Shown here: positions 1 to 64,000 of the stretch, piece by piece
How positions within the stretch are numbered: the stretch's first letter is position 1
How the letters are laid out: each line of letters begins with the position of its first letter
NCBI GenBank assembly: GCA_003963305.1
Contig: RXJR01000022.1
Span: 62,001-126,000, forward strand
Source of the DNA: Candidatus Melainabacteria bacterium
Lineage (GTDB): Bacteria > Cyanobacteriota > Vampirovibrionia > Obscuribacterales > Obscuribacteraceae
DNA length: 64,000 nt
Direction: 5' to 3'
The notes under the pieces: generated by a model
Told to the model about the DNA's origin: nothing
Seen by the model: the letters and a program-made list of their open reading frames with translations, nothing else
The model's database searches: none
Made by a program: the position numbers and the translations under genes

Positions 1-1
1 T

Positions 2-1504
2 GCCACCATCGATCCGACCTGCGCGGGTCTGGCTTCGGTGCACGGATGTATCGGTGCAGTCGACCCGGTCAACTCATTCGGAACTGAAGAGCAGAAGAAG
101 AGATTCCTGCCGCTTCTTGCCTCCGGCGAGACTCTGTCAGCTTTTGCGCTAACTGAGCCGTGGGCTGGGTCAGACTTGACGGCCCTTCGCACCACAGCCG
201 TTCTCAAAGGTGACAATTATGTGGTCAATGGAGAGAAAGTCTTCATCACCAATGCCATACCAGGCAGAACCGTCGGAATCGTCTGCTTGATCGATGGTAA
301 ACCAGCGGCCTTGATTGCAGATCTACCCAAACAAGAAAACGAGCATTTCAAAATTCACCACTACGGACTGCACGCTCTAAAACATGCATTCAATAATGGT
401 CTCATCTTCAAAGACTTTCTCGTGCCAAAAGAAAATCTCTTAGTGCCTCCTATCGGCGATGGTTTGACGGTTGCTTATCATGGTCTAAACCTCGGTCGCT
501 TGGCATTATGTGCCAATGCTGCGGGTGTGATGAAAGTAATGCTTGCAAACATGTTACCTTGGGCACATTTTCGCGAGACTTATGGTAATGCGATTGAAAC
601 ACGCGAGCTGATTAAGCGAAGAATCGCACGCTGTGCGGCTTTGATCTGTGGCGCGACGGCAATGTACCAGTGGGGATCATGGCTGCTCGATAAGGGCTAT
701 CGCGGCGAACTGGAATGCGTGATTGCAAAAATCTTCGGCAGTGAAGCAGAGAAGGAAGTCGCCATCGAGCTTTTCATGAAGACACACGGTGGCAGATCTT
801 TCGTGCATGGTCATCTGTTCGGCGATAACGTGCACGACTTCCTGGCACCATGCATCTACGAAGGCGAAGGCGAAATTCTTGGCATGGCATTTTTCAAGTC
901 TCTGGCCAAAAATCACGGACAGAAATATTTTGAGCCTGTAGGCAAAGCATTGCTGCGTGAAAAGATCAAGAGCTTCAATCCCATGAATCCTGCACATGCA
1001 TGGGCTTTGCGCAATGAGATGATTCCGTATGCGACGTGGCGGATGGGCAAGATGTTCACCGGCGCCGATCAGCATCAGATACCAGGCATTAATCCGAAGC
1101 TGCAGACGCATGTCGACTTTGCAATGGAAATGTTGAATTCAAGCCCTATCGAATTGAGCGAAGCTATGGTAAAGCATCAGCTGAAACTGGCTGACCGTCA
1201 GTGTCGCATCGCCGAGATGTCGCAAAGAGTACAAGACACGATAATTATTTTGGTGACATCTTTGTGGGCGCATCAACAGGGTGATGAGACGATAATCGCC
1301 GCAGCAGACATCTTATGTCAGGATCTGACTCGCAAGCTCACCGGTGAGCGTCCGTCAGATCAATATTTCCGCGCTTGCGGAAAACTCGCGGATATGATTA
1401 TCGCCGGCGGAATGCCTTCCTTGAATGGCATCCATCAAGACGAAATCATCTTCCCCTACACAAACAAAACAGAAACGAAAGAAAAGTCAAAGGTTGGTGC
1501 TTAG
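2..1504 (+). CDS. Acyl-CoA dehydrogenase, 5' end outside window
   Basis: The frame is open from the window edge, so the gene begins upstream; about 500 C-terminal residues are present. Enzymes of this family use FAD to oxidise acyl-CoA to trans-2-enoyl-CoA in fatty-acid beta-oxidation and pass electrons to ETF. The family signature [10 protein letters not shown] lies near nt 149. A YEGEGEI motif near nt 855 sits where the family carries its catalytic Glu (YEGT-like). About 200 residues follow that motif, so the protein is longer than ordinary 380-residue short/medium-chain enzymes and resembles the long-chain (VLCAD/FadE-like) class with an extra C-terminal helical domain. Substrate chain length cannot be read from sequence. 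A strong terminator follows the stop. Confidence 0.93.
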
Positions 1505-1569
1505 GAGCGCTCCACTAGACCAATTGGTCCAGACATAATAAGAGGGGCTCTGAGCCTCCTGAAAATTTT

Positions 1570-1603
1570 GCGACGGATGATATGACATTCGTCGCTTTTT
1601 TTT
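1570..1603 (+). terminator. Rho-independent terminator after acyl-CoA dehydrogenase gene
   Basis: A 10-bp stem (GCGACGGATG against CATTCGTCGC, one G-U pair) with a 6-nt loop is followed directly by eight T residues. It ends the dehydrogenase transcript about 65 nt after the stop. Confidence 0.9.
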
Positions 1604-1917
1604 CGCCTTGTAGGTCAGATATCACTACGCTGCGTTATGCGGTCCTTAGGCTGATTATGCTCTCACCAGAGCATGACGCTGCGGAAATAACCAGGTTAAT
1701 GATGTGTACTGAATCTAGGTAAGGCAAAAGCACATCTCATCGACTCTCCATTGACTAGTTAGATCACCAGTCGCGAATTCTTTGTACACGTTCATGATCG
1801 GATGATCAGAATCTGTGCCACTACGATTACGACCCCTCTACGTAGAACTAGCAGTAGTAGCCAATCTTGATAAAGCCGCCTGGAAGCGATGAATTTTCGC
1901 GCTATCTCATTCGCTGC

Positions 1918-1951
1918 TGGCGCCAGGGTGGGTCTCTACCGCCTGGCGCCA
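1918..1951. repeat. Perfect 10-bp inverted repeat
   Basis: TGGCGCCAGG at 1918-1927 and its exact complement CCTGGCGCCA at 1942-1951 are separated by 14 nt. It has no T-tract on either side, so it is not a standard terminator. It could be an RNA hairpin, a protein site, or part of a decayed mobile element. Confidence 0.6.
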
Positions 1952-2665
1952 CCAATTGTGGTATCAGCTGAATTCCGAAAGTGCTTGTCGTTATTCCCGT
2001 TTGGATAGATCGGCTTCTGGCGCCCCTGCTGGACAAAAGCGGCAAACCGTCGTCTGTTGGCAAAGATCGCCTTACGCTTATCGTTTGCAAAATCGAGCCA
2101 CTATCAGCCTCAGACATTCTATTAATAGATGTCCTTGCAGAGAAGCTTCCCGCTTAGAAAGAGGGCTCCGCTTGCAGAAGCGGTGATCTGGCTGATCTAC
2201 GATGACATCTGCTCGACAAGAATGGTGATAGTCGTCCTTACTTACAAGACAGGAAGGTATTTTATTCACTTCCGAGCCGGTCTCGCCTCCTCTTGCAAAG
2301 CCGCATCACTTCTCAGTTTCAAAGGAACTAGAAAAACGCGTTGCCAGTTATAGCCGACGTGACGAAAGAATCAGGGTTGCGAGCATTTTTCGAAAACTGC
2401 TACCACAACAAAGCAGAATTGCAAGTGACGATATATGTCCGAGAGTATCCAAATACATGTCTGAAACACGCATGATTCCAGTGGTTTTCACACAGATTCC
2501 TATCATTGTTGCGTTGTAGAGTTTGAGAAACTTCTTTTAAGTCGCTACAAGCTAAAATGAGCATTTATGCCTCTCTTGGACCTTTACGATATTCGTTCCA
2601 GTGTGTAAAGTGAATAGCATAAAGAAGGCGGTTGATTAATCGCGCTGCCGCCTCTGAAGTTACAA

Positions 2666-2715
2666 GTTCTTGTTAAGAACCGTAATTGTTGGATCTACTT
2701 AGAGTTGAACTAAGT
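2666..2715 (+). promoter_or_regulatory. Two inverted repeats, candidate operators of the RHH regulator
   Basis: GTTCTT-gtt-AAGAAC at 2666-2680 and ACTTAG-N7-CTAAGT at 2697-2715 lie 43-90 nt upstream of the ribbon-helix-helix gene. RHH regulators commonly bind short inverted repeats in their own promoters, so autoregulation is the natural reading. Binding is inferred. Confidence 0.4.
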
Positions 2716-2757
2716 GGCTCCCGATATCCCCTGCTGTTTTCGTGAGGAACTAAGCTT

Positions 2758-2961
2758 ATGCCCAAGAAGGTACTGATCGCTCTGCCACCAGCCATGCTAG
2801 AACAAGTTGATTTCATCGCCCAATGCGAACACCGCACTCGCTCAGATTTGATAAGAGAAGCGCTTCGTCGTTATCTCGACAATTTCAGACGCACCCAGGG
2901 TGCCCACCTGGCAGTAAGTACGCTTGAATCAGCTGATACCTTCGCCAATACTCTTTCGTAG
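2758..2961 (+). CDS. Ribbon-helix-helix (CopG/Arc-type) transcriptional regulator
   Basis: A 67-residue protein. The N-terminal 45 residues match the CopG/MetJ fold: a short beta strand (KKVLIALPP), then helix A (AMLEQVDFIAQCE), then helix B (TRSDLIREALRRYLD). Such proteins dimerise and insert the paired strands into the DNA major groove. The ATG is preceded by GAGGA at 9 nt spacing. No toxin-like gene follows, because a terminator comes immediately after, so this looks like a stand-alone regulator and not an antitoxin. Two inverted repeats upstream are candidate autoregulatory operators. Its other targets are unknown. Confidence 0.85.
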   Translation: MPKKVLIALPPAMLEQVDFIAQCEHRTRSDLIREALRRYLDNFRRTQGAHLAVSTLESADTFANTLS

Positions 2962-2991
2962 AAGTTTTACCGACTCCTCCAACTAGAGAAT

Positions 2992-3026
2992 AAAAGCCGT
3001 TGTAAGCAAGCCTTACAGCGGCTTTT
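2992..3026 (+). terminator. Terminator after RHH gene
   Basis: A 15-bp stem (AAAAGCCGTTGTAAG with CTTACAGCGGCTTTT, one G-U pair) closes a 5-nt loop. The A/T ends make it able to work in both directions, though only the plus strand has a gene ending here. Confidence 0.85.
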
Positions 3027-3320
3027 AGATTAGCACTACTTTTGCACAGGTTGCGCGAAGCGTTAAGAAGCACTGAGTATCAACATTTTGCTGCAAATTG
3101 ATTACAAGCATTGTCAGTTCTTCGAGAATTTGATAGCAATGCGCCCCCTGTTAAACCATCGGTCTGCAAGCTCACCAGAGAGCCCTAGAATCGTTTTTAA
3201 GGCGTTTTGGAGACTACCCCTGTAGAAAACTCCATCTGCGAACATGAAGCCAAAGTGAAACCGGCACAGGCGCCGCTATGCAACTGATATGATGACGACT
3301 TCAAACGGCGGCAAGCACAC

Positions 3321-3764
3321 ATGCACGAATCTGAAAAATATTACAACGCACTCTCGGTCTGGATGCCGGAGTTGAATAATCTGGCCAGGTTGCAAATTGA
3401 AATCGGACTTGCGCTCAGTGGACTGAGTGAGAAACGAGTCACATTAGAGGAAAAAATGATTCGCATGCACCTGCATCAGCTCTCGGCTTTGCTTGCGCAG
3501 GTTACTCAGGAAGCGCACCAGATGCTGGCTTCACATTACGATGCAAATCCTTCGACTACTCTTGACGAATTGCGAGTTCTCACTGTCGAAGTACAAGATG
3601 TGGTGGCAGATTTGCTGAAAATCATTCGCTACAACCTGAACTTTTTAGAACAGTACTATGAATACGACTACTATAGCCGCCTTCAGAACGACCATAAATT
3701 TGTAGATCGCACTCAGAAGATTGTGCTTGATTTGAAAAACGCTGTTGCAAACGCCGGCAAATAG
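3321..3764 (+). CDS. Unknown alpha-helical protein, 147 residues
   Basis: I do not recognise this family. The protein is predicted almost entirely helical, with long runs such as LEEKMIRMHLHQLSALLAQV and a Tyr-rich segment (EQYYEYDYYSRL) near residue 112. It has no signal peptide, membrane helix or cysteines, so it is probably a cytoplasmic helical bundle. No strong ribosome-binding site precedes the ATG (only a CGGCGG run). It is a single gene between the upstream terminator and the convergent HEAT-repeat gene. Amino-acid composition and the absence of strong competing frames support it being real. Confidence 0.6.
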   Translation: MHESEKYYNALSVWMPELNNLARLQIEIGLALSGLSEKRVTLEEKMIRMHLHQLSALLAQVTQEAHQMLASHYDANPSTTLDELRVLTVEVQDVVADLLKIIRYNLNFLEQYYEYDYYSRLQNDHKFVDRTQKIVLDLKNAVANAGK

Positions 3765-3870
3765 GCGGCAGTAAATAATAGTCGACGCGAAAACCCGCTG
3801 CTCACCTATTCTTTATATAGCGATTCTACTTCCATAAAGCGGCCAGTGACTCTGCAAGTGGTTATGCACT

Positions 3871-3978
3871 GTAGTACTTGTGCTACTCGTACTTCCAAGT
3901 GATAGTATGTGTGGTGCTCGTACTTGCAGGATAGTACTTATGATTATCGTACTTCCTGTTGATAGTACGCATGGTGCG
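3871..3978. repeat. Imperfect tandem repeat, about 30-bp unit, 3.5 copies
   Basis: Units start near 3871, 3901 and 3930, with a partial one at 3961. They share GATAGTA(C/T) followed about 12-14 nt later by TCGTACTT. Each unit holds two inversely related GTAC-centred half-sites. The array lies in the gap between two convergent genes and is not coding. Confidence 0.65.
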
Positions 3979-3987
3979 GTCGGCAAT

Positions 3988-4527
3988 CTAGCTGTCGTAT
4001 GCGCCCATCTGACGCAATGCCTTCTGCACTTTCCAACGCACCGTTGAATCTTCGTCAGAACACGCATCACGCAACGATTTCAAAATCGTTTCATTTTTGC
4101 TTGATTTCTTTGAACAAATTTTTCCTAGAGCCTTAGCAGCAGTTTTCCTGACTTCGACATCCGGATCACGAAGCAGCTCAGCAATCTTCAGGGTCGCCTC
4201 TTCGGCAGGTGAAGAGATGCGTTCGATGGTTCGCACCGCTTCCATACGCACCCACTCGTCTGAATGATCGAGCAATCCAGCAATCGCCTTGACGTAAGAC
4301 TTTGCAACGCCCGGCCGCTCTTGCAGCCAGCGAAGCGCGGCAAGCTTGACGAAGATGTTCTCATGACCGAGGGCCTGAACAAAAACTTTGGCGTGCATCT
4401 TCAGAGCTTCTTCCGGCAAGCCCAGTTTGAGGGCTCGCACTTCGAAGCCCGGATAATCGTGTTGCACGATCATGTTATCTACGATTTCTGCCAGATCTGC
4501 TAATTCCATGTTGAAGATTATATCCAC
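3988..4527 (-). CDS. HEAT-repeat protein
   Basis: A 179-residue protein made of about four HEAT-like helical pairs. Repeated patterns are visible: VKLAALRWLQERP, VRMEAVRTIERISS, VRKTAAKALGKICS and VRWKVQKALRQMG, each with the D-x-x-VR-x-x-A helix-start signature. Such alpha-solenoids act as scaffolds. Bacterial examples include phycobilin-lyase-like and regulatory proteins, but no catalytic residues can be identified, so no reaction is assigned. The longest frame starts with GTG at 4527; an ATG six codons later (4509) is equally plausible because neither has a clear Shine-Dalgarno sequence. It is soluble and apparently monocistronic. Confidence 0.8.
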   Translation of the reverse strand: MDIIFNMELADLAEIVDNMIVQHDYPGFEVRALKLGLPEEALKMHAKVFVQALGHENIFVKLAALRWLQERPGVAKSYVKAIAGLLDHSDEWVRMEAVRTIERISSPAEEATLKIAELLRDPDVEVRKTAAKALGKICSKKSSKNETILKSLRDACSDEDSTVRWKVQKALRQMGAYDS

Positions 4528-4608
4528 TTGGCACTCAATAGATGCACTTTGCTAGTCTATCGATCCTCTGGATAGACGAATTTATCGATCGCACAGTATT
4601 CCTTGCTT

Positions 4609-6069
4609 TTACTGTCCGCCGAACAAATTTTTGAGCATTCCATCCAGTCCGCCCGTAGGCATGCTGGGCACTTGACCGCCGCCAGCCCCGCCGCCTCCGA
4701 AAAGTCCCTGCAAGCCACCCAGTCCACCGAGTCCGCCTGCGCCGCCTGGCATAGCCCCCTGCATTGCTTGCATGGGATCGGTATTCATGACGACGCCCTT
4801 GCCCACACTTCCGTACAGCACCAGTTTAGACAGGAAACGTTTGTTGGCGTCGTAACTAACCGTGGCGCATTGAACATAAAGTACTGTTGGACTCTGTTTC
4901 GTAAACCTGATTACGGATTCACCATAACCGGAATGAGGCACGTGGGTGCGTTTATCCCACTTCGTTTCTTCCGTGACTATCTGCTGTTCTAAAACGTTAG
5001 GCGCAAGCTGTCGCGTTTCGTTTTTAAGTACACGCTGGCGCAATTGGTTTCCGGACAGTCCTGTTTCGGCACCGCCTGTCTGCACGTCGCCAAACTCCAG
5101 AACGAGCGGCACATTCATGCCTGCCATCATCTGTTGCATCATGCCACCAAATGCGGCATTACCGCCACCACCGCCCATCATTCGACCGACCTGCTCTGCC
5201 TGATCCGTATCGCCGATTGGCACCATAAACAAGCACCGGGCTGGTTCAAGGCTGATGGCGCCGCGCGAACGATCGAACATAAAATTGACTTGACCGACAT
5301 TACCTGGCTTCATCGCCTGAACGGTTCGTCTGGCTTCTTCAGGATCGATACGATAGTAATTCGGGTCTACTTGAACTTGTTGCAAAACCAGGCGACCACC
5401 CCAATTTCCTTCGTAATTAACCGGGAACGATTTGACTACGCCAGCTTGCAGAGGCGCAGTGGCAGTAGCTTTGCCCGCCAGCATCCCTCGTGGGTCCATC
5501 ATCGGGGTTTGAGCTTTTAACGACGGAAAGGCTGCGCCAGCCGAGGCTGACAGCTGCTCGATGCGCCCATACAACATAGTTGGCTTACGCGAAGAAGCAG
5601 TCTCTGTCGGTCGGTCAGCCGGTCTCTCGGGCTGTTTTTCAGTTGTTCGTTCTGGAGCTGTACGTTCAGTGGACTTTTCAGGACGCGACTCACTCTGCTT
5701 GGGGCGTTCGGGCTCGAGGCGCGGAGAGACTTCGGCGTGCTCTAATTTCAATTTCTCTTCTCTGACCGGCGCTTCTGAACGCGCTGCGGGTACCTGAGGC
5801 ACAGGAACAACGTTTTCTCGAACCGGCACAGGTGGCGACGAGTTGACTGGAGCCGGCGCTGCTACATCGCTTCTGGACCCTGACGGTTTTACCGAACCAT
5901 CTTTGTTCATCCATGGGATGTTATCTGGATTGCCAGCCGATGGTGCTGCATCGCCGTTCATGATCTGTTTTTCCAGTGCCGACTCGGCGCTATCGGCAAA
6001 AGCATAAGTGCTGAATGAACCGGATAAAAGAAGTGAAACTGCCAGACCGATTGAAAGCTTTTTTTCCAT
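4609..6069 (-). CDS. Secreted Pro/Gly-rich protein of unknown function
   Basis: A 486-residue protein with a classical Sec signal peptide (MEKKLSIGLAVSLLLSG, probable cleavage after AFA near residue 25). Residues about 50-180 are low-complexity and rich in Pro, Glu, Arg and Ser (for example ERTTEKQPERPADRP). The middle part (about 200-420) looks globular and beta-rich. The C-terminal 70 residues are Gly/Met-rich (GGAGGLGGLGGLQGLFGG). I do not recognise a family. The layout suggests a periplasmic or surface protein with a disordered linker that spans or binds envelope material. It is divergent from the gluconokinase gene, with 155 nt between them. Confidence 0.75.
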   Translation of the reverse strand: MEKKLSIGLAVSLLLSGSFSTYAFADSAESALEKQIMNGDAAPSAGNPDNIPWMNKDGSVKPSGSRSDVAAPAPVNSSPPVPVRENVVPVPQVPAARSEAPVREEKLKLEHAEVSPRLEPERPKQSESRPEKSTERTAPERTTEKQPERPADRPTETASSRKPTMLYGRIEQLSASAGAAFPSLKAQTPMMDPRGMLAGKATATAPLQAGVVKSFPVNYEGNWGGRLVLQQVQVDPNYYRIDPEEARRTVQAMKPGNVGQVNFMFDRSRGAISLEPARCLFMVPIGDTDQAEQVGRMMGGGGGNAAFGGMMQQMMAGMNVPLVLEFGDVQTGGAETGLSGNQLRQRVLKNETRQLAPNVLEQQIVTEETKWDKRTHVPHSGYGESVIRFTKQSPTVLYVQCATVSYDANKRFLSKLVLYGSVGKGVVMNTDPMQAMQGAMPGGAGGLGGLGGLQGLFGGGGAGGGQVPSMPTGGLDGMLKNLFGGQ

Positions 6070-6224
6070 GGAACTTCTTAGCGAGGGGTCTTTGTCTAGT
6101 TTATACCCTCATTCAGTAAAAAAGGACCTGAGGAACCCGCCTTTCAAGGCTGTAAACTATGACGGTTCGATCTGCGATTTCAAGAGTCGTTCCTGTTGCA
6201 CCACATGCGGTGCTAAAATTTGAG

Positions 6225-6719
6225 ATGATAAAAGTAATAATCGTCATGGGTGTAGCCGGTTCCGGCAAAACTACAATTGGGCAATCGCTCGCCCAGCGTT
6301 TGCAATGGAACTTTGCTGACGCTGACGATTATCATCCGCCCGCAAATGTCACCAAGATGAGCGCAGGGCAACCACTAACAGACGAAGACCGAAAACCGTG
6401 GTTGAGTGCTCTTTCTTCCATGATTCAAAACTGGATCGCTACTGGACAATCTACCGTGCTTGCCTGCTCCGCATTGAGGTCAAGCTATCGAAATATTCTT
6501 CAAACGGATAATAACTCGGTTGCGCTTATCTACCTGAAGGGCGATTTTGAATTGTTTAACAAACGATTATCAGGGCGATCCGGGCATTTTATGAAAGCGA
6601 CGATGCTCACCAGTCAATTCCAAACCCTGGAAGAGCCAGAAGATGTCTGCACGGTGGATGCATCGAAAGATCCTGCCGAAATAGTCGATGAAATTTGCCG
6701 GCGCCTCGCTCTCAAATGA
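6225..6719 (+). CDS. gntK: Gluconokinase
   Basis: A 164-residue kinase that phosphorylates D-gluconate to 6-phosphogluconate (EC 2.7.1.12), feeding the pentose phosphate or Entner-Doudoroff route. The P-loop GVAGSGKTT is near residues 9-17. The family hallmarks DADDYHPPANVTKMSAGQPL and DEDRKPWL follow, then ACSALRSSYR and the lid SGRSGHFM. Length matches bacterial GntK/IdnK. The start is placed at the ATG at 6225, which puts MIKVIIVMGV at the usual N-terminus; the longer frame from 6159 adds 22 unrelated residues. Its stop abuts that of the convergent aldo/keto reductase gene with no gap. Confidence 0.93.
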   Translation: MIKVIIVMGVAGSGKTTIGQSLAQRLQWNFADADDYHPPANVTKMSAGQPLTDEDRKPWLSALSSMIQNWIATGQSTVLACSALRSSYRNILQTDNNSVALIYLKGDFELFNKRLSGRSGHFMKATMLTSQFQTLEEPEDVCTVDASKDPAEIVDEICRRLALK

Positions 6720-7688
6720 TCAAGGGCGAGCAGTGACAGCCAGTGTCTCGTCGATCTGTTTAATCACGTCCTGCGACAATTCGATCGTCGCCGCATGAAT
6801 ATTATCTTCGATCTGCGAAGCCCTGGTGGCACCAATAATGACACTACTGACTTCAGGCAAACGCAGACACCAAGCCAGTGCCAGTTGGGCCATGGTGATC
6901 TTCAGTTCTGCAGCAATAGGCATGAGCTTCTGCACGAGTTCGAGTGTCTCTCGTGCCATCAGGCTCCTTCCCACCATGAACACGTTATTGCGATTGTCTG
7001 CGGCCCGACTGTCAGCAGGAAATGGCTGATCTGGTTTATATTTCCCTGTCAAAACACCCTGAGCCAGAGGAGAAAAAACAACCTGCCCCAGACCTAACTT
7101 CCTCGAAGTAGGAATCACTTCCTTTTCTATATCGCGAGCCAACATATTGTATTGCGGTTGATTCGAAACCGGCGGCATGGCATTTATTGAGAGCGCGGTT
7201 TGAACAGCCTCTTCAATTTGTTCTGCCCGCCACTCGCTTACTCCCCAGTACAATATTTTTCCCTGGCGAATCAGATCGTCCATGGCTCGAACGATCTCGT
7301 ACATCGGCACATCTACATCGAAACGATGGCACTGGTAGAGGTCGACATAATCTTGCTGCAGACGTTTCAAACTTGCATGGCATTGCTCGAAAATGTGTTT
7401 GCGGGATAGTCCCTTATCGTTTGGTCCCTGTCCCATTGGAAAGTAGACCTTAGTGGCCAGCACAAGAGCATCCCGGTTGAGATTTTTGATTGCCTTGCCC
7501 ACAGCAATCTCGCCAGCTCCATGCGCGTATACGTTAGCCGTGTCGAAGAAATTGATTCCTTTATCAAAGGCGAAGTGAATCTGCTTGGCCGCAGACTTCT
7601 CATCGACCGATCCCCCGTAGGTAAGCCAGCTACCTAAGCCAACCTCGCTTACCTTCACGCCCCACTTGCCTAACTTACGATATTCCAT
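6720..7688 (-). CDS. Aldo/keto reductase (Kv-beta/YghZ-like)
   Basis: A 322-residue NADPH-dependent oxidoreductase of the AKR superfamily. The catalytic tetrad is visible: Asp in FDTANVY, Tyr in the same motif, Lys in LATKVYF, and His in YQCHRFD. The C-terminal cofactor loop has GATRASQIEDN. The opening MEYRKLGKWGVKVSEVGLGSW and the length match the bacterial homologs of potassium-channel beta subunits (AKR6/AKR14). Substrates in this group are often methylglyoxal or other aldehydes; the real one is not readable. It lies 21 nt downstream of the permease gene on the same strand, so the two may be cotranscribed. Confidence 0.9.
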   Translation of the reverse strand: MEYRKLGKWGVKVSEVGLGSWLTYGGSVDEKSAAKQIHFAFDKGINFFDTANVYAHGAGEIAVGKAIKNLNRDALVLATKVYFPMGQGPNDKGLSRKHIFEQCHASLKRLQQDYVDLYQCHRFDVDVPMYEIVRAMDDLIRQGKILYWGVSEWRAEQIEEAVQTALSINAMPPVSNQPQYNMLARDIEKEVIPTSRKLGLGQVVFSPLAQGVLTGKYKPDQPFPADSRAADNRNNVFMVGRSLMARETLELVQKLMPIAAELKITMAQLALAWCLRLPEVSSVIIGATRASQIEDNIHAATIELSQDVIKQIDETLAVTARP

Positions 7689-7709
7689 GCCGCGACCTCA
7701 CCCTGCAAA

Positions 7710-8990
7710 TTAAGACGGGTTCTCGACCCCTTTATTAAGAGGCAAAAAGAAGATCACGATGATACCAGGCAATGACGCAAAAAAACTGAAAAGGAAAAAG
7801 TCCCTGTAGCCCAGTATTGTTTGCAGATTTCCAGAAAAATAGCTGGGAATCAGTACACCCAGAGCCATCAACCCCGTCGCTGTAGCGTAGTGGGCTGCCT
7901 TGTACTCAGGCCGCACGGTTGAAAGGAGGAAAACTGTGTAAGCTGCAACTCCCAAACCATAGGAGAACTGTTCGTAAGCATTCAGAACTGCTACACCAAT
8001 CAGTGGCGGTCTGTGAATGGCTAACTGCCAATACAGCAATATTGCTGAGTTTTGAATTATTGCTGTAGGAAACAGGCATCGTTTCAAACCGACTTTGGCT
8101 ACAAGCCAACCACCAAAGATCCCACCGGCGAGCAGAGCGATGGTCCCGTAAGTGCCATAGATTGAGCCTACATCTGCAGTCGTCAGGCCAAGTCCACCCT
8201 TTTCAATCGGGTCAAGCAAGAATGGCGGGGCCATCTTGAGCATTAAGGCGTCACCCAGACGAAAAGTAAGGATATACAGGACTATAGGTACAATCCCCTT
8301 TTGCTCGAAAAACGTAACGAAGACCATCAGAAATTCAAGGAAATCGAGAGTCGGACGCTTTTGCTGCTCTGGTTTGGGCAGTCCTACCTTGTGAAAAAGC
8401 GCTAGCACCACAAGTAGTGCGCCACAAATGGCAAACGAGATACTCCAACCGGTAGCGACACCAAGTCCTTTCTGCGCCAACTCTCCAGCCAGCCATACAA
8501 GTCCGCCGGAACCAAGCAATATCGCCAATTTATAGAAGGTGTTTCTTACACCAACAAAATAGGACTGTTGATGACCATCCAGTACATCCATGTAAAAGCC
8601 GTCAATAGCGATGTCTTGAGTAGCGGAAGCAATAGCGATTAGAATCAGTACTCCCACCGATATTCGCAACGGATCAGGAATTTGAGCCACTCCCGCCAGC
8701 ACAATAGCGAGCGCAGCCAGCACTGTTTGCGATACCAGAATCCATTGCCGTCGAGTGCTGTGCAAGTCTACGGTCGGCGCCCAGAAAGCTTTGACGACCC
8801 ATGGTATCTGCAGCAGACTGGTAAAGTGGGCAATAAACTCATTGTCGGCATGCATATTCTTGAAGAATACGACCGACATCATATTGACGATTGTATAGGG
8901 CAGTCCTGATGCCAGATAAAGCGTAGGAATGAATATAGCCGGTTTCAAAAATATACTCGCAAAAGACAGCACAGAGCGGAATCGGCACAA
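7710..8990 (-). CDS. AmpG-like MFS permease (PAT family)
   Basis: A 426-residue, roughly 12-helix membrane protein. The N-terminal block (LYLASGLPYTIV, then LLQIPWVVKAFWAPTVDLHSTRRQW) and the ATQDIAIDGF motif are typical of the peptide/acetyl-CoA transporter group that includes AmpG, the importer of anhydromuropeptides. A muropeptide role is plausible but not proved: eukaryotic PAT members carry acetyl-CoA. The only start codons before the first helix are TTG (8990) or GTG (8972), and neither has a clear ribosome-binding site, so the start is uncertain. It is divergent from the S41 protease gene with only about 55 nt between likely starts. Confidence 0.85.
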   Translation of the reverse strand: MCRFRSVLSFASIFLKPAIFIPTLYLASGLPYTIVNMMSVVFFKNMHADNEFIAHFTSLLQIPWVVKAFWAPTVDLHSTRRQWILVSQTVLAALAIVLAGVAQIPDPLRISVGVLILIAIASATQDIAIDGFYMDVLDGHQQSYFVGVRNTFYKLAILLGSGGLVWLAGELAQKGLGVATGWSISFAICGALLVVLALFHKVGLPKPEQQKRPTLDFLEFLMVFVTFFEQKGIVPIVLYILTFRLGDALMLKMAPPFLLDPIEKGGLGLTTADVGSIYGTYGTIALLAGGIFGGWLVAKVGLKRCLFPTAIIQNSAILLYWQLAIHRPPLIGVAVLNAYEQFSYGLGVAAYTVFLLSTVRPEYKAAHYATATGLMALGVLIPSYFSGNLQTILGYRDFFLFSFFASLPGIIVIFFLPLNKGVENPS

Positions 8991-9044
8991 AACCAGTAGT
9001 ATAGTATGTGTTGCTTCTCTTACGGCAATTTATTTGTTGCTCGA

Positions 9045-10379
9045 ATGGTGAGAAAAAAATATCTAGTTTCTGTGATCTTCGCTATGTCCTGCAGCGCGTT
9101 GCTAGCAGGTTTTGCCTCCGCGCAGGAACCGCACTCTAAAACGCCAATTTTAGACGCAGCGGCGAAATCGCAGGCGGTTGACACGGCACAGTCTTTCTAT
9201 GATTTGCGCACAACTCCAGACTACTGCCAGAAGATATTGTCTAAAGTAGATCAGTTGATTTCGAAGAATCTGTACAGGTCCGAGCTGGCCAAAAAGGACT
9301 GGACCAGCGCCAGGACTGAGTGCAGCAAAAGCATTGCGACAGGCAAAACCATCATGGAACTGGACAAATCTTTGAATGAAGCGATCAAGAAGTTGCATTC
9401 CAGTCACTGTCAATTCGTGACGTCGAATGACGAAACTTTCTATTTCTTGAATGCGCTCTTCTCTCGTTTCGATCATAAGCTGAAACCGGTCAAAATGGAT
9501 TTTACTGGTGTTATATATGGTGGCGGGGGACTACCATTCAACCAGGTCAGATACATTGTCGATGGCAGTCCGGGCGAGCAGTCAGGCTTCCTCGTGGGTG
9601 ACAAAATAGTCACCGTATGTGGCGAACCGTTTGTCGGCCAGGCAAATTTTTTCAAAACGTCCGGAAAGAAACTCGCCGTCGTTGTCGAACGTGAGGGAAA
9701 AGGCGTCACCCTGAGCGTCACACCGCTGCTCAAAGATCCCTATTCCGCATATGTAGAGGGAATGGCTAAAAGTGTGCGCATCATTGAAACCCCTGTCGGC
9801 AAAGTCGGCTACGTCCATTTGTGGGCGGGCGGAGAGGAATCGCACGAAGCCTTTGAATCTTTGCTTTCGACCAAACTGTCTGAGACCGACGGCTTGCTGC
9901 TCGATTTGCGTGATGGCTATGGTGGCAATTCTTTAACCGATCTGGATTACTTTTATCGCGACCCAGCCGGATATCCCCTGTTTGTCTTGAAAGATAGAGC
10001 CGGGCACAAATCCGGAGTAAAAGAGTATTACAACAAACCAGTTGTAGCGCTGATCAACGGCGGCTCTCGAAGCGGCAAAGAATTGCTCGCCTACAGCCTT
10101 AAGGCAAGTGGACGAGCTCAGCTGGTTGGCGATCGCACGGCCGGCTATGTTCTCGCAGGTCGACTTTTCCCCATTGATGAACGCTGCGCACTTTATCTGG
10201 CCGTGGCGGATGGAGAACTTGATGGCAGAAGGTTGGAAGGCGTCGGCGTCAATCCCGACGTCTTAGTTGCCAACCCTGAATACAAAAGAGAGGTAGCTCA
10301 AGCGCAACTTGAGAAAGCAAAGGAGCTCCTTCTGCCGCTCTTAAAGAAACCGTTGCCGACTTCAGGTGGTTCCAAATAA
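9045..10379 (+). CDS. Secreted S41-family (TSPc) protease-like protein with PDZ domain
   Basis: About 444 residues from the ATG at 9045, which gives a clean signal peptide (MVRKKYLVSVIFAMSCSALL, cut near ASA). The longer frame from 9006 is less likely. A PDZ-like segment (DGSPGEQSGFLVGDKIVTV) near residue 175 precedes the TSPc protease domain (GLLLDLRDGYGGNSL, then LINGGSRSGKELLAYSL). The nucleophile Ser is present (about S343). The position that holds the catalytic Lys in CtpA/Prc, 25 residues later, is Tyr (GDRTAGY). Other S41 branches also lack that Lys and use other residues, so activity is possible but unproven. The phosphatase gene follows without a gap. Confidence 0.85.
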   Translation: MVRKKYLVSVIFAMSCSALLAGFASAQEPHSKTPILDAAAKSQAVDTAQSFYDLRTTPDYCQKILSKVDQLISKNLYRSELAKKDWTSARTECSKSIATGKTIMELDKSLNEAIKKLHSSHCQFVTSNDETFYFLNALFSRFDHKLKPVKMDFTGVIYGGGGLPFNQVRYIVDGSPGEQSGFLVGDKIVTVCGEPFVGQANFFKTSGKKLAVVVEREGKGVTLSVTPLLKDPYSAYVEGMAKSVRIIETPVGKVGYVHLWAGGEESHEAFESLLSTKLSETDGLLLDLRDGYGGNSLTDLDYFYRDPAGYPLFVLKDRAGHKSGVKEYYNKPVVALINGGSRSGKELLAYSLKASGRAQLVGDRTAGYVLAGRLFPIDERCALYLAVADGELDGRRLEGVGVNPDVLVANPEYKREVAQAQLEKAKELLLPLLKKPLPTSGGSK

Positions 10380-10853
10380 GTGGCAATACCAAACTTCAAG
10401 ACAGTGAATGAATGGTTGTATCGAGGCGGGCAGCCAGATAAAGATGGGTTCGCGCAGCTCAAAGACCTCGGTGTGAAAACAATCGTTTGTCTGCGCCGCA
10501 GCACAGAAATTAGATCGGTGCAGCGAAAAGAGGCTGAAGCAATGGGATTTGAGTACATCTCTATTCCATTGTCTTACTTCAACTTTCCCAGTGACGCAGA
10601 AGTTGAGAAGTTTTTCTCGATCGTGAATTCGCCAACGCGGCGTCCTGTTTTTGTTCATTGTAAGCACGGTTCAGACCGCACCGGAATGATGATCGCTTTC
10701 TATCGCATGACAAATGACGGCTGGTCAGTTGAAGAAGCATACGCAGAGATGGAGTCGTCAGGATTCCACAAGATGTTCGTCTATCACTATAAATTTGCTG
10801 TTTTCCGTTATGCCAGACGCCTTGCGCTAAAACAGAGTAATGGATCGTCTTGA
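10380..10853 (+). CDS. Dual-specificity/tyrosine phosphatase-like protein
   Basis: A 157-residue cytoplasmic cysteine phosphatase. The P-loop is HCKHGSDRTG, matching HCxxGxxRTG, with the nucleophile Cys at about residue 94 and the phosphate-binding Arg at 100. The N-terminal WLYRGGQPDKDGFAQLKDLG is the typical opening of the small bacterial DSP group related to Siw14 and DUF442-like proteins. The GTG start directly follows the TAA of the protease gene, so translation is probably coupled. The substrate could be phosphoprotein or a phosphorylated small molecule such as an inositol phosphate. With several Ser/Thr kinases in this genome, a role in reversing protein phosphorylation is possible (inference). 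Confidence 0.88.
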   Translation: MAIPNFKTVNEWLYRGGQPDKDGFAQLKDLGVKTIVCLRRSTEIRSVQRKEAEAMGFEYISIPLSYFNFPSDAEVEKFFSIVNSPTRRPVFVHCKHGSDRTGMMIAFYRMTNDGWSVEEAYAEMESSGFHKMFVYHYKFAVFRYARRLALKQSNGSS

Positions 10854-10936
10854 AATCTTTTTGAAGAGAATTAAACGATTTCAGAAAACTTCTTTTTAAA
10901 AGGAGTAAAATTAGTAGTGTCGGTAAAGGCTCACTG

Positions 10937-10952
10937 GAGGCAGTTCTGCCTC
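10937..10952 (+). promoter_or_regulatory. Hairpin in the aconitase leader
   Basis: GAGGCA-gttc-TGCCTC forms a 6-bp stem with a tetraloop 46 nt upstream of the aconitase ATG. There is no T-run behind it, so it is not a terminator. A role as leader structure is only a guess. Confidence 0.3.
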
Positions 10953-10998
10953 TTGTTGACAGCCTGATCTTTGTGCGACCTGTTAAAAGAGGCTTACG

Positions 10999-13272
10999 AT
11001 GACCCTTCTCGATGTTAATGATGTCAAAAAGCTGTATCAGTCATTTCCAGACAAGATAAAAGAGGCGCGACGTCGCTATAAGCGACCGTTGACGCTGACT
11101 GAAAAAATTCTGATTGCACACTTGGATCATTGGCCTGAAGGAACTGAAACACCAGTACGCGGCGACACCTACGCCTTTCTGCGACCAGACCGCGTCGCCA
11201 TGCAAGACGCTACCGCGCAAATGGCTCTCCTGCAATTTATGCAAGCCAAACTGAAAAAAGTTGCGGTGCCATCGACTGTGCACTGCGATCACCTTATTCA
11301 AGCTCGAGTGGGCGCTGATAAAGACATGGCTCGCGCTCTTGACGATAACAAAGAAGTCTATGAATTCCTTCGCACAGCCAGCCAGAAACACGGTATCGGA
11401 TTCTGGAAACCGGGTGCTGGAATTATTCACCAGGTGGTGCTTGAGAACTACGCTTGCCCCGGCACGATGATGGTGGGTACTGACTCACACACACCTAATG
11501 CCGGCGGACTGGGCATGCTCGCGATAGGCGTGGGCGGCGCCGATGCTGTCGACGTCATGGCAGGCGAGCCCTGGGGCGTTCGCTGGCCGAAGCTCATCGG
11601 CGTGCGTTTGACTGGCAAACTGAACGGTTGGACATCTCCCAAAGACGTAATTTTAAAGATTGCCGGCATCTTGACCGTCGCTGGCGGAACGGGCGCAATT
11701 GTCGAGTATTTCGGCTCAGGCACATCATCTATCAGTTGTACGGGTAAAGGCACCATAACCAACATGGGTGCAGAATTGGGAGCTACGACATCTGTATTCC
11801 CTTATGACGATCGCATGGCCAAGTACCTGAAAGCGACAGGACGCGAGGAGATAGCCAAACTCGCAGATCAATACAAAGAGTATCTGGTCGCTGACCCGGA
11901 AGTAGAGAAAGATCCAAAAGCTTTCTACGATCAAATTGTAGAGATCGATCTCGATACTCTTGAGCCATACGTAGTCGGACCTCACACACCAGATTTAGCG
12001 AGACCGGTTTCTGAACTTGCTAAAGAAGCGAAAGAGAAAGGCTACCCGGAAACGCTTACATACGCTTTGATCGGAAGCTGCACGAACTCCAGCTACGAAG
12101 ACATGAGTCGTGCCGCACACATCGCCAAGCAAGCCGCCGATCACGGCGTCAAAGCCAACATCGGCTTCTTGATCTCACCTGGATCTGAGCAGATTCACCA
12201 GACGATCGGACGCGACGGCCAGTTAGAGAAGCTTGAAAACATCGGTGGCACCGTGCTTGCCAATGCTTGCGGACCTTGCATCGGACAGTGGAAACGTGAT
12301 GACATCACCAATGGTGAAGCGAATTCCATCATCACTTCATTCAATCGTAACTTCCAGAAGCGAAATGACGGTAATCCACAGACTCTGGCTTTCATTGGCA
12401 GTCCGGAAATCGTGACAGCCTTTGCGCTGGCGGGATCACTTTCCTTCAACCCAATGAAAGACAAGCTGACGGCACCAGATGGCAGCCAATTCCAATTGGC
12501 ACCACCCGAGGCACCAGAGCTGCCGGCGAAAGGTTTCATTTCGGCAGACTCCGGATATCTCGCACCAGCCGAAGATGGAGACAAGGTCGCTGTAGCAGTC
12601 TCACCTGATAGTGAACGTCTGCAGTTGCTCGAGCCATTCACCCCATGGGACGGCAAAGATTACATCGACTTGCCGGTTCTGCTCAAGGCTGACGGGAAGT
12701 GCACCACAGACCACATATCACCAGCTGGACCGTGGTTGCGTTATCGCGGTCACCTCGACAAGATCAGCGACAACATGTTTACGGGTGCCATTAACGCTTT
12801 CACCAAGCAACCAGGCACTGGTAAAGATCAGCTCGATGGTCAGACAAAGTCATATCCAGCAGTTGCCCGCGATTACAAAGCACACAACATGGGTTGGGTC
12901 GTCATTGGAGATCAAAACTACGGTGAAGGATCAAGCCGTGAGCACGCAGCTATGTCGCCCCGTTTCCTGGGCTGCAAGGCTGTTGTAGTTCGCAGCTTTG
13001 CCCGAATTCACGAAACCAATTTGAAAAAGCAAGGTATTTTGGCTTTCACGTTTATAAAGCCGGAAGACTACAACTTGATTCAGGAAGACGACAGAATTAG
13101 TTTCGTTGGTTTGAAGGATCTGAAACCTGAGCAACCAGTAGAAATGATCATCACCCACAACGACGGCACTAAGGTGACAACTCACGTGAAGCACACTCTG
13201 ACACCTGAGCAGATTGAATGGTTCAAGTGCGGTTCCGCTCTGAATCTGATCAAGAAAAATCGAGAAGGCTAA
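10999..13272 (+). CDS. acn: Aconitate hydratase (mitochondrial-type aconitase)
   Basis: A 757-residue [4Fe-4S] enzyme that interconverts citrate and isocitrate in the TCA cycle (EC 4.2.1.3). Cluster-binding Cys are in GSCTNSS and in ACGPCIGQW. Active-site blocks [19 protein letters not shown] and the swivel-domain [15 protein letters not shown] are all intact. Length and motif spacing match the mitochondrial-type (Aco2-like) family, not AcnB, which has a different domain order. An AGAGG lies about 9 nt before the ATG. It is monocistronic with its own terminator and, with the nearby sdh operon, shows an operating oxidative TCA segment. Confidence 0.96.
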
Positions 13273-13294
13273 ACGCCAGATCAATACGTTCATT

Positions 13295-13328
13295 GAAGAA
13301 GGCGGTTTCAACCGCCTTCTTTGCGTTT
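13295..13328 (+). terminator. Terminator after aconitase
   Basis: An 11-bp stem (AAGAAGGCGGT with ACCGCCTTCTT) with a TTCA loop is followed by a T-rich run (TGCGTTT). Confidence 0.85.
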
Positions 13329-13371
13329 CAAGCCGATTGTGTAGATTTCGATTTCACAACTGACTTTGATT

Positions 13372-14208
13372 TCAAAGCCGACTTATAAACTGGATTACAG
13401 TTTCCAAAAACAACGTTGGCGCTGTCGAGCAGATATCCGTATGTCCTGACTCGGGCAATGTCAACAGCTGTTTCGGTTCGGAAGCCTCTTTGTATAGCCG
13501 CTCCGCGTGCGAATACGGAACGACGCTGTCTTTCATACCGTGCACAATCAAAAGCGGTGGATGCTTCTTTTTCGCTAATGACAGAGTATCGAGCTGCTGC
13601 GAAGGAAATAAAAACGATGGAAACGCCCGCAGCCCAGGATAAGCTTCCTGGGCAATGGTCTTGAGCGAAGAAAACCCTGATTGCAAAATCACGCCGGCAA
13701 CCGGCTTCACATCCGCCAGAAACATTGCAACACCCGTACCGAGCGACTCACCGTAGACGATCAGGTTCTCGGGCGCAATCCCCTCAATATTTACGAGAAA
13801 GTCATAGACAGCCAGACCGTTTTCGCAGATTCCATCGATGGTTGGTTTTCCTTCGCTCTTGCCAAAGCCCTCATAGTCGTAGATAAAAACCGATGCCCCT
13901 GTCCTGGCAAGAAGATTCAGAATTGAATTTCGAGAACTTAAGTTACCAGCGTTGCCGTGACTGAACATAATAGTCTTTGTCGCATTTGCCACCCGGAAGT
14001 ACCAGCAATGAAGCTTTCTTCCCGATTTGAGATGCACATAGACCTCGTCCACTTCGGCGTTTTCTACCGACGGAGGCAGCTCAGTACCCGGCTCGAATGG
14101 ATATGGATGAAATATCAACCAGCGATACAAGCGATAGTTGAAGCGAGGCGAGAGCACCGCATACAGTACCGCACTAGCAAGTAAATAAAGCAGAAGTGTG
14201 GCGTTCAT
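13372..14208 (-). CDS. Membrane-anchored alpha/beta hydrolase (BEM46/ABHD13-like)
   Basis: A 278-residue protein. An N-terminal hydrophobic helix (LLLYLLASAVLYAVL) probably anchors it in the membrane. The hydrolase fold carries the nucleophile elbow GESLG (Ser near residue 155), the acid Asp in HGMKDSVVP and the catalytic His in ESGHTD. The oxyanion-side motif FSHGNAGNLSSR is typical of the BEM46 family. The true substrate (lipid, ester or thioester) is unknown. Its ATG overlaps the stop of the upstream acetyltransferase gene by 4 bp (ATGA), so the two are translationally coupled. Confidence 0.88.
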   Translation of the reverse strand: MNATLLLYLLASAVLYAVLSPRFNYRLYRWLIFHPYPFEPGTELPPSVENAEVDEVYVHLKSGRKLHCWYFRVANATKTIMFSHGNAGNLSSRNSILNLLARTGASVFIYDYEGFGKSEGKPTIDGICENGLAVYDFLVNIEGIAPENLIVYGESLGTGVAMFLADVKPVAGVILQSGFSSLKTIAQEAYPGLRAFPSFLFPSQQLDTLSLAKKKHPPLLIVHGMKDSVVPYSHAERLYKEASEPKQLLTLPESGHTDICSTAPTLFLETVIQFISRL

Positions 14209-14747
14209 GTCTCCAGCAGCTTTTGCAAAAGTGTGACATCAAGCCATCGATCAAACTTTCTGCCGACTTCACGCAAGACGCCTACGGTTTCAAAATCGAA
14301 CTTCTTAAGCAAGGCTATGCTGGATTCATTTTCGCTGCAAACCAGCGAAACAACGCAGTGATAGCCATTTGAACGAGCCCGCCGAAGCAGATCTTCGGCA
14401 AGCAAGCTGCCGATACCACGTCCGACATATTGATGATGTATGTAAAAGGAAATCTCTACTGTCTGTCGATAAGCACAACGCTGATGGTAATAGGAAAAAC
14501 TGGCCCAACCGACGACATGACCGTCATATTCGGCGACGACGATGGGCAGAGCGTTGTTCTGATGGCTGGCGAACCATTCTTTGCGTTCAGCTAACGATTC
14601 TTCGGCAGTGGCGAATGTAGCTGTTGAATTGCTGACGAAATAATTGTAGATGTCACGAATAACAGGAATGTCCTGCTCTAAGGCCGGTCGGATCACTGCG
14701 ACGATGGAGTTTGCGTCCGGCTCGTTTTTGTTAGTCTGAATTGTCAT
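14205..14747 (-). CDS. GNAT N-acetyltransferase (phosphinothricin-acetyltransferase-like)
   Basis: A 180-residue GCN5-related acetyltransferase. The acetyl-CoA loop is in HHQYVGRGIGSLLAEDL (Q/RxxGxG/A pattern). The opening IRPALEQDIPVIRDIYNYFV and the SLVCSENESSIALLKKFDFETVG block match the Pat/YncA group, which acetylates small amines such as phosphinothricin, methionine sulfone or sulfoximine. The specific substrate is not readable. The N-terminal 18 residues are Asn/Lys-rich and may not all be translated. It is the first gene of a two-gene unit with the overlapping hydrolase gene. Confidence 0.88.
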   Translation of the reverse strand: MTIQTNKNEPDANSIVAVIRPALEQDIPVIRDIYNYFVSNSTATFATAEESLAERKEWFASHQNNALPIVVAEYDGHVVGWASFSYYHQRCAYRQTVEISFYIHHQYVGRGIGSLLAEDLLRRARSNGYHCVVSLVCSENESSIALLKKFDFETVGVLREVGRKFDRWLDVTLLQKLLET

Positions 14748-14921
14748 CCTTATAGTTTAGCGCCCGATCCCTGCTTGAGACAGAAGTCAAAAGCTGGCAT
14801 CGGACGCTGCACTAATGATCGATTTTGAAAGACTGTTCCAGAGCCAGGCAAAATCACATCAATAAATTAGAAGAGCTCAGTCTGAAATTTGCAAAGCGAA
14901 TCAACCTTAGTCGAGTGACTA

Positions 14922-15200
14922 TCAGGCAACCCGTTGCTGTTTCAATTTCAACTCTTTAGCGAGGTCTTCCTGACCAAGAATGTACCCGCGGCGAGCCTGG
15001 TCGTCGGCATATACGGCAATGGCATTGACGATTTCCATAACCAGGCTGTTAGGTGCGAATTCTGTCAATTGCATGAGCAGTTGTTCGGCACGATTCCATT
15101 CATCAGTCTGCAAAGGCAATGATTCATCAAGGCGCTGGATGACTGACAAGTCCATGCTTACCTTCGGTTTGGCTACCTTTGTCACTGTTTGGCGTTTCAT
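14922..15200 (-). CDS. Small conserved protein, YADDQARRGY family (copy 1)
   Basis: A 92-residue protein of unknown function from the ATG at 15200. A GGAG lies about 11 nt upstream, and this start gives a length close to its paralog. A GTG at 15248 would add 16 residues. The second copy in this window is at 43868-44125. Both end with a nearly identical block, YADDQARRGY(I/V)LGQEDL followed by a Lys-rich helix and R(I/V)A, and share a weaker middle block (RLD-x-x-x-PL-x-T-x-EW). The predicted secondary structure is helical, with no membrane segment or cysteines. The conserved, charged core suggests a binding surface, perhaps regulatory. It stands alone, divergent from the sdh operon. Confidence 0.75.
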   Translation of the reverse strand: MKRQTVTKVAKPKVSMDLSVIQRLDESLPLQTDEWNRAEQLLMQLTEFAPNSLVMEIVNAIAVYADDQARRGYILGQEDLAKELKLKQQRVA

Positions 15201-15619
15201 TTCTAGATTGTCTCCGTCTATTTGTTGCGGTGTCGTCGAGACCAACACTGAGTTCTTCTACTGATTGGAGTTCGATCTTTAGGAGGAGGGTTTACAAGAA
15301 GTCGGCTTATTTTTTGAAACAAACCGCTTCAAATTCCTTCTGCATAAGTTGACGTCTGAGGTCTCGCCCTGTTCCTTGTCTTGACTACCGTTTTATCGAT
15401 CACATTGTTGATTTCTAATCTGCCACCACGGGTGGTTTTTGAGCTACTTACAACCGGTTCGCCAAGGAAAATCTTTTTGCAACTATTTGCCGTATCGAAG
15501 TGATCTACAGCCTTAACGAACAAATCACCCTGGAGCAAAATGTGCAAAATTTGACGCCAGGTGCTTCGTTAAGCACCCGATAAGAAGCCGGAATTTGATT
15601 AAAAACCCCCGTCTGGAGT

Positions 15620-15628
15620 TGTTATAAT
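15620..15628 (+). promoter_or_regulatory. Extended -10 promoter element for sdh operon
   Basis: TG-T-TATAAT is a perfect extended -10 sequence at 15620-15628. The -35 region is not consensus, which is normal for extended -10 promoters. Transcription would begin near 15635, giving a leader of about 130 nt. Confidence 0.5.
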
Positions 15629-15650
15629 TTGCACTGCCCGAAAGTGGAGT

Positions 15651-15753
15651 CCCTTGGTCACTTTCACAACACTGCAAGTCATCGATTGCTCGTTGCGACA
15701 AGATTTTTTGGGACACCACACAACTTTCACGGTTGTTGTCCTAATACCAAGGG
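15651..15753 (+). promoter_or_regulatory. Structured 5' leader of the sdh operon
   Basis: CCCTTGGT at 15651-15658 pairs perfectly with ACCAAGGG at 15746-15753. Nested inside is a hairpin at 15711-15741: GGACA and ACAAC, separated by a 4-nt bulge, pair with GTTGT and TGTCC around a 7-nt loop. The 3' arm of the outer stem contains AAGGG, the best Shine-Dalgarno match before the anchor-subunit ATG at 15764. Closing the outer stem would hide it, which suggests translational control. No known riboswitch class was recognised. Confidence 0.45.
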
Positions 15754-15763
15754 TTCATAAGTA

Positions 15764-16543
15764 ATGACAGAATCTACAAAGACCGAGTCTTCGAGCGCTG
15801 CAACAGGCAGCAAAACGAAGGCTCACACTGGCTTAACGACGCGAAAAGACAATTGGTGGGTCGAACCGGCGCTGGTCGCTCTCGGTTTCACCATATTTAT
15901 CGTATATGCGACGTTTCGCGCTTTCGAAAACGCCCACTACGAAGTTGGCGCATATCTTTCGCCTTTCTACTCACCGAAACTTGCATTCGATTGGTGGAAA
16001 TTCTCTCCGGCAATTCTAATCTTGTGGATTCCAGCCGGTTTCCGGGCGACTTGCTACTACTATCGTAAAGCCTACTACCGAGCTTATTTCTGGGATCCAC
16101 CGGGTTGCTCGATCGGACACATGGGCGGACACAACTACACGGGCGAAACAAAGTTTCCTTTTGTCTTCCAAAATGCTCATAGATACTTCTTCTATCTGGC
16201 GACGATCGTTTTGATCTTCCTCTGGTACGACGTGTATCTCGCATTCTTCCAACCGACCGGCTTTGTCGTAAGCGGCATCAATCTTTTCATGCTACTCAAC
16301 GTCACACTGCTGTCGGGCTATTCAGGCGGGTGCCACGCTTGCCGACATCTCGTAGGTGGTCGACTCGACTGCTTTTCGAAGTGTGAGTCAACCAAGCAAC
16401 AATTCAAACTCTGGCACATCGTCACCAAGCTAAACGAGCACCACATGTTCTGGGCATGGATGAGCTTATTCTCGGTCGGTTTGACCGACTTGCTGATCCG
16501 CTCCTACTCACTGGGCATCGTTCAAGAAATGAGGTTGTTCTAG
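15764..16543 (+). CDS. sdhC: Succinate dehydrogenase membrane anchor (Sdh1-type)
   Basis: A 259-residue membrane subunit with about five hydrophobic helices. It resembles the large single anchor of the actinobacterial Sdh1 type, not the paired SdhC/SdhD of E. coli. Visible marks are VYATFRAFENAHYEVGAYLSP shortly after helix 1, FRATCYYYRKAYYRAYFW, FQNAHRYFFYLA and a Cys/His-rich segment GGCHACRHLVGGRLDCF. His residues in helices (NAHRYFF, EHHMFW) are candidate haem or quinone ligands. The N-terminal 25 residues are Ser/Thr/Lys-rich and cytoplasmic. It is the first gene of the sdh operon, one nt before the flavoprotein gene. The symbol is by role, not by close similarity to E. coli SdhC. Confidence 0.87.
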   Translation: MTESTKTESSSAATGSKTKAHTGLTTRKDNWWVEPALVALGFTIFIVYATFRAFENAHYEVGAYLSPFYSPKLAFDWWKFSPAILILWIPAGFRATCYYYRKAYYRAYFWDPPGCSIGHMGGHNYTGETKFPFVFQNAHRYFFYLATIVLIFLWYDVYLAFFQPTGFVVSGINLFMLLNVTLLSGYSGGCHACRHLVGGRLDCFSKCESTKQQFKLWHIVTKLNEHHMFWAWMSLFSVGLTDLLIRSYSLGIVQEMRLF

Positions 16544-16544
16544 T

Positions 16545-18368
16545 ATGGCTGATTACGAAATACACGAACATGACGTACTCGTCATCGGTGCAGGCGGAGC
16601 TGGTTTAAGAGCAGCAATCGAAGCATCTTCGATGGGCGTCTCAGTCGGTCTGGTCTGCAAATCGCTGCTTGGTAAGGCTCACACAGTTATGGCAGAGGGC
16701 GGCGTGGCAGCAGCACTGGCCAACGTCGACCCGAAAGATGGTTGGGAAACCCACTTCCAGGACACCATGAAGGGCGGCAAGATGCTCAACAACTGGCGCA
16801 TGGCACAATTGCATGCACAGGAAGCACCTGAGCGTGTAAAAGAGCTGGAGCGTTGGGGCGCTGTCTTCGACAGAACCAAGAACGGCAAGATTCTGCAACG
16901 CGCTTTCGGTGGACACACCTATAAACGTCTCTGCCACGTAGGCGACAGAACCGGTCTTGAGATGATTCGCACTCTGCAAGATCGCGGCGTTCACCAGGGC
17001 ATCAAAGTTTATATGGAATGCTGTGTCAGTCGTCTCCTCAAAGATGGCGACAAGATTGCAGGCGCTTTCGGCTACTACAGAGAAGACGGACGCTTCGTGC
17101 TTTTCAAAGCCAAAGCGATCGTTCTGGCAACAGGTGGTGTTGGAAAGTCATTCACAGTCACATCCAACTCCTGGGAATACACAGGCGATGGACACGCTCT
17201 GGCATATGACGCCGGCGCTGATCTCATCGACATGGAATTCGTTCAATTCCACCCCACAGGCATGGTCTGGCCACCTGGCGTGCGTGGCATCCTCGTAACT
17301 GAAGGGGTTCGCGGTGAAGGCGGCATTCTACGCAACAAAGACGGCGAGCGTTTCATGTACAAGTATCTGCCTGAATCGACAAAGAAAGATTTCGCAGAAA
17401 CCGACGAAGAAGCAAAACGCTGGGTTGACGCAGCTCTCGCTGGTCAACAAACCGATGCTCGCAGACCTCCTGAGCTTTCTACGCGTGACAACGTGGCTCG
17501 CGCTATTTATCAAGAAGTGAAGGCAGGACGAGGCTCCCCTCACGGTGGTGTCTTCCTGGATATCAGCTATCAGGACCCGGAACGCGTCAAGAAAAAATTG
17601 CCGTCCATGTATCACCAGTTCAAAGACCTGGCAGATGTCGATATTACGGCGGGTCCGATGGAAGTTGGACCGACCATGCACTACATCATGGGCGGTGTCA
17701 GAGTCGACGCCGAAACAGCTCAAACTCGAGTTCCCGGTCTCTTTGCCGCTGGCGAATGCAGTGGTGGCATGCACGGTGCCAACCGCCTGGGCGGAAATTC
17801 ACTCTCAGACTTGATCGTGTTCGGAAAGCGCGCCGGAGCCGGTGCCGCTGAATACGCTAAAAAGTTGGAAGGCAAACCGACCGTTTCAGACGACGCTGTC
17901 AAAGCAGCGCAAGAAGAGATGGAAGCGCCACTCAGTCGTCCGGACGGTAAAAATCCTTACGACATAGCCAAACAGCTAAATCAGATCATGAGCACTCACG
18001 TCGGTATTTACCGCGAAGAGAAAGAGCTCGAAGCCGGCATCGCCAAACTGGAAGAACTGAAAGAGCAAGTCAAACATGTAGGAGTGAAAGGCAATCGCGC
18101 CTACAATCCTGGTTGGCACCTCTGCCGCGATCTGAGGAACATGATTATCTGTTCCGAAGCAATCGCCCGCAGCGCTCTTTCCAGAAAGGAAAGTCGCGGT
18201 GCACACAGCCGCCTGGACTACGAAAACACTGATGACGAAGTCTGGGGTCATGTCAATTCAGCCATCTCCAGAGATGGCGACAAGATGAAGCTTGAACTAA
18301 CTCCTAAACCGGAGATGCCAGCCGAGCTGAAAGCCTTGTTTCAGAAAAAGGAGCCTGTAAATGCGTGA
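16545..18368 (+). CDS. sdhA: Succinate dehydrogenase flavoprotein subunit
   Basis: A 607-residue FAD subunit that oxidises succinate to fumarate in the TCA cycle and respiratory chain. The dinucleotide fold GAGGAGLRAAIEA is at residues 15-27. KAHTVMAEGGVAAAL contains the His that carries covalent FAD in this family. FHPTGMVWPPG and EGVRGEGGILRN form the dicarboxylate site, and HGANRLGGNSLSDL is the second FAD motif. Length and motif order match SdhA/FrdA of the single-anchor complexes. The ATG follows the anchor stop by one nt with GAGG about 10 nt upstream. Direction in vivo (dehydrogenase or fumarate reductase) is inferred from the aerobic context. Confidence 0.95.
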   Translation: MADYEIHEHDVLVIGAGGAGLRAAIEASSMGVSVGLVCKSLLGKAHTVMAEGGVAAALANVDPKDGWETHFQDTMKGGKMLNNWRMAQLHAQEAPERVKELERWGAVFDRTKNGKILQRAFGGHTYKRLCHVGDRTGLEMIRTLQDRGVHQGIKVYMECCVSRLLKDGDKIAGAFGYYREDGRFVLFKAKAIVLATGGVGKSFTVTSNSWEYTGDGHALAYDAGADLIDMEFVQFHPTGMVWPPGVRGILVTEGVRGEGGILRNKDGERFMYKYLPESTKKDFAETDEEAKRWVDAALAGQQTDARRPPELSTRDNVARAIYQEVKAGRGSPHGGVFLDISYQDPERVKKKLPSMYHQFKDLADVDITAGPMEVGPTMHYIMGGVRVDAETAQTRVPGLFAAGECSGGMHGANRLGGNSLSDLIVFGKRAGAGAAEYAKKLEGKPTVSDDAVKAAQEEMEAPLSRPDGKNPYDIAKQLNQIMSTHVGIYREEKELEAGIAKLEELKEQVKHVGVKGNRAYNPGWHLCRDLRNMIICSEAIARSALSRKESRGAHSRLDYENTDDEVWGHVNSAISRDGDKMKLELTPKPEMPAELKALFQKKEPVNA

Positions 18369-19095
18369 AGCACTTTTGAAAGTATTTCGCGGTGAGAAAG
18401 ACAACGGCGAATACGTGACGTACAAAGTGCCGATTGAAGAAGGCATGGTTGTGCTGGATGCGATTCACTACATTCAAGCGATGTACGATCCGAACCTGGC
18501 AGTGCGCTGGAACTGCAAAGCAGCCAAATGCGGTTCATGCAGCGCTGAGGTGAACGGTCGCCCGAGCTTAATGTGCAAATCCCGAATGGACAAATTTGTT
18601 GACGGCGAAGAAATTACCGTTCAACCAATCAAGTCTTTTCCTCATGTCAAAGATCTCGTTTCGGACGTTTCCTGGAATTACAGAGCAAACGAAAAGATTC
18701 CAGCCTTCACGCCTGCGCCTGACGCTGATTGGACTTTCTACCAGGAAGACATCGATCGCGTTCAGGAATTCCGCAAGTGCATCGAATGCTTCCTCTGTCA
18801 GGACGTCTGTCACGTAATTCGCGACCATGACCGCAAAGACTTTCTGGGACCTCGTTTCATGGTCAGAAGCGCAGGTCTGGATATGCACCCGCTGGATACT
18901 GTCGAGCGGGCTAAATTCCTCAAGGAAGAAGGTGGCATCGGACTTTGCAACATCACAAAATGCTGCACCGAAGTTTGCCCGGAATCGATTCACATCACCG
19001 ACAACGCCATCATTCCTTTGAAGGAACGAGTTGTCGACGAGTTTTACGACCCGATCGCAAAATTCCTGAAGTCGGTTTTTGGCAATAAGAAATAA
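18361..19095 (+). CDS. sdhB: Succinate dehydrogenase iron-sulfur subunit
   Basis: A 244-residue electron-transfer subunit between FAD and the quinone site. The [2Fe-2S] Cys are in NCKAAKCGSCSAEV and in LMCKS. The [4Fe-4S] and [3Fe-4S] sites are built from CIECFLCQDVCHV and CNITKCCTEVCPESI. It overlaps the flavoprotein gene by 8 bp, with AAGGAG 7 nt before the ATG, so translation is coupled. It is the last gene of the operon. Confidence 0.95.
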   Translation: MREALLKVFRGEKDNGEYVTYKVPIEEGMVVLDAIHYIQAMYDPNLAVRWNCKAAKCGSCSAEVNGRPSLMCKSRMDKFVDGEEITVQPIKSFPHVKDLVSDVSWNYRANEKIPAFTPAPDADWTFYQEDIDRVQEFRKCIECFLCQDVCHVIRDHDRKDFLGPRFMVRSAGLDMHPLDTVERAKFLKEEGGIGLCNITKCCTEVCPESIHITDNAIIPLKERVVDEFYDPIAKFLKSVFGNKK

Positions 19096-19233
19096 GGTCG
19101 CGTCCAATAGTTCTGCGCTGTCGCGCAAAAAGACAACGCTAAGAGGCGCATAAAGGAGATCGATAAGACACCATCGTCATTCAGAGAACTGACCAGTTTT
19201 CTTGACGATCAATAGAGGAGATTCCAATAGACA

Positions 19234-20865
19234 GTGAGTGATACGACCGCGCGTAATCCTCAGTCTATGTGGGCCCCTCTGACGGTGCCTGTTTTTCGTG
19301 CGCTCTGGCTCGCGTCGACCTTTTCCAACATCGGCACTTTTATGCAGGATGTTGGTGCTGCCTGGTTGATGACATCTTTGACGATATCACCGGTGATGGT
19401 ATCGCTGATGCAGACAGCTACTTATCTGCCTTTTTTCATGCTCTCTTTGCCGGCTGGAGCCCTGGCTGATTTAGTAGACAGACGCAGACTCTTGATTGTT
19501 GGTCAGAGCTGGATGCTAGTAGCGGCATTCGGTCTTGCTTGCCTGACGTTTTTCCATATAGTCGGACCCTGGTGGCTTCTCACTTTCACTTTTATGCTTG
19601 GTATCGGCAATGCCATCAGCGCACCGGCATGGAATGCTTCGACACCAGAGCTGGTGCCACGCGATAAGTTGGAGCCCGCGATTGCACTGGGCGGGTTGAG
19701 CTATAACACCTCAAGAGGCGTCGGCTCAGCCCTTGGCGGATTGATTGTTGCCGCTGCCGGACCGGCGGCAGTCTTTTTTCTCAACGCCCTTTCATTTCTG
19801 GCCGTAATTTACGTTGTCGCTCAATGGCAGCACAAGCCAAACGAGCAGGGTGAAAGAATTTTTGGTGCGATGAGAGCGGGTGTGCGATATGTCAGACACT
19901 CACCGGCACTTGTTTCGGTCATGATCAGAAGCGGTGTATTCGCCGGCACCTCAGCTTCGATGTGGGCACTCCTGCCGCTTATTGGGCGTGAGCAGATCCG
20001 CTGTGACTCAATCACATATGGACTGCTTCTCAGCGTCTTCGGCGTTGGCTGTATCGTCGGAGCATTCTCTTTGCCGATTATGCGTCGACGCTTGTCGCTC
20101 GACCACCTGAATTTAGTGGGCAATCTGCTCTTTGCCATATCGCTCGTCATACTGGCCTTCTCCCATCATTTTCTCGTAGCTTGCTGCGCGATGTTAGACG
20201 CAGGCGCCGCCTGGATCATCGTCAACTCGAGCATGAATGCCGCCGCGCAAATGGCGACTCCATCATGGGTGCGTGCCCGCGCCATGTCTGTTTATATTCT
20301 TGTATTTCAAGGCAGCGTCGCTGTCGGCAGTCTGCTCTGGGGACAGATCGCATGCTTTGAAGGCGGCTTGCCGCTGGCCCTTGGTATTTCGGCGATCTGT
20401 ATGTGTGTCAACTTCACGCTCGCCATGCGATTCAAATTGTCGATGGTAGAGGGAATGGACACATCAATGTCATCTCACTGGCGAGATCCAAACATTGTTC
20501 ACGAACCTGATCCAGATAACGGACCTGTACTGGTGACAGTGGAATATGTCATCGACCCCGCCAGAGCCAAAGAGTTCACCGAAGCAGCAAACATTCTTGG
20601 TCGTGTTCGCAGACGAGATGGAGCCTATCAGTGGCATCTATTCTTCGATCTGGCACGACCCGAGCGTTGCTTTGAAACTTTTATGATCGAATCATGGGGC
20701 GAACACGTCAGACAACACGAACGTGTGATGATTTCAGACAAAGTCGTAGAAGATAAAGTCAACTCCTTTCACATCGGTGAGAGACCGCCGATCGTGCATC
20801 ATTTGCTCTCCGCAAATTCAGCAGAACCAATCGCAATTCCTGCTCAAAATCCGCTCAGACACTGA
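19234..20865 (+). CDS. MFS transporter (EntS/MFS_3 type) with C-terminal monooxygenase-like domain
   Basis: A 543-residue protein. Residues about 10-415 form a 12-helix MFS transporter of the enterobactin-exporter group (FRALWLASTFSNIGTFMQ at the start, GALADLVDRRRLL between helices 2 and 3). Residues about 425-525 form a soluble domain (LVTVEYVIDPARAKEFTEA, then WHLFFDLARPERCFETFMI) that looks like an antibiotic-biosynthesis-monooxygenase-type ferredoxin-like fold. This fused architecture is recurrent in the family. It suggests export of a small molecule that the tail binds or senses; the substrate is unknown. The GTG start has GAGGAG about 13 nt upstream. It begins a run of four closely spaced plus-strand genes. 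Confidence 0.87.
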   Translation: MSDTTARNPQSMWAPLTVPVFRALWLASTFSNIGTFMQDVGAAWLMTSLTISPVMVSLMQTATYLPFFMLSLPAGALADLVDRRRLLIVGQSWMLVAAFGLACLTFFHIVGPWWLLTFTFMLGIGNAISAPAWNASTPELVPRDKLEPAIALGGLSYNTSRGVGSALGGLIVAAAGPAAVFFLNALSFLAVIYVVAQWQHKPNEQGERIFGAMRAGVRYVRHSPALVSVMIRSGVFAGTSASMWALLPLIGREQIRCDSITYGLLLSVFGVGCIVGAFSLPIMRRRLSLDHLNLVGNLLFAISLVILAFSHHFLVACCAMLDAGAAWIIVNSSMNAAAQMATPSWVRARAMSVYILVFQGSVAVGSLLWGQIACFEGGLPLALGISAICMCVNFTLAMRFKLSMVEGMDTSMSSHWRDPNIVHEPDPDNGPVLVTVEYVIDPARAKEFTEAANILGRVRRRDGAYQWHLFFDLARPERCFETFMIESWGEHVRQHERVMISDKVVEDKVNSFHIGERPPIVHHLLSANSAEPIAIPAQNPLRH

Positions 20866-20888
20866 GAATTGGTCTTCAAGAATAATCT

Positions 20889-21743
20889 ATGTTTTGGTCC
20901 TTGATTTATAACTATCTCCGCAAGCACGGCTTTGCTGCGGAAAGCGAACTCGCCAGGTGTTCGGAACCAGAAAATCCGGATCAGAGCATTTTGTTTATCG
21001 GCAACAGTTTCACCTATTACGGTGCGATGCCCTGCACATTTTACAAGTTGGCTAAAGAAAGGCTTCCGGGTCGAGAACTGCGTGTGTTTTTTCAAGGCGG
21101 TGCGGGTTTGATGCTATGGCAGCACGGAGGCAGCAAGAATACCCAGACCACGCTATTGAATAGCGGTAAGTGGGATGTCGTTGTTTTGCAGGAACAGAGT
21201 GAAATGGCGCTCAGCCCAAGATCACTCAAGAGAATGCGGGAAGGGTGCCGCTGGTTCGCAAAAGCGATACGTCGACTGGGTGGCAAACCTGCGTTGCTTA
21301 TGACGTGGTGTGATCTGGACAGACCAGAAGATCAAGTTGCAATCAGCAAAGCCTACCGTGCACTGGCGCAAGAGCTTGATGCCATCTTAATTCCAGCCGG
21401 TGAACTATTTCTCGAGGTGACAAAGAAGGATACTTCAGTTGTACTTTACGATGAGGACAAACATCACCCCAGCAGTCATGGTTCATATCTAGTGGCATGC
21501 CTGACCGAAGCAATCTTGCTTCTGTCGAAGGATGAATTGCGTGAACTAGTCAAACAATACAGAGAACCTTCAGTCACTATCCCTCAAGTCAAAAACTCTG
21601 CAAATCGCGATCAGGGCGACCAGTGCGCTAGTTTTGATCCTGTAGAAGAAAAATTGGCACAATATGCCGCCGAATTTGCTCTCCGGTTTAAATCAGAACA
21701 AGGCGACCATGGGAATTTCCCCACTGACAACCCTGGGGCGTAG
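20889..21743 (+). CDS. SGNH/GDSL-like hydrolase
   Basis: A 284-residue probably cytoplasmic protein. Block I is LFIGNSFTYY with the nucleophile Ser near residue 39. A Gly in FFQGGAGL, a QEQSE block and the C-terminal DEDKHHPSSHG (catalytic Asp and His) complete the SGNH set. The GNSFT variant of the usual GDS is typical of a bacterial SGNH subgroup (DUF4886-like). It may act on esters or acetyl groups; the substrate is not readable. The C-terminal 50 residues are charged and variable. It lies 23 nt after the transporter gene, so an operon is likely. Confidence 0.75.
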   Translation: MFWSLIYNYLRKHGFAAESELARCSEPENPDQSILFIGNSFTYYGAMPCTFYKLAKERLPGRELRVFFQGGAGLMLWQHGGSKNTQTTLLNSGKWDVVVLQEQSEMALSPRSLKRMREGCRWFAKAIRRLGGKPALLMTWCDLDRPEDQVAISKAYRALAQELDAILIPAGELFLEVTKKDTSVVLYDEDKHHPSSHGSYLVACLTEAILLLSKDELRELVKQYREPSVTIPQVKNSANRDQGDQCASFDPVEEKLAQYAAEFALRFKSEQGDHGNFPTDNPGA

Positions 21744-21784
21744 CGCCTATACTCGGGGCCCCTCCAGCAAACGTCCACCGTTCC

Positions 21785-23752
21785 ATGCCCCCTACCGACA
21801 AGCCAGACACTAAACCCAATGACCGGGGGCTCCTCGACGGCGCCACTGACTTTGCTCAGGCTGCCGCTCACACCTTCATTCAGACGCCAATCGATGGCAT
21901 AACGCAGCTCTACAACAAAACAACCAACCACAACCTGAAGCCCGTCGAAATCATTTCAGCGCCGAAAGAAAACAACAACTGGACTCTGGCTGGCGATACG
22001 GTAGCTACTGTCGGACAATTCGTGCTTGCTTCGAAGGGGCTTCGCGCCGGTTGCAGCAACCTTGGTCTGGTCAATCCTAACGCCCCGACGAAGCTCTGGG
22101 AGACCGTGGCAAGTGGCACTGCGGTGGACTTTCTGCACCCGGTAGACCCGAACGAAAAAAACTTCGCCTGGTCGAAAACCCGCAGTGCTTTGATATCAGC
22201 CGGCACCTTTGCCGCAATGGGAAAGACGTCCGAGCTGTTTGCAGATGCCGATCTGGTCCGCAGAGCAGGTCGTCGCGGCATCGCTGAGAGTATTTCATTG
22301 CATGCTTTTTCCGGAGCAGTGGGTGGAGCTACGAACGCCGAGCTGGAAGCCCTTACTCACGGCAAAGCCGCTCCAGACCTGGACACATTCCTCAATCGCA
22401 CCAAGCAATATGCAGCGTTCGGGGCGGTATTCGGAATAGCGGACGCAACTATTAATCGAGCCCACGTCAGGCTCGCAAAAGCGGATAACGAACTTGGCAG
22501 AACCAATGCTCAAACATCCGAGGATTTCATACGCAATCACGTCAACGAAAGCACACCAATGCGCTCTCCGATGCTCACCTGGTTGGCCGAGAACCGTCCC
22601 GAATTGCGTCCTCCCAATTACGAGGCGTATAAAGCCGATATAGTGACTAAAGCCACACTTGACCGACCTCACCTCGGCTTAATCGACTGGCCGGTAGAGC
22701 AACGCCCTCAGGTTCTGGCTGAAGTGCGCAAAATCGCTTCCAGAACGCAGCTCTCCAGCGACGCGAATATTGACGCATTCATAAGCCGCCTTGATGTACC
22801 GGAATTCAAAGACTATGCATCGGCCCCCAGAGTAGAAGCCCGCAGTCAAGCCTATTCTGCATGGTCGTCAGCGTCCGAACGGCTGCAGAAATTCATCGCT
22901 GCCGACCCTGCGCTCAATGAAATGTCTATAGCTAAAATCGTCACCTCTCCTGAAGTGCAGAAGGCCCATCCAAAGCTCGGTCCACTGATCGAAGAAGTAA
23001 GCACAGCCGAGAAAGCTTATGGAGATATGGTTCGCGACCATCTCGCTCAAACGAATATTGAAGCGGCGCTCGGAAAGACTGTAAATTCCATTGCAGACGA
23101 TGCAGGACTGCCGCAAATCAACCGTGTCAGAGTGCTCAGAAACGACTCGGCAGACGGCACGTACAGCAGCGATGGGCGCATTCTTAGCGTGAACGACCGA
23201 ATCCTGCGCACGGGGCTCTCTCCAGAGGCTGCAGAGACGACTGTTCACGAATTCGTTCATCACGACTACAGGCTTGGTTTCCTGCAGAAGCTGTTTGGAC
23301 GCGCACCTGAGAAAAGCGGCAATCCAGTTGGAGCTCAAATTCGCATCGACGCAGAACTGCATAAGCTCAATGAACCTGGAGCGACGCTGGATCTGCTGCA
23401 ACGATTGGGCGACGAGACTTCGATGACAAGTCGCATGCTCAGCCCGTTGCCAAAGAATATCGCCTATTATGCGGAAGAAGCCAGAGCCGGTCGCATCAAT
23501 ACAGCCACATGGCACGAAACTGAGATTAATACTGAATTGAGCGACCTGCTCGTTTCACGGCTGATCAATGCTCGTAAGGTGGCGTGGCGAACACACACGA
23601 GCTATGTAGGAACTCCTATTGAACTACCGGCCTGGTCTACGGGCTTCTTGACTAACATTCGCTCAAGAGCTTTAGGATTGCATCAAACCGAAATGGCACC
23701 GCATACAGTACCAATCTCGATTGCCGAACTCCTCAAGAACGCATCAAAATAG
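21785..23752 (+). CDS. Large protein of unknown function with HEFVH zinc-protease motif
   Basis: A 655-residue protein that I do not recognise as a family. Residues 1-250 are Ala/Gly-rich with helical amphipathic stretches (GAVFGIADATINRAH). The middle is helical. Near residue 487 there is TTVHEFVHHDYRLGF, which fits HExxH with a nearby acidic residue, as in zincin metalloproteases. Just before it is a beta-like segment (YSSDGRILSVNDRIL), as expected upstream of a zincin active helix. No signal peptide is visible. Its ATG lacks a clear ribosome-binding site. Proteins with this plan may be effector-like or spore/envelope-modifying, but nothing here decides it. Confidence 0.7.
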   Translation: MPPTDKPDTKPNDRGLLDGATDFAQAAAHTFIQTPIDGITQLYNKTTNHNLKPVEIISAPKENNNWTLAGDTVATVGQFVLASKGLRAGCSNLGLVNPNAPTKLWETVASGTAVDFLHPVDPNEKNFAWSKTRSALISAGTFAAMGKTSELFADADLVRRAGRRGIAESISLHAFSGAVGGATNAELEALTHGKAAPDLDTFLNRTKQYAAFGAVFGIADATINRAHVRLAKADNELGRTNAQTSEDFIRNHVNESTPMRSPMLTWLAENRPELRPPNYEAYKADIVTKATLDRPHLGLIDWPVEQRPQVLAEVRKIASRTQLSSDANIDAFISRLDVPEFKDYASAPRVEARSQAYSAWSSASERLQKFIAADPALNEMSIAKIVTSPEVQKAHPKLGPLIEEVSTAEKAYGDMVRDHLAQTNIEAALGKTVNSIADDAGLPQINRVRVLRNDSADGTYSSDGRILSVNDRILRTGLSPEAAETTVHEFVHHDYRLGFLQKLFGRAPEKSGNPVGAQIRIDAELHKLNEPGATLDLLQRLGDETSMTSRMLSPLPKNIAYYAEEARAGRINTATWHETEINTELSDLLVSRLINARKVAWRTHTSYVGTPIELPAWSTGFLTNIRSRALGLHQTEMAPHTVPISIAELLKNASK

Positions 23753-23773
23753 TAACCGGTTAACAAACGTGCA

Positions 23774-25585
23774 TTGGTGGAACATTTATCACCGGCAACC
23801 GGGATTCAGGCAAGCTTAGTATCGAGACAGCAGCTAAACCAGGCCAGGGAAATGGACAAAGAAAAATTGGAGTCCGAATTACGGCAGAAGCTAGTCGTAG
23901 ACGAACAGATAGGCTCCGACTCCGATGATATCACCGACGGCACAGTAGGCTCGGGGAAAGGGCCACTTGTCGAACCCCAGATAGATCGCAACACGATCCC
24001 AGAATCTCCACCCAGACAGACAGGGATATTCGGAAATAAGCGAGAACCGGCTCTCATCAAAGTAAAGAACCTGAAGAGCCGCAAACCAAATAAAGACGCT
24101 AATCTGACGCCTCAGGCAAGAATGACTCGCAAAGCCTATCGCTGGCTCGCATTGTTAACAGCGTGCATCGCAATCATTATTGTTCCTATCGCCTATGCCG
24201 CCTTTTCAGTGCTCTCGCAGCTGAATCCCAACTCGCTCGGCGTCCAATTTTTCAAAGAAGATTGGCCTACAGAGAAAACAAAAATGCGCCATGAAATAAG
24301 TGGCACCACAGACCTCAGTAGAAATCTGCCAACACTTCTCTCGAATTTCGGTGAAGCACTGATTCTGCACAAAGAGTATGAAGAAGCACTTGCAGTTTTC
24401 AAGCATTGCCAGAGAGTAACAGCGGGGAAATCAAATTGGTTCGTCTATACGCAACTCCAGATTGCCACCTGCGAACACTTTTTGCACCAGAAGGATTCAT
24501 CCGTCAAGCTTGATTTCAACAAGACCATCGAAGCTATGAAGATGGGCAAAACAATGAAATCTGAGCAGTGGCGCACAGCAGCGCTGGCGGCAATTCTCGG
24601 AAACATGTATGCCGACATCAAAGACTACACCACAGCCGAGTCCTACTTTAATGAAGCAGATGACCTTTTCGGTCAGCAGAGCGCATTCTACTGGCAAAAT
24701 GAGGTTCGACAGGACGCCTGGAAAACCTGGATGACCAATATGTCCACGCGTGTGTCCAGGATAAAAACGGTGCCAGGTTCGACTCTCACTATTTCAAAGG
24801 GCGAGACGAAGAATATCGGGCAACAAGCTACCGCACTTTTGAACGCACAGAAGTATCAGGAATTGGAAGATCTTATTGAAAAGTATTCCAAAACCAGAGT
24901 GCAAAAGCGTTCCGGTCACGAAGCCATCGACAGCATTTTTGAGGCTCTCTCAAATCCGAGTGACCAGCAGCAATTTAGTTGGAATGAGCGCCTCCGGCAA
25001 CTGGAACTCTGGGTCACTCAGAAACCAAAATCTGCCACACCGCATGTGGTGCTAGCCAATTTTTACATCAAATATGCCTGGAACGCCAGGGGAACAGGTT
25101 GGGCAAACAGTGTTTCCGACAGCCAGTGGAATATGTACAGAGAACGTCTCTACAAATCCACCAGGCAATTGCAAATGGCTCTGGCGCTGGGTCCTCCCAG
25201 TCCATCATGGTTTAGCGTGGCGCAGGTAAACATTCTTGGTGCAGGCGACGATGAGGATAAGAAGCTATACGAGGCACTCAGCGGTTCCGGAAATAGGCTC
25301 TATCCAGATTATGTTCCGATCTACCTGAATGCAGTTCATTACTTGCAACCTCGCTGGCATGGAGAGGGGCAAGAGTGGGTCGATTATGCTAACAAAGCAG
25401 CAGATGCCGTGGGTGGCGATGAAGGCGATAAGCTATATGCACGTATGGTGGCAAATGTAGACAAGTTCTTTACAGACATCTACAAGGAAGCGCCCAAATT
25501 GTCCAGGAAACGCGTTGAGCGAGGCAAGAAACTTCTCGATCAGCAGTTTCGAACCGACCCATTAGGCGCCAAAAACTCTAGTTGA
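23774..25585 (+). CDS. Single-pass membrane protein with TPR-like repeats
   Basis: A 603-residue protein of unknown role. Residues about 1-115 are charged and probably cytoplasmic, followed by one membrane helix (LALLTACIAIIIVPIAYAAF). The rest is helical with tetratricopeptide-like pairs (FGEALILHKEYEEALAVFKHC and AAILGNMYADIKDYTTAESYFNEA). TPR domains bind other proteins, so a periplasmic scaffold is the likely role. The frame opens at a GTG at 23774. An ATG at 23852 (MDKEKLESE) is an alternative with AGGGA very close. It follows the HEFVH gene by 21 nt. Confidence 0.7.
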   Translation: MVEHLSPATGIQASLVSRQQLNQAREMDKEKLESELRQKLVVDEQIGSDSDDITDGTVGSGKGPLVEPQIDRNTIPESPPRQTGIFGNKREPALIKVKNLKSRKPNKDANLTPQARMTRKAYRWLALLTACIAIIIVPIAYAAFSVLSQLNPNSLGVQFFKEDWPTEKTKMRHEISGTTDLSRNLPTLLSNFGEALILHKEYEEALAVFKHCQRVTAGKSNWFVYTQLQIATCEHFLHQKDSSVKLDFNKTIEAMKMGKTMKSEQWRTAALAAILGNMYADIKDYTTAESYFNEADDLFGQQSAFYWQNEVRQDAWKTWMTNMSTRVSRIKTVPGSTLTISKGETKNIGQQATALLNAQKYQELEDLIEKYSKTRVQKRSGHEAIDSIFEALSNPSDQQQFSWNERLRQLELWVTQKPKSATPHVVLANFYIKYAWNARGTGWANSVSDSQWNMYRERLYKSTRQLQMALALGPPSPSWFSVAQVNILGAGDDEDKKLYEALSGSGNRLYPDYVPIYLNAVHYLQPRWHGEGQEWVDYANKAADAVGGDEGDKLYARMVANVDKFFTDIYKEAPKLSRKRVERGKKLLDQQFRTDPLGAKNSS

Positions 25586-25662
25586 TTCAGACGCGGTGAC
25601 CAGAACCTAATTGAACGCAGTGCCACTATGATGCACTGAACCTGACTACTTGGACGCAGTGC

Positions 25663-26229
25663 CTACTCAGACGGAGCAGTTTGAGCCGATGTATCAGCTG
25701 GTCCGAGATTATATGTCCAGGTGGCGTGCGATTTCGAATCGTTCATGACCAGGGTCGTCACCTGGGCCTTTTCCATGTAAGGCTTGATTGGATCAATAAT
25801 CGATTTGTGCTGCTTCGGATCTTTCAACTCAGTATCGACTGTCAGCTCCACAGGCTTTTGAACTTCCTTAGTGGCTGGTTCGCCACCAGCTTTGTATTCA
25901 AATTTGCCCTTAGCACCCACAGCCGTCAAACCTTGATTGAGACCGTTCTCAATGGCATTGCGCGCATCAAGATAAGTGAGCTTATCCATTGGGTCTTCTT
26001 GCACTGGACCACGATGAAAAACCTGTCCGATCCAACTGTTTTGAGCACAAACAAAGACAACGACGATCAGACCGACAAAGACGACAATAAACGGCAGCGG
26101 GTTTACACCCGGCGGCTTGGGCAGATTCGATCGACGAAACTCAGGCTTGACGTATTGTTTGGTGCCGCACGAGGGACAGACCTCTTCGTGGCCATGCAAA
26201 GGCACCTGACATGTCGGGCAATCGTGCAT
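25663..26229 (-). CDS. Zinc-ribbon single-pass membrane protein
   Basis: A 188-residue protein. The N-terminus is a zinc ribbon, CPTC-x(12)-CPSC, in the first 25 residues. A membrane helix follows (FIVVFVGLIVVVFVC, about 47-62), then a roughly 120-residue outer domain of unknown fold (LDARNAIENGLNQGLTAVG, then VELTVDTELKDPKQHKSI). The order zinc ribbon, membrane helix, sensor-like domain recurs in this window at 56687-57580. It may sense something outside and signal through the ribbon. Stop-to-stop it converges with the TPR gene. Confidence 0.7.
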   Translation of the reverse strand: MHDCPTCQVPLHGHEEVCPSCGTKQYVKPEFRRSNLPKPPGVNPLPFIVVFVGLIVVVFVCAQNSWIGQVFHRGPVQEDPMDKLTYLDARNAIENGLNQGLTAVGAKGKFEYKAGGEPATKEVQKPVELTVDTELKDPKQHKSIIDPIKPYMEKAQVTTLVMNDSKSHATWTYNLGPADTSAQTAPSE

Positions 26230-26334
26230 AACAGCTCACAACCTATTGTCGCGATGTATTTATATCAGTCATGATGCCCGATCTTCTAACTTGTTGAACA
26301 GACACGTCACGGGTCCTTAACATATCTGAACCAT

Positions 26335-27990
26335 TCACTTGGCTTGCAGACCCGCGGTATCTCCTTCGAGCGCTGCTGTCGGGACAGCGTAAGCCGGTTT
26401 TGGAACTCGAACAATCAATCCATAAACCAGCCCGGCCACCATTCCACCCAGGTGCGCGAATATTGCGACCTGTGGAATTATTTGATCCGAAATTACACTA
26501 ACTATGGCAAGAGCAGCTAGCCAATAAAGTTCTACTCGCCAGATTCTCTCAGGCAGATAATCTTTCATGCGAAAGATGCCCGCTGCGACAGCTCCGAACA
26601 TGCCCATAACGGCGCCCGAGGCACCAACTTCGAGAGTGTTGGGATCGAAAAGCGTATGAGCAATGCCGCTCAACATACCGCTGATGAAGTAAATGGCCAG
26701 AAATCGCGGCGTGCCGAAAATATTTTGAGCAATTCGCCCGAACCAATAAAGACCAAGCAGATTTACGACACAGTGAGTGAGGTCTTTGTGCAAAAACAAA
26801 CATGTCAGGAGTCGCCAGTACTGCCCTGACAAGACTAGCTTGGGGTCTAGCACTCCAAACTGAAAAAGTTCGAGACTCAATCTCTCACTTTCAGCACTGG
26901 GGAAATAAGTGTGCCAATCGGATATCAGATATGCAAAAGCAATGGTAATGCAAATACATGCCACCACATATGAGTGCTTATTCGGTGCGATGATGTCCTG
27001 AATAAATTCGATTTTTTGAAAGATGCGCCAGACCCGCTCATTCTGGAGTCTCCACCGCTGCGGCGTGGGCTCGGAGGAATCAATCAGCTTGAGTTGACTG
27101 TTGATCCGATTCTGCCAGGCGCTGAGGTTGGTTGCCTGGGATTTTGCACTTTCAAGTGCATTATCGAACACATCGCGTGCTTCATCCTTAGCACCGCTTG
27201 CCACCAGGCACCGTCCCATCCAGTACTGACGGGCATAGTCGGGCAAGGACTGATTTCCGTTGGCGATCAAACTCATGATTTCGTCGACGCGAGTTCGATC
27301 ACCTGACAAACAGAAAAACGGCATCAACGAAAGAGCAACCCCGCGCACACTCGAACGTGACTCTTCCAGTTTCGAGTCTTCAAGGCACTTCGCCGACGAT
27401 TCAATATCACCGAGCTCCCCATAGGCGCGACTGGCAGATATCTGCAAGCCGCTTGCTATCTTGGCTCCGGATTTACACTGTCGCTCGTATTGATCGACAA
27501 TATACTGCCAGTTCCAGAGAATCACATTACCCGTCAGTCGATACTGCTCGATCTGCTCTCGCAGCTGATTGGGCGCGATTACTTTCCATTGATCGAGAAT
27601 TTTATTGCCTGCGTTTTCATCGCCTTTGATGAAATAGCCGACCGCCTTGACCATATCGATCCAGAACTCAGCCGGTTGCCCCCAGTAAAACCACTTCAAT
27701 TGCTTTGCTGCTTGCATTGCGGCATCAGCGTTGAGGACCGTAATCGATGAGTCGATGCGCGAGACGAGCACGCGAGGATATGCCCAGAAGAGAAATATTT
27801 CGCCCCACGCAAGCGCGGCGAAAAGCCAACCGGGTGCAATGAAAAAGCCCAGTAGAGAGGTGATGGCAATGACTATGCCCTGCACAAAAAAGCACCATGC
27901 CCAACTCATTTTCGAGTGGCCGTGCGACCACAACGAATAAATCGAGAGCAGCAGGGGAGGAAATAACCACAGCACGAAAGGATTATTCAT
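26335..27990 (-). CDS. Rhomboid-family intramembrane serine protease with N-terminal helical domain
   Basis: About 551 residues. Two hydrophobic helices at the N-terminus are followed by about 250 residues of soluble, TPR-like helices (ASRAYGELGDIESSAKCLED). The C-terminal 200 residues are a rhomboid domain. Its catalytic Ser is in GASGAVMG (about residue 459) and the His in FAHLGGMVAG (about 513). LTHCVVNLLGLYWFGR matches the loop/helix 2 motif. Rhomboids cleave single-pass membrane proteins in the membrane. The frame opens with TTG; the ATG one codon later is the better start. It is 22 nt downstream of nanE on the same strand. Confidence 0.9.
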   Translation of the reverse strand: MNNPFVLWLFPPLLLSIYSLWSHGHSKMSWAWCFFVQGIVIAITSLLGFFIAPGWLFAALAWGEIFLFWAYPRVLVSRIDSSITVLNADAAMQAAKQLKWFYWGQPAEFWIDMVKAVGYFIKGDENAGNKILDQWKVIAPNQLREQIEQYRLTGNVILWNWQYIVDQYERQCKSGAKIASGLQISASRAYGELGDIESSAKCLEDSKLEESRSSVRGVALSLMPFFCLSGDRTRVDEIMSLIANGNQSLPDYARQYWMGRCLVASGAKDEARDVFDNALESAKSQATNLSAWQNRINSQLKLIDSSEPTPQRWRLQNERVWRIFQKIEFIQDIIAPNKHSYVVACICITIAFAYLISDWHTYFPSAESERLSLELFQFGVLDPKLVLSGQYWRLLTCLFLHKDLTHCVVNLLGLYWFGRIAQNIFGTPRFLAIYFISGMLSGIAHTLFDPNTLEVGASGAVMGMFGAVAAGIFRMKDYLPERIWRVELYWLAALAIVSVISDQIIPQVAIFAHLGGMVAGLVYGLIVRVPKPAYAVPTAALEGDTAGLQAK

Positions 27991-28015
27991 CAATGGCTGT
28001 GGGCTTCCGCTTCAA

Positions 28016-28774
28016 CTAACTGACTGTAGATTTCTTAGGACGACGGGCAGGTATCGATCGCACGAAGCGTTCGGTAATCAGCTGGGGACGAGTGATAGCC
28101 GATCCCACGACTACCGCATAAGCCCCTAGCTCGAATGCCTGTTTCACTTCTTCAGGGTACCAGACTCGCCCTTCCAGAATCACCGGCACTGATGAATGAT
28201 TGACCAGCTCTTTGAGAAGATCGAATCCAGGTCCCTGCTCGCGCGGAATGGAAGTTTCTTCGGTATAACCAAACAAAGTAGTCGAAACAATGTCAGCGCC
28301 GGCTTCTAGTGCTGCGATACCTTCGGCGAAAGTGGCAACATCTGCCCAGACGGGCTTATCGAGTTCTTTGTGAATCTTTTCGATAGTTTCAGCGGCTGTC
28401 GAACCATCAGGTCGCAGCCGCGCCGTAGCGTCGAGCGCGATGATATCGGCTCCAGCATTGGCTATTGCCACTGCATCTTCGTAGCAGTTTGTGATGTAAG
28501 GCGTTTTCAGCCTGTCTTCACTGGCTACTTTGTTCGATTTGATCAGACCGCAGATTGGCACACCCAGTTGTAAGCGGGAAGAGCGCTTCACTGCTTGAAT
28601 GTTCTCAATACCTTCCAATCGCAAACCTTTCGCGCCACCGTTGATGGCCGAAAGTGCAAGCGCAAGTATGTGACTGGGTGCTGCCAACGGCTCACCAGAG
28701 CTAGCTTGACATGAGACTATGAGACCTCCTTCCAGGTCTTTGATACTCGGCCAAACGGTATGCTTTCTGGTCAT
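28016..28774 (-). CDS. nanE: N-acylglucosamine-6-phosphate 2-epimerase
   Basis: A 252-residue TIM-barrel enzyme that converts ManNAc-6-P to GlcNAc-6-P in amino-sugar or sialic-acid use (EC 5.1.3.9). Family motifs are visible: LIVSCQASSGEPL at the first strand, GLRLEGIENI, ICGLIKSN with the catalytic Lys, ALDATARLRPDG, ADVATFAEGIAAL, STTLFGYT and VVGSAITRP. A GAGG lies 4-5 nt before the ATG, and the aldehyde dehydrogenase stop is 10 nt upstream, so the two are cotranscribed. No other nan gene (lyase, kinase, transporter) is nearby, so the enzyme may serve cell-wall amino-sugar recycling. Confidence 0.92.
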   Translation of the reverse strand: MTRKHTVWPSIKDLEGGLIVSCQASSGEPLAAPSHILALALSAINGGAKGLRLEGIENIQAVKRSSRLQLGVPICGLIKSNKVASEDRLKTPYITNCYEDAVAIANAGADIIALDATARLRPDGSTAAETIEKIHKELDKPVWADVATFAEGIAALEAGADIVSTTLFGYTEETSIPREQGPGFDLLKELVNHSSVPVILEGRVWYPEEVKQAFELGAYAVVVGSAITRPQLITERFVRSIPARRPKKSTVS

Positions 28775-28784
28775 ATTTCCTCAT

Positions 28785-30230
28785 TTACAGCTTTGGAAGA
28801 TTCAGACAAATGAACTTCGGCTGCGTCATTTCGTGCAAGGCGAAACGAACTCCCTCCAATCCTACACCTGATTCCTTGCGGCCACCATAAGGCATGTGAT
28901 CAGCTCTGTAGGTCGGCGCATCATTGACAATCACGCCACCAACATCGATTGAGCGAGCCAGTTTGAATGCCACTTCAAGGTCTTTCGTGAAGACACCAGC
29001 TTGAATGCCGAAGCGCGAATCATTCATCTGTTCGATTGCGTCGTCGAGAGTTTCGTATTTCATCACAGAAACAATCGGTCCAAAAACTTCCTGGCAAACA
29101 ACGAGCATGTCTGCTTTCGTTTCAGCCAGTACGATTGGATCAACCAGATTGTTGCTCTCGTTCTTTTTGCCGCCGGTGAGAACTTTCGCACCATTCTTTA
29201 CGGCTGCATCCATCCATTCGAGAGTCTTCGAGCAAGACTCTTTATCAATCAAGGGACCCATGTCGGTCTTGTCATCAAGCGGGTTTCCGACCTTGAGTTC
29301 GTTGACCATATCAGTGAAGATTTTGACGAACTTGTCGTAGACCCTGGACTGTACATAGACGCGCTGCACCGAGATGCAGGTCTGCCCGGAATGAGCATAA
29401 CCACCGCGGCAAGCCGCTCTGGCGGCAAGCTCCAGGTCAGCATCATCATGCACTACAAGCCCTGCGTTGCCTCCCAGTTCAAGGCAAATACGGGTGCCTG
29501 GGTGAATCTCTCTGCGCAAATTCCAACCAACTTCTGGGCTGCCTGTGAAGCTTACCAGCGCTATACGCGGATCCTTGATCAAAGTCATGCCCTTAGATCC
29601 ACGGCAAGGCACGATATTAAGCGCGCCTTCCGGCAAACCCGCTTCCTTGAGCAACTCGGCCAGTCTGAAGCTGGCAACCGGAGTGGCTGATGATGGTTTC
29701 AAAACAACAGTATTTCCGGCTGCAAAAGCTGGTGCTAACTTGTGTGCCACCAGATTGAGAGGAAAGTTGAATGGTGTCACCGCTGCCACCACACCAATAG
29801 GCTCGCGGATAATCATGCCAACGCGTCCGTCGTTACCAGGAGTGAGATCCATAGGCAACTGTTCACCGTCCAGACGAACAGCTTCTTTGGCTGCTAGTCC
29901 AAAAGTATTGGCTGCCCTGGAAACTTCGATACGTGCATCTTTGATCGGCTTGCCACCTTCAAGAGCAATAATTTTTGCCAGCTCTTCCGCATTGGCCAAA
30001 ATCAGGGCAGAAGTCTTTGCGAGAATTTCTGAACGCTGATAGGCCGGCATCTTCTGCATAACCTTCTTGAAGGTCTCTTGCGCAACTTCAATAGCAGTAA
30101 GAATTGTCTGTTCATCTGCCTGCCCGACAGCAGCAACAATCTGCCCATCGAACGGACTCTTCACCTCAACCATGGGAGTGCTTTTGACGCCCTTTATTGA
30201 CAGCGGATACTGAACGATTTCTTTCAACAT
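28785..30230 (-). CDS. NAD(P)-dependent aldehyde dehydrogenase
   Basis: A 481-residue enzyme of the ALDH superfamily. Motifs seen are TPFNFPLNL with the oxyanion Asn (about N155), LELGGN with the general-base Glu (about E251) and SGQTCISVQR with the nucleophile Cys (about C285). FTGSPEVGWNLR is the cofactor loop. The overall pattern is nearest the lactaldehyde / succinate-semialdehyde / non-phosphorylating GAPDH (GapN-like) branch. The exact substrate is not decided. The ATG at 30230 has AAGGA 7 nt upstream; a longer TTG frame adds six residues. It is the first gene of a run with nanE and the rhomboid gene. Confidence 0.92.
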   Translation of the reverse strand: MLKEIVQYPLSIKGVKSTPMVEVKSPFDGQIVAAVGQADEQTILTAIEVAQETFKKVMQKMPAYQRSEILAKTSALILANAEELAKIIALEGGKPIKDARIEVSRAANTFGLAAKEAVRLDGEQLPMDLTPGNDGRVGMIIREPIGVVAAVTPFNFPLNLVAHKLAPAFAAGNTVVLKPSSATPVASFRLAELLKEAGLPEGALNIVPCRGSKGMTLIKDPRIALVSFTGSPEVGWNLRREIHPGTRICLELGGNAGLVVHDDADLELAARAACRGGYAHSGQTCISVQRVYVQSRVYDKFVKIFTDMVNELKVGNPLDDKTDMGPLIDKESCSKTLEWMDAAVKNGAKVLTGGKKNESNNLVDPIVLAETKADMLVVCQEVFGPIVSVMKYETLDDAIEQMNDSRFGIQAGVFTKDLEVAFKLARSIDVGGVIVNDAPTYRADHMPYGGRKESGVGLEGVRFALHEMTQPKFICLNLPKL

Positions 30231-30594
30231 GCTCACTTCCTTGCACAAACTGCAAACTTAAAAACAATAAATATTCGTCCGGAGATACGTTCCAGAATTC
30301 TCGAAAAACCTTATGAACATGAATTATAACTTGGCTACACCAATACCGTTTTGCCTTCAACGGCGAAATCAGAGCATTAATAGTGAATTCTCTGCGACTG
30401 CCGCTTGGCAGCCCCTGATTTTCCACTCATGAGAAGGACTTAGTAATCTATATATTGCAGGGAGATTCTGTAATTGTTACTGATATGCAATGTAATCGTT
30501 GGTCTTAAGGCTTGTTCAGACAACCTTTACGCGCCTTCTGACAATGGTACACTCTGAACGGGTTTCCTTACTGACAAGCGTAATTTATCGGTCT
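30231..30594. other. Divergent intergenic region between aldehyde dehydrogenase and M23 peptidase genes
   Basis: About 360 nt holding the promoters of two divergent genes. A TATAAT on the minus strand (complement at 30323-30328) is a candidate -10 for the dehydrogenase operon, without a clear -35. No convincing gene is present; the 86-codon minus frame at 30166-30426 overlaps the dehydrogenase and is not called. Confidence 0.4.
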
Positions 30595-31791
30595 ATGCCG
30601 GAACGCAGAAAAAATTTCCCGACTTTTACTGGCTGGTTGTTGTTGCCGGCTCTGACAATTTCAAACTTGCTGGCACCGGTGGTGGCTGCAAATTCGAACA
30701 CGACCATAATGATGGATAGCCCCGTAGTCAGCCGCGACTCACGAGCCAGACTTCTCCAGATCGAAAAACAACGTCAGGAGTTGCACAATCACGCAGCTTT
30801 ATTACGCAAACAGGAGCAAATCGCTCTTGTTCAACTCAGTCATATTCAAACGAAACTGAATAAGACAAATACAGTTCTGCATGTACACGAACACAACATG
30901 CAGAAAACTGAATCGGTTATCAAACAAACGGAAATAAAGATCAATAAGACACAGTCAGCAGAAGAAATTCTGTCTGAGAGCGCCGCCAAGCGTCTTCGTG
31001 AGATATTCGAGGGCAATCGCGTTTCGCTTCTCGAACAGATGATGACTGTCGATTCGCTGCAATCACTGCTCGATCGTTTCTATTTCCAGGAAAGAATTGC
31101 AGAGATGGATCGCGATCTCTTGCAGGATTTGCGCGCCAAGACAGCTCAATTGGTCAATAAGAAAGGTCAGCTCGGCGAACAACGAGATAAGCTCGGCAAT
31201 CTGGTATCAGAATTCGCCCAAAAAGCTATGGCGTTTGCCAAAGAGAAACTCGAGCAACAACAAGTCGCTGAGCGGCTTAAGACCCAACGCGCTTTCTATG
31301 AAAAGGCTGAACACCAGCTGGCGAGTGAATCGCATCGTCTGGAAACGGCGATCATGCAGATGGAGTCTTCGCACCGTAAGTCTAATAAAAACATGGCGAC
31401 CGGCAGTGGTTCGCTGGCCATGCCGTTGAACGCGGCGGTGACATCACCGTTCGGATGGCGTCGTCACCCAATTTTCGGAGTGCGGAAATTCCACACCGGA
31501 GTTGACCTGGCAGGACCCAATCACTCGGCAATTCGTGCTGCAGATAACGGGAACGTGCTGTATACAGGATGGTATGGCGGTTACGGCAAGGTCGTAATCA
31601 TCAGTCACGGCAAAGGAATGGCCACCCTTTACGCTCACATGTCGAAAGCCGACGTTTCAGTCGGGCAGAATGTCTCCAAGGGTGACGTCATCGGTCATGA
31701 AGGTACAACAGGTTTCTCCACCGGTCCACACTTGCACTTCGAAGTCAGAGTGGATGGCAAACCGAACAACCCGATGAATTATCTGCGTTAG
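30595..31791 (+). CDS. M23-family murein hydrolase/activator with coiled coil (EnvC-like)
   Basis: About 398 residues from the ATG at 30595, chosen because it gives a signal-peptide-like N-terminus (FTGWLLLPALTISNLLAP, cut near VAA); the longer frame opens at a TTG. Residues about 45-270 form a long coiled coil (RLLQIEKQRQELHNHAALL). The C-terminal LytM domain keeps zinc ligands in KFHTGVDLAG (H and D) and in GPHLHFEV (HLH), and has FGWRRHPIFG and YAHMSKADVSVGQ. With the ligands intact it may itself cut peptide cross-links, unlike EnvC, which only activates amidases. It acts in the periplasm, in cell separation or wall remodelling. Confidence 0.92.
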   Translation: MPERRKNFPTFTGWLLLPALTISNLLAPVVAANSNTTIMMDSPVVSRDSRARLLQIEKQRQELHNHAALLRKQEQIALVQLSHIQTKLNKTNTVLHVHEHNMQKTESVIKQTEIKINKTQSAEEILSESAAKRLREIFEGNRVSLLEQMMTVDSLQSLLDRFYFQERIAEMDRDLLQDLRAKTAQLVNKKGQLGEQRDKLGNLVSEFAQKAMAFAKEKLEQQQVAERLKTQRAFYEKAEHQLASESHRLETAIMQMESSHRKSNKNMATGSGSLAMPLNAAVTSPFGWRRHPIFGVRKFHTGVDLAGPNHSAIRAADNGNVLYTGWYGGYGKVVIISHGKGMATLYAHMSKADVSVGQNVSKGDVIGHEGTTGFSTGPHLHFEVRVDGKPNNPMNYLR

Positions 31792-31857
31792 AGTCGGTTT
31801 GTACTGACGCGAAATTCACGAATCAGGCAAGTCATTTTTAGCTTGTACATTCATTGG

Positions 31858-33969
31858 TTATTCCTTTTTCAAAGCAGGGTCATTGAAGTTGAAGCCTTTC
31901 AGGAGGTCTGCGTTGCGCGTGCGACTGACTGTGACCTTGGCTTCGTTCGATTCATCTACGTCTATTTGTTTTATCGGAATTTTTTTAAGCTCGCTCAATT
32001 CAGCTTCTGACCAACCTCTAGCGGTAATTCTCAAAAATTGTAGATGCATCCTTCTTAATGCGGGAAGTGATTTTGCGGTGATACTGCAATCTTTGATGAT
32101 CAGGCCATGAAGATTTTTCATTGCAAGAAGCTCTGTCAGATAGTTATCTGTAAACTCCTTGCAATTGTGAAAACAAAGTGTCCTGATGTTAGGCATGGAG
32201 GCGATTTGCTTCACATCGTTTACACTCAGTTCCCGCCAAACTTTCGATTCGTTTTCAGTTTGCATTCCGCCCATGTACGAGAGAAAGGCAAGCGAGTCTC
32301 GTCCTAGCATTTTCAAGACTGAAGTGGGGTCGTCGACGGGGCCAAAGGAGAGCTCATTCAGTGATTGCAGATGCTTGTATTTTAAAATCTCGGCGGCAGG
32401 TAGCCGAGTTTCATCGATGTCCAGAGCTTCCAGCGGCAGGTTCACAATCGGCTCGAGAGTAGTTATGTCACTACCCGCAATATCAAGCTTTTTCACATGT
32501 TTTACATTGGACAACATCTTGAGGGTATCGTCCGAAACCCGATAGACTCCGGCATACACAAGCAATCCGAAATTAACATCGACAAGATTTTTCAATATGT
32601 TAGGGTCTGCCGAATCTTCCTCATCCAAATACAGATTTACAAGTTTGCCATCAGGATAGAAATCACCCAGTGCAATCTCAGGTTTTTGTGTTGTAGAACC
32701 GAGCGAAATGCGCCCGCATTTGCTCGGGAAGTGAAGCACCTCTCTTTTGTGTGCGCCATTACCAACGAACTCCCTGGTCGGGTAATGAAGCACCGCCTTA
32801 TAGTCGACGAAAACTTTCTGAGCAGATTTTTTGTCAGCCAGCTCGGACTCCCTTTTGCGTTCATCTCTGAATGCCTGATCGGCGGAAAATTCAGCGGCGA
32901 AAATAACTTTACGGTCTATAAAGCTCATCGCCAGACAGCTCAAAACTGCTGTAATTACCACAATTGAAAGGTCCATCACTAATTCACGACGGTTCTTTCC
33001 TGGCTCTCGCGCGGGACTGCGAGCAACGGCTGTCTCATTTTTTACAGACAGGTTCTCTTTAATCTTCTTCAAATCAGTAATCAATCGATCGAGTCCCTGG
33101 TATCGATCCTGAACATTTACTTCCAGCATTTTGACAATTACCGCTTCCAGTGCTGATGGAAACTCACTGCCCAGTGACGCTTCCTTCAACGTCGGAGGCT
33201 TATCGGTAATGCGCATGAGCATTGTAGTCATGGCGTTCTCACCAATAAATGGCGGCGTGCCGGTCAGACACTCGAATAGTACACAGCCAAGGGAGTAAAT
33301 ATCCGTTCTCAGATCAACAGGCGTACCCTGACACTGCTCAGGGCTCATATAAATTGGGCTTCCGAAGATTTCACCAGTTTTGGTCAATTCCTGAATTTCG
33401 CCTTGATCAGACTGCGATAACTTTGCTATTCCAAAATCCAAAATCTTGACGGTTCCCTTCCCAGGCAACTGGTTCGGATTTAAAATCATGATGTTGCTGG
33501 GTTTGATATCGCGATGCACTACTCCCTGCAAATGCGCATAATGAAGCCCTTCACAAAGTTGAAGTGCCAGAGGGATTACATAGTTTAACGACAGGCTGCC
33601 GGATTTTTTTAGCAGCTGTGCTAACGTGTATCCTTCTACAAGATCCATTACTAAAAATGGCTGATCGTCTCCATGAATGCCGAAATCGTGCACCTCTATC
33701 AGGCTCGGGTGCTTCAGTTGGGCGGTTGTACGTGCCTCCTGCTGGAAGCGCCGCACCGCGGAATCTGTGTGATGTTGTTTGGCAAGAAGCTTTAATGCAA
33801 ACTCTTTGCCCAGAAAAATTTGCTCTACCTGATAGACATCGCTCATGCCACCACTACCGATGCATGCGAGCACCTTGTAATTCGTGGCAATAATGGTGCC
33901 AGGCGACAACTTAATGTCGACGGTATTACCATCAGATTTTGGTGGCTGCTTGTTTCGATCATGATTCAT
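31858..33969 (-). CDS. Ser/Thr protein kinase-TM-LRR receptor (copy 1)
   Basis: A 703-residue receptor-like kinase. The cytoplasmic Hanks-type kinase domain (about 30-300) has an intact Gly loop GSGGMSDVY (38-46), VAIK-type Lys60, HRD (152-154) in VVHRDIKPSN, DFG (178-180) and an SPIYMSPEQ activation segment. One membrane helix follows (LSIVVITAVLSCLAMSFI, about 330-350). The outer part holds diverged leucine-rich-type repeats (VKKLDIAGSDITTLEPIVNL, then LHGLIIKDCSITAKSLPAL). The kinase should be active. Its ATG overlaps the stop of the upstream paralog as ATGA, so the two are made together. The LRR part probably senses an envelope or external ligand (inference). Confidence 0.9.
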   Translation of the reverse strand: MNHDRNKQPPKSDGNTVDIKLSPGTIIATNYKVLACIGSGGMSDVYQVEQIFLGKEFALKLLAKQHHTDSAVRRFQQEARTTAQLKHPSLIEVHDFGIHGDDQPFLVMDLVEGYTLAQLLKKSGSLSLNYVIPLALQLCEGLHYAHLQGVVHRDIKPSNIMILNPNQLPGKGTVKILDFGIAKLSQSDQGEIQELTKTGEIFGSPIYMSPEQCQGTPVDLRTDIYSLGCVLFECLTGTPPFIGENAMTTMLMRITDKPPTLKEASLGSEFPSALEAVIVKMLEVNVQDRYQGLDRLITDLKKIKENLSVKNETAVARSPAREPGKNRRELVMDLSIVVITAVLSCLAMSFIDRKVIFAAEFSADQAFRDERKRESELADKKSAQKVFVDYKAVLHYPTREFVGNGAHKREVLHFPSKCGRISLGSTTQKPEIALGDFYPDGKLVNLYLDEEDSADPNILKNLVDVNFGLLVYAGVYRVSDDTLKMLSNVKHVKKLDIAGSDITTLEPIVNLPLEALDIDETRLPAAEILKYKHLQSLNELSFGPVDDPTSVLKMLGRDSLAFLSYMGGMQTENESKVWRELSVNDVKQIASMPNIRTLCFHNCKEFTDNYLTELLAMKNLHGLIIKDCSITAKSLPALRRMHLQFLRITARGWSEAELSELKKIPIKQIDVDESNEAKVTVSRTRNADLLKGFNFNDPALKKE

Positions 33970-36083
33970 TTAACTGACGGCTCTTCGTGATCGGATTTTC
34001 CTGACCGCTTGGATTGATCATGTGACAGCGACTCTGAGGAATCAAAAAATAAGGCTTGCGTGTCGGAGAACTTCTGACGCTGTTTTGCGTCTTGCTCCTG
34101 CAATCTCGGTTCTCTTATATCAACCGCAAAGGGTAATTGATGCAGTTTAGCAACATCGGTCTTCGACCATCCGACCGTGGTGAGCGTCAAGTTGACTAAT
34201 TTTTGCCTTTTAAGAAGGGGTATCGAGCGGGGACTTATACTGCACTCCTTCAATTCAAGCGCATCCATCTTTTTCGAATTAAGGAGCTTCGCAAGACAAT
34301 CGTCATTGAATTCAGGCGAGTGGAGCACAGCCAGACTGGATAAATGAGGAATTTTGATGAGCAATTCGACGTCACTGAGATTTAAACCTCTTGCGTTGGT
34401 CTTCTGCTCATTTATCTCTGGACCAGTATATTTCAAGAAATTGAGTCTGGAGTTTTCTGCCAATGCCGCAAGCGTTTTCTTGGGCTCTTTGACCGGACCA
34501 AAGTTGAACAGCAAAAGTTCTCGGAAACGTTTGACGCGTAATAACTCAGACAGCGGTACGTGTGTATCTGTGACATCGAGTCGACTTAGATAGGGTGCAT
34601 CATAAATCGGTTCGAGGTTGCTAATCGGGGCACCGGCAATACAAAGATGTTCAATGTGCTTGATTGGTGTAAACATTTTCAGTGTCTGGTTGTCGATACC
34701 GACCTGTGCAGAACCAAAACCCAGCTGACCAAACTTAACTTCAGACAAATTCTCCAAAAAACTGGGGTCCGTCGCAGCTTCTTCGTTCAATTTAAACGAG
34801 ACTAAAGTTCCTTGTGGAATACGAAAAACTCCTTTAGCAGGACGCTCGGCGGCACTACCGATACTAATCAATCCTGACGCGGCAGGAAAATGCAAGAACT
34901 CTTCCGCACCATGCTCAGTATCAACTACTTGCCGCCAGGGATGCTGCAGTCGGGTTTCAAAATGAGGCATTTCACCCGGCAACAGATTTGCATCACTTTT
35001 GATTGATAGTGGCTTTTCCACATCTGCTAACAATGCAGGTACAACGAACTGCTTGTCGAAAAAATATGTGCCCGTGCAACAAATGAAGGCCGTCACTAGC
35101 ACAAGTAAAATCTGTTTTGTATAGGCGATTTTCGGTTTGCGTCCCTTTACTTGGCGCGGCAAAACGGCATCTGGGTCACCGATGCGCATGAGACTCTGAA
35201 TCACCGAACCAAAGTCTCGAAATCGTTCATCTGGTTCAACGGAAAGCATCTTCTGGACAATGAGTTCAAGCGCCGGTGGAAAGTCCAACCCCAGCGAGCC
35301 ATCTTTCAGTGAGGCTGCACGATCTGTAAGTCGCTTTACCATCGTCGACATGGCGGTGTCACCGACGAATGGCGGCAGCCCTGTAAGACACTCATAAACG
35401 ACACAACCAAGAGAGTAAATGTCAGTTCGTTGGTCGACGACCGTACCGCGACACTGCTCCGGGCTCATGTAAAGCGGACTACCGAATATCTCCCCAGTCC
35501 TCGTCAGTGCTTGAATCTCGCCACCTTCGGACTGCATAAGTTTTGCGATGCCAAAATCGACGATCTTGACAGTACCTTCACCCGGTAACTTGTTAGGATT
35601 CAGTACAATTATGTTGCTGGGTTTGATATCGCGATGGACGATACCCTGTTCGTGCGCATACATAAGACCAAAGCCTACTTGTATTGCAAGCGCAACTACG
35701 TAGTCGACCGGCAAAACCCGCTTCTCTTTAATGATTTGATCGAGCGGCACACCGGTTACGTAGTCCATCACAAGAAAGGGCTGACCGTCGTCATTAATTC
35801 CGAAATCATGAACTTCAACGAGATTGGGATGTCGCAGTGTAGCAGCCATTTTCGCCTCTAGCTGAAATCGCCGAACTGCAACGTCGGTTTGTCTGCTAAC
35901 GTCCAGCAGCTTCAAGGCAAACTTCTTCTTCAAGTCGATTTGTTCGACAAGATAAACAATGCCCATGCCACCACTGCCAAGAATCGAAAGTACTTTGTAC
36001 TTTCTGGCGATCAAGGTGCCCGGCGACAGCTCTTTTACTTCGCCCTGGGTCAGCGTGCGTGTTGTGGGATCTTGTTCTGACAT
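33966..36083 (-). CDS. Ser/Thr protein kinase-TM-LRR receptor (copy 2)
   Basis: A 705-residue paralog of the downstream gene with the same plan. Kinase domain: Gly loop GSGGMGIVY (36-44), Lys58, HRD (150-152), DFG (176-178), SPLYMSPEQCRG; all catalytic residues are present. A membrane helix (ILLVLVTAFICCTGTYF, about 325-341) leads to an outer domain with LRR-like repeats (IEHLCIAGAPISNLEPIY, then MDALELKECSISPRSIPLL). The kinase halves of the two genes are much more alike than the LRR halves, as expected if duplicates diverged in what they sense. A terminator-like hairpin lies just upstream, so it probably has its own promoter in the 36084-36125 gap. Confidence 0.9.
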   Translation of the reverse strand: MSEQDPTTRTLTQGEVKELSPGTLIARKYKVLSILGSGGMGIVYLVEQIDLKKKFALKLLDVSRQTDVAVRRFQLEAKMAATLRHPNLVEVHDFGINDDGQPFLVMDYVTGVPLDQIIKEKRVLPVDYVVALAIQVGFGLMYAHEQGIVHRDIKPSNIIVLNPNKLPGEGTVKIVDFGIAKLMQSEGGEIQALTRTGEIFGSPLYMSPEQCRGTVVDQRTDIYSLGCVVYECLTGLPPFVGDTAMSTMVKRLTDRAASLKDGSLGLDFPPALELIVQKMLSVEPDERFRDFGSVIQSLMRIGDPDAVLPRQVKGRKPKIAYTKQILLVLVTAFICCTGTYFFDKQFVVPALLADVEKPLSIKSDANLLPGEMPHFETRLQHPWRQVVDTEHGAEEFLHFPAASGLISIGSAAERPAKGVFRIPQGTLVSFKLNEEAATDPSFLENLSEVKFGQLGFGSAQVGIDNQTLKMFTPIKHIEHLCIAGAPISNLEPIYDAPYLSRLDVTDTHVPLSELLRVKRFRELLLFNFGPVKEPKKTLAALAENSRLNFLKYTGPEINEQKTNARGLNLSDVELLIKIPHLSSLAVLHSPEFNDDCLAKLLNSKKMDALELKECSISPRSIPLLKRQKLVNLTLTTVGWSKTDVAKLHQLPFAVDIREPRLQEQDAKQRQKFSDTQALFFDSSESLSHDQSKRSGKSDHEEPSVK

Positions 36084-36129
36084 CTACTCGAACTGAGCTG
36101 TTGTCTGTACTTTATTCCACGCCAATGAG

Positions 36130-36149
36130 AAAAGGCGCCTGTCGGCGCC
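36130..36149 (-). terminator. Terminator downstream of the 36260-37156 gene
   Basis: Read on the minus strand, GGCGCC-gaca-GGCGCC is followed by TTTTCTC. It lies about 110 nt after the stop of the upstream minus-strand gene and before the kinase pair, so it separates the two transcription units. Confidence 0.65.
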
Positions 36150-36259
36150 CATCTCTCAGACCTCTAGTCAAAAGTTTAAGAGCATTCGAATCCATATTTC
36201 AGGTTACATCTGGTTGAGAGATTAAATCGCTTATGCTCTTCGCAAAAGATGACGGGAGC

Positions 36260-37156
36260 TTAGAGCTTTTGGTTCCTAATTCTTTCGACCGACTCCGAGG
36301 CTTCGACTCGATTGGGTTTTGGAGGTATTGCTGGGCCAAATTCCTCCCAAATAGCGGCCGCCATCTCCGGATTCTTTTGTTTGCGCAGAAAAGCTGCATA
36401 CGCCCGGGCTACTTGACGCTTGAAGCCCAGATCATGCAAATCAGGGTTGCTGGTAAATTGATAGATGGCAAACTGGTAACGCTCCGCCGCGCGGATGTTA
36501 AACCCTGTCGCTTCAGCCCGCTGAGCCTCAATAAACGCATCTAGAGCCTCACGATTTGATTGTTTCAGCTGACTATCCGATGGCTTATGAGTCTCCAGAT
36601 TGTCGACAAAGGCTGTGGGTGTAATTGCATTGGCAAGATTGGATTTCGGGATTGGCTTGGACGCGGCTTTTCTTGCTGATGTGCTCTGGTCTGGAATGAC
36701 TTGTTTTGGCCAGACGTTCGGTTTAAACCAAGCACCGCCAGCACTAGGTCGCCTTTCCTCCGATTCGGACGGAGCGCTCGATTCTGTTGACTCCTTATAA
36801 GATAAATCGCTAGCCTTCGCTGGAATAATGTGTAAGAAAGCCAACAAAGCCGCAGCTGTTGCTCGCATTTTGCGCTTGCAAGCATCGACAAGGCGCCTAC
36901 CAACCGGGCAATCTCTGGTAATGATGGTTCCATCTTGCCTGCGATAAAGTCGAATGCACAGTTGCTCATCGCTGTTTTGAAAAAGCTCTTTTACTTCCTT
37001 TCTGGTCATGTCGGAAAGGTTGTAGACATTAAGCCTGCAAAGCGTGCAGTGCCTGATTCTTTCATCACCTTCGATGCTTTCCATGCCTTCCCAACTGATT
37101 GGACAAGGGGCTGCTACGGCAACATCATCTATGTTGAACTTTGGTCGACGAAACAT
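36260..37156 (-). CDS. Unknown protein with conserved N-terminal Cys-rich domain
   Basis: About 298 residues. The start is set at the ATG at 37156, which has GAGGG 7 nt upstream; the open frame extends 42 codons further. The N-terminal 90 residues carry CPISWEGMESIEGDERIRHCTLCRLNVYNLSDMT with CxxC-type spacing and a later DCPVG. This C-W-x-x-M-x-G-x-x-R-x-x-x-C-x-x-C-x-x-x-VYNLS block recurs in uncharacterised proteins of several phyla. A hydrophobic stretch (ATAAALLAFLHIIPA) follows, then a Pro/Ser linker and a helical, TPR-like C-terminus. It is probably a membrane-tethered protein with a small metal or redox domain. Function unknown. Confidence 0.7.
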   Translation of the reverse strand: MFRRPKFNIDDVAVAAPCPISWEGMESIEGDERIRHCTLCRLNVYNLSDMTRKEVKELFQNSDEQLCIRLYRRQDGTIITRDCPVGRRLVDACKRKMRATAAALLAFLHIIPAKASDLSYKESTESSAPSESEERRPSAGGAWFKPNVWPKQVIPDQSTSARKAASKPIPKSNLANAITPTAFVDNLETHKPSDSQLKQSNREALDAFIEAQRAEATGFNIRAAERYQFAIYQFTSNPDLHDLGFKRQVARAYAAFLRKQKNPEMAAAIWEEFGPAIPPKPNRVEASESVERIRNQKL

Positions 37157-37454
37157 GACCATGCCCTCGAAATAGCCTGTAAAGCCCATCATAGAGATGA
37201 AGTCAGTTCGTGGAAAGTTGTAAATCGGCTGATAATGGGGAGATCCCCTACTGACTTTCCCTGGGGCGCCGTCGAAGCCCAAATATTTAACACAGGAATG
37301 TCCTACAAATCCGACAAGCGTCTAGAATAGGTATGGGCGCTCGCTTACTTTCTAGCAGGCAGCGTGGAGGTATTCCCGGCGAAACGTGAGCAGGCTTGCG
37401 TTGCGGCAGGTTTACTTTTGAACCACTTACCAGAGATCACACGGAGCAGCAAAA

Positions 37455-38915
37455 TTGACCTTCTCTGACAACAGAAAGGAATCACTGGGAGATCGGATGC
37501 GGCGCAGATCCTTTACAGCGCCTGGAATGCCACCGCCAGTCCAACCTGCTCCAACCGAAACCGCGCCCATGATTTCTGAAGCGATGATGGCGCTGTCAGG
37601 GGATCTAAGTGAAAAGCCTATTCAATGGCTTCTCATGGCTGCCCAGCATTATGAAGTAACCGGCAGGCTCCAACTTGGTCTTGCGGCCTGTCCGGTGAAC
37701 ATTCAGTTTGGCTTAGGACGACCACTGCACGCCCAGTCGCCTTTCTGCGTCGGTTCAGAGGCTATTCTCGACCTATTTATCTGGAAAGACGGCAGAATCC
37801 AATTCGAGACGGGCAAGCACCCTGAACACGTTTCAGTACATGAGTCGGTCGAGGAATTAATACAACGCGGTGAGGCTTACGCCGAAAGCCAGGTCTTCCT
37901 GGAGCAGCACGCAATCAACGAGCTTTCGTTTTTAATGCGACCGCCGACGCGAGTTAGCACCGAAGATATTGAGAAGCGCCTTAAGGATGGGCAGCCCATA
38001 GACACCAACATCCAGATGGAGTTTTATTCGAACATCTACGGCACGCGCAACATCAAAGACACAGCCGAAAAGCTCAGTTTGCAGCCGAGCCGCTGGACTT
38101 CGATAGCGGCGAACCTCTTGCAACTGGGAATCTTGTTTACACCAGACGGAAGAAGCATCGCGACGATTGCGGATAAGCGGGTGACTGAGCCTAAACCAAC
38201 GGCCGAATTCGAAGCTCTAAAACTACCAACCGCCGATTCGCCGCCCCAACCGGTAGCACAAGCTGCTGCTGGAGGAGCATTGTCCAGTCTGTGGCAGACG
38301 AAGGCAACGGTGCATACCCCGCCAGTACAGGCACCACCGCTCGCTTCAGAAGTAACCATGACTCCAGCCACCATGGCACAGTCTGGAATCGCCAATCACA
38401 TCGTCACCCTTGACCAGACAGACTATAACCGCGTTCTGGGCTTGCTCAGTTCGCCTGACGACGGCATCTATACATTCGAAGCCCTGCAATTTTTCCTGGC
38501 CAAAGAATTTGCCAGAGCTTGCCGCTTCAAGACTAGTTTGACTCTGGTTCTTTACACGATAACTTGCAGAGAACCAGCGGTACCACCGGCGATATCACAA
38601 CTGGTCACTACGACTGTCAGTCGCATCAAACGAGATGTAGATGTGTTCGGACACTTCGGCACCCGAGCCTATGCTTTGCTGCTGCCTAATATCGAAAGCA
38701 ATCAGGCTTGTTTACTGGTCGACCGAATCAGCAAAGACCTTTTGGAAGTCAATCCAACGCTAAAGGATAGCGGAGTCGCGCTCCATTTTGGACTCGCTTC
38801 AGTTCCAGGTGACACAAGTGAGATCAACGGGCTTGTGAAAGCTGCTCAGGTTTCCATGTTCCATGCTACGAGCAACAGACTTTTGCGAACACAGGCACAA
38901 CAGCTTCGCCAATAA
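37455..38915 (+). CDS. DUF4388 (PATAN-like) protein with degenerate GGDEF domain
   Basis: A 486-residue cytoplasmic protein. It starts at TTG with GGAG 8 nt upstream. Residues about 45-200 match the DUF4388 pattern (MALSGDLSEKPIQWLLMAAQ, then VTGRLQL), a module found in cyanobacterial PatA-like regulators that links signalling proteins. After a Pro/Ala linker, the last 160 residues follow a GGDEF fold (FFLAKEFARACRFKTSLTLVL, then RIKRDVDVFGHFGTRAYALLLP). The GG(D/E)EF signature is replaced by FGTRAY, so it should not make c-di-GMP. It may bind a nucleotide or partner instead. It sits divergent from the Cys-rich-protein gene and convergent with the pseudokinase gene. Confidence 0.83.
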   Translation: MTFSDNRKESLGDRMRRRSFTAPGMPPPVQPAPTETAPMISEAMMALSGDLSEKPIQWLLMAAQHYEVTGRLQLGLAACPVNIQFGLGRPLHAQSPFCVGSEAILDLFIWKDGRIQFETGKHPEHVSVHESVEELIQRGEAYAESQVFLEQHAINELSFLMRPPTRVSTEDIEKRLKDGQPIDTNIQMEFYSNIYGTRNIKDTAEKLSLQPSRWTSIAANLLQLGILFTPDGRSIATIADKRVTEPKPTAEFEALKLPTADSPPQPVAQAAAGGALSSLWQTKATVHTPPVQAPPLASEVTMTPATMAQSGIANHIVTLDQTDYNRVLGLLSSPDDGIYTFEALQFFLAKEFARACRFKTSLTLVLYTITCREPAVPPAISQLVTTTVSRIKRDVDVFGHFGTRAYALLLPNIESNQACLLVDRISKDLLEVNPTLKDSGVALHFGLASVPGDTSEINGLVKAAQVSMFHATSNRLLRTQAQQLRQ

Positions 38916-38954
38916 GCATCTCGAGATCTTAAAGCTTCGCCAGGAGACACATCT

Positions 38955-41165
38955 CTACCGCCTGATTCTGTTCAAATTGACCACAGTATCTGGCAGACTG
39001 TCTTCAAAAGCTTTTGCTTGCTCCGTGCTGATATTAGAGCAGTCGCGAAAGTCGACCAGGCGCAAATTCTTTAGCCCACGCAGAACCTCAAATGATTTCG
39101 GCGTCAGACCACAATCATTGAAGTTGATGAACACTAAATTCTTCAGACGCGACAGATGCTCTACGCCCTTATCGGAAATGTGACAGCTTGCTAAATCCAA
39201 ACTCCGCAGTTTCGGATTTAGATAAGCGAGATCGTCATCGCGCAAACTTGATCCTGAAGCATCGAGAACGACTAGATGTGGCATTTCTTGCAGCTCTTTC
39301 AAAACGCCGATCGGTACACGACAGTTGTTGATGCCGACATATCGCAACTGCAATTTACCAAAGCCTCTAAACGTAGAATTGTTGGAAGAAGAACCTGAGA
39401 GATCAAGCTCACGCTCGTCCCTGGAATGATGAAACCGAACCACCGTGTTCGGCAAGGCGGTTGCTAGTTCATCAACATCTTTTTTCCGTATCCCGGCATT
39501 ATTTTGAAGGTCCACATAATACAGATTCGGCAGCATTTTCAAATACTTCAGTGACGCTGCAGTAATCTGATTGTCCTGCAATTCGAGTCTGGCAAGACTT
39601 TTGACATTTGAAATCAGTTGAACGCAGCGATCATCAAGATGACAAGACTTCAGAGTCAAACCGACCAAATCATGATTCAGTTCTCTTAAATCGTCGGGTG
39701 AAAGTTCGAGTGATTCGGCATGCAGAAAACGCAAAGTCGGAATCTTTTGTAACGCCAGGAAAGCCTTACGGGTCAGTCTGGGACAGTTTCTTATATCAAC
39801 TGACTTAAGCGGCAGATCCGATAAGGCGATTATGTCACTGTCAGTTATGTTGGTATTTGAAACCGACAGAAACTCTAATTTACTCAATGTAGAAATCTTG
39901 CGGAAGTTACCGATACACCCGTCCGCCCGCAAACCGTAACCCGTGCAGAACTTCATCACTGAGTCGAGTTTTGTACTTCCCGTCAGCTCGCCCTTACTTA
40001 AAACCGGAGGATTGATGGCAAAATTGTTAGCACCAGCTGCAGTGCCGGCGGAAGAAGGTTCAGCCAAGCTGGTTCGTATCGCCCCAACTTGTTGCTGCAT
40101 GCTGGCTAAACAACCAAGTGTCATAGCATACAATGCAACTGCCGCAGCTGCACACAGAGCGAACGACGTAAGAACTATCTGATCGCGTTTCTTGTTGGTA
40201 AGAATTGTCCTCTCTAATGCGACCGTGTCAATCCGCTGCATCTCTGAAAGACTTGCTGCAGATTCATGCCGGAGAATCCTGTATCGATGGGGAATTTTAC
40301 GAGATGGTATCTCTAGGGCTACAGGTCGGCGCCGCTGCACTGACAACAGTGCCTCATTCAATTCCTGTGCGTCAGGGTATCGTTCACTCCGCTTTTTGGA
40401 CAGCGCCTTGCGAAAGAAGACTTCAATCTCGGAGGGTTGCCTGGTGTCAGTTGCAGCAGCAAGACTTGAGGGACTAGCATGCCTTTGCAGAGCCAATTCA
40501 TTCACAGTAGCACTTGCCTGAGGAGGCAATCCGGTTATGCACTCATACAGAATGAGCGCCAGCGCATAAGTGTCGCTTTCTGCGCATGCAGCTTCGCCCC
40601 GCAACTGCTCCAGACTCATATAGAGTGGAACTCCGACTCCTCCTGCAGGGGGCTTATTCCCCAGGGAAGCAATGTAACCGATGCCCAGATCACTGAGAAT
40701 AACTCGATCGTCGTCGATCCAGATGCATCGTGGAGTCAGACAGCCATGAAAGAGTCCTTTCTTGTGCATAGCATCCAGAGTTTGAGAGGCAGAAATTCCC
40801 AGACGCAGACACTCTTCGATGCTAACAATCTTGCGGTGTTGCAAAATGTGAGAGAGTTGATCTCCGGATGATCTAGCAAACACAAGATAAGGTTCGTCAT
40901 AACTTGTAGAACCGTAGCTAATGACGGGCTGGGTGCTCTCTGGCGCTGTTTGTTGCAGACCTTCAATGTAGGCTGCGATTGATGAGTGGACTGATTCTGC
41001 CTGATAGAAGCTCTCCTCAAAAATGTGCACTTCGCAGAATTGCTGATCCGCATTCAGTCCCTGGTAAATCGAGCGAACGTTATCGTGGCGAAGAACCTTT
41101 TCAAGCCTTATATCCCCGCACTGCGTGCCCAATCTTTCGAGATAGCGAGTATCGTTATCCAGCAT
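38955..41165 (-). CDS. Pseudokinase-TM-LRR protein
   Basis: About 736 residues from the ATG at 41165, inside the end of the histidine-kinase gene; ATGs at 41171 and 41186 are alternatives. The N-terminal 270 residues are kinase-like (PLYMSLEQLRGE, SDTYALALILYECITGLPP). However, HRDxKPxxN is replaced by HGCLTPRC, DFG by DLG, the Gly loop is absent, and there is no Lys at the VAIK position. It therefore should not phosphorylate. A membrane helix (TSFALCAAAAVALYAMTLG) is followed by about ten clear LRRs (LEFLSVSNTNITDSDI, then LRSLDLASCHISDKGVEHL). Its coupling to the histidine kinase suggests it is the ligand-sensing or scaffolding partner. Confidence 0.87.
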   Translation of the reverse strand: MLDNDTRYLERLGTQCGDIRLEKVLRHDNVRSIYQGLNADQQFCEVHIFEESFYQAESVHSSIAAYIEGLQQTAPESTQPVISYGSTSYDEPYLVFARSSGDQLSHILQHRKIVSIEECLRLGISASQTLDAMHKKGLFHGCLTPRCIWIDDDRVILSDLGIGYIASLGNKPPAGGVGVPLYMSLEQLRGEAACAESDTYALALILYECITGLPPQASATVNELALQRHASPSSLAAATDTRQPSEIEVFFRKALSKKRSERYPDAQELNEALLSVQRRRPVALEIPSRKIPHRYRILRHESAASLSEMQRIDTVALERTILTNKKRDQIVLTSFALCAAAAVALYAMTLGCLASMQQQVGAIRTSLAEPSSAGTAAGANNFAINPPVLSKGELTGSTKLDSVMKFCTGYGLRADGCIGNFRKISTLSKLEFLSVSNTNITDSDIIALSDLPLKSVDIRNCPRLTRKAFLALQKIPTLRFLHAESLELSPDDLRELNHDLVGLTLKSCHLDDRCVQLISNVKSLARLELQDNQITAASLKYLKMLPNLYYVDLQNNAGIRKKDVDELATALPNTVVRFHHSRDERELDLSGSSSNNSTFRGFGKLQLRYVGINNCRVPIGVLKELQEMPHLVVLDASGSSLRDDDLAYLNPKLRSLDLASCHISDKGVEHLSRLKNLVFINFNDCGLTPKSFEVLRGLKNLRLVDFRDCSNISTEQAKAFEDSLPDTVVNLNRIRR

Positions 41166-42990
41166 CGTCATCCATCTCTGAATCATCGCTCGACGCAGAT
41201 GGTATTTCAAACCAGAAAATGCTGCCACTGCCTGCATTTGACTCGACACCAATAGCGCCACCATGGCGTTCTACGATTGCTTTGCATATCGACAAACCCA
41301 GTCCGGAGCCGCCTAACTTCGAGTCATCGCTGGCCTGCACTTGCTGAAATCTATCGAAGATTTTGGATTCCATTCCCTGGGGCACACCACGACCATGATC
41401 AGCAACTGCAAAGCGCACGGCCGTTTCGTTTTCCTTGACCGAGACGTCGATTCGCTCTTTCTCGGGTGAGAACTTAATGGCGTTGGAGATTAGATTGACC
41501 ATAACCTGAATCAGTCTCTCCGAGTCGCCATAGAAGTAGGGATTAGAATGTTCTGCAATATGCAGTTCGATCTGCTTCTTTGACGCCAATCCCTGCATGA
41601 GATGAACGGCTGGATTGATTATGGCTTCGGCATTTATGCCAATTAAATCGAGGTCGATTTCTCCCGACTCAAGCTTTTCCATACTCAGCAAACCATTTAC
41701 CAGCCCGATCAGACGATCGATGCTCTCTGTCGCCATGCCTATTCGCTCGCTTGCGGTATCTGGCAGCTGCCCGTATATACCCCGAACGGCATTTTGCATT
41801 ATCAGTTGAATTGAGCTCAAAGGTGCACGCAGATCGTGGCTGACCATGGCTACAAAATCTCGTTTCAGACGCTCCACTTGCTTGCGTTGACTGATGTCGT
41901 GAATGACACAAAACAACGCTCTATCCTCAGCAGACCAGCGAGCCGACCAGGCGCATTCGATTAATGCGCCGTCCTTCTTACGCATAGTGTTTTCGATCTC
42001 AACCGGCTCATCTTGATCTGCTGCACGAACAAGCGCAGACAAGGTAGCTTCCTTCTCCTCATCCTTCATGATGTCGAGAAATCTTCTGCCGACGATCAGA
42101 TCGGGGGTAAGTCCAAACACCGCTGTCACTGCTGGATTTATGTCGATACAGATGCCGGTCTTGTCTAAACTGAGAATTACATCGACAGCATTTGTTATCA
42201 ACGCTTGCTCACGTCTTATTGTTTCAGACAAGATCTCTGCCATCTCATGAAAGGATCTGTCTAACTGACCCAGCTCATCGTGCGCATCTTCCAGCGGTGC
42301 TTGCAGTGGGACTCCGGCGCTCAGTCTGACTGAATTGGCGCGCACTCTGTCCACTTTCCGAGCGATTCCCCGAGTAAAGGCCAACATCAAAAGAATTGCA
42401 ATTATAACGTTTGCGAAAACTCCTGCTCCGAGAAAGTAGAGAACGGTTTCATAAGATTGGCTCTCGGCCTTGACCTCAGACTGCTGCTCTCGCTCGAATG
42501 ATTCAAGCAATCCATTCACCTGACGTGTTTTAGTGAGCAAAATATCCTTCAAGACCATTGCATAGTAGTCTCGCTGTGGCGTGTGCGATATGGCGGCTTT
42601 ACGAAACCGCTCAATCACCTGCAGCCCTTCCACGAGAGTGTCGGAAAGCTCTTTCATCTCACGCTCGTGGGCACTGCCTCTGGTGAGTTCGACGAGAGAT
42701 GCCATCTGTACAGGAATTTTTTCAAGATATTGCTTATACGAGCGCTGAAATTCGTCGGAGTCGGGCGCATCTGGTGACATCACTTGCTGAGTGAGACCGA
42801 TCGATGCGTTGTCTACCGATCCGGAAAGCTTGTTCAACTGCGAAATTACTTCGCGAACCGTTCTCTCATGCTGTACTTGCTCGTGCGAATGGCGCAAAAG
42901 CATAGCAAGAGACAGAACAAACGCCAGCTGGAGGAGCAAAGTGATTGAGACAAACGCGATACCCTTTTCGAAGAGACTGAGCTTGATCAA
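41155..42990 (-). CDS. Membrane sensor histidine kinase (HAMP-PAS-HisKA-HATPase)
   Basis: A 611-residue sensor. The start is a TTG with GAGG 7 nt upstream. Helix 1 (IAFVSITLLLQLAFVLSLAML) and helix 2 (LGAGVFANVIIAILLMLAF) flank a roughly 150-residue helical outer domain. Then come a HAMP linker, a PAS domain (AVDVILSLDKTGICIDINPA), the HisKA box VAMVSHDLRAPLSS with the phosphorylated His, and the ATPase boxes NAIKFS (N), DHGRGVP (G1) and GGSGLGLSICKAI (G2). All catalytic residues are present. It lies 94 nt after the response-regulator gene, and its end overlaps the start of the pseudokinase gene. The PAS ligand and outer signal are unknown. Confidence 0.94.
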   Translation of the reverse strand: MIKLSLFEKGIAFVSITLLLQLAFVLSLAMLLRHSHEQVQHERTVREVISQLNKLSGSVDNASIGLTQQVMSPDAPDSDEFQRSYKQYLEKIPVQMASLVELTRGSAHEREMKELSDTLVEGLQVIERFRKAAISHTPQRDYYAMVLKDILLTKTRQVNGLLESFEREQQSEVKAESQSYETVLYFLGAGVFANVIIAILLMLAFTRGIARKVDRVRANSVRLSAGVPLQAPLEDAHDELGQLDRSFHEMAEILSETIRREQALITNAVDVILSLDKTGICIDINPAVTAVFGLTPDLIVGRRFLDIMKDEEKEATLSALVRAADQDEPVEIENTMRKKDGALIECAWSARWSAEDRALFCVIHDISQRKQVERLKRDFVAMVSHDLRAPLSSIQLIMQNAVRGIYGQLPDTASERIGMATESIDRLIGLVNGLLSMEKLESGEIDLDLIGINAEAIINPAVHLMQGLASKKQIELHIAEHSNPYFYGDSERLIQVMVNLISNAIKFSPEKERIDVSVKENETAVRFAVADHGRGVPQGMESKIFDRFQQVQASDDSKLGGSGLGLSICKAIVERHGGAIGVESNAGSGSIFWFEIPSASSDDSEMDDDAG

Positions 42991-43084
42991 TAGTCATCCT
43001 CATGATTACTTGTCATGCGCAGCCACTGCTCCAAAGGATCCAGAATTCAAGATTTTGACAGGGCGGTAGCAGTCGCGCAATCAC

Positions 43085-43768
43085 CTATTTATTTGCATCA
43101 TCGACTACGTATCCGACTTTATGCACAGTCCGAAAAATTGACGGTTGCCCTTCTAGATCCAATTTCTTGCGCAAATTTTTGATGTGAGAGCGAATCATTT
43201 CTGCCGAAGTATCTTCGTCAGCCGGCCAGACACGCGCAATCAACGTAGTGGCGTTGAACACTCTGCCCTTGTTTCGCATCATAAATTCGAGCAACGAAAA
43301 TTCTTTTGGAGTGAGATGAATTTCTTTGCCGTCTTGCATTACTTTCCTGGCTTCGAAATCCAAAACAATATTGCCTACCTGCACCTGACTGTTTGTGAAA
43401 CCTTCAGCGTTTCGCCTCAAGAGGGCGCGAATGCGAGCAACCAATTCACGCCAATCGAAGGGCTTGGCAAGGTAGTCGTCGGCGCCGGCATCAAGCCCAT
43501 CAATCTTCTGATTGACATCGCTCTGCCCTGTCAGCATTAAAATGGCACACTTCTTGCCTGCCCTGCGCGCCTGACGGCAGACATCTTTGCCATTCATTCC
43601 TGGCAACATCACATCCAGGACAAGCACGTCATAGTCGTAGGTTTCAATCAATTCCAGAGCTGATTCGCCGTCAAAGACGGCCTCGACAGTATGCCTTTCA
43701 GAACGCAGCACGTCGGCCACTGATGCATTCAGCGATATATCATCTTCGCAAATCAGTATCTTAGCCAT
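43085..43768 (-). CDS. OmpR-family response regulator
   Basis: A 227-residue regulator. The receiver domain has the acidic pair (CEDD), the phosphoacceptor Asp in LVLDVMLPGMNG (about residue 53), the switch Thr in LMLTGQ and Lys in LAKPFDW. The C-terminal winged-helix domain (LTPKEFSLLEFMMRNKGRVF, then IRSHIKNLRKKL) binds DNA. It is the first gene of the operon with the histidine kinase and pseudokinase genes, so it is their cognate output. Target genes cannot be read from this window; the kinase-LRR genes next door are candidates. Confidence 0.95.
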   Translation of the reverse strand: MAKILICEDDISLNASVADVLRSERHTVEAVFDGESALELIETYDYDVLVLDVMLPGMNGKDVCRQARRAGKKCAILMLTGQSDVNQKIDGLDAGADDYLAKPFDWRELVARIRALLRRNAEGFTNSQVQVGNIVLDFEARKVMQDGKEIHLTPKEFSLLEFMMRNKGRVFNATTLIARVWPADEDTSAEMIRSHIKNLRKKLDLEGQPSIFRTVHKVGYVVDDANK

Positions 43769-43802
43769 GTCCGACTCACCAGGTTACACCAAATATGGTA
43801 CC

Positions 43803-43832
43803 AAAAGAAAACGCCCGCGCATCGCGCTGGCG
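43803..43832 (-). terminator. Terminator after small YADDQARRGY gene (copy 2)
   Basis: On the minus strand a GC-rich hairpin (CGCC and CGCG arms pairing with GGCG and CGCG, small bulge) is followed by TTTTCTTTT. It separates the small gene at 43868 from the response-regulator operon. Confidence 0.75.
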
Positions 43833-43867
43833 TAATCAAAACTGACAACTAGCTGGAGCGATTGAGA

Positions 43868-44125
43868 TCAGGCGATTCGAGAAGCCTTTTTCTTCAACTC
43901 TTGAACGAGATCTTCCTGACCGAGAACATAGCCGCGGCGTGCCTGGTCATCGGCATAAGCAATAATCGCTTCAGTGACATTGTTGAGCATAGACATTGGA
44001 ACGAATTCGCTAACTTGATTGAGCAGTCTTTCAACAGTCACCCACTCTTCCGTGTTCAACGGAATAGCATCATCAAGTCGGGCGATAATGGTGTAGTTGC
44101 GGAGCTTGTCAGTCTTAGTATTCAT
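43868..44125 (-). CDS. Small conserved protein, YADDQARRGY family (copy 2)
   Basis: An 85-residue paralog of the protein at 14922-15200. The ATG has AAGGA 7 nt upstream, which fixes the start. The two share ARLDD(A)IPLNTEEW-like spacing in the middle and the near-identical C-terminal block YADDQARRGYVLGQEDL followed by Lys-rich helix and RIA. It is predicted all-helical, soluble and without cysteines. It is a stand-alone gene with its own terminator, located between the CCA-enzyme gene and the two-component operon. Function unknown; two copies 29 kb apart suggest a lineage-specific family. Confidence 0.8.
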   Translation of the reverse strand: MNTKTDKLRNYTIIARLDDAIPLNTEEWVTVERLLNQVSEFVPMSMLNNVTEAIIAYADDQARRGYVLGQEDLVQELKKKASRIA

Positions 44126-44326
44126 AATCTAGTCCTTCAATACAGTTGTTTGCTCACAGCTAGTGAACGGTCGGATAGGAAATTCAGCCCTTATCGGAAC
44201 CGCTCCCTTGAAAACCAAACCAGTTGTCGTTTTTAATCGCCCTGGTGGAGTTCAAATCTCTCTGAGATATTTATGCCCGCTTCAAACACTTCTAACCGCA
44301 AACTTAGTTGCCAAGCGGCAATTTCG

Positions 44327-45775
44327 TTATTTGAAATACTTTTCTCGATAGAGATTTTTGACGAAAGCCTCAGCTTCTGACACATTGCGGACTTCCTTAA
44401 ATTCCTGGGCTTCGTCGAGAGCGGAGAGAATTTCTCCAATTATTGGTCCTGCGGGGATTGACAAGAGTTTCATAAGTCGATTTCCGTCAATAAGTCTCGT
44501 ACGTTGCCGGTCCTCATTTAGGTATACGGAATAATTCTCTAAAAGTTCAATCCAGTTTTTTTCCAGGGCGATCCGATTCTCTTCCAACAATCCCGGACCA
44601 CATGTCGCACCAAAATCTGCGAAAGCGAGCAGCATCAATTCAGGCACATCTTCGCCGACAGAGCGATAAAAGCGCCGCACCGCTTTTTCAGTAGGCGGTC
44701 CTTGATGGAAAAGCGCACCAGGACGCAGATGCCATTTGACGAGCTTGGTGATAAACCTTTCCACCGGTCTTGACCATTTCATGCGATCGGCCACTACCTC
44801 GCACATCTCTGCACCAAGCGAATCATGCGCATAGAAGGTGTGACGCCCATCTTCGTTGATAGCCCACGTGGCCGGCTTGCCGATGTCATGAAGTATGCAA
44901 GCAACTTTGGTGGCAGAGAGCCTGCTCACACCATAAGACAACTCTTTGCTTGCGCCTGCCAGAACCCAGTCAGGAACAAGCTTTAATCGCTTCTCTAATT
45001 GCGGAATCGTTTCCAGCGAGTGCTCGAACAATCCCAGATGATGGAATGAATTAGTGGTGACTTTCCGAGTTTCGATCAACTCAGGAAAAATGATCTCGAG
45101 AATCCCGGCGGCTCCCATACTCATTACAATCTCTGATGCAGAGTGCGATAGCGCCGTGAACAATTCCAAATTTATGCGTTCTGCCGCAACTGATTTCAAA
45201 CCATTGGCATGTTTATTCACCCAGGCAAAAGTCTCTGGTTCGATTTTTGCGCCGAGACTGGCGGCAAATCGATAGGCCCTCAAAACCCGCAGCGGGTCTT
45301 CGACAAACGTGTTTTCGGAAATGGCTCGAATCGTCAAACTCTTGAGATCTTCGATACCACCCACGAGGTCAGTCACTGTATTTGGTTCACGTGAATTCCA
45401 GACGAGGGCATTTATCGTGAAATCGCGGCGAAGCACATCAGTTTCGATCGAGCCGCCAACGCAACCAGCAAAATCCATTGACACAGCTTCATCGGTCAAG
45501 ACTACGCGAGCAGTATCACTCGACTCGTCAAGCGGAACAAAATGCCCATGCAATTCATCAGCTACACGTTTGGCAAAATCAAAAGCCGATCCATCTGCCA
45601 CCGCATAATCAATATCTTTCGGCTTCGAATGGGCATTGAACCTTCCTAAAAGGGCATCGCGAAGGTAGCCGCCAACTATATATAGGTTGACGCCACAAGT
45701 TTCACTCAACGCTAGTACACGCTGATTAACAGTGTGATCTAATGGATTCGTGCCTTTTGGGAGTACTGCCAGCAT
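44327..45775 (-). CDS. cca: CCA tRNA nucleotidyltransferase / poly(A)-polymerase-type enzyme with HD domain
   Basis: A 482-residue class II nucleotidyltransferase. Head-domain motifs are LYIVGGYLRDALLG and DIDYAV (two catalytic Asp), RRDFTINAL, VEDPLRVLRAYRFA and ERINLEL. The HD phosphohydrolase domain shows CILHDIGKP and HDSLGAEM. Enzymes of this build add or repair the CCA end of tRNA; some bacteria split the work between C-adding and A-adding versions, and some relatives are poly(A) polymerases, which cannot be told apart by eye. The gene is 28 nt after the flippase-like gene's stop on the same strand. Confidence 0.9.
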   Translation of the reverse strand: MLAVLPKGTNPLDHTVNQRVLALSETCGVNLYIVGGYLRDALLGRFNAHSKPKDIDYAVADGSAFDFAKRVADELHGHFVPLDESSDTARVVLTDEAVSMDFAGCVGGSIETDVLRRDFTINALVWNSREPNTVTDLVGGIEDLKSLTIRAISENTFVEDPLRVLRAYRFAASLGAKIEPETFAWVNKHANGLKSVAAERINLELFTALSHSASEIVMSMGAAGILEIIFPELIETRKVTTNSFHHLGLFEHSLETIPQLEKRLKLVPDWVLAGASKELSYGVSRLSATKVACILHDIGKPATWAINEDGRHTFYAHDSLGAEMCEVVADRMKWSRPVERFITKLVKWHLRPGALFHQGPPTEKAVRRFYRSVGEDVPELMLLAFADFGATCGPGLLEENRIALEKNWIELLENYSVYLNEDRQRTRLIDGNRLMKLLSIPAGPIIGEILSALDEAQEFKEVRNVSEAEAFVKNLYREKYFK

Positions 45776-45803
45776 GCCGACTCACTTAGAAGTCAGAGCT
45801 TTC

Positions 45804-46886
45804 TCAGGCCGCTTGTGACTGCAGCTTCTCAGCCTCTTCCTTCGAAATTTGCAAATGACCAGCTACATAAACAATGCCACCAAAGAGGCTCGTTAACGTA
45901 GTCAGACCAAGCCACATGATCGCATATGTGAGTGCGTGTGAGTTGTCGATACCCACCATTGTGAGGAAATAGGTGTAAGCCCATTCTCTGATGCCAATTC
46001 CGTTAAAGCTCGGTGTGACAAAGCCCAGCACAGCCACAGACGGATAGAAGACGAAGTAGTACCAGAGAGGGATTGTCGTGAGTCCCAACGCATATCCCAT
46101 CAATATGTGAACGGTTACGACTACAACCTGCATCAATACTGAAAGTGCGAGCGAAACTCCGATCAAATTCTTGTCTTGCCAATAGACTTTTGCGCTGGAG
46201 TCGTTGAACTTTTTGGTGATGAAATTCTGGGGTCCAAGAATTTTCTGCGTCAATTTCGGCATAAACGGCAAAACGCCGAAAATTCCAATCGTACCAAGGA
46301 AAATTGGTGCCTTTAGAGCCCAGGCCATCTGACTTCCACCAGGACCAAGGAGTATTCCGAGGCTGGCAAACAAGAAGAGTACTGCTATCCCGACAGCGCG
46401 GTCAGCCAGGACCGAGTAGGCGGCTCCGCCGTAACGCCCTGTGCCCTTGGACAGATAGTAACAGCGGCTGAAATCTCCGCCGACAGTGGACGGCAGAAAC
46501 AAGTTGAAGAACAGCCCGACAAAGCAGAACTGCACCAGTTTGAAGAATGGCTTACGGAGACCGACCGCATTAGCCAGCAATTGCCAGCGATATGCGTTGA
46601 GCAGGGTGCTCGAAAAATACATGATTACGGCGCCGCCAAGAAACCATAGATTGGCATGCATGGCGATTTCGAAACTTTTTGACAGGTCGATTTTGCCGAA
46701 CAGAAAGAGGCTTGCGATCATGACGACACTAACGCCAATCTTCAACCGCATTTTCGTCCGGCTGGAAATATGAGGAATGTTAAAACGACGCGGCGCAGGA
46801 GACGCCTGGTACTGCTGTTCAAGCCGCTCCGCCAAATCCGGCTCAATGTCCAGAACTGGAGCCGAACTTGTTCGATTGGATACCAT
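45804..46886 (-). CDS. Lysylphosphatidylglycerol-synthase-TM/flippase-like membrane protein (UPF0104)
   Basis: About 360 residues with roughly eight membrane helices. The motif FNLFLPSTVGGDFSRCYYLSK and the ADRAVGIAVLF segment are the core of the LPG_synthase_TM/AglD family, whose members act as lipid flippases or glycolipid-related membrane proteins. The soluble aminoacyl-transferase part of MprF is absent. The frame opens with TTG at 46910; the ATG at 46886 (MVSNRTSS) is preferred, with GAGG some 12 nt upstream. The lipid substrate is unknown. It precedes the CCA-enzyme gene on the same strand. Confidence 0.85.
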   Translation of the reverse strand: MVSNRTSSAPVLDIEPDLAERLEQQYQASPAPRRFNIPHISSRTKMRLKIGVSVVMIASLFLFGKIDLSKSFEIAMHANLWFLGGAVIMYFSSTLLNAYRWQLLANAVGLRKPFFKLVQFCFVGLFFNLFLPSTVGGDFSRCYYLSKGTGRYGGAAYSVLADRAVGIAVLFLFASLGILLGPGGSQMAWALKAPIFLGTIGIFGVLPFMPKLTQKILGPQNFITKKFNDSSAKVYWQDKNLIGVSLALSVLMQVVVVTVHILMGYALGLTTIPLWYYFVFYPSVAVLGFVTPSFNGIGIREWAYTYFLTMVGIDNSHALTYAIMWLGLTTLTSLFGGIVYVAGHLQISKEEAEKLQSQAA

Positions 46887-47183
46887 CGACAGTGAAGACC
46901 TCAGTGACAATCAGTAGTCATGTTATTGGACCGAGCGCCTCATTAAAACCCCAAATAATTAACTTCGGGGTCCAGACCCTTTCGGCCGCCTATTTCTCGA
47001 CGCCGGCTCGAAAAAAACGGTAGAATTAAATATTCTGAAGTTATTAAGGGTCAGAATGACGTCGATCACCGGGGATATTTGGCGAGCTCTCGACGTCTTC
47101 ATGTAACAGGTTAGAGCTGCCAGTGCGCATACTCGGCGCAATGATCTAAGATTTGAATAGAAGACAAGAAAGAGGTAGGCATT

Positions 47184-48575
47184 TTGTTGGAACGCAAAAG
47201 AGTAGCGAGAATCGGTATTCCGCTCCTGTCCTGCATGCTGTTTTTTGGGCTGCAGAGCTTGATGGTCAAAGGGGAGAAGAGCCCAAATCAGCCGCAGGTG
47301 ATGAACCTGGATGGCGTTGTGCTAGCTCAGTCGACCCGTTCTACGGTCGTGCCTCAAGTGCTTTACCAGAAAGCCTGGAAACTCATTAAAGACTCCTATT
47401 ACGACCAGAAATTCGGCGAAAAGAACAACAAAGACGGCGCTCAGGACTGGAACCGCTGGGAGCACCACTATGACGGCAAGCTGAAAACGTCAGACGATGC
47501 GCACAAGGCCATCGAAACAATGCTCGCCAGCCTTGGGGACCCATACACCCGGTTTCTCGACCGCGACGCCTTCGACGACGAGAAGTCGCAAATCGACGCC
47601 CACCTCTTCGGTGTCGGTATGCAGCTGGGCATGAACAAAGAGCACAAGGTTGTAGTAATCGCGCCTATCGAGGACACACCTGCCTTCAGAGCCGGGGTGC
47701 AACCGGGTGACGAAATTACCGAAGTCGACAAAAAGCCTGTTAAAGGTCAATCGCTCGACACCGTCGTTAAGCAGATACGTGGACCGATCAAGACAAAGGT
47801 CAACATTACGTTGATGCGCAAGGCTGAGAAGAAGTCTGTAATTCTCGAACGAGCAGAAATTCCAATTCGTGCTGTCGCAACCAGTGAGTTGCTGCCTGGA
47901 AACATCGGCTATATCAGATTGGACAGCTTCATATCATCCAAGGCAAACGCCGAGATGAAGTCCGCATTGAAGAAACTGTCGGGAGCAGACGGCATTATTC
48001 TCGACCTGAGAAACAATCCGGGCGGACTTCTCGCCAACGCCATCGAAATTGCCAACATGTTCCTCGACAAGGGCATCATCGTTAGCACTATCGATGCTGA
48101 TGGCTACAAGACTTCGCAGATGTCTTCCAGCAGCCCGATTACGCACCAGCCAATGATCGTCTTGATCAATGGTGGCAGCGCCAGTGCCAGTGAAATTCTC
48201 AGTGGTGCATTGCGCGACAACGGACGAGCCAAGCTCGTTGGTCAAAAATCATTCGGAAAGGGTCTGGTTCAAGCGATCAACAAACTCGAAGATGGCTCAG
48301 GCATCAACGTGACGATTGCTCGATACCTGACTCCAAACGACACTGATATCCACAAGCAAGGTATCACTCCGGACTATCTGGTAAAACTTGAAGACAAGGA
48401 CTACACCACAGGTAGAGGTCCATGGTGGATCGACTTGAGTTACTCCAACTTCAAGAAAGCACCTACTGATAATAAGGACATTCAGTTGAACAAGGCAGTC
48501 GAAGTAATAAAAGACACGATTGCTAAAACTTCAGGGAAACAGACAGCCCAGGCTGGCGAAACCGCGAAGAACTGA
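47184..48575 (+). CDS. C-terminal processing protease (S41, CtpA-like)
   Basis: A 463-residue periplasmic or membrane-tethered protease. It starts at TTG (47184 or 47187) with AGAGG upstream. An N-terminal hydrophobic segment (IGIPLLSCMLFFGLQSL) is a signal peptide or anchor. A PDZ domain (about 135-215; IEDTPAFRAGVQPGDEITEV) recognises C-termini. The protease domain has LDLRNNPGGLL, the nucleophile Ser334 in GGSASASEI and the general-base Lys359 in SFGKGLVQ, exactly 25 residues later. Unlike the S41 protein at 9 kb, it has the full CtpA/Prc dyad. In Cyanobacteria CtpA matures photosystem D1; in this non-photosynthetic setting it more likely handles envelope protein quality. Confidence 0.94.
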   Translation: MLERKRVARIGIPLLSCMLFFGLQSLMVKGEKSPNQPQVMNLDGVVLAQSTRSTVVPQVLYQKAWKLIKDSYYDQKFGEKNNKDGAQDWNRWEHHYDGKLKTSDDAHKAIETMLASLGDPYTRFLDRDAFDDEKSQIDAHLFGVGMQLGMNKEHKVVVIAPIEDTPAFRAGVQPGDEITEVDKKPVKGQSLDTVVKQIRGPIKTKVNITLMRKAEKKSVILERAEIPIRAVATSELLPGNIGYIRLDSFISSKANAEMKSALKKLSGADGIILDLRNNPGGLLANAIEIANMFLDKGIIVSTIDADGYKTSQMSSSSPITHQPMIVLINGGSASASEILSGALRDNGRAKLVGQKSFGKGLVQAINKLEDGSGINVTIARYLTPNDTDIHKQGITPDYLVKLEDKDYTTGRGPWWIDLSYSNFKKAPTDNKDIQLNKAVEVIKDTIAKTSGKQTAQAGETAKN

Positions 48576-48605
48576 AGACCGCACAAGCAAACAGGAAGCG
48601 ATGAG

Positions 48606-48630
48606 GGGTGGCGAAAGCCACCCTTCGTTT
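48606..48630 (+). terminator. Terminator after the CtpA-like gene
   Basis: GGGTGGC-gaaa-GCCACCC is followed by TTCGTTT. It touches the last bases of the convergent LysR gene. Confidence 0.8.
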
Positions 48631-49498
48631 ATTGCATTGTCAGAACGATCGACTTCAGCCTTGCGATGTCAGAACGGCTGTCTGTTCCAATCAAATGAAG
48701 CAAGTGATAGTGAATATTCGGCAGGGAAGGAATTGGTCGTGTCACCAGTGTTCGTGGAATAGTGCATGACGAATGAACCACAGCCAGCCCAAGTTTCAAT
48801 TGCACAAATCGAAGCATGAGCTCCCAGCCCTGTGCTTCAACAGCCACTTCCCATTCCACTCCAGCCGATTGCAGCGCCATCGAAAGCATCTGGCGATGAG
48901 GACGATTTGATGGCGGCACAATAAGCTTTTCGCCAGACAGATCAGCGAGTTTAATCGATTTTTTCTTAGCCAGGTAATGATCGCGAGGCATCACCAGAAC
49001 CTGAGTAACCTTCTTGAGAGGCACAGCAGTGAAGCCATGCGGTGTGGTTTCTAACGGTGCAACGCCCAGATCTGCTCGACCTGAGCCGATCGCTTCGATT
49101 ATTCCCTCCCGGTCTGCCGTCAACAGTTTGAGCCGGTCCCGTCCTCTACGCGTGAATTCTTGAATCGCATCAGCTAGCAAGTATTGATAGGTCCCCTCCC
49201 CGGCAGCAAGAACAATAGGTCGCATCACTTTCTCGCCGCTCAATTCCTGCATGAAGACATCCAGGCGGTCCTCGATTTCTCGACCGAAGCGGGCCACCTT
49301 TTTGCCATGCTCGGTCAGTTCGAGACCTCGACCGGAACGAATGTAGAGAGGTACACCCAATGTTTCACCCAGCTCACTTATTTTGACGTGCAGGGCCGGC
49401 TGTGAGATGTGCAGCGCTTCCGCAGCATGCGTGAAATTCAATTTGTCGGCGAAGACGGCAAACGAACGCAAGGAGTCCAGAGTTGGTGTTTTAGTCAT
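48629..49498 (-). CDS. LysR-family transcriptional regulator
   Basis: A 289-residue regulator. The N-terminal winged HTH is clear (LRSFAVFADKLNFTHAAEAL, then SQPALHVKISELGETLGV). The effector-binding domain follows (PIVLAAGEGTYQYLLADAI, then RADLGVAPLETT). LysR proteins usually control a divergent neighbour; here that is the HAD-like gene, 115 nt away. The spacer has A/T-rich partial dyads such as ATAG-N9-CTAT that could be a binding site, but none is decisive. The effector is unknown. Confidence 0.92.
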   Translation of the reverse strand: MTKTPTLDSLRSFAVFADKLNFTHAAEALHISQPALHVKISELGETLGVPLYIRSGRGLELTEHGKKVARFGREIEDRLDVFMQELSGEKVMRPIVLAAGEGTYQYLLADAIQEFTRRGRDRLKLLTADREGIIEAIGSGRADLGVAPLETTPHGFTAVPLKKVTQVLVMPRDHYLAKKKSIKLADLSGEKLIVPPSNRPHRQMLSMALQSAGVEWEVAVEAQGWELMLRFVQLKLGLAVVHSSCTIPRTLVTRPIPSLPNIHYHLLHLIGTDSRSDIARLKSIVLTMQ

Positions 49499-49613
49499 AA
49501 CCTGAAAATATAGCTTATCTAAATCAAATAGTTCCGTCTTATAGCTTTGTGCCCTATTGTGAGATCAACAAATCAATTTAAAACACAGTCAGGAAGCTGG
49601 CTAAGGAGGAACT

Positions 49614-50111
49614 ATGGTTAACCGCAAATTCGGAGTGGATATAGGAGGTGTCCTGATTGGTCGAGAAAACGATGGAACTGATACATCGTTTTTCGGGCCG
49701 AACTATTTGCTCACAACTCAAGTGCCGCAAGCTTTCGAATCGATCAAGAAACTGAGAGAGGCTGACTTTGATGTCTATCTGGTGTCAAAATGTGGTGCCT
49801 CGACGGAGAAGAAAACTCTGGATTGGCTCGAACATCACAATTTCTACGACCTGACTAATGTCGATAGAAATCGCGTTCGGTTTTGCCGTCAGAGAGCAGA
49901 AAAAGCTGGTATATGCGATGAGATAGGGGTGACCCACTTCATCGACGACCGATTGGAAGTGCTTTCATACCTGGTTAATGTTGAGCATCTTTTCCTGATC
50001 AATGCTGATGCGAAAGAGGTGCGCCGGTATCAACATTTCCTGCCTAAAGTGAATATGGTAAGAACATGGCCGGAGGTCCTAGATCTCGCGCTTGCCGCTC
50101 TCGTAAGTTGA
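49614..50111 (+). CDS. HAD-superfamily-like protein with altered motif I
   Basis: A 165-residue protein with a strong AAGGAGG 4-5 nt before the ATG. Motif I reads VDIGGV: the nucleophile Asp (residue 9) is kept, but the usual acid/base Asp two residues later is Gly. Motif II is likely VYLVSKCG, and motif IV is THFIDDRLEVL, with two acidic residues. HAD proteins lacking the second Asp are often dehalogenase-, phosphonatase- or binding-type rather than ordinary phosphatases, so no reaction is given. It is divergent from the LysR gene, which probably controls it. Confidence 0.75.
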   Translation: MVNRKFGVDIGGVLIGRENDGTDTSFFGPNYLLTTQVPQAFESIKKLREADFDVYLVSKCGASTEKKTLDWLEHHNFYDLTNVDRNRVRFCRQRAEKAGICDEIGVTHFIDDRLEVLSYLVNVEHLFLINADAKEVRRYQHFLPKVNMVRTWPEVLDLALAALVS

Positions 50112-50144
50112 TCGGTGCAAGAAATCAGAGCGGCAAATGAACCA

Positions 50145-50693
50145 TCAGCTCTCTGGAAATTCTATGTACTGAACCGGTACATGGTCTGTGAGCCAGACAC
50201 TGTTGTCGCTCAGGAAAAACTGATAGCCGTCAGCAGCCATCTGACGGCTATTCACATTGAGAACTAACGGTTTTCCATAGCGCTTCCCTACTTCGATAGC
50301 CGTCTCTATTCGAGCGGACAGATGCACGTGGTGTCTCTTCTGCTTTTGCAATCCGAGTTGCTTGATGGAATCCACAAAACGGGTGGCTGTGCCGTGGTAG
50401 AGAAGATCAGGGGGCTGCGCTGGTTTAAGATTTAGATCGATATCAGTAGAGTGCCCCTGGGCTGCACGAATCTTTGAGCGATCGTCGTTGAACTGAAATC
50501 TCTTTTTGTCATTGTTCTTGACGATTGAGTTGAGCCGGCTGAAGTCGAGGGGACAACCTTTTCGCGAAACGGCTTGAAGCAGCTCGTCTACCTGAGCCCA
50601 GCCATGTGCGTCCAGGTGAAGTCCGATTTCTTCTGGTTTGTGGCGCAGAACGAGCGCAAGAAACTTACTGACTCGAATGTCATCCCAGGTCAT
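50145..50693 (-). CDS. kptA: RNA 2'-phosphotransferase (KptA/Tpt1 family)
   Basis: A 182-residue enzyme that moves an internal RNA 2'-phosphate to NAD+, giving ADP-ribose 1'',2''-cyclic phosphate. Family marks: SKFLALVLRHKPEEIGLHLD and GWAQVDELL in the N-terminal lobe, KKRFQF, then the NAD-binding lobe LYHGTATRFVDSIKQLGL and HHVHLSA. Length matches bacterial KptA. In eukaryotes it finishes tRNA splicing. Bacteria lack that pathway and the natural substrate is still unclear, perhaps RNA repair or NAD-linked capping reactions. It sits next to pheA, 45 nt away, on the same strand. Confidence 0.92.
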   Translation of the reverse strand: MTWDDIRVSKFLALVLRHKPEEIGLHLDAHGWAQVDELLQAVSRKGCPLDFSRLNSIVKNNDKKRFQFNDDRSKIRAAQGHSTDIDLNLKPAQPPDLLYHGTATRFVDSIKQLGLQKQKRHHVHLSARIETAIEVGKRYGKPLVLNVNSRQMAADGYQFFLSDNSVWLTDHVPVQYIEFPES

Positions 50694-50738
50694 GATGGTG
50701 CTTCACAATCAACTGCCTGAAATCCACTCGTGAAGAGA

Positions 50739-51686
50739 CTAGAGAAGTTTACCCACCGGATAAAGACCGAGCAGTCTCACATCATACTGAAACTCTTTTC
50801 GGTAGGCATAAATAAGCTTATGCTGCTCCTCATTGGCGACTTCGATATCTACGAAAAATCGATAATGCCACGGCAGTTCTGGAATCGGCCGAGACTTGCA
50901 GGTCGTCAAATTAACACCGCAACGGGCGAAATTTGTCAGCACTGCCGCGAGCGAACCCGGTTCGTTCGGCAAGGCCAGGGCTACTGAAACTTTGTAAGGC
51001 GTCGGCACATGTTTGGCGGCGTATTCAGCTTGTGTGATCAAGCCAAAACGCGTGGCATTATGGGCATAGTCTTCAATATTTGGAAGCACGACAGCCAGTC
51101 CATTAGCTTCACACGCCTTGCCGCTGGCAATAGCCGCGATCTTAGGATCTTGACGCTCTTTCACAAGTTTCGCAGATGCGCTTGTATCCCAGTGGGGAAC
51201 AGGGCGCATGTTTGGATAACGTTGAAAAAGCTTACGGCATTGATCGAGCGCTGCCGGATGCGAATATACTTCTCGTATATCTTCTAATACCGCATTTGGT
51301 ATTGAAATCAAATTGTGTTGAACAGGCACAAAAACTTCGGCTGTAATCACTGCTGAACGAGACCAGAGCAAATCATAGTTGGCATCAATTGAGCCCATGG
51401 AAGTGTTTTCCAGGGGAATTGCTCCATAGAAATCTTTGCTTGTATGAATTGTTTCGAAAACTTCGTCGAAGCTTCTGCATGCGACAAGAGTAGTTTCACT
51501 TTCGCCAAACAACTCCTGAGCAAAATGTTGAGCGGCGCGATGACTGAACGATCCTACGTTTCCCTGAAACGCTACACCGCGCTTAGCTTTTGCCAGAGTC
51601 GATTTGTAGTCCGACGGTTGTGCGACAGTGCCATATTGGGCGGTGCCGTACTGAACTGCGGGAGCCGGAAGTGGTTGTTGAGTCAT
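50739..51686 (-). CDS. pheA: Prephenate dehydratase
   Basis: A 315-residue enzyme that turns prephenate into phenylpyruvate in phenylalanine synthesis (EC 4.2.1.51). Catalytic-domain motifs are VAFQGNVGSFSH, AIPLENTSMGSI, the key T-R-F in HNATRFGLI and PVQHNLI. A C-terminal ACT domain (PNEPGSLAAVLTNFARCGVNL, then CKSRPIPELPWHYRFFVDIE) gives feedback inhibition by Phe. There is no chorismate-mutase domain, so it is the monofunctional form. The first 35 residues are Gln/Thr-rich and unconserved. Confidence 0.94.
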   Translation of the reverse strand: MTQQPLPAPAVQYGTAQYGTVAQPSDYKSTLAKAKRGVAFQGNVGSFSHRAAQHFAQELFGESETTLVACRSFDEVFETIHTSKDFYGAIPLENTSMGSIDANYDLLWSRSAVITAEVFVPVQHNLISIPNAVLEDIREVYSHPAALDQCRKLFQRYPNMRPVPHWDTSASAKLVKERQDPKIAAIASGKACEANGLAVVLPNIEDYAHNATRFGLITQAEYAAKHVPTPYKVSVALALPNEPGSLAAVLTNFARCGVNLTTCKSRPIPELPWHYRFFVDIEVANEEQHKLIYAYRKEFQYDVRLLGLYPVGKLL

Positions 51687-51875
51687 TGTTCTTTTACTAA
51701 AGTGTAGCCGTGGTGAATATATAGATATCTCTACTTCAAGAGAATTATACGTTGACTACTACACGATCCGGTTGCCAAGAATCACATCACTTGGCTAGAG
51801 TAATTTCACTTTTCCGTAATGATTGACCAAATGGCGCTTCAGACGGAAAAAAAGTAAGTTGACAGTAGACTATTG

Positions 51876-51898
51876 GGTGTTTTTAAACAAAGGTACAA
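51876..51898. repeat. 23-bp direct repeat, left copy
   Basis: GGTGTTTTTAAACAAAGG plus TACAA, identical to 52523-52545. It lies 76 nt beyond the stop of the orphan gene at 51975-52502 and about 190 nt upstream of pheA. Together the copies bracket the orphan gene. Confidence 0.85.
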
Positions 51899-51974
51899 GT
51901 CATTTTGTTGGAATCGCTGATTGTCGAAGTGTTTCAACGACAGCTCAGCTTCTCTCGGTAGTTGGAATCCTTTG

Positions 51975-52502
51975 TCATATCTCCACATCAGCGGCAATGC
52001 CGTCCCAGTCAATCTCTTGCAGTTTCTTCAAAACAGTCTCGTCGATCGGGAAACAGTATTCTCCTTGAAACCAGACCACAGTTGCGTACGACAGGTCCTT
52101 TGTTTTACTCCTGGCCGGGAAGACGGATTTGAAACTGGCGATGCAGGAGACCAGAGGCAACCATTCTGCAGGCCGGGATGGACATGAGTCATTCATGTCG
52201 CCAGGCCGGCGAAGAAAGTCTCGCCTTTCGGGGGCTATCAAATAGGGGCTGCCACCATGAAAACAGTGCTGTCGAGCAGCTCTGGCAAGTGTCTCCTCGA
52301 TGATTTGATCGTTCCATTCTGTGGATGGCACGCCTTCCAGCCAGCCCGAGTAAGTCATGGACTGATGAATACTGGTTAAGGTGATCGCCATGCCCGACGC
52401 TATCTGCAGCCGACAGTGCAGATGATAAGAAGCATCGTAGTTGAGATTAGTGGCTTTCTCATTTTGAGGCTGTGGATTGTCGGACACTGGAGTCGGTCTC
52501 AT
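51975..52502 (-). CDS. Orphan protein of unknown function flanked by 23-bp repeats
   Basis: A 175-residue protein with no recognised family. It has no signal peptide or membrane helix. The first 25 residues are Pro/Asn/Gln-rich. The body has distinctive aromatic and Trp-containing blocks (MTYSGWLEGVPSTEWNDQII, WFQGEYCFPIDETVL, KLQEIDWDGIAADVE) of a compact mixed alpha/beta domain. An exact 23-bp direct repeat stands 21 nt before its ATG and 76 nt after its stop. This could be a shared regulatory site or the scar of insertion as a cassette. Its isolation and composition would suit an immunity or accessory protein, but that is a guess. Confidence 0.65.
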   Translation of the reverse strand: MRPTPVSDNPQPQNEKATNLNYDASYHLHCRLQIASGMAITLTSIHQSMTYSGWLEGVPSTEWNDQIIEETLARAARQHCFHGGSPYLIAPERRDFLRRPGDMNDSCPSRPAEWLPLVSCIASFKSVFPARSKTKDLSYATVVWFQGEYCFPIDETVLKKLQEIDWDGIAADVEI

Positions 52503-52522
52503 GCTCTGATCCCCAGTATAGA

Positions 52523-52545
52523 GGTGTTTTTAAACAAAGGTACAA
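52523..52545. repeat. 23-bp direct repeat, right copy
   Basis: Identical in 23 of 23 bases to 51876-51898. It ends 21 nt upstream of the orphan gene's start (read on the minus strand), so this copy probably lies in its promoter or leader. Confidence 0.85.
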
Positions 52546-52710
52546 AAGCTCTCATAAGATTTCGAGGCGGCTGTGAGGTAACCACGAACTGCGCCACGGC
52601 TCGATAGCAACATGGCGGCATTTCAACGTGCACGGAGAATTTGATTTCTCGGGCGAGCGAATGGTCGATTCGATTGGATTGGCGACTCCTTGCACCACTT
52701 GGCAAGCCGA

Positions 52711-53322
52711 TTAGCAATCCATGCCCTGGATAGCGCGGCCATGATGCTTAAGTTGAGTGGTACTGGATATGGTGGTAGCCTGCTCCATTAACCAATCGGG
52801 TGCTCTTCTGCCCGTCAGTAACAGAACAGTGGGGTCGGTTCGATATTCAATCGCCGCTTTGAAATCATCCCAACTTACGAGACCTACCCGCGCTACGTCT
52901 AAGACTTCGTCACCGATAACGATGTCGTCCTTTCGCTTCAGGGCCTCACTGATGTAATTGAGCCCCTCCAACGCCGCTTCCCTGTCCTCTGGAAGAATGC
53001 CGTTTGGTGAGCTATACAGCCTGAAACTACCCTTAGGGCCGGTTCCGATGCGATTCACACCGGTGTAGTGAACCGTCAGCTTGCCGAAGCCATCCTCTTT
53101 CACGTTGGAAAGGATCTTTAGAGCCTTACCTTCGCTCGAATTGCCTTCCAGTTTGTCAAAGAAGACAAGTGAGACGTTTTTGCCGGTACTCAGAGCCCTC
53201 AACAACACTCCGAAGGTCGCAGTAGACTTGCCATTACCCGTTCCCAGGTACAAACGAATGCGCTCTTGCACCGGTTTATTTTCCTCGGTGCCAGCCGCAG
53301 CCGACTGTTCTTGCGTTGTCAT
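52711..53322 (-). CDS. Cob(I)alamin adenosyltransferase, CobO/BtuR-like
   Basis: A 203-residue P-loop protein. The family converts cob(I)yrinate diamide or cobalamin to its adenosyl form with ATP. RIRLYLGTGNGKSTATFG at residues 21-38 is the nucleotide loop, a variant of the usual Y-T-G-(D/N)-G-K-G-K-T-T. DIVIGDEVLDVARVGLVSW matches the conserved core (D-E-x-x-x-A), and LLLTGRRAPDWL the C-terminal motif. The Gly-Lys-Ser loop is shorter than in CobA, so function should be held as family-level. No other B12 gene is nearby; it may serve salvage. Confidence 0.82.
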   Translation of the reverse strand: MTTQEQSAAAGTEENKPVQERIRLYLGTGNGKSTATFGVLLRALSTGKNVSLVFFDKLEGNSSEGKALKILSNVKEDGFGKLTVHYTGVNRIGTGPKGSFRLYSSPNGILPEDREAALEGLNYISEALKRKDDIVIGDEVLDVARVGLVSWDDFKAAIEYRTDPTVLLLTGRRAPDWLMEQATTISSTTQLKHHGRAIQGMDC

Positions 53323-53369
53323 ATCGAGTCCGCCATGAGGGAGCCAACTTCAGGCTCTATCATAAACCG

Positions 53370-53750
53370 TCAGGACGCGATACGTATCACCTGAGTCGGG
53401 TGTCCATGCTCATCAACGCAGACAAATGTCATATCGGCCGATGTGACTGCGATACGCTCTTGACCGCGCTGTACTTCCACGTCGACATGCACGGAAATCG
53501 ATGTGTTTCCGATTCTCGTAGTGTGTGTATAGAAGCTCACAACCTCACCAACAAGCACTGGAGCCTTGAAGACGACCTCCTTGATGGCAACCGTGACAAT
53601 GCGCTGTCTTGTGCTCTTCTGGACCTCGGCGGCGCCGGCAAGGTCGATATAGCTCAGGATAATTCCACCAAAAATCGTACCGTGTTTATTAGTGTCGCGA
53701 GGCAGCAAAACCACGCGAATTGCAGGATCGCGCTGCAAACTTTCACTCAC
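53370..53750 (-). CDS. Hotdog-fold acyl-CoA thioesterase (YciA-like)
   Basis: A 126-residue protein. It starts at GTG with a strong GGAGGG 6 nt upstream. The hotdog pattern is clear: VLLPRDTNKHGTIFGGIILSYIDLAG (N-x-x-G-T-I-F-G-G core with the long central helix), then VVFKAPVLVGEVVSFYT and ADMTFVCVD. The family hydrolyses acyl-CoA thioesters in the cytoplasm, controlling acyl-CoA pools. The exact chain length is unknown. It lies 47 nt upstream of the CobO-like gene on the same strand. Confidence 0.9.
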   Translation of the reverse strand: MSESLQRDPAIRVVLLPRDTNKHGTIFGGIILSYIDLAGAAEVQKSTRQRIVTVAIKEVVFKAPVLVGEVVSFYTHTTRIGNTSISVHVDVEVQRGQERIAVTSADMTFVCVDEHGHPTQVIRIAS

Positions 53751-53872
53751 CTTGAACCCTCCAGGATGTCCGATGCTAATCTGGCATCTTGACTATACAA
53801 AGGTCCACCCTTGTTAAGAGAGTTGCAAGACTGAAAAATCTACAGGCGATGCCTAATGCTGCACCAAATGCC

Positions 53873-55327
53873 TCAAGGCTTCATCTCTGATACATCCAGG
53901 TAATCTATGTAACCGGCGCCGTCGCTATTCATGCCACCATTGCCGGTGTAGGTCTTTTTCGTCCATTTTGGACTGACTTCGAGACTGGCTCGCAGGTGCA
54001 GCTCTTTATCGGTAGGGAACACTGCTTTCTTTGCGAATGCTTCTTTGCCGTCGACATACTCGACCACGTCACCATTATGGCTGATTGCCACAGTATAAGT
54101 GTGGTACTTGCCGTCCTGAAGATCCATGTGAGCGCTACCGCCAAAGTGATCTACGGACTTGCCGCTGGCGTCCTTCTCAGGATAGTGAACTGTTATACCT
54201 GCACCACCGCCCTCAGCGGCATCGTATTCAATGGTGTCTTTTCTCTTCTGTCCTTTAGCTGGGTCAGCAGCCCAATCTTTCGTCATAATCCACAGCGCAT
54301 CGAATTTGGTGCCGGCATTTTTCGGATGCATTGCACGTGTTTCGATGACCAGCCCGTTTGGATAATCTTTCAGATTGAAGGTCAAGCCTTTCTCGTGGTC
54401 AGCCTTGTCTTTACCTGTGTTAAATGAGCCCTTCGTGTAGTCGACATATTCCTTCGCTACGGGATCATAAGTCTTCTGTTTCTGAGCGAAAAGCTGCAAA
54501 TGTCCTTCACCGTCCATGACTGAATTGTTATCACTGATGATTGCGTTCTCGTGAATGCTTTCGCCTCTCTGGCGTGTCAATCCGGTAGGACCTATGTGCT
54601 GGGTGTCAAAAACATCGCCGTCTGGATGCTCACCCTTACTGCCGTTGAAGTCTGTGCGATAAACTGTGCGACCTCGCTTAACTGGAGTGTCGGCATATTT
54701 CGGCGCATTGTCGGATTCGTGTTGACCGTCTGATCCGGATTTAGTACCACTATCCGCTCCGGACTTCGTGCCACTGTCTGATCCAGACTTCGTGCCACTA
54801 TCCGATCCGGACTTCGTGCCACTCTCTGTTCCGGACTTCGTACCACTGTCCGATCCGGATTTGGTGCCGTTATCCGATCCGGATTTGGTTCCGCTGTCCG
54901 AACCAGACTTTGCATCACCGCCTCGTGATTCGTGACGGTCATGATCGCAATGGTGCGATCCGTGTCCATCCCAAATGTTTCCGACATTCAAACCATCACC
55001 ATTTCCAGAGCCTGATTGGTTAGCCCACTCTGCGACGCTCCGATTTATCATGGCTTGCCCTAGCTGCATGACAGCCATTTGTGTCATCATCCTCATCTGC
55101 AACTTCATATCTATGTCGATTTGCCCCGCTACGGAGTGATCTTTGGAAGAGTCATAAAATTCAAGATGACATCCAAACTCTATAGGAAGAGCTGCGCCAG
55201 AATTGTTTGCAGTTCGAGAATCGGCTGGATTAGTCATGTCGACATTCCAACACTCTGACCTGGCAAAGATTTCAGTACTAAAGGCGCGAAAGCTTTCCGA
55301 ATTATCCTGCATGCGAAATACAGCCAT
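53873..55327 (-). CDS. GH16-like glycoside hydrolase with Ser/Gly/Lys repeat linker
   Basis: A 484-residue protein. Residues about 1-130 have no recognised domain. Residues 140-200 are eight 8-residue repeats of the type GSDSGTKS. The C-terminal 270 residues look like a beta-sandwich glycosidase: KGQKRKDTIEYDAAEGGG carries EYDAAE, which fits the GH16 catalytic pattern E-x-D-x-x-E, and YHTYTVAISHNGDVVEYVDG is a typical late strand pair. GH16 enzymes cut beta-1,3/1,4-glucans, agar or carrageenan; which one is not decided. There is no Sec signal peptide, so it may leave by another route or act inside. It follows the zinc-ribbon kinase gene by 119 nt. Confidence 0.77.
   Translation of the reverse strand: MAVFRMQDNSESFRAFSTEIFARSECWNVDMTNPADSRTANNSGAALPIEFGCHLEFYDSSKDHSVAGQIDIDMKLQMRMMTQMAVMQLGQAMINRSVAEWANQSGSGNGDGLNVGNIWDGHGSHHCDHDRHESRGGDAKSGSDSGTKSGSDNGTKSGSDSGTKSGTESGTKSGSDSGTKSGSDSGTKSGADSGTKSGSDGQHESDNAPKYADTPVKRGRTVYRTDFNGSKGEHPDGDVFDTQHIGPTGLTRQRGESIHENAIISDNNSVMDGEGHLQLFAQKQKTYDPVAKEYVDYTKGSFNTGKDKADHEKGLTFNLKDYPNGLVIETRAMHPKNAGTKFDALWIMTKDWAADPAKGQKRKDTIEYDAAEGGGAGITVHYPEKDASGKSVDHFGGSAHMDLQDGKYHTYTVAISHNGDVVEYVDGKEAFAKKAVFPTDKELHLRASLEVSPKWTKKTYTGNGGMNSDGAGYIDYLDVSEMKP
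54728..54910 (-). repeat. 24-bp tandem repeats coding an 8-residue linker
   Basis: About eight near-identical 24-bp units inside the GH16-like gene encode GSDSGTKS-type octapeptides. The wobble variation between units is mostly silent, so the peptide is under selection while the DNA drifts. Copy number probably varies between strains. Confidence 0.85.
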
Positions 55328-55446
55328 GGGGAAACTCCTTGGTCTTGAATGTTAGTAAAGGCTTGTGATTAGAGATTACAAATGCGGTGTGAGCAAGTGG
55401 TGACCACAAGCCAAAGATTCATTTGTGCGATGCGCAAGCGCGCGGT

Positions 55447-56628
55447 TCAGGCGCCGCGGTTCAACATCAACTGATTGAGCGCATTCTCAATATCCAATCG
55501 CACTTCTGTGGCGCTGTCATATCGCTCATCAGGATTTTTCTGCAGCAACTTATGCACAATCAATCCAAAAGGCGAGTCGTCTGTAACGTCATCGCGATGC
55601 TCCGTCAAACTCGGAACGTCTGATAGCAAGTGCTTCATCAACACTGCTTCGGCAGTTTCAGCTGTGAACGGCACGGTGCCGGCAATCATTTCATAGAGAA
55701 TAATTCCGAGCGAATACAAATCGGTGCGAGCATCAATCGGCTGATCGCGCAGTTGCTCCGGTGAAATGTATTCAGGCGTACCGACCATTCTGCCGGTCTT
55801 GGTAAGCCGTTTAGCTTCCCCGGCAGCGAAATGGGAGATGCCGAAATCGACTATTTTCACCCAGTCAGGACGATCGGATTTTTCCTGTAAGAGAATGTTG
55901 TCCGGCTTCAAGTCACGGTGAATAACATTCTGAGAATGAGCTTCCTGCAGTCCTCGACAGATCTGAACGGCAATATTCGCCACCGTGGCTAGTGGCAAAT
56001 CACCAGAACGAGCAATACGATCTGCCAGCGCTTCGCCCTTGATATATTCCATAACAATGTAAGGTTCATTGCCGTTAAGAAAGCCGACATCGTAGATCGA
56101 CACTATGTTCGGATGATTCAACTTCGCTGTGATTTTGTACTCTCGTTCAAATCGCTCAAGGGAGTTTTTGCTGGAGAGCAGCCAACCCTGCATAACTTTG
56201 ATTACTACCGGTCGCTCCATCTGCTTGTGAAAGCACTTATAGACGACGGCCATGCCGCCTTCGCCAAGAACGGATTCGACCTGGTATTTATAGTCGATAG
56301 TTTTTCCAACCAGATTCGTTTGCAAGCTCAAGTCAGGACGGTTGGCGGCGATAGCCACTTCCTCCCAGTGACGGCTGTCGCCTGAATTCGTAGAAGTCAT
56401 AGTGACGGTCGCCAGACGCGCCGCGTCGACAGGGCAGAACATCGCCTGCAACGGATACGTCTTCTTGCAGGCTGGACAATATTTAGGCAGTTGAGAGCCA
56501 CCAGGCAGGTCAGTGGTGCCGATATTTGGATTCAGGCGAGTGCCGTCGTAGCCACAAAATTTGGCGCCGGCAGGCAACTTACGCCCGCACTCGGTACATA
56601 TCGTCATTCTGGTTGCGTCTTGGACCAT
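55447..56628 (-). CDS. Ser/Thr protein kinase with N-terminal double zinc ribbon
   Basis: A 393-residue soluble kinase. Two zinc ribbons occupy residues 10-70 (CTECGRKLPAGAKFCG, then CPACKKTYPLQAMFCP). The Hanks kinase domain follows: GEGGMAVVYKCF Gly loop, VVIKVMQ Lys, VIHRDLKPDN, KIVDFGISH, GTPEYISPEQLRDQPIDART; all catalytic residues are intact. It stops at the end of the kinase domain without membrane helix or sensor. The ribbons may bind a partner that recruits or regulates it. It lies in a minus-strand run with another zinc-ribbon protein 58 nt upstream and the GH16-like gene downstream. Confidence 0.92.
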   Translation of the reverse strand: MVQDATRMTICTECGRKLPAGAKFCGYDGTRLNPNIGTTDLPGGSQLPKYCPACKKTYPLQAMFCPVDAARLATVTMTSTNSGDSRHWEEVAIAANRPDLSLQTNLVGKTIDYKYQVESVLGEGGMAVVYKCFHKQMERPVVIKVMQGWLLSSKNSLERFEREYKITAKLNHPNIVSIYDVGFLNGNEPYIVMEYIKGEALADRIARSGDLPLATVANIAVQICRGLQEAHSQNVIHRDLKPDNILLQEKSDRPDWVKIVDFGISHFAAGEAKRLTKTGRMVGTPEYISPEQLRDQPIDARTDLYSLGIILYEMIAGTVPFTAETAEAVLMKHLLSDVPSLTEHRDDVTDDSPFGLIVHKLLQKNPDERYDSATEVRLDIENALNQLMLNRGA

Positions 56629-56686
56629 GGGGTCTATAGTACCGAATCTTTTGGGGAATTGAAGAGTCTTGTAACAGACGACGCCG

Positions 56687-57580
56687 CTACTGGGCAGCCG
56701 GCGGGTTAGCGCCTGGTTCGTCTGTTGCCTTGGATTCCGGGTTTCCTGGTGCTATCTCTGTAGCGGGACGTTCTGTGTGAGTAACAGGTGCCGCAGTGGT
56801 TGTATTCGATGCTTCGGGTTTGGGGACCTCTTCAGGTTGCGCATTTGGGTCGCGCTGAAGCTCAACGAGTTTATCGTCACCGTAGCCTATAACGGTCGGG
56901 CGCTCGTCCTCCACCGTCACTTGCTGAAAAGCTGTACGCAAGCCATTCCCTGTGATCTTCATGTTGTAGTCACCAGCCTCGAGATTGATAAAACGCACCG
57001 CACCATTAGCGTCAGTTTCAGCCATGGTAAATGCCTTTGCATCGGAAGGCTGGTAAACAGTGACTTGAGCGAAGGGATGCTTGGTATATACAGTCAGGCT
57101 CTTTTTGGGCCACGCCCCAGAAAGATAAGTTCGTTTGACATAGTCTTGAGCCGGCCCAGTTAAAGCTACGAGTCCAAGAATTGCGCCGGCAGCAAAACCA
57201 AAAGGCAGGTAATTGACGGCCTTTTTTGTCGGACTCTTCTGAACGGCGTCTTTGAACTTCAGGGCCGCATTGGTGACTTTCGCTGGTTTCCCTGGCTGAC
57301 CATTGTCTGCCAGTTCCATTTCCCAACTAAACTTATCCGCTCTGCGACCAGGTGTTTCTTCCAGCACCATTGGAGAAGCGCAGAAGATGCAGAATCGCAT
57401 GTTCAGGTCATCTTGCTTACCACACGCGGGACATTTTCCACCAGTCTCTTTTTTGCTGGTGCGTACTTTGTCAGCAGAAGCGGTGAGACCTGAACCGCAA
57501 TGGATGCAAAACAACATCCCCGGATCGTTTATCTCATTACAATTCTGGCAAGTCAGGAGTTTGCGTTCTTCAGTCGTCAT
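56687..57580 (-). CDS. Double zinc-ribbon membrane protein with carboxypeptidase-regulatory-like domain
   Basis: A 297-residue protein. Two zinc ribbons open it (CQNCNEINDPGMLFCIHC, CPACGKQDDLNMRFCIFC). A membrane helix (YLPFGFAAGAILGLVALTG, about 125-143) is followed by a beta-rich segment (VTVYQPSDAKAFTMAETDAN, then RFINLEAGDYNMKITG), like a carboxypeptidase-D regulatory or PEGA-type domain. The last 60 residues are Pro/Thr/Glu-rich. The build parallels the gene at 25663. The ribbons, shared with the kinase encoded next, suggest a complex in which this protein carries the signal across the membrane (inference). Confidence 0.8.
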   Translation of the reverse strand: MTTEERKLLTCQNCNEINDPGMLFCIHCGSGLTASADKVRTSKKETGGKCPACGKQDDLNMRFCIFCASPMVLEETPGRRADKFSWEMELADNGQPGKPAKVTNAALKFKDAVQKSPTKKAVNYLPFGFAAGAILGLVALTGPAQDYVKRTYLSGAWPKKSLTVYTKHPFAQVTVYQPSDAKAFTMAETDANGAVRFINLEAGDYNMKITGNGLRTAFQQVTVEDERPTVIGYGDDKLVELQRDPNAQPEEVPKPEASNTTTAAPVTHTERPATEIAPGNPESKATDEPGANPPAAQ

Positions 57581-57608
57581 TCAGCGATTGTACCAGCCAT
57601 GAGCTGAG

Positions 57609-58793
57609 CTAGATCAGACCTGTCGCCTGCTCAGCCAGCTCGGCGGCTTCGAGCAGTTGAAGCGCTTCATTGATCGACTCTACACCAGAATCAGCAGAGC
57701 TGTGAGTAGCGTAAGCCGGTTGCAGGGCAAGCTGATTGAAAGCCATACCGATCTCGTCGGCTGTCGCCGCGACGAAGCCTTCGGCTCGACTGCGCTGGGT
57801 CTTGATTTTCGCTGCGATATCGACAGCCACTTTATTACTGACGATGCTTTTGACTGAGTCAACAGCTGATTGACCAGAGAAAACATGATCGACAATCTCT
57901 GCAACCTTAGCCAGTGGCAGTCCAGCAAACTTTTTTGAAAGTTGCTCCACAGTCAATTTATTGAGCATATGCTTGCGAAATTGCGGCGATTCGGGCTGCC
58001 CGCCGAAGATTTCCCCGGTCTTCCTGACCACTGAGCGAACTTCTTTAGGCGAAAGACCACTGAATCTCGGTGAAACTGTTTCGACTACATTCTCAACCCG
58101 ACCGTTCCAAACTGAGGCGTCACTGATGACACGCTCTGTCTTTCTTGCACGCTCCTGTACTTCTTCAAAGCGAGCACGCACGGCCGGCTCATTGATGATG
58201 GCAATAATAATCTGCCGTTGACGCGCAGCGATGATGTTATCGCGGTTGTCGATGAACCCGGCAAGCTCGATTTCGTTGGGCAAAGTCTTAACAGTACCAG
58301 GCATAGAGGCTGCAGGCTTATTGCAGATTTCGCTCAAGGAGCGACCCAGATCAAAATCGGCACCGGGCTCGAATTTCAACGACACCTTACTATCTTTGCT
58401 CTGTTGTTCTGCAGCCGACCAGCTTGCAGAAGCGATCGTACCTACCACCGCACCGCCCTCAGTACCATCGAGAGAAACGACGAGGCTGCCATTAATAAGA
58501 TATGGAGTACCTATCAGAGCCCTGCTGATCTCGACGAATCCTGCATCGTTAAGCACGCGGATGTCGATGTGTCGATCGTTGACGACGATGTCATTAGCCC
58601 CGACAAACTTGGCCATTCCTGCGATTTCACTAAAACTCTCAGAAGTGTTTATAACCAGATCCAGTTCCGGATCCAGTTCAATAATTGACTCTTCGACAAT
58701 CGAGCGAGCCAGCTCACAACTGATGTCGACGCCTGCCTGCTTAGCCTTAAGCTGGGCCAGTCTTGTCACTTCAGGGCTGATTGTATTGGGCAT
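57609..58793 (-). CDS. Unknown 394-residue protein next to the sigma-like gene
   Basis: I do not recognise this family with confidence. The start is well supported: GAGGGG about 8 nt before the ATG. Residues 1-180 are mixed alpha/beta (NGSLVVSLDGTEGGAVVGTIA). Residues 180-394 are mostly helical (IIAARQRQIIIAIINEPAVRARF, VEEIVDHVFSGQ-like turns). There is no signal peptide, membrane helix or cysteine cluster. The N-terminal half recalls cyanobacterial proteins of DUF1822 type that sit beside sigma-like genes, but the match is too weak to claim. It lies between the sigma-like and zinc-ribbon genes. Confidence 0.65.
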   Translation of the reverse strand: MPNTISPEVTRLAQLKAKQAGVDISCELARSIVEESIIELDPELDLVINTSESFSEIAGMAKFVGANDIVVNDRHIDIRVLNDAGFVEISRALIGTPYLINGSLVVSLDGTEGGAVVGTIASASWSAAEQQSKDSKVSLKFEPGADFDLGRSLSEICNKPAASMPGTVKTLPNEIELAGFIDNRDNIIAARQRQIIIAIINEPAVRARFEEVQERARKTERVISDASVWNGRVENVVETVSPRFSGLSPKEVRSVVRKTGEIFGGQPESPQFRKHMLNKLTVEQLSKKFAGLPLAKVAEIVDHVFSGQSAVDSVKSIVSNKVAVDIAAKIKTQRSRAEGFVAATADEIGMAFNQLALQPAYATHSSADSGVESINEALQLLEAAELAEQATGLI

Positions 58794-58866
58794 TACCGTT
58801 CCCCTCGGGTTGATTTATTTGTCGACTTCCGTTTCCACAAATTGGTCTACGGAAGATTGCCAAAAA

Positions 58867-60315
58867 TTAGTGGGTGTTTAAACCTAAACAAAACTTTTGC
58901 CTTAGAAGCGCCCACGACTGGGCATCACAACACAAAAAATCTTCCAGCTCAGCCCAGGTAGTAAAGGGGCGTCCACGCAGAAGTTTCTGAGCTACAGCAG
59001 ACGGCACGCCGAACTTCTCAATTTCTTCGATGGCGGCCTTGTTCAGATCCGTCCGGGCGCTACCAGGACCAACCGTGCGCAGCACAGCGCCACGCTTTGT
59101 GAAACGCTCAAGCAACGTTTTATCGACCAATCTCTTCTCTAAAAGCTCGGAGAGATGCTCGAATGGGCGAGCTGAAACCAGTTTCTGAGCAACTTCTTTA
59201 TCTGCACCGACTATGTCGATGATATCTCTGGTAGTGGCTGAATTCAGGTCTACTGGAACAAAAGCAGCCACAGCTCCGCGTTTCTGCAACTCTGCGAGCT
59301 TGCCTGGTTTGACTATAGCGTTTTCCACCAATTGTTGAAGCGCAATATACTGGCGCGCAGCAATCAGTCGGTCTACCTCACTTTCGGTAAACCCTAGCTG
59401 GTGTCCGAGTTCCCGCCGTGATGCGGAATTGATGTTGATTTCCGATTGCCAGCATTCCGCAACTGAGGGCAGTTTTTCGCGCACCACATTGCGAATCATG
59501 TCCAATCCCTTATCGAGAAGAACCTGACAGCGAGCTATCTTTCGTGCCTGAGTCTCACCGGGAAGCTTTAATTTCTCGCAGCATTCTCTCATCGTCATTT
59601 CCACGCCAACTGTAGAATGCTCTGTCAGTCCTAAACCGAACATGCAGTCAACTACAATAAGAGGCTCTTGTTGATAATTCTTGTTGCCCAGAAGTGACTC
59701 CAGCTGCTGTCTGAGCTGATTCAACTGAGAGACCTGTTCACCTGAAAGTATCCTGTTTTCCGGCGCATATCGAGCATCATCAGCCGTGTTCTGGCGGGGG
59801 TCGTCCTGCTCTGGGTCGAGATTCATATCCTGCAGAGTGTTATGCTCCCACTCCCATTCGTCTCGGATGTGGTCGATAACGGCATTGTGCACAGTGCGCT
59901 GCAAATATGCCGGCAAGAGAACTTTGAAACCGTCTTCACTGCGCTGAGCAATATGCTTGGCCAGGACGCCGTCCATCTTCTGGGACAGCTCGACTGCAAT
60001 TGAAATTGCCTGCCCCTTTTGTAAGTCGGGCGGCACCCTGCGCTGGCTCCAAAAGCGCCGCAGGTTCTGGTTATTGGTCAGCATCTTGGACAGAACCGGC
60101 TGATAGTAATGGTCACGCAGAAGAATCATGAGCTGCTTGCGTGAGTCGCCCAGCGCCAGCGCTTTTTTGTAGATAGCCTTCGCACCGAGGCGTTCGAAAA
60201 GCTGAAAAGCAGTGATTTTGTCTGACTTATTAGCCTCGACCACACTGTCATAAATGGGGGCCCAGTCCGGAGCCAGCTGCAATATGACTTGTAATTCGGT
60301 CGTGCTTTGAAGCAT
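58867..60315 (-). CDS. Sigma-factor-like protein with helix-hairpin-helix repeats
   Basis: A 482-residue protein. Residues about 125-155 (LLPAYLQRTVHNAVIDHIRDE) resemble sigma-70 region 2, and residues about 235-265 (MTMRECCEKLKLPGETQARK) resemble a region-4-like helix-turn-helix. The C-terminal 190 residues carry three ComEA-type helix-hairpin-helix units (INSASRRELGHQLGF, LNSATTRDIIDIVGADKEVA, LNKAAIEEIEKFGVP), which bind DNA or protein without sequence specificity. The join of a sigma-like part with HhH repeats is unusual. It may be a specialised transcription factor. It starts the minus-strand cluster that includes the zinc-ribbon kinase. No promoter was identified upstream. Confidence 0.7.
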   Translation of the reverse strand: MLQSTTELQVILQLAPDWAPIYDSVVEANKSDKITAFQLFERLGAKAIYKKALALGDSRKQLMILLRDHYYQPVLSKMLTNNQNLRRFWSQRRVPPDLQKGQAISIAVELSQKMDGVLAKHIAQRSEDGFKVLLPAYLQRTVHNAVIDHIRDEWEWEHNTLQDMNLDPEQDDPRQNTADDARYAPENRILSGEQVSQLNQLRQQLESLLGNKNYQQEPLIVVDCMFGLGLTEHSTVGVEMTMRECCEKLKLPGETQARKIARCQVLLDKGLDMIRNVVREKLPSVAECWQSEININSASRRELGHQLGFTESEVDRLIAARQYIALQQLVENAIVKPGKLAELQKRGAVAAFVPVDLNSATTRDIIDIVGADKEVAQKLVSARPFEHLSELLEKRLVDKTLLERFTKRGAVLRTVGPGSARTDLNKAAIEEIEKFGVPSAVAQKLLRGRPFTTWAELEDFLCCDAQSWALLRQKFCLGLNTH

Positions 60316-60417
60316 TAGAGCCCTGAGGAAACCCGCCAGTACGTACCAATAATACGGTATTTGCTCTGCCGGGCGCCATCTTGCCTCAACAATGCGTACA
60401 AAAAAGTTTTGAAAGCC

Positions 60418-60855
60418 CTAGTGGGTCTCAGACTCAGCACGGTAATTGGCGTCGTCATGAGCAATGACCATAACATGTGCCGAAACGACCCATCCCAGCC
60501 ATAGCATCATGCCAAGCATCCCTATCAGAGGGCCCAAAGGCGATTTTGGCTCTTTATGGAGCTTCTGGTCGAGCAACCACAGCCCATAGATGACGGACGC
60601 AACAGCTACACCAATCACGCCGGAACGGAAACAGGCAGCCAGATTGGAATGGGCTGCACTGCCCAGCCACTCGTAAATGACAACGAAAGGCACTGTGAAA
60701 GTTACGGGAATCCACCAGTAACGCCCTACGCGCGGCTTCTTCTCGGGCAGACCGGGTTGAACCTTCTGCTTAACCTTGTTGTCACCAGTCACCGCAAGAC
60801 CTACGGCCCGCTCCGGTTCAGGTGACTCACTCGTTACATTCGGTTCGGTGCTCAT
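60418..60855 (-). CDS. Small multi-pass membrane protein
   Basis: About 145 residues from the ATG at 60855, which has GGAG 5 nt upstream. After about 45 charged residues there are roughly three membrane helices (WWIPVTFTVPFVVIYEWLG, GVIGVAVASVIYGLWLL, PLIGMLGMMLWLGWVVSAHVM). No family is recognised. It is divergent from the trypsin-like protease gene, with about 105 nt between starts, and lies 102 nt upstream of the sigma-like gene, so it may belong to the same cluster. Confidence 0.7.
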   Translation of the reverse strand: MSTEPNVTSESPEPERAVGLAVTGDNKVKQKVQPGLPEKKPRVGRYWWIPVTFTVPFVVIYEWLGSAAHSNLAACFRSGVIGVAVASVIYGLWLLDQKLHKEPKSPLGPLIGMLGMMLWLGWVVSAHVMVIAHDDANYRAESETH

Positions 60856-60959
60856 CGCTGCTCCAGCCAACATTTCAATTTCTTATATTCCCTGTGGCGA
60901 ATAGTTTTTGGCAGCAGCGCACTGATAACGGTAAACTAAGCAAACCAAAGAGATTATCC

Positions 60960-62249
60960 GTGTCCACTTCCCTCTCCCAGTATAAGCAGCATGGGCTGCC
61001 GGACAACCCGGAGCGATACGGTCCTTCGCTCGCTCACATTATTACTGTCGAAAATAATCAAGACGTCGTTCTGGGGCAGGCCTGGCTTGCCGGTCCTGGA
61101 ATGCTGATTACCTGCGCGCATGTGATTGAGCGATTCATCAACACGCCCGGAGCGCTGATTGCGAAATTCCCAGCATCGGGAAATGGCTACACCATACGTG
61201 AACTTAAGGTACACCCGAAATTTTCAAGAGCGGCTGACCAGCTGGTTCGCTACGATGCGGCGCTGCTTTATGTCGAACTACGCTACCCTGAACGAGAAGC
61301 CAATCCGCTGCCAGTGCAGTTCAACAAGACCGTTTCAGCGCAACAGGAAGTGTCGGCAGTTCGCTACCCTGTGCACCTCGGTCAATTCACCTCTTCACCC
61401 AACCCGCTAGCTCAAATAGGGCGCATGTTAGGACCGCTGCGCAAGAACGACAGCTTCCATATTTTGCACGATCTTGCGCTGGCGCCTGGAGATTCAGGGT
61501 CGCCGATTTTCGACGGTCAGACGGTCGTCGCCCTTCATTGCGGTGATACTGCCACTTTGCCCGGGTTGAACCTGCCGACAACATCTATCCGACTTGCACT
61601 GTCGATTGACGCACTGAAAGATCTCGGCGTGGAAGAGAACCTCGTAACCGCAGAACGAAGCGCCTTTTGGAATGTCGCCAGAGCCTTGATTGCATTCATC
61701 GTTATGTTCTTCGTCAGCTTTGCAGCCACGTCGATCGTTGTCAACGGTCAGCATGTGCAGACCTGGACAATCGAGAAACCGACTCTGCTGCCGGTGCAGG
61801 TTGTTCTGGAAAAGCCTTTCCAGAGCTATCGATTCGGCGATCCGGTGACGATGACCTTTCGGGTCGAAGAACCATGCTTCGTTTATGCTTTCCTGGCTGG
61901 AGCTGATGATATGCCGGTCCTGGTTCTGCCGTCCTTTGGAGAAAAAGAGATGCTCACGCCTGATGCTCCGCACACCGTGAGCACGGTGGCGGGTTCCCGC
62001 GACCCGATGAAGGTGGGATCTAAGCCGCTCAAGCTGCACGTCTTCGCTACCAAGAACTCAGAATTCCCGTTCTATACAAGCGATAAAGCCAATAAAGTAA
62101 CAGCCAGCATGCTCACAAGAAGAATTCTCAAGCTGGGTAAGGACGATCCCAGTGCAGCCTGGCATCTAGTTATGGACATGCCAACGGCGGAAGAGATTCC
62201 CAAGTTTGTGCTCGATTCAGTAAAAAAGAACCAGCCAAAAGCCCAGTAA
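60960..62249 (+). CDS. Trypsin-like serine protease-TM-DUF4384-like protein
   Basis: About 429 residues from the GTG at 60960; the open frame extends to 60822 but would overlap the divergent gene. The protease domain has the full triad: His in LITCAHVIE (about 54), Asp in VRYDAALLYV (99) and Ser in APGDSGSPIFDG (179). One membrane helix follows (LIAFIVMFFVSFAATSIVV, about 240-260). The outer part begins with PVQVVLEKPFQSYRFGDPVT, the pattern of DUF4384-like domains. With no signal peptide, the protease should be cytoplasmic and the C-terminus outside. That is unusual and suggests a sensor-triggered internal protease. Confidence 0.83.
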   Translation: MSTSLSQYKQHGLPDNPERYGPSLAHIITVENNQDVVLGQAWLAGPGMLITCAHVIERFINTPGALIAKFPASGNGYTIRELKVHPKFSRAADQLVRYDAALLYVELRYPEREANPLPVQFNKTVSAQQEVSAVRYPVHLGQFTSSPNPLAQIGRMLGPLRKNDSFHILHDLALAPGDSGSPIFDGQTVVALHCGDTATLPGLNLPTTSIRLALSIDALKDLGVEENLVTAERSAFWNVARALIAFIVMFFVSFAATSIVVNGQHVQTWTIEKPTLLPVQVVLEKPFQSYRFGDPVTMTFRVEEPCFVYAFLAGADDMPVLVLPSFGEKEMLTPDAPHTVSTVAGSRDPMKVGSKPLKLHVFATKNSEFPFYTSDKANKVTASMLTRRILKLGKDDPSAAWHLVMDMPTAEEIPKFVLDSVKKNQPKAQ

Positions 62250-62273
62250 AGGTCGGGGAAAAGTATGCCCGCT

Positions 62274-62306
62274 AAAACAAGAGTGCCACCAAATCTGATG
62301 GCACTC
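62274..62306 (-). terminator. Terminator of the superoxide dismutase gene
   Basis: On the minus strand GAGTGCCA-N10-TGGCACTC is followed by TTGTTTT. It lies 37 nt beyond the dismutase stop. The plus-strand side lacks a T-run, so termination of the convergent protease gene is less certain. Confidence 0.75.
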
Positions 62307-62342
62307 ACTAAGTTTGACCGGAGCCGATCCTTTTCTCAGTCT

Positions 62343-63155
62343 TTAAACTGTCGAATCTACACCAGATGGATGCTTGTGTGAGTAAGACAGGCGTTTGGCA
62401 ACAACGTCCCAATCCAGATTACTCATGAACGCATCCAGATATTTACCTCGATCGATGCCGTAATCGATCATGTAAGCATGCTCATAGACGTCCAGCACCA
62501 GAATCGGTACCAGATTGGCGGGAGACCACATGTTATGCATATCAAGACCGAAGGCGCTGAGGTGATTGCCGCGGGTGTTGTAGCCGATCACGACCCAACC
62601 GCGCATGCATTTGCCTGCTGCTTTCAAATAATCGTTGAACTTGCCGATGCTGCCCCACCGCTCTTCCAGAGCAGCTTTAAGATCGCCTGTAGGCTCTCCG
62701 CCTTTGCCGCCCAGATTACCGAAATAGTACTCATGGTAGACGACACCATTGACGGCGTAGCTTTCTTCGACAAGCATCTCGCGCAGAGGCGCATAGGTAG
62801 CATTGGGACCGGCTAGATCGGGGTCTTTCAGCTTGCTGTTCAATTCATTAGCTTTGGTTATGTAACCCTGATAAAGCTTGATGTGCTGCGAAATCTGGCT
62901 CTCCGACAAACCGGGCATCTTCTTGCTGACAAGACCGCTGAAATCGCGCGCAACATATGGCGTTTCGGCTGTAGCCGTAGCCTTAGCAGCTCCGGTCGCT
63001 TCGGCAGCGGCTCTGGCCGGCGTCGCGAGCACAGGCGAAGCAGCAACCAATCCACCTGCCGCCATCGCTCCCATGAGCAGAACTTCGCGACGGGTAACCA
63101 CTTCGCGATCGTTGATCACTTCGTAATTGCCTACGATTTCTTTTTTTGAGGACAT
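62343..63155 (-). CDS. Tat-exported Fe/Mn superoxide dismutase
   Basis: A 270-residue enzyme that converts superoxide to peroxide and oxygen. The ATG has AGGAG 7 nt upstream. A 22-residue basic region ends in TRREVLLMGAMAAGG, a twin-Arg motif with the Tat hydrophobic core, and cleavage is likely near ATPARA (about residue 49). Metal ligands are all present: His in SQHIKLYQGYI, His in VVYHEYYFGNLGG, and Asp and His in LDVYEHAYMIDYG. Export through Tat implies the metal is loaded before export. It should act in the periplasm or outside. Fe or Mn use is not readable. Confidence 0.92.
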   Translation of the reverse strand: MSSKKEIVGNYEVINDREVVTRREVLLMGAMAAGGLVAASPVLATPARAAAEATGAAKATATAETPYVARDFSGLVSKKMPGLSESQISQHIKLYQGYITKANELNSKLKDPDLAGPNATYAPLREMLVEESYAVNGVVYHEYYFGNLGGKGGEPTGDLKAALEERWGSIGKFNDYLKAAGKCMRGWVVIGYNTRGNHLSAFGLDMHNMWSPANLVPILVLDVYEHAYMIDYGIDRGKYLDAFMSNLDWDVVAKRLSYSHKHPSGVDSTV

Positions 63156-63371
63156 AAAAAACTCCTATAAAGCACAACGCAACAACGCAAATGGGATCTC
63201 GACCCAGATAAAGTTTAATTGCCAAGCGAATTAAAAATGCCGATTGCGGCTAAAGCGCATACACTCTGGCTGCAGTACGCGATATCTTTATGTGGTCCTT
63301 ATCCGAGGGTAGTTACAGCAAGGTGCCCGACAATTCGGACAATGAAACCCTAACATACTTTGAGCGTGATT

Positions 63372-64000
63372 ATGACTACAACTAAAACCCCACCTGGCAA
63401 GGATTCTACGGAGAACTCAACAGTGAATAAGCTCGGTAAACCAAGCGCGAGCTACAGCGTTACACTGCGCTTGAAAATCAAAAATCTTCCGGGGATGTTA
63501 GGCAAAATCACGTCAAGAATTGGTGAAGTAGGCGGTGACATTGGAGCAATCGATATCGCCGGCTTCGAGAAGGACCACATCATCAGAGACGTCACAGTCA
63601 ACGTTCGTGATGAGCGGCACGGTGAAGAATTGGTCAAGCAGATCGAAAGCATCGGCGACGTTCAGGTTGTAAACGTCTCCGACCGCACTTTTCTCATGCA
63701 CCTGGGCGGAAAAATTCGCATTACAAACAAAGTGCCTCTGACCACTCGCGATGATCTATCCATGGCATATACGCCCGGAGTAGCCAGGGTCTGCATGGCC
63801 ATCCACGATGAGCCTGAGAACGTATACAAGCTGACAATCAAACGCAACACAGTAGCTGTGGTGTCAGACGGCACTGCAGTTCTAGGTCTGGGTGACATCG
63901 GACCTGCCGGTGCCCTGCCCGTGATGGAAGGCAAAGCCATGTTGTTCAAAGAGTTCGGCAAGCTCGATGCATTTCCAATTTGCCTGGACACTAAGGACAC
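63372..64000 (+). CDS. Malic enzyme with N-terminal ACT domain, 3' end outside window
   Basis: The frame opens at the ATG at 63372 and runs off the window end (209 codons seen). After about 28 variable residues comes an ACT-type ligand-binding domain ([20 protein letters not shown], then [18 protein letters not shown]). The malic-enzyme N-terminal domain follows: [34 protein letters not shown] and [16 protein letters not shown]. It decarboxylates malate to pyruvate with NAD(P). The ACT domain suggests allosteric control by an amino acid. A GTG 17 codons in is an alternative start. No strong ribosome-binding site was seen for either. Confidence 0.92.

Follow-up and report, generated by a model that had tools for sequence, protein, structure and literature searches.

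The 64-kb window, by which we mean the whole stretch of DNA analysed here, carries a block of three minus-strand genes that encode, in order, a response regulator, a histidine kinase and a protein with a kinase-like domain, a transmembrane helix (TM) and leucine-rich repeats (LRRs). Judged by its aligned residues, the kinase-like domain of the third protein is a genuine pseudokinase, and its gene begins within the end of the histidine-kinase gene. We tentatively favor the view that the pseudokinase-LRR protein is an accessory co-receptor of the histidine kinase, and we infer its contact, its sensing, the direction of its effect and its topology in the cell. That it is, in full, an enzymatically dead Ser/Thr-kinase-type receptor re-used as a ligand-sensing two-component subunit, which sets the histidine kinase allosterically, is a possibility that we put forward with some doubt.

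Organization of the gene block

A preliminary description of this DNA gave the order and strand of the three genes, and both are borne out by the open reading frame (ORF) calls and by Pfam domains (Table 1). It also had the third gene begin inside the end of the histidine-kinase gene; this is correct, with the start at 41165 and not at 41264 and an overlap of 11 nt. The position 41264 is merely the longest reading (ORF 38955-41264, 769 aa), and ATG 41165 is the earliest start codon in common with the orthologue in the sister species (below), so the gene is taken as 38955-41165 (736 aa). From this ATG it overlaps the TAA of the histidine-kinase gene, which ends at 41155, by 11 nt here and by 8 nt in the orthologue (ATGTTTGA), and so the overlap is kept in kind across two species with saturated synonymous divergence. 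A search of Rfam gave no match anywhere in the 64-kb window, and none of the three proteins reached an NCBIfam equivalog.

Table 1. Features of the three-gene block and of its two edges (window coordinates)
Feature	Coordinates	Strand	Evidence
Convergent DUF4388/GGDEF-like gene, downstream edge of block	37455..38915	+	Pfam DUF4388 8.1e-6
Pseudokinase-TM-LRR protein, 736 aa	38955..41165	-	Pfam Pkinase 6.5e-14, LRR_4 1e-13, LRR_14 1.6e-10
Leucine-rich repeat domain, residues 418-733	38967..39914	-	Pfam LRR models; AlphaFold strand-helix pattern
Continuous helix, residues 309-367	40065..40241	-	AlphaFold full-length model; hydropathy
Pseudokinase domain, residues 8-281	40323..41144	-	AlphaFold, VIA-align, residue losses
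ATG start/TAA stop overlap, 11 nt	41155..41165	-	Sequence comparison; 8 nt in orthologue
Membrane histidine kinase, TTG start	41155..42990	-	Pfam HATPase_c 1.1e-29, HisKA 3.4e-11, PAS, HAMP weak
OmpR/PhoB-type response regulator (REC + winged helix)	43085..43768	-	Pfam Response_reg 2.3e-27, Trans_reg_C 2.2e-23
85-aa gene, upstream edge of block	43868..44125	-	Near-identical protein at empty G002 site

The first two genes encode a two-component pair by their Pfam domains and translations, with HisKA and HATPase_c and a phospho-acceptor His in one protein and a REC and a DNA-binding domain in the other. The histidine kinase is built of a TM, an extracytoplasmic region of ~150 aa, a second TM, HAMP, PAS, HisKA and HATPase_c, and its H, N, G1, F and G2 boxes are legible in the translation. 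Both proteins have close counterparts in the sister species Cyanobacteria bacterium SZAS-4 (our genome G001), which NCBI assigns to the Cyanobacteriota/Melainabacteria group, in agreement with the Vampirovibrionia of the preliminary description; the response regulators are 91% identical (pN/pS 0.07) and the histidine kinases 79–80% identical (pN/pS 0.18).

The pseudokinase-LRR protein

An AlphaFold model of the kinase-like domain (from 40 sequences), a check that the preliminary description had proposed, gives a complete two-lobed kinase of PknA/PknB-like fold (pLDDT 82.6, pTM 0.81). The closest structure is that of M. tuberculosis PknA (VIA-align Z 31.3, rmsd 2.4, 265 residues), and PknB scores Z 29.3. 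The Pfam Pkinase score is 52.4 bits, against a cut-off of 31.7, and it lies 113 bits below that of the active kinase gene at 33966-36083.

The catalytic positions were read as columns from an alignment in which the pseudokinase and its SZAS-4 orthologue stand with 38 kinase domains from the source genome; the positions that are lost are identical in 34–38 of these 38 active paralogues, and the K/D/N/D catalytic set is intact in 98 of the 115 kinase matches of the genome. In the pseudokinase and its orthologue the Gly-loop glycines are replaced (R26, D28 and N/R29), the β3 K47 is His or Gln, the αC E66 is Tyr in both, the HRD residues R141-D142 are G141-C142 (HGC) in both, and the catalytic-loop K144 and N147 are Thr/Ser and Cys/Ser, respectively; catalytic residues are gone identically or in parallel in the two proteins. 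Both retain D159 of DFG, E186 of APE, D198 of αF and R262. In the DFG motif the Phe is altered, and in one orthologue the Gly as well, with the Asp intact. The losses that had been listed earlier for HRD, the catalytic-loop Asn, the Gly loop and the VAIK Lys therefore stand, and that of DFG does not, as D159 is kept in both orthologues; the statement that fold-level motifs remain agrees with the retention of E186, D198 and R262. The αC Glu and the catalytic-loop Lys are losses beyond that list. By these residues the domain would have lost catalysis, and probably also a normal ATP site, with the fold kept.

The same alignment was examined for a WNK-type alternative catalytic set, which the preliminary description had raised. 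Residue 31, three before the invariant β2 Tyr and at what we take to be the place of the relocated WNK lysine, is Arg in both orthologues and Gly or Ser in 38 of 38 paralogues. An active kinase of the WNK type was rejected; residue 31 is not Lys, the HRD Asp is without a substitute (HGC in both), and no rescue of the catalytic Asp is seen in the alignment.

The full-length AlphaFold model consists of the kinase domain, a short linker, a 59-residue helix, a disordered stalk and the LRR units, and since its pTM is 0.46 the mutual orientation of the two halves carries no meaning. The helix comprises a juxtamembrane part, the membrane span (about residues 329–352) and the beginning of the outer stalk, and a KKR sequence N-terminal to the span fits an N-in topology. 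The LRR domain has about 13 β-α repeats of 23–24 aa (pLDDT mostly >80). The build predicted by these models is kinase inside and LRRs outside, the latter because the protein has a single, N-in membrane helix.

The coding sequences indicate that the pseudokinase is under selection, with no sign of decay. The pseudokinase-LRR protein is 55% identical to its orthologue, with synonymous sites saturated, and its gene has a pN/pS of 0.36, compared with 0.35 for the active neighbor kinase gene. Constraint was also compared region by region with that in two active kinase pairs from the same two genomes. Identity in the N-lobe is 35% (over few alignable profile columns) or 49% (residues 1-96) in the pseudokinase pair and 69–71% in the active pairs; in the catalytic-loop part it is 48% against 68–74%, in the activation loop 55% against 88%, and in αF-αI 68% against 70–75%. 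A relaxed cleft with a kept lower C-lobe is expected of a domain that is maintained for its shape or surface and not for its cleft, although the conservation of αF-αI may simply be that of a hydrophobic core.

Synteny, distribution and genomic context

In SZAS-4 the three genes are present in unchanged order and are flanked by the same neighbors, so the search for synteny in relatives that had been suggested earlier finds the block and its overlap conserved in one sister species. The third species of the genus (G002) lacks the regulator, the histidine kinase and the pseudokinase at the syntenic site, where the tRNA-nucleotidyltransferase-like, 85-aa and DUF4388 genes are present and contiguous. 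Because they are co-present in SZAS-4 and co-absent in G002, the three genes appear to come and go together, as one event; with two orthologues and one presence/absence event, this co-inheritance counts as a single observation. Two active kinase-TM genes a few kb downstream have the same presence/absence pattern as the block. The source genome is 7.48 Mb in 44 contigs, and both carriers of the block are uncultured relatives of cyanobacteria.

Of 50 family genomes, two have the pseudokinase orthologue, and of the 36 searched for the histidine-kinase orthologue, the same two have it. The pseudokinase was searched for in 36 and then 50 family genomes and in the GTDB contig collection, and the sole match beyond SZAS-4 was a distant Planctomycetota kinase. 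For the histidine kinase, SZAS-4 is the only one of the 36 family genomes with an orthologue (79%), and the next best match is 40% identical. The histidine-kinase family is large, with as many as twenty or more members in a genome; at its 28 other best loci none has a kinase-like neighbor, and the genes alongside are regulators, histidine kinases or unrelated genes. A response regulator-histidine kinase-DUF4388 run in genome G033 was considered as the same locus minus the pseudokinase and was dropped, as the better G033 match to the DUF4388 gene lies elsewhere. A quick tree of 113 kinases places both pseudokinases on a stem 4.6 long, attached among other long branches, and does not single out a parent clade; the top phmmer matches of the pseudokinase are active kinases of mixed architecture with near-equal scores.

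Ser/Thr-kinase genes number about 113 in the source genome, and HATPase_c gives 121 matches there. By a crude count 13 genes have the kinase-TM-LRR architecture; the 12 others keep K/D/N/D and this one is dead. In 4 cases a Ser/Thr-kinase gene lies close to a histidine-kinase gene on the same strand, where 2.0 such pairs are expected (P = 0.14), and since adjacency is near chance it proves little by itself; the evidence for a unit is instead the conserved overlap together with the synteny. Chance adjacency, if taken as the explanation, leaves the overlap and the SZAS-4 synteny unexplained. Co-expression of the three genes is strongly suggested. Neighbors in an operon need not contact one another.

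Links between Ser/Thr kinases and two-component parts are found elsewhere in this genome and family. Of the three other close pairs, two (C11 and C15) have a histidine kinase next to a Ser/Thr kinase with intact motifs to which a NarL-like receiver and an HTH-like segment are fused; the third (C17) is a run of histidine kinase, regulator and kinase-TM-TPR genes. Receiver-kinase fusions occur in 30 of 50 family genomes and OmpR-type REC-winged-helix-kinase fusions in 15 of 50; at the threshold used, the latter were found in one of 292 sampled genomes of the phylum, the window's own, and nowhere else in that sample. In G031 the OmpR-type fusion adjoins two histidine kinases and a DUF4388 gene. 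The linking of Ser/Thr kinases with two-component systems is thus habitual in the family.

Proposed function and alternatives

In the co-receptor model the three genes would form one operon-like, co-transcribed unit, and the third protein would be a former kinase-TM-LRR receptor, an architecture common in the source genome. Its LRR domain would bind something outside the inner membrane, and the continuous membrane helix would relay that signal inward. The pseudokinase, by way of its conserved lower C-lobe, would contact the histidine kinase and tip the balance between its kinase and phosphatase activities, and transcription would change through the OmpR-type regulator. With 55% identity between the two species, the pseudokinase-LRR protein has diverged faster than the histidine kinase (80%), which does not point to a wide, tight interface.

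The main alternative is that the protein serves the Ser/Thr kinases: it would pair with one or more of the active kinase-TM-LRR paralogues, either activating them or acting as a decoy or dead partner, and would share just its expression with the two-component genes. This we think unlikely, if well worth keeping in mind. It would suit a genome with ~113 kinase genes in which one of 13 kinase-TM-LRR genes (crude count) is dead, and the two active kinase-TM genes downstream that share the presence/absence pattern. PknB-type kinases dimerize through the kinase domain, which also fits; however, the back-to-back dimer of PknB is formed by the N-lobe, here among the least conserved parts, and the overlap and joint absence with the histidine kinase would go unexplained. 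A dead partner of this sort can be likened to HER3 or to plant receptor pseudokinases.

Distinctly unlikely, in our view, is that the gene is an operon passenger, co-transcribed with a pair that controls the same stress or surface condition and with a job of its own, for example as a scaffold or an adhesive surface LRR protein. The near-chance level of adjacency in the genome and the fast evolution of the pseudokinase relative to its partners would both be in keeping with this, but the overlapping start and the block are conserved in two species.

We regard as very improbable a domain that is not dead and that binds nucleotide or carries out another catalysis, in the manner of SelO and SidJ, by means of the DFG Asp and Arg31. 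The invariance of D159, and an Arg31 that both orthologues have in place of the Gly/Ser of all 38 paralogues, could be read this way, and PMC12599244 describes new activities for the pseudokinases SidJ and SelO; against it, the HRD Asp has no replacement, the αC Glu is Tyr, Arg and Asp stand in place of Gly-loop glycines, and constraint is lowest in the cleft region of the domain. A degenerating pseudogene or an assembly artefact, which lost catalytic residues and metagenome-assembled genomes might bring to mind, can practically be dismissed, as the frame is open over 736 codons in both genomes although their proteins are only 55% identical, pN/pS is 0.36 with saturated synonymous changes, and SZAS-4, which has the orthologue, was deposited separately.

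Comparison with known systems

In bacteria, the usual connection between the two main phospho-signaling worlds is phosphorylation of one by the other. Known cases in which a Ser/Thr kinase feeds into a two-component system are PrkC, which regulates WalRK (PMC4478028), and StkP, which acts on ComE (PMC6010298), and a bacterial Ser/Thr kinase that bears LRRs was noted in 2005 (PMC1262709). If the co-receptor model is true, the pseudokinase in this two-component operon would be a non-catalytic link. The block is narrow in distribution (two genomes). The repeated joinings in the family, by fusion and by gene neighborhood, make that family a good place for studying how such links originate. In the literature searched, which is largely that outside the subscription journals, we found no account of a pseudokinase or LRR protein whose gene accompanies a histidine-kinase gene. 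The earlier assertion that no system of this build has been described thus holds, in these searches, only for the exact combination, and the idea is less singular than it was then made out to be, as other joinings of Ser/Thr kinases with two-component parts recur in the family.

The third protein resembles the Hanks-type receptor kinases PknB, PrkC, StkP and PknA in its kinase fold (Z 29–31 for PknA and PknB) and in its predicted layout of a kinase inside, one membrane helix and a repeat-built domain outside; it differs in that catalysis is lost, the repeats are LRR and not PASTA, and the gene lies within the putative two-component operon itself. Among separate proteins that adjust a histidine kinase we know of no kinase fold or LRRs in SaeP/SaeQ, BceAB, KipI or DbfQ. 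As histidine-kinase accessory proteins (SaeP/SaeQ, BceAB and KipI are reviewed in PMC12189002), these four are like the present protein in being often encoded beside the pair (PMC12189002, PMC12714742). DivL and forms of ChrS are likewise altered kinase-like proteins that steer an active histidine kinase (PMC5361649, PMC9491836); theirs are histidine-kinase folds, whereas the fold here is that of a Ser/Thr kinase.

Bacterial Ser/Thr pseudokinases are recognized, mostly without an assigned function, and EssB/YukC and MviN have non-catalytic roles, according to the review PMC12599244, whose searched passages mention neither LRRs nor a histidine-kinase neighbor. The families that it describes (MviN/ActPs3, EssB/YukC, CP1, DLHK and GLW) share the kinase fold and the VAIK and HRD losses with the present domain, and in several, which are membrane proteins, the kinase domain precedes the span, as here. 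In the same review, CP1 proteins are found in cyanobacteria together with sensory domains of PAS/GAF type; they have no membrane spans and are fused to COG3899, whereas our protein has one membrane helix and COG3899 is absent from its Pfam scan. The ActPs3/MviN proteins, as described there, are actinobacterial, with all three motifs degraded and an activation-loop deletion, unlike the present protein, which keeps the DFG Asp and has a host that, judged by its sister genome, is of the Cyanobacteriota/Melainabacteria group.

The nearest comparisons in architecture and in gene context are within the genome and family. The 12 kinase-TM-LRR paralogues have the same architecture, but they keep K/D/N/D and none is so joined to a histidine-kinase gene. 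The REC-HTH-Ser/Thr-kinase fusions of the family, which lie next to histidine kinases, likewise bring a Ser/Thr-kinase domain together with a two-component pair, but their motifs are intact, they are fused to the regulator, and they have neither LRRs nor a membrane span. What is new here is the pseudokinase-LRR version of this joining.

Genes around the pseudokinase block

The SZAS-4 orthologue of the pseudokinase-LRR protein carries about 40 more residues than that of the window in the middle of its LRR domain, roughly two LRR units, so repeat number differs among the orthologues. The two active-type kinase-TM genes of the window, whose outer parts are poor and LRR-like, are conserved in SZAS-4 and are missing from the syntenic stretch of the third species of the genus, where an M23-peptidase-like gene directly follows the DUF4388 gene. 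The neighboring 340-aa protein had no matches in a Pfam scan and evolves fast (47% identity, pN/pS 0.46); its conserved N-terminal segment reads CP.SWEGM...R.C.LC.LNVYNLS.MTRKE.

Other kinase and two-component gene arrangements

Five more kinase-like genes of the window's genome (G000) are missing the HRD Asp; their architectures differ from pseudokinase-TM-LRR and none of them adjoins a histidine kinase gene. On contig C17 three genes form a run on one strand; they encode a histidine kinase of the HisKA_3 type, a response regulator, and a kinase-TM-TPR protein whose motifs are intact. On C11 and C15 a Ser/Thr kinase is fused to a NarL-like receiver and a helix-turn-helix-like segment, with a histidine kinase adjoining, and full-length homologues of this fusion are present in 30 of the 50 family genomes. 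One of these adjoining histidine kinases has a receiver domain at its start.

An OmpR-type response regulator (REC and winged helix) and a Ser/Thr kinase whose catalytic motifs are intact are joined in one protein in 15 of the 50 family genomes and, at the threshold used, in none of 291 other sampled genomes of the phylum. In G031, another genome of the family, two histidine kinases are divergent from the fusion gene and the DUF4388 gene is nearby. This putative dual-output regulator could both bind DNA and phosphorylate Ser/Thr residues.

Locations of the genes discussed
Feature	Genome	Location	Strand
Pseudokinase-TM-LRR	G000	window 38955-41165	-
Pseudokinase-TM-LRR	SZAS-4	L034:9957-12284	
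Two active-type kinase-TM	G000	window 31858-36083	-
Two active-type kinase-TM	SZAS-4	L034:2738-6918	
340-aa protein	G000	window 36260-37282	-
Kinase-like, no HRD Asp	G000	C4:66054, C23:32289, C21:117250, C9:302559, C9:304375	
HisKA_3 kinase, regulator, kinase-TM-TPR	G000	C17, L040:2180-6375	all one strand
NarL-like fusion; histidine kinase	G000	C11, L039:2482-4113; 4148-5323	
NarL-like fusion; histidine kinase	G000	C15, L038:4525-6123; 3511-4488	
OmpR-type fusion	G031	L131:1481-3118	-
OmpR-type fusion	G000	C6:89742-91358 (L146)	
OmpR-type fusion	SZAS-4 (G001)	L142:1489-3084
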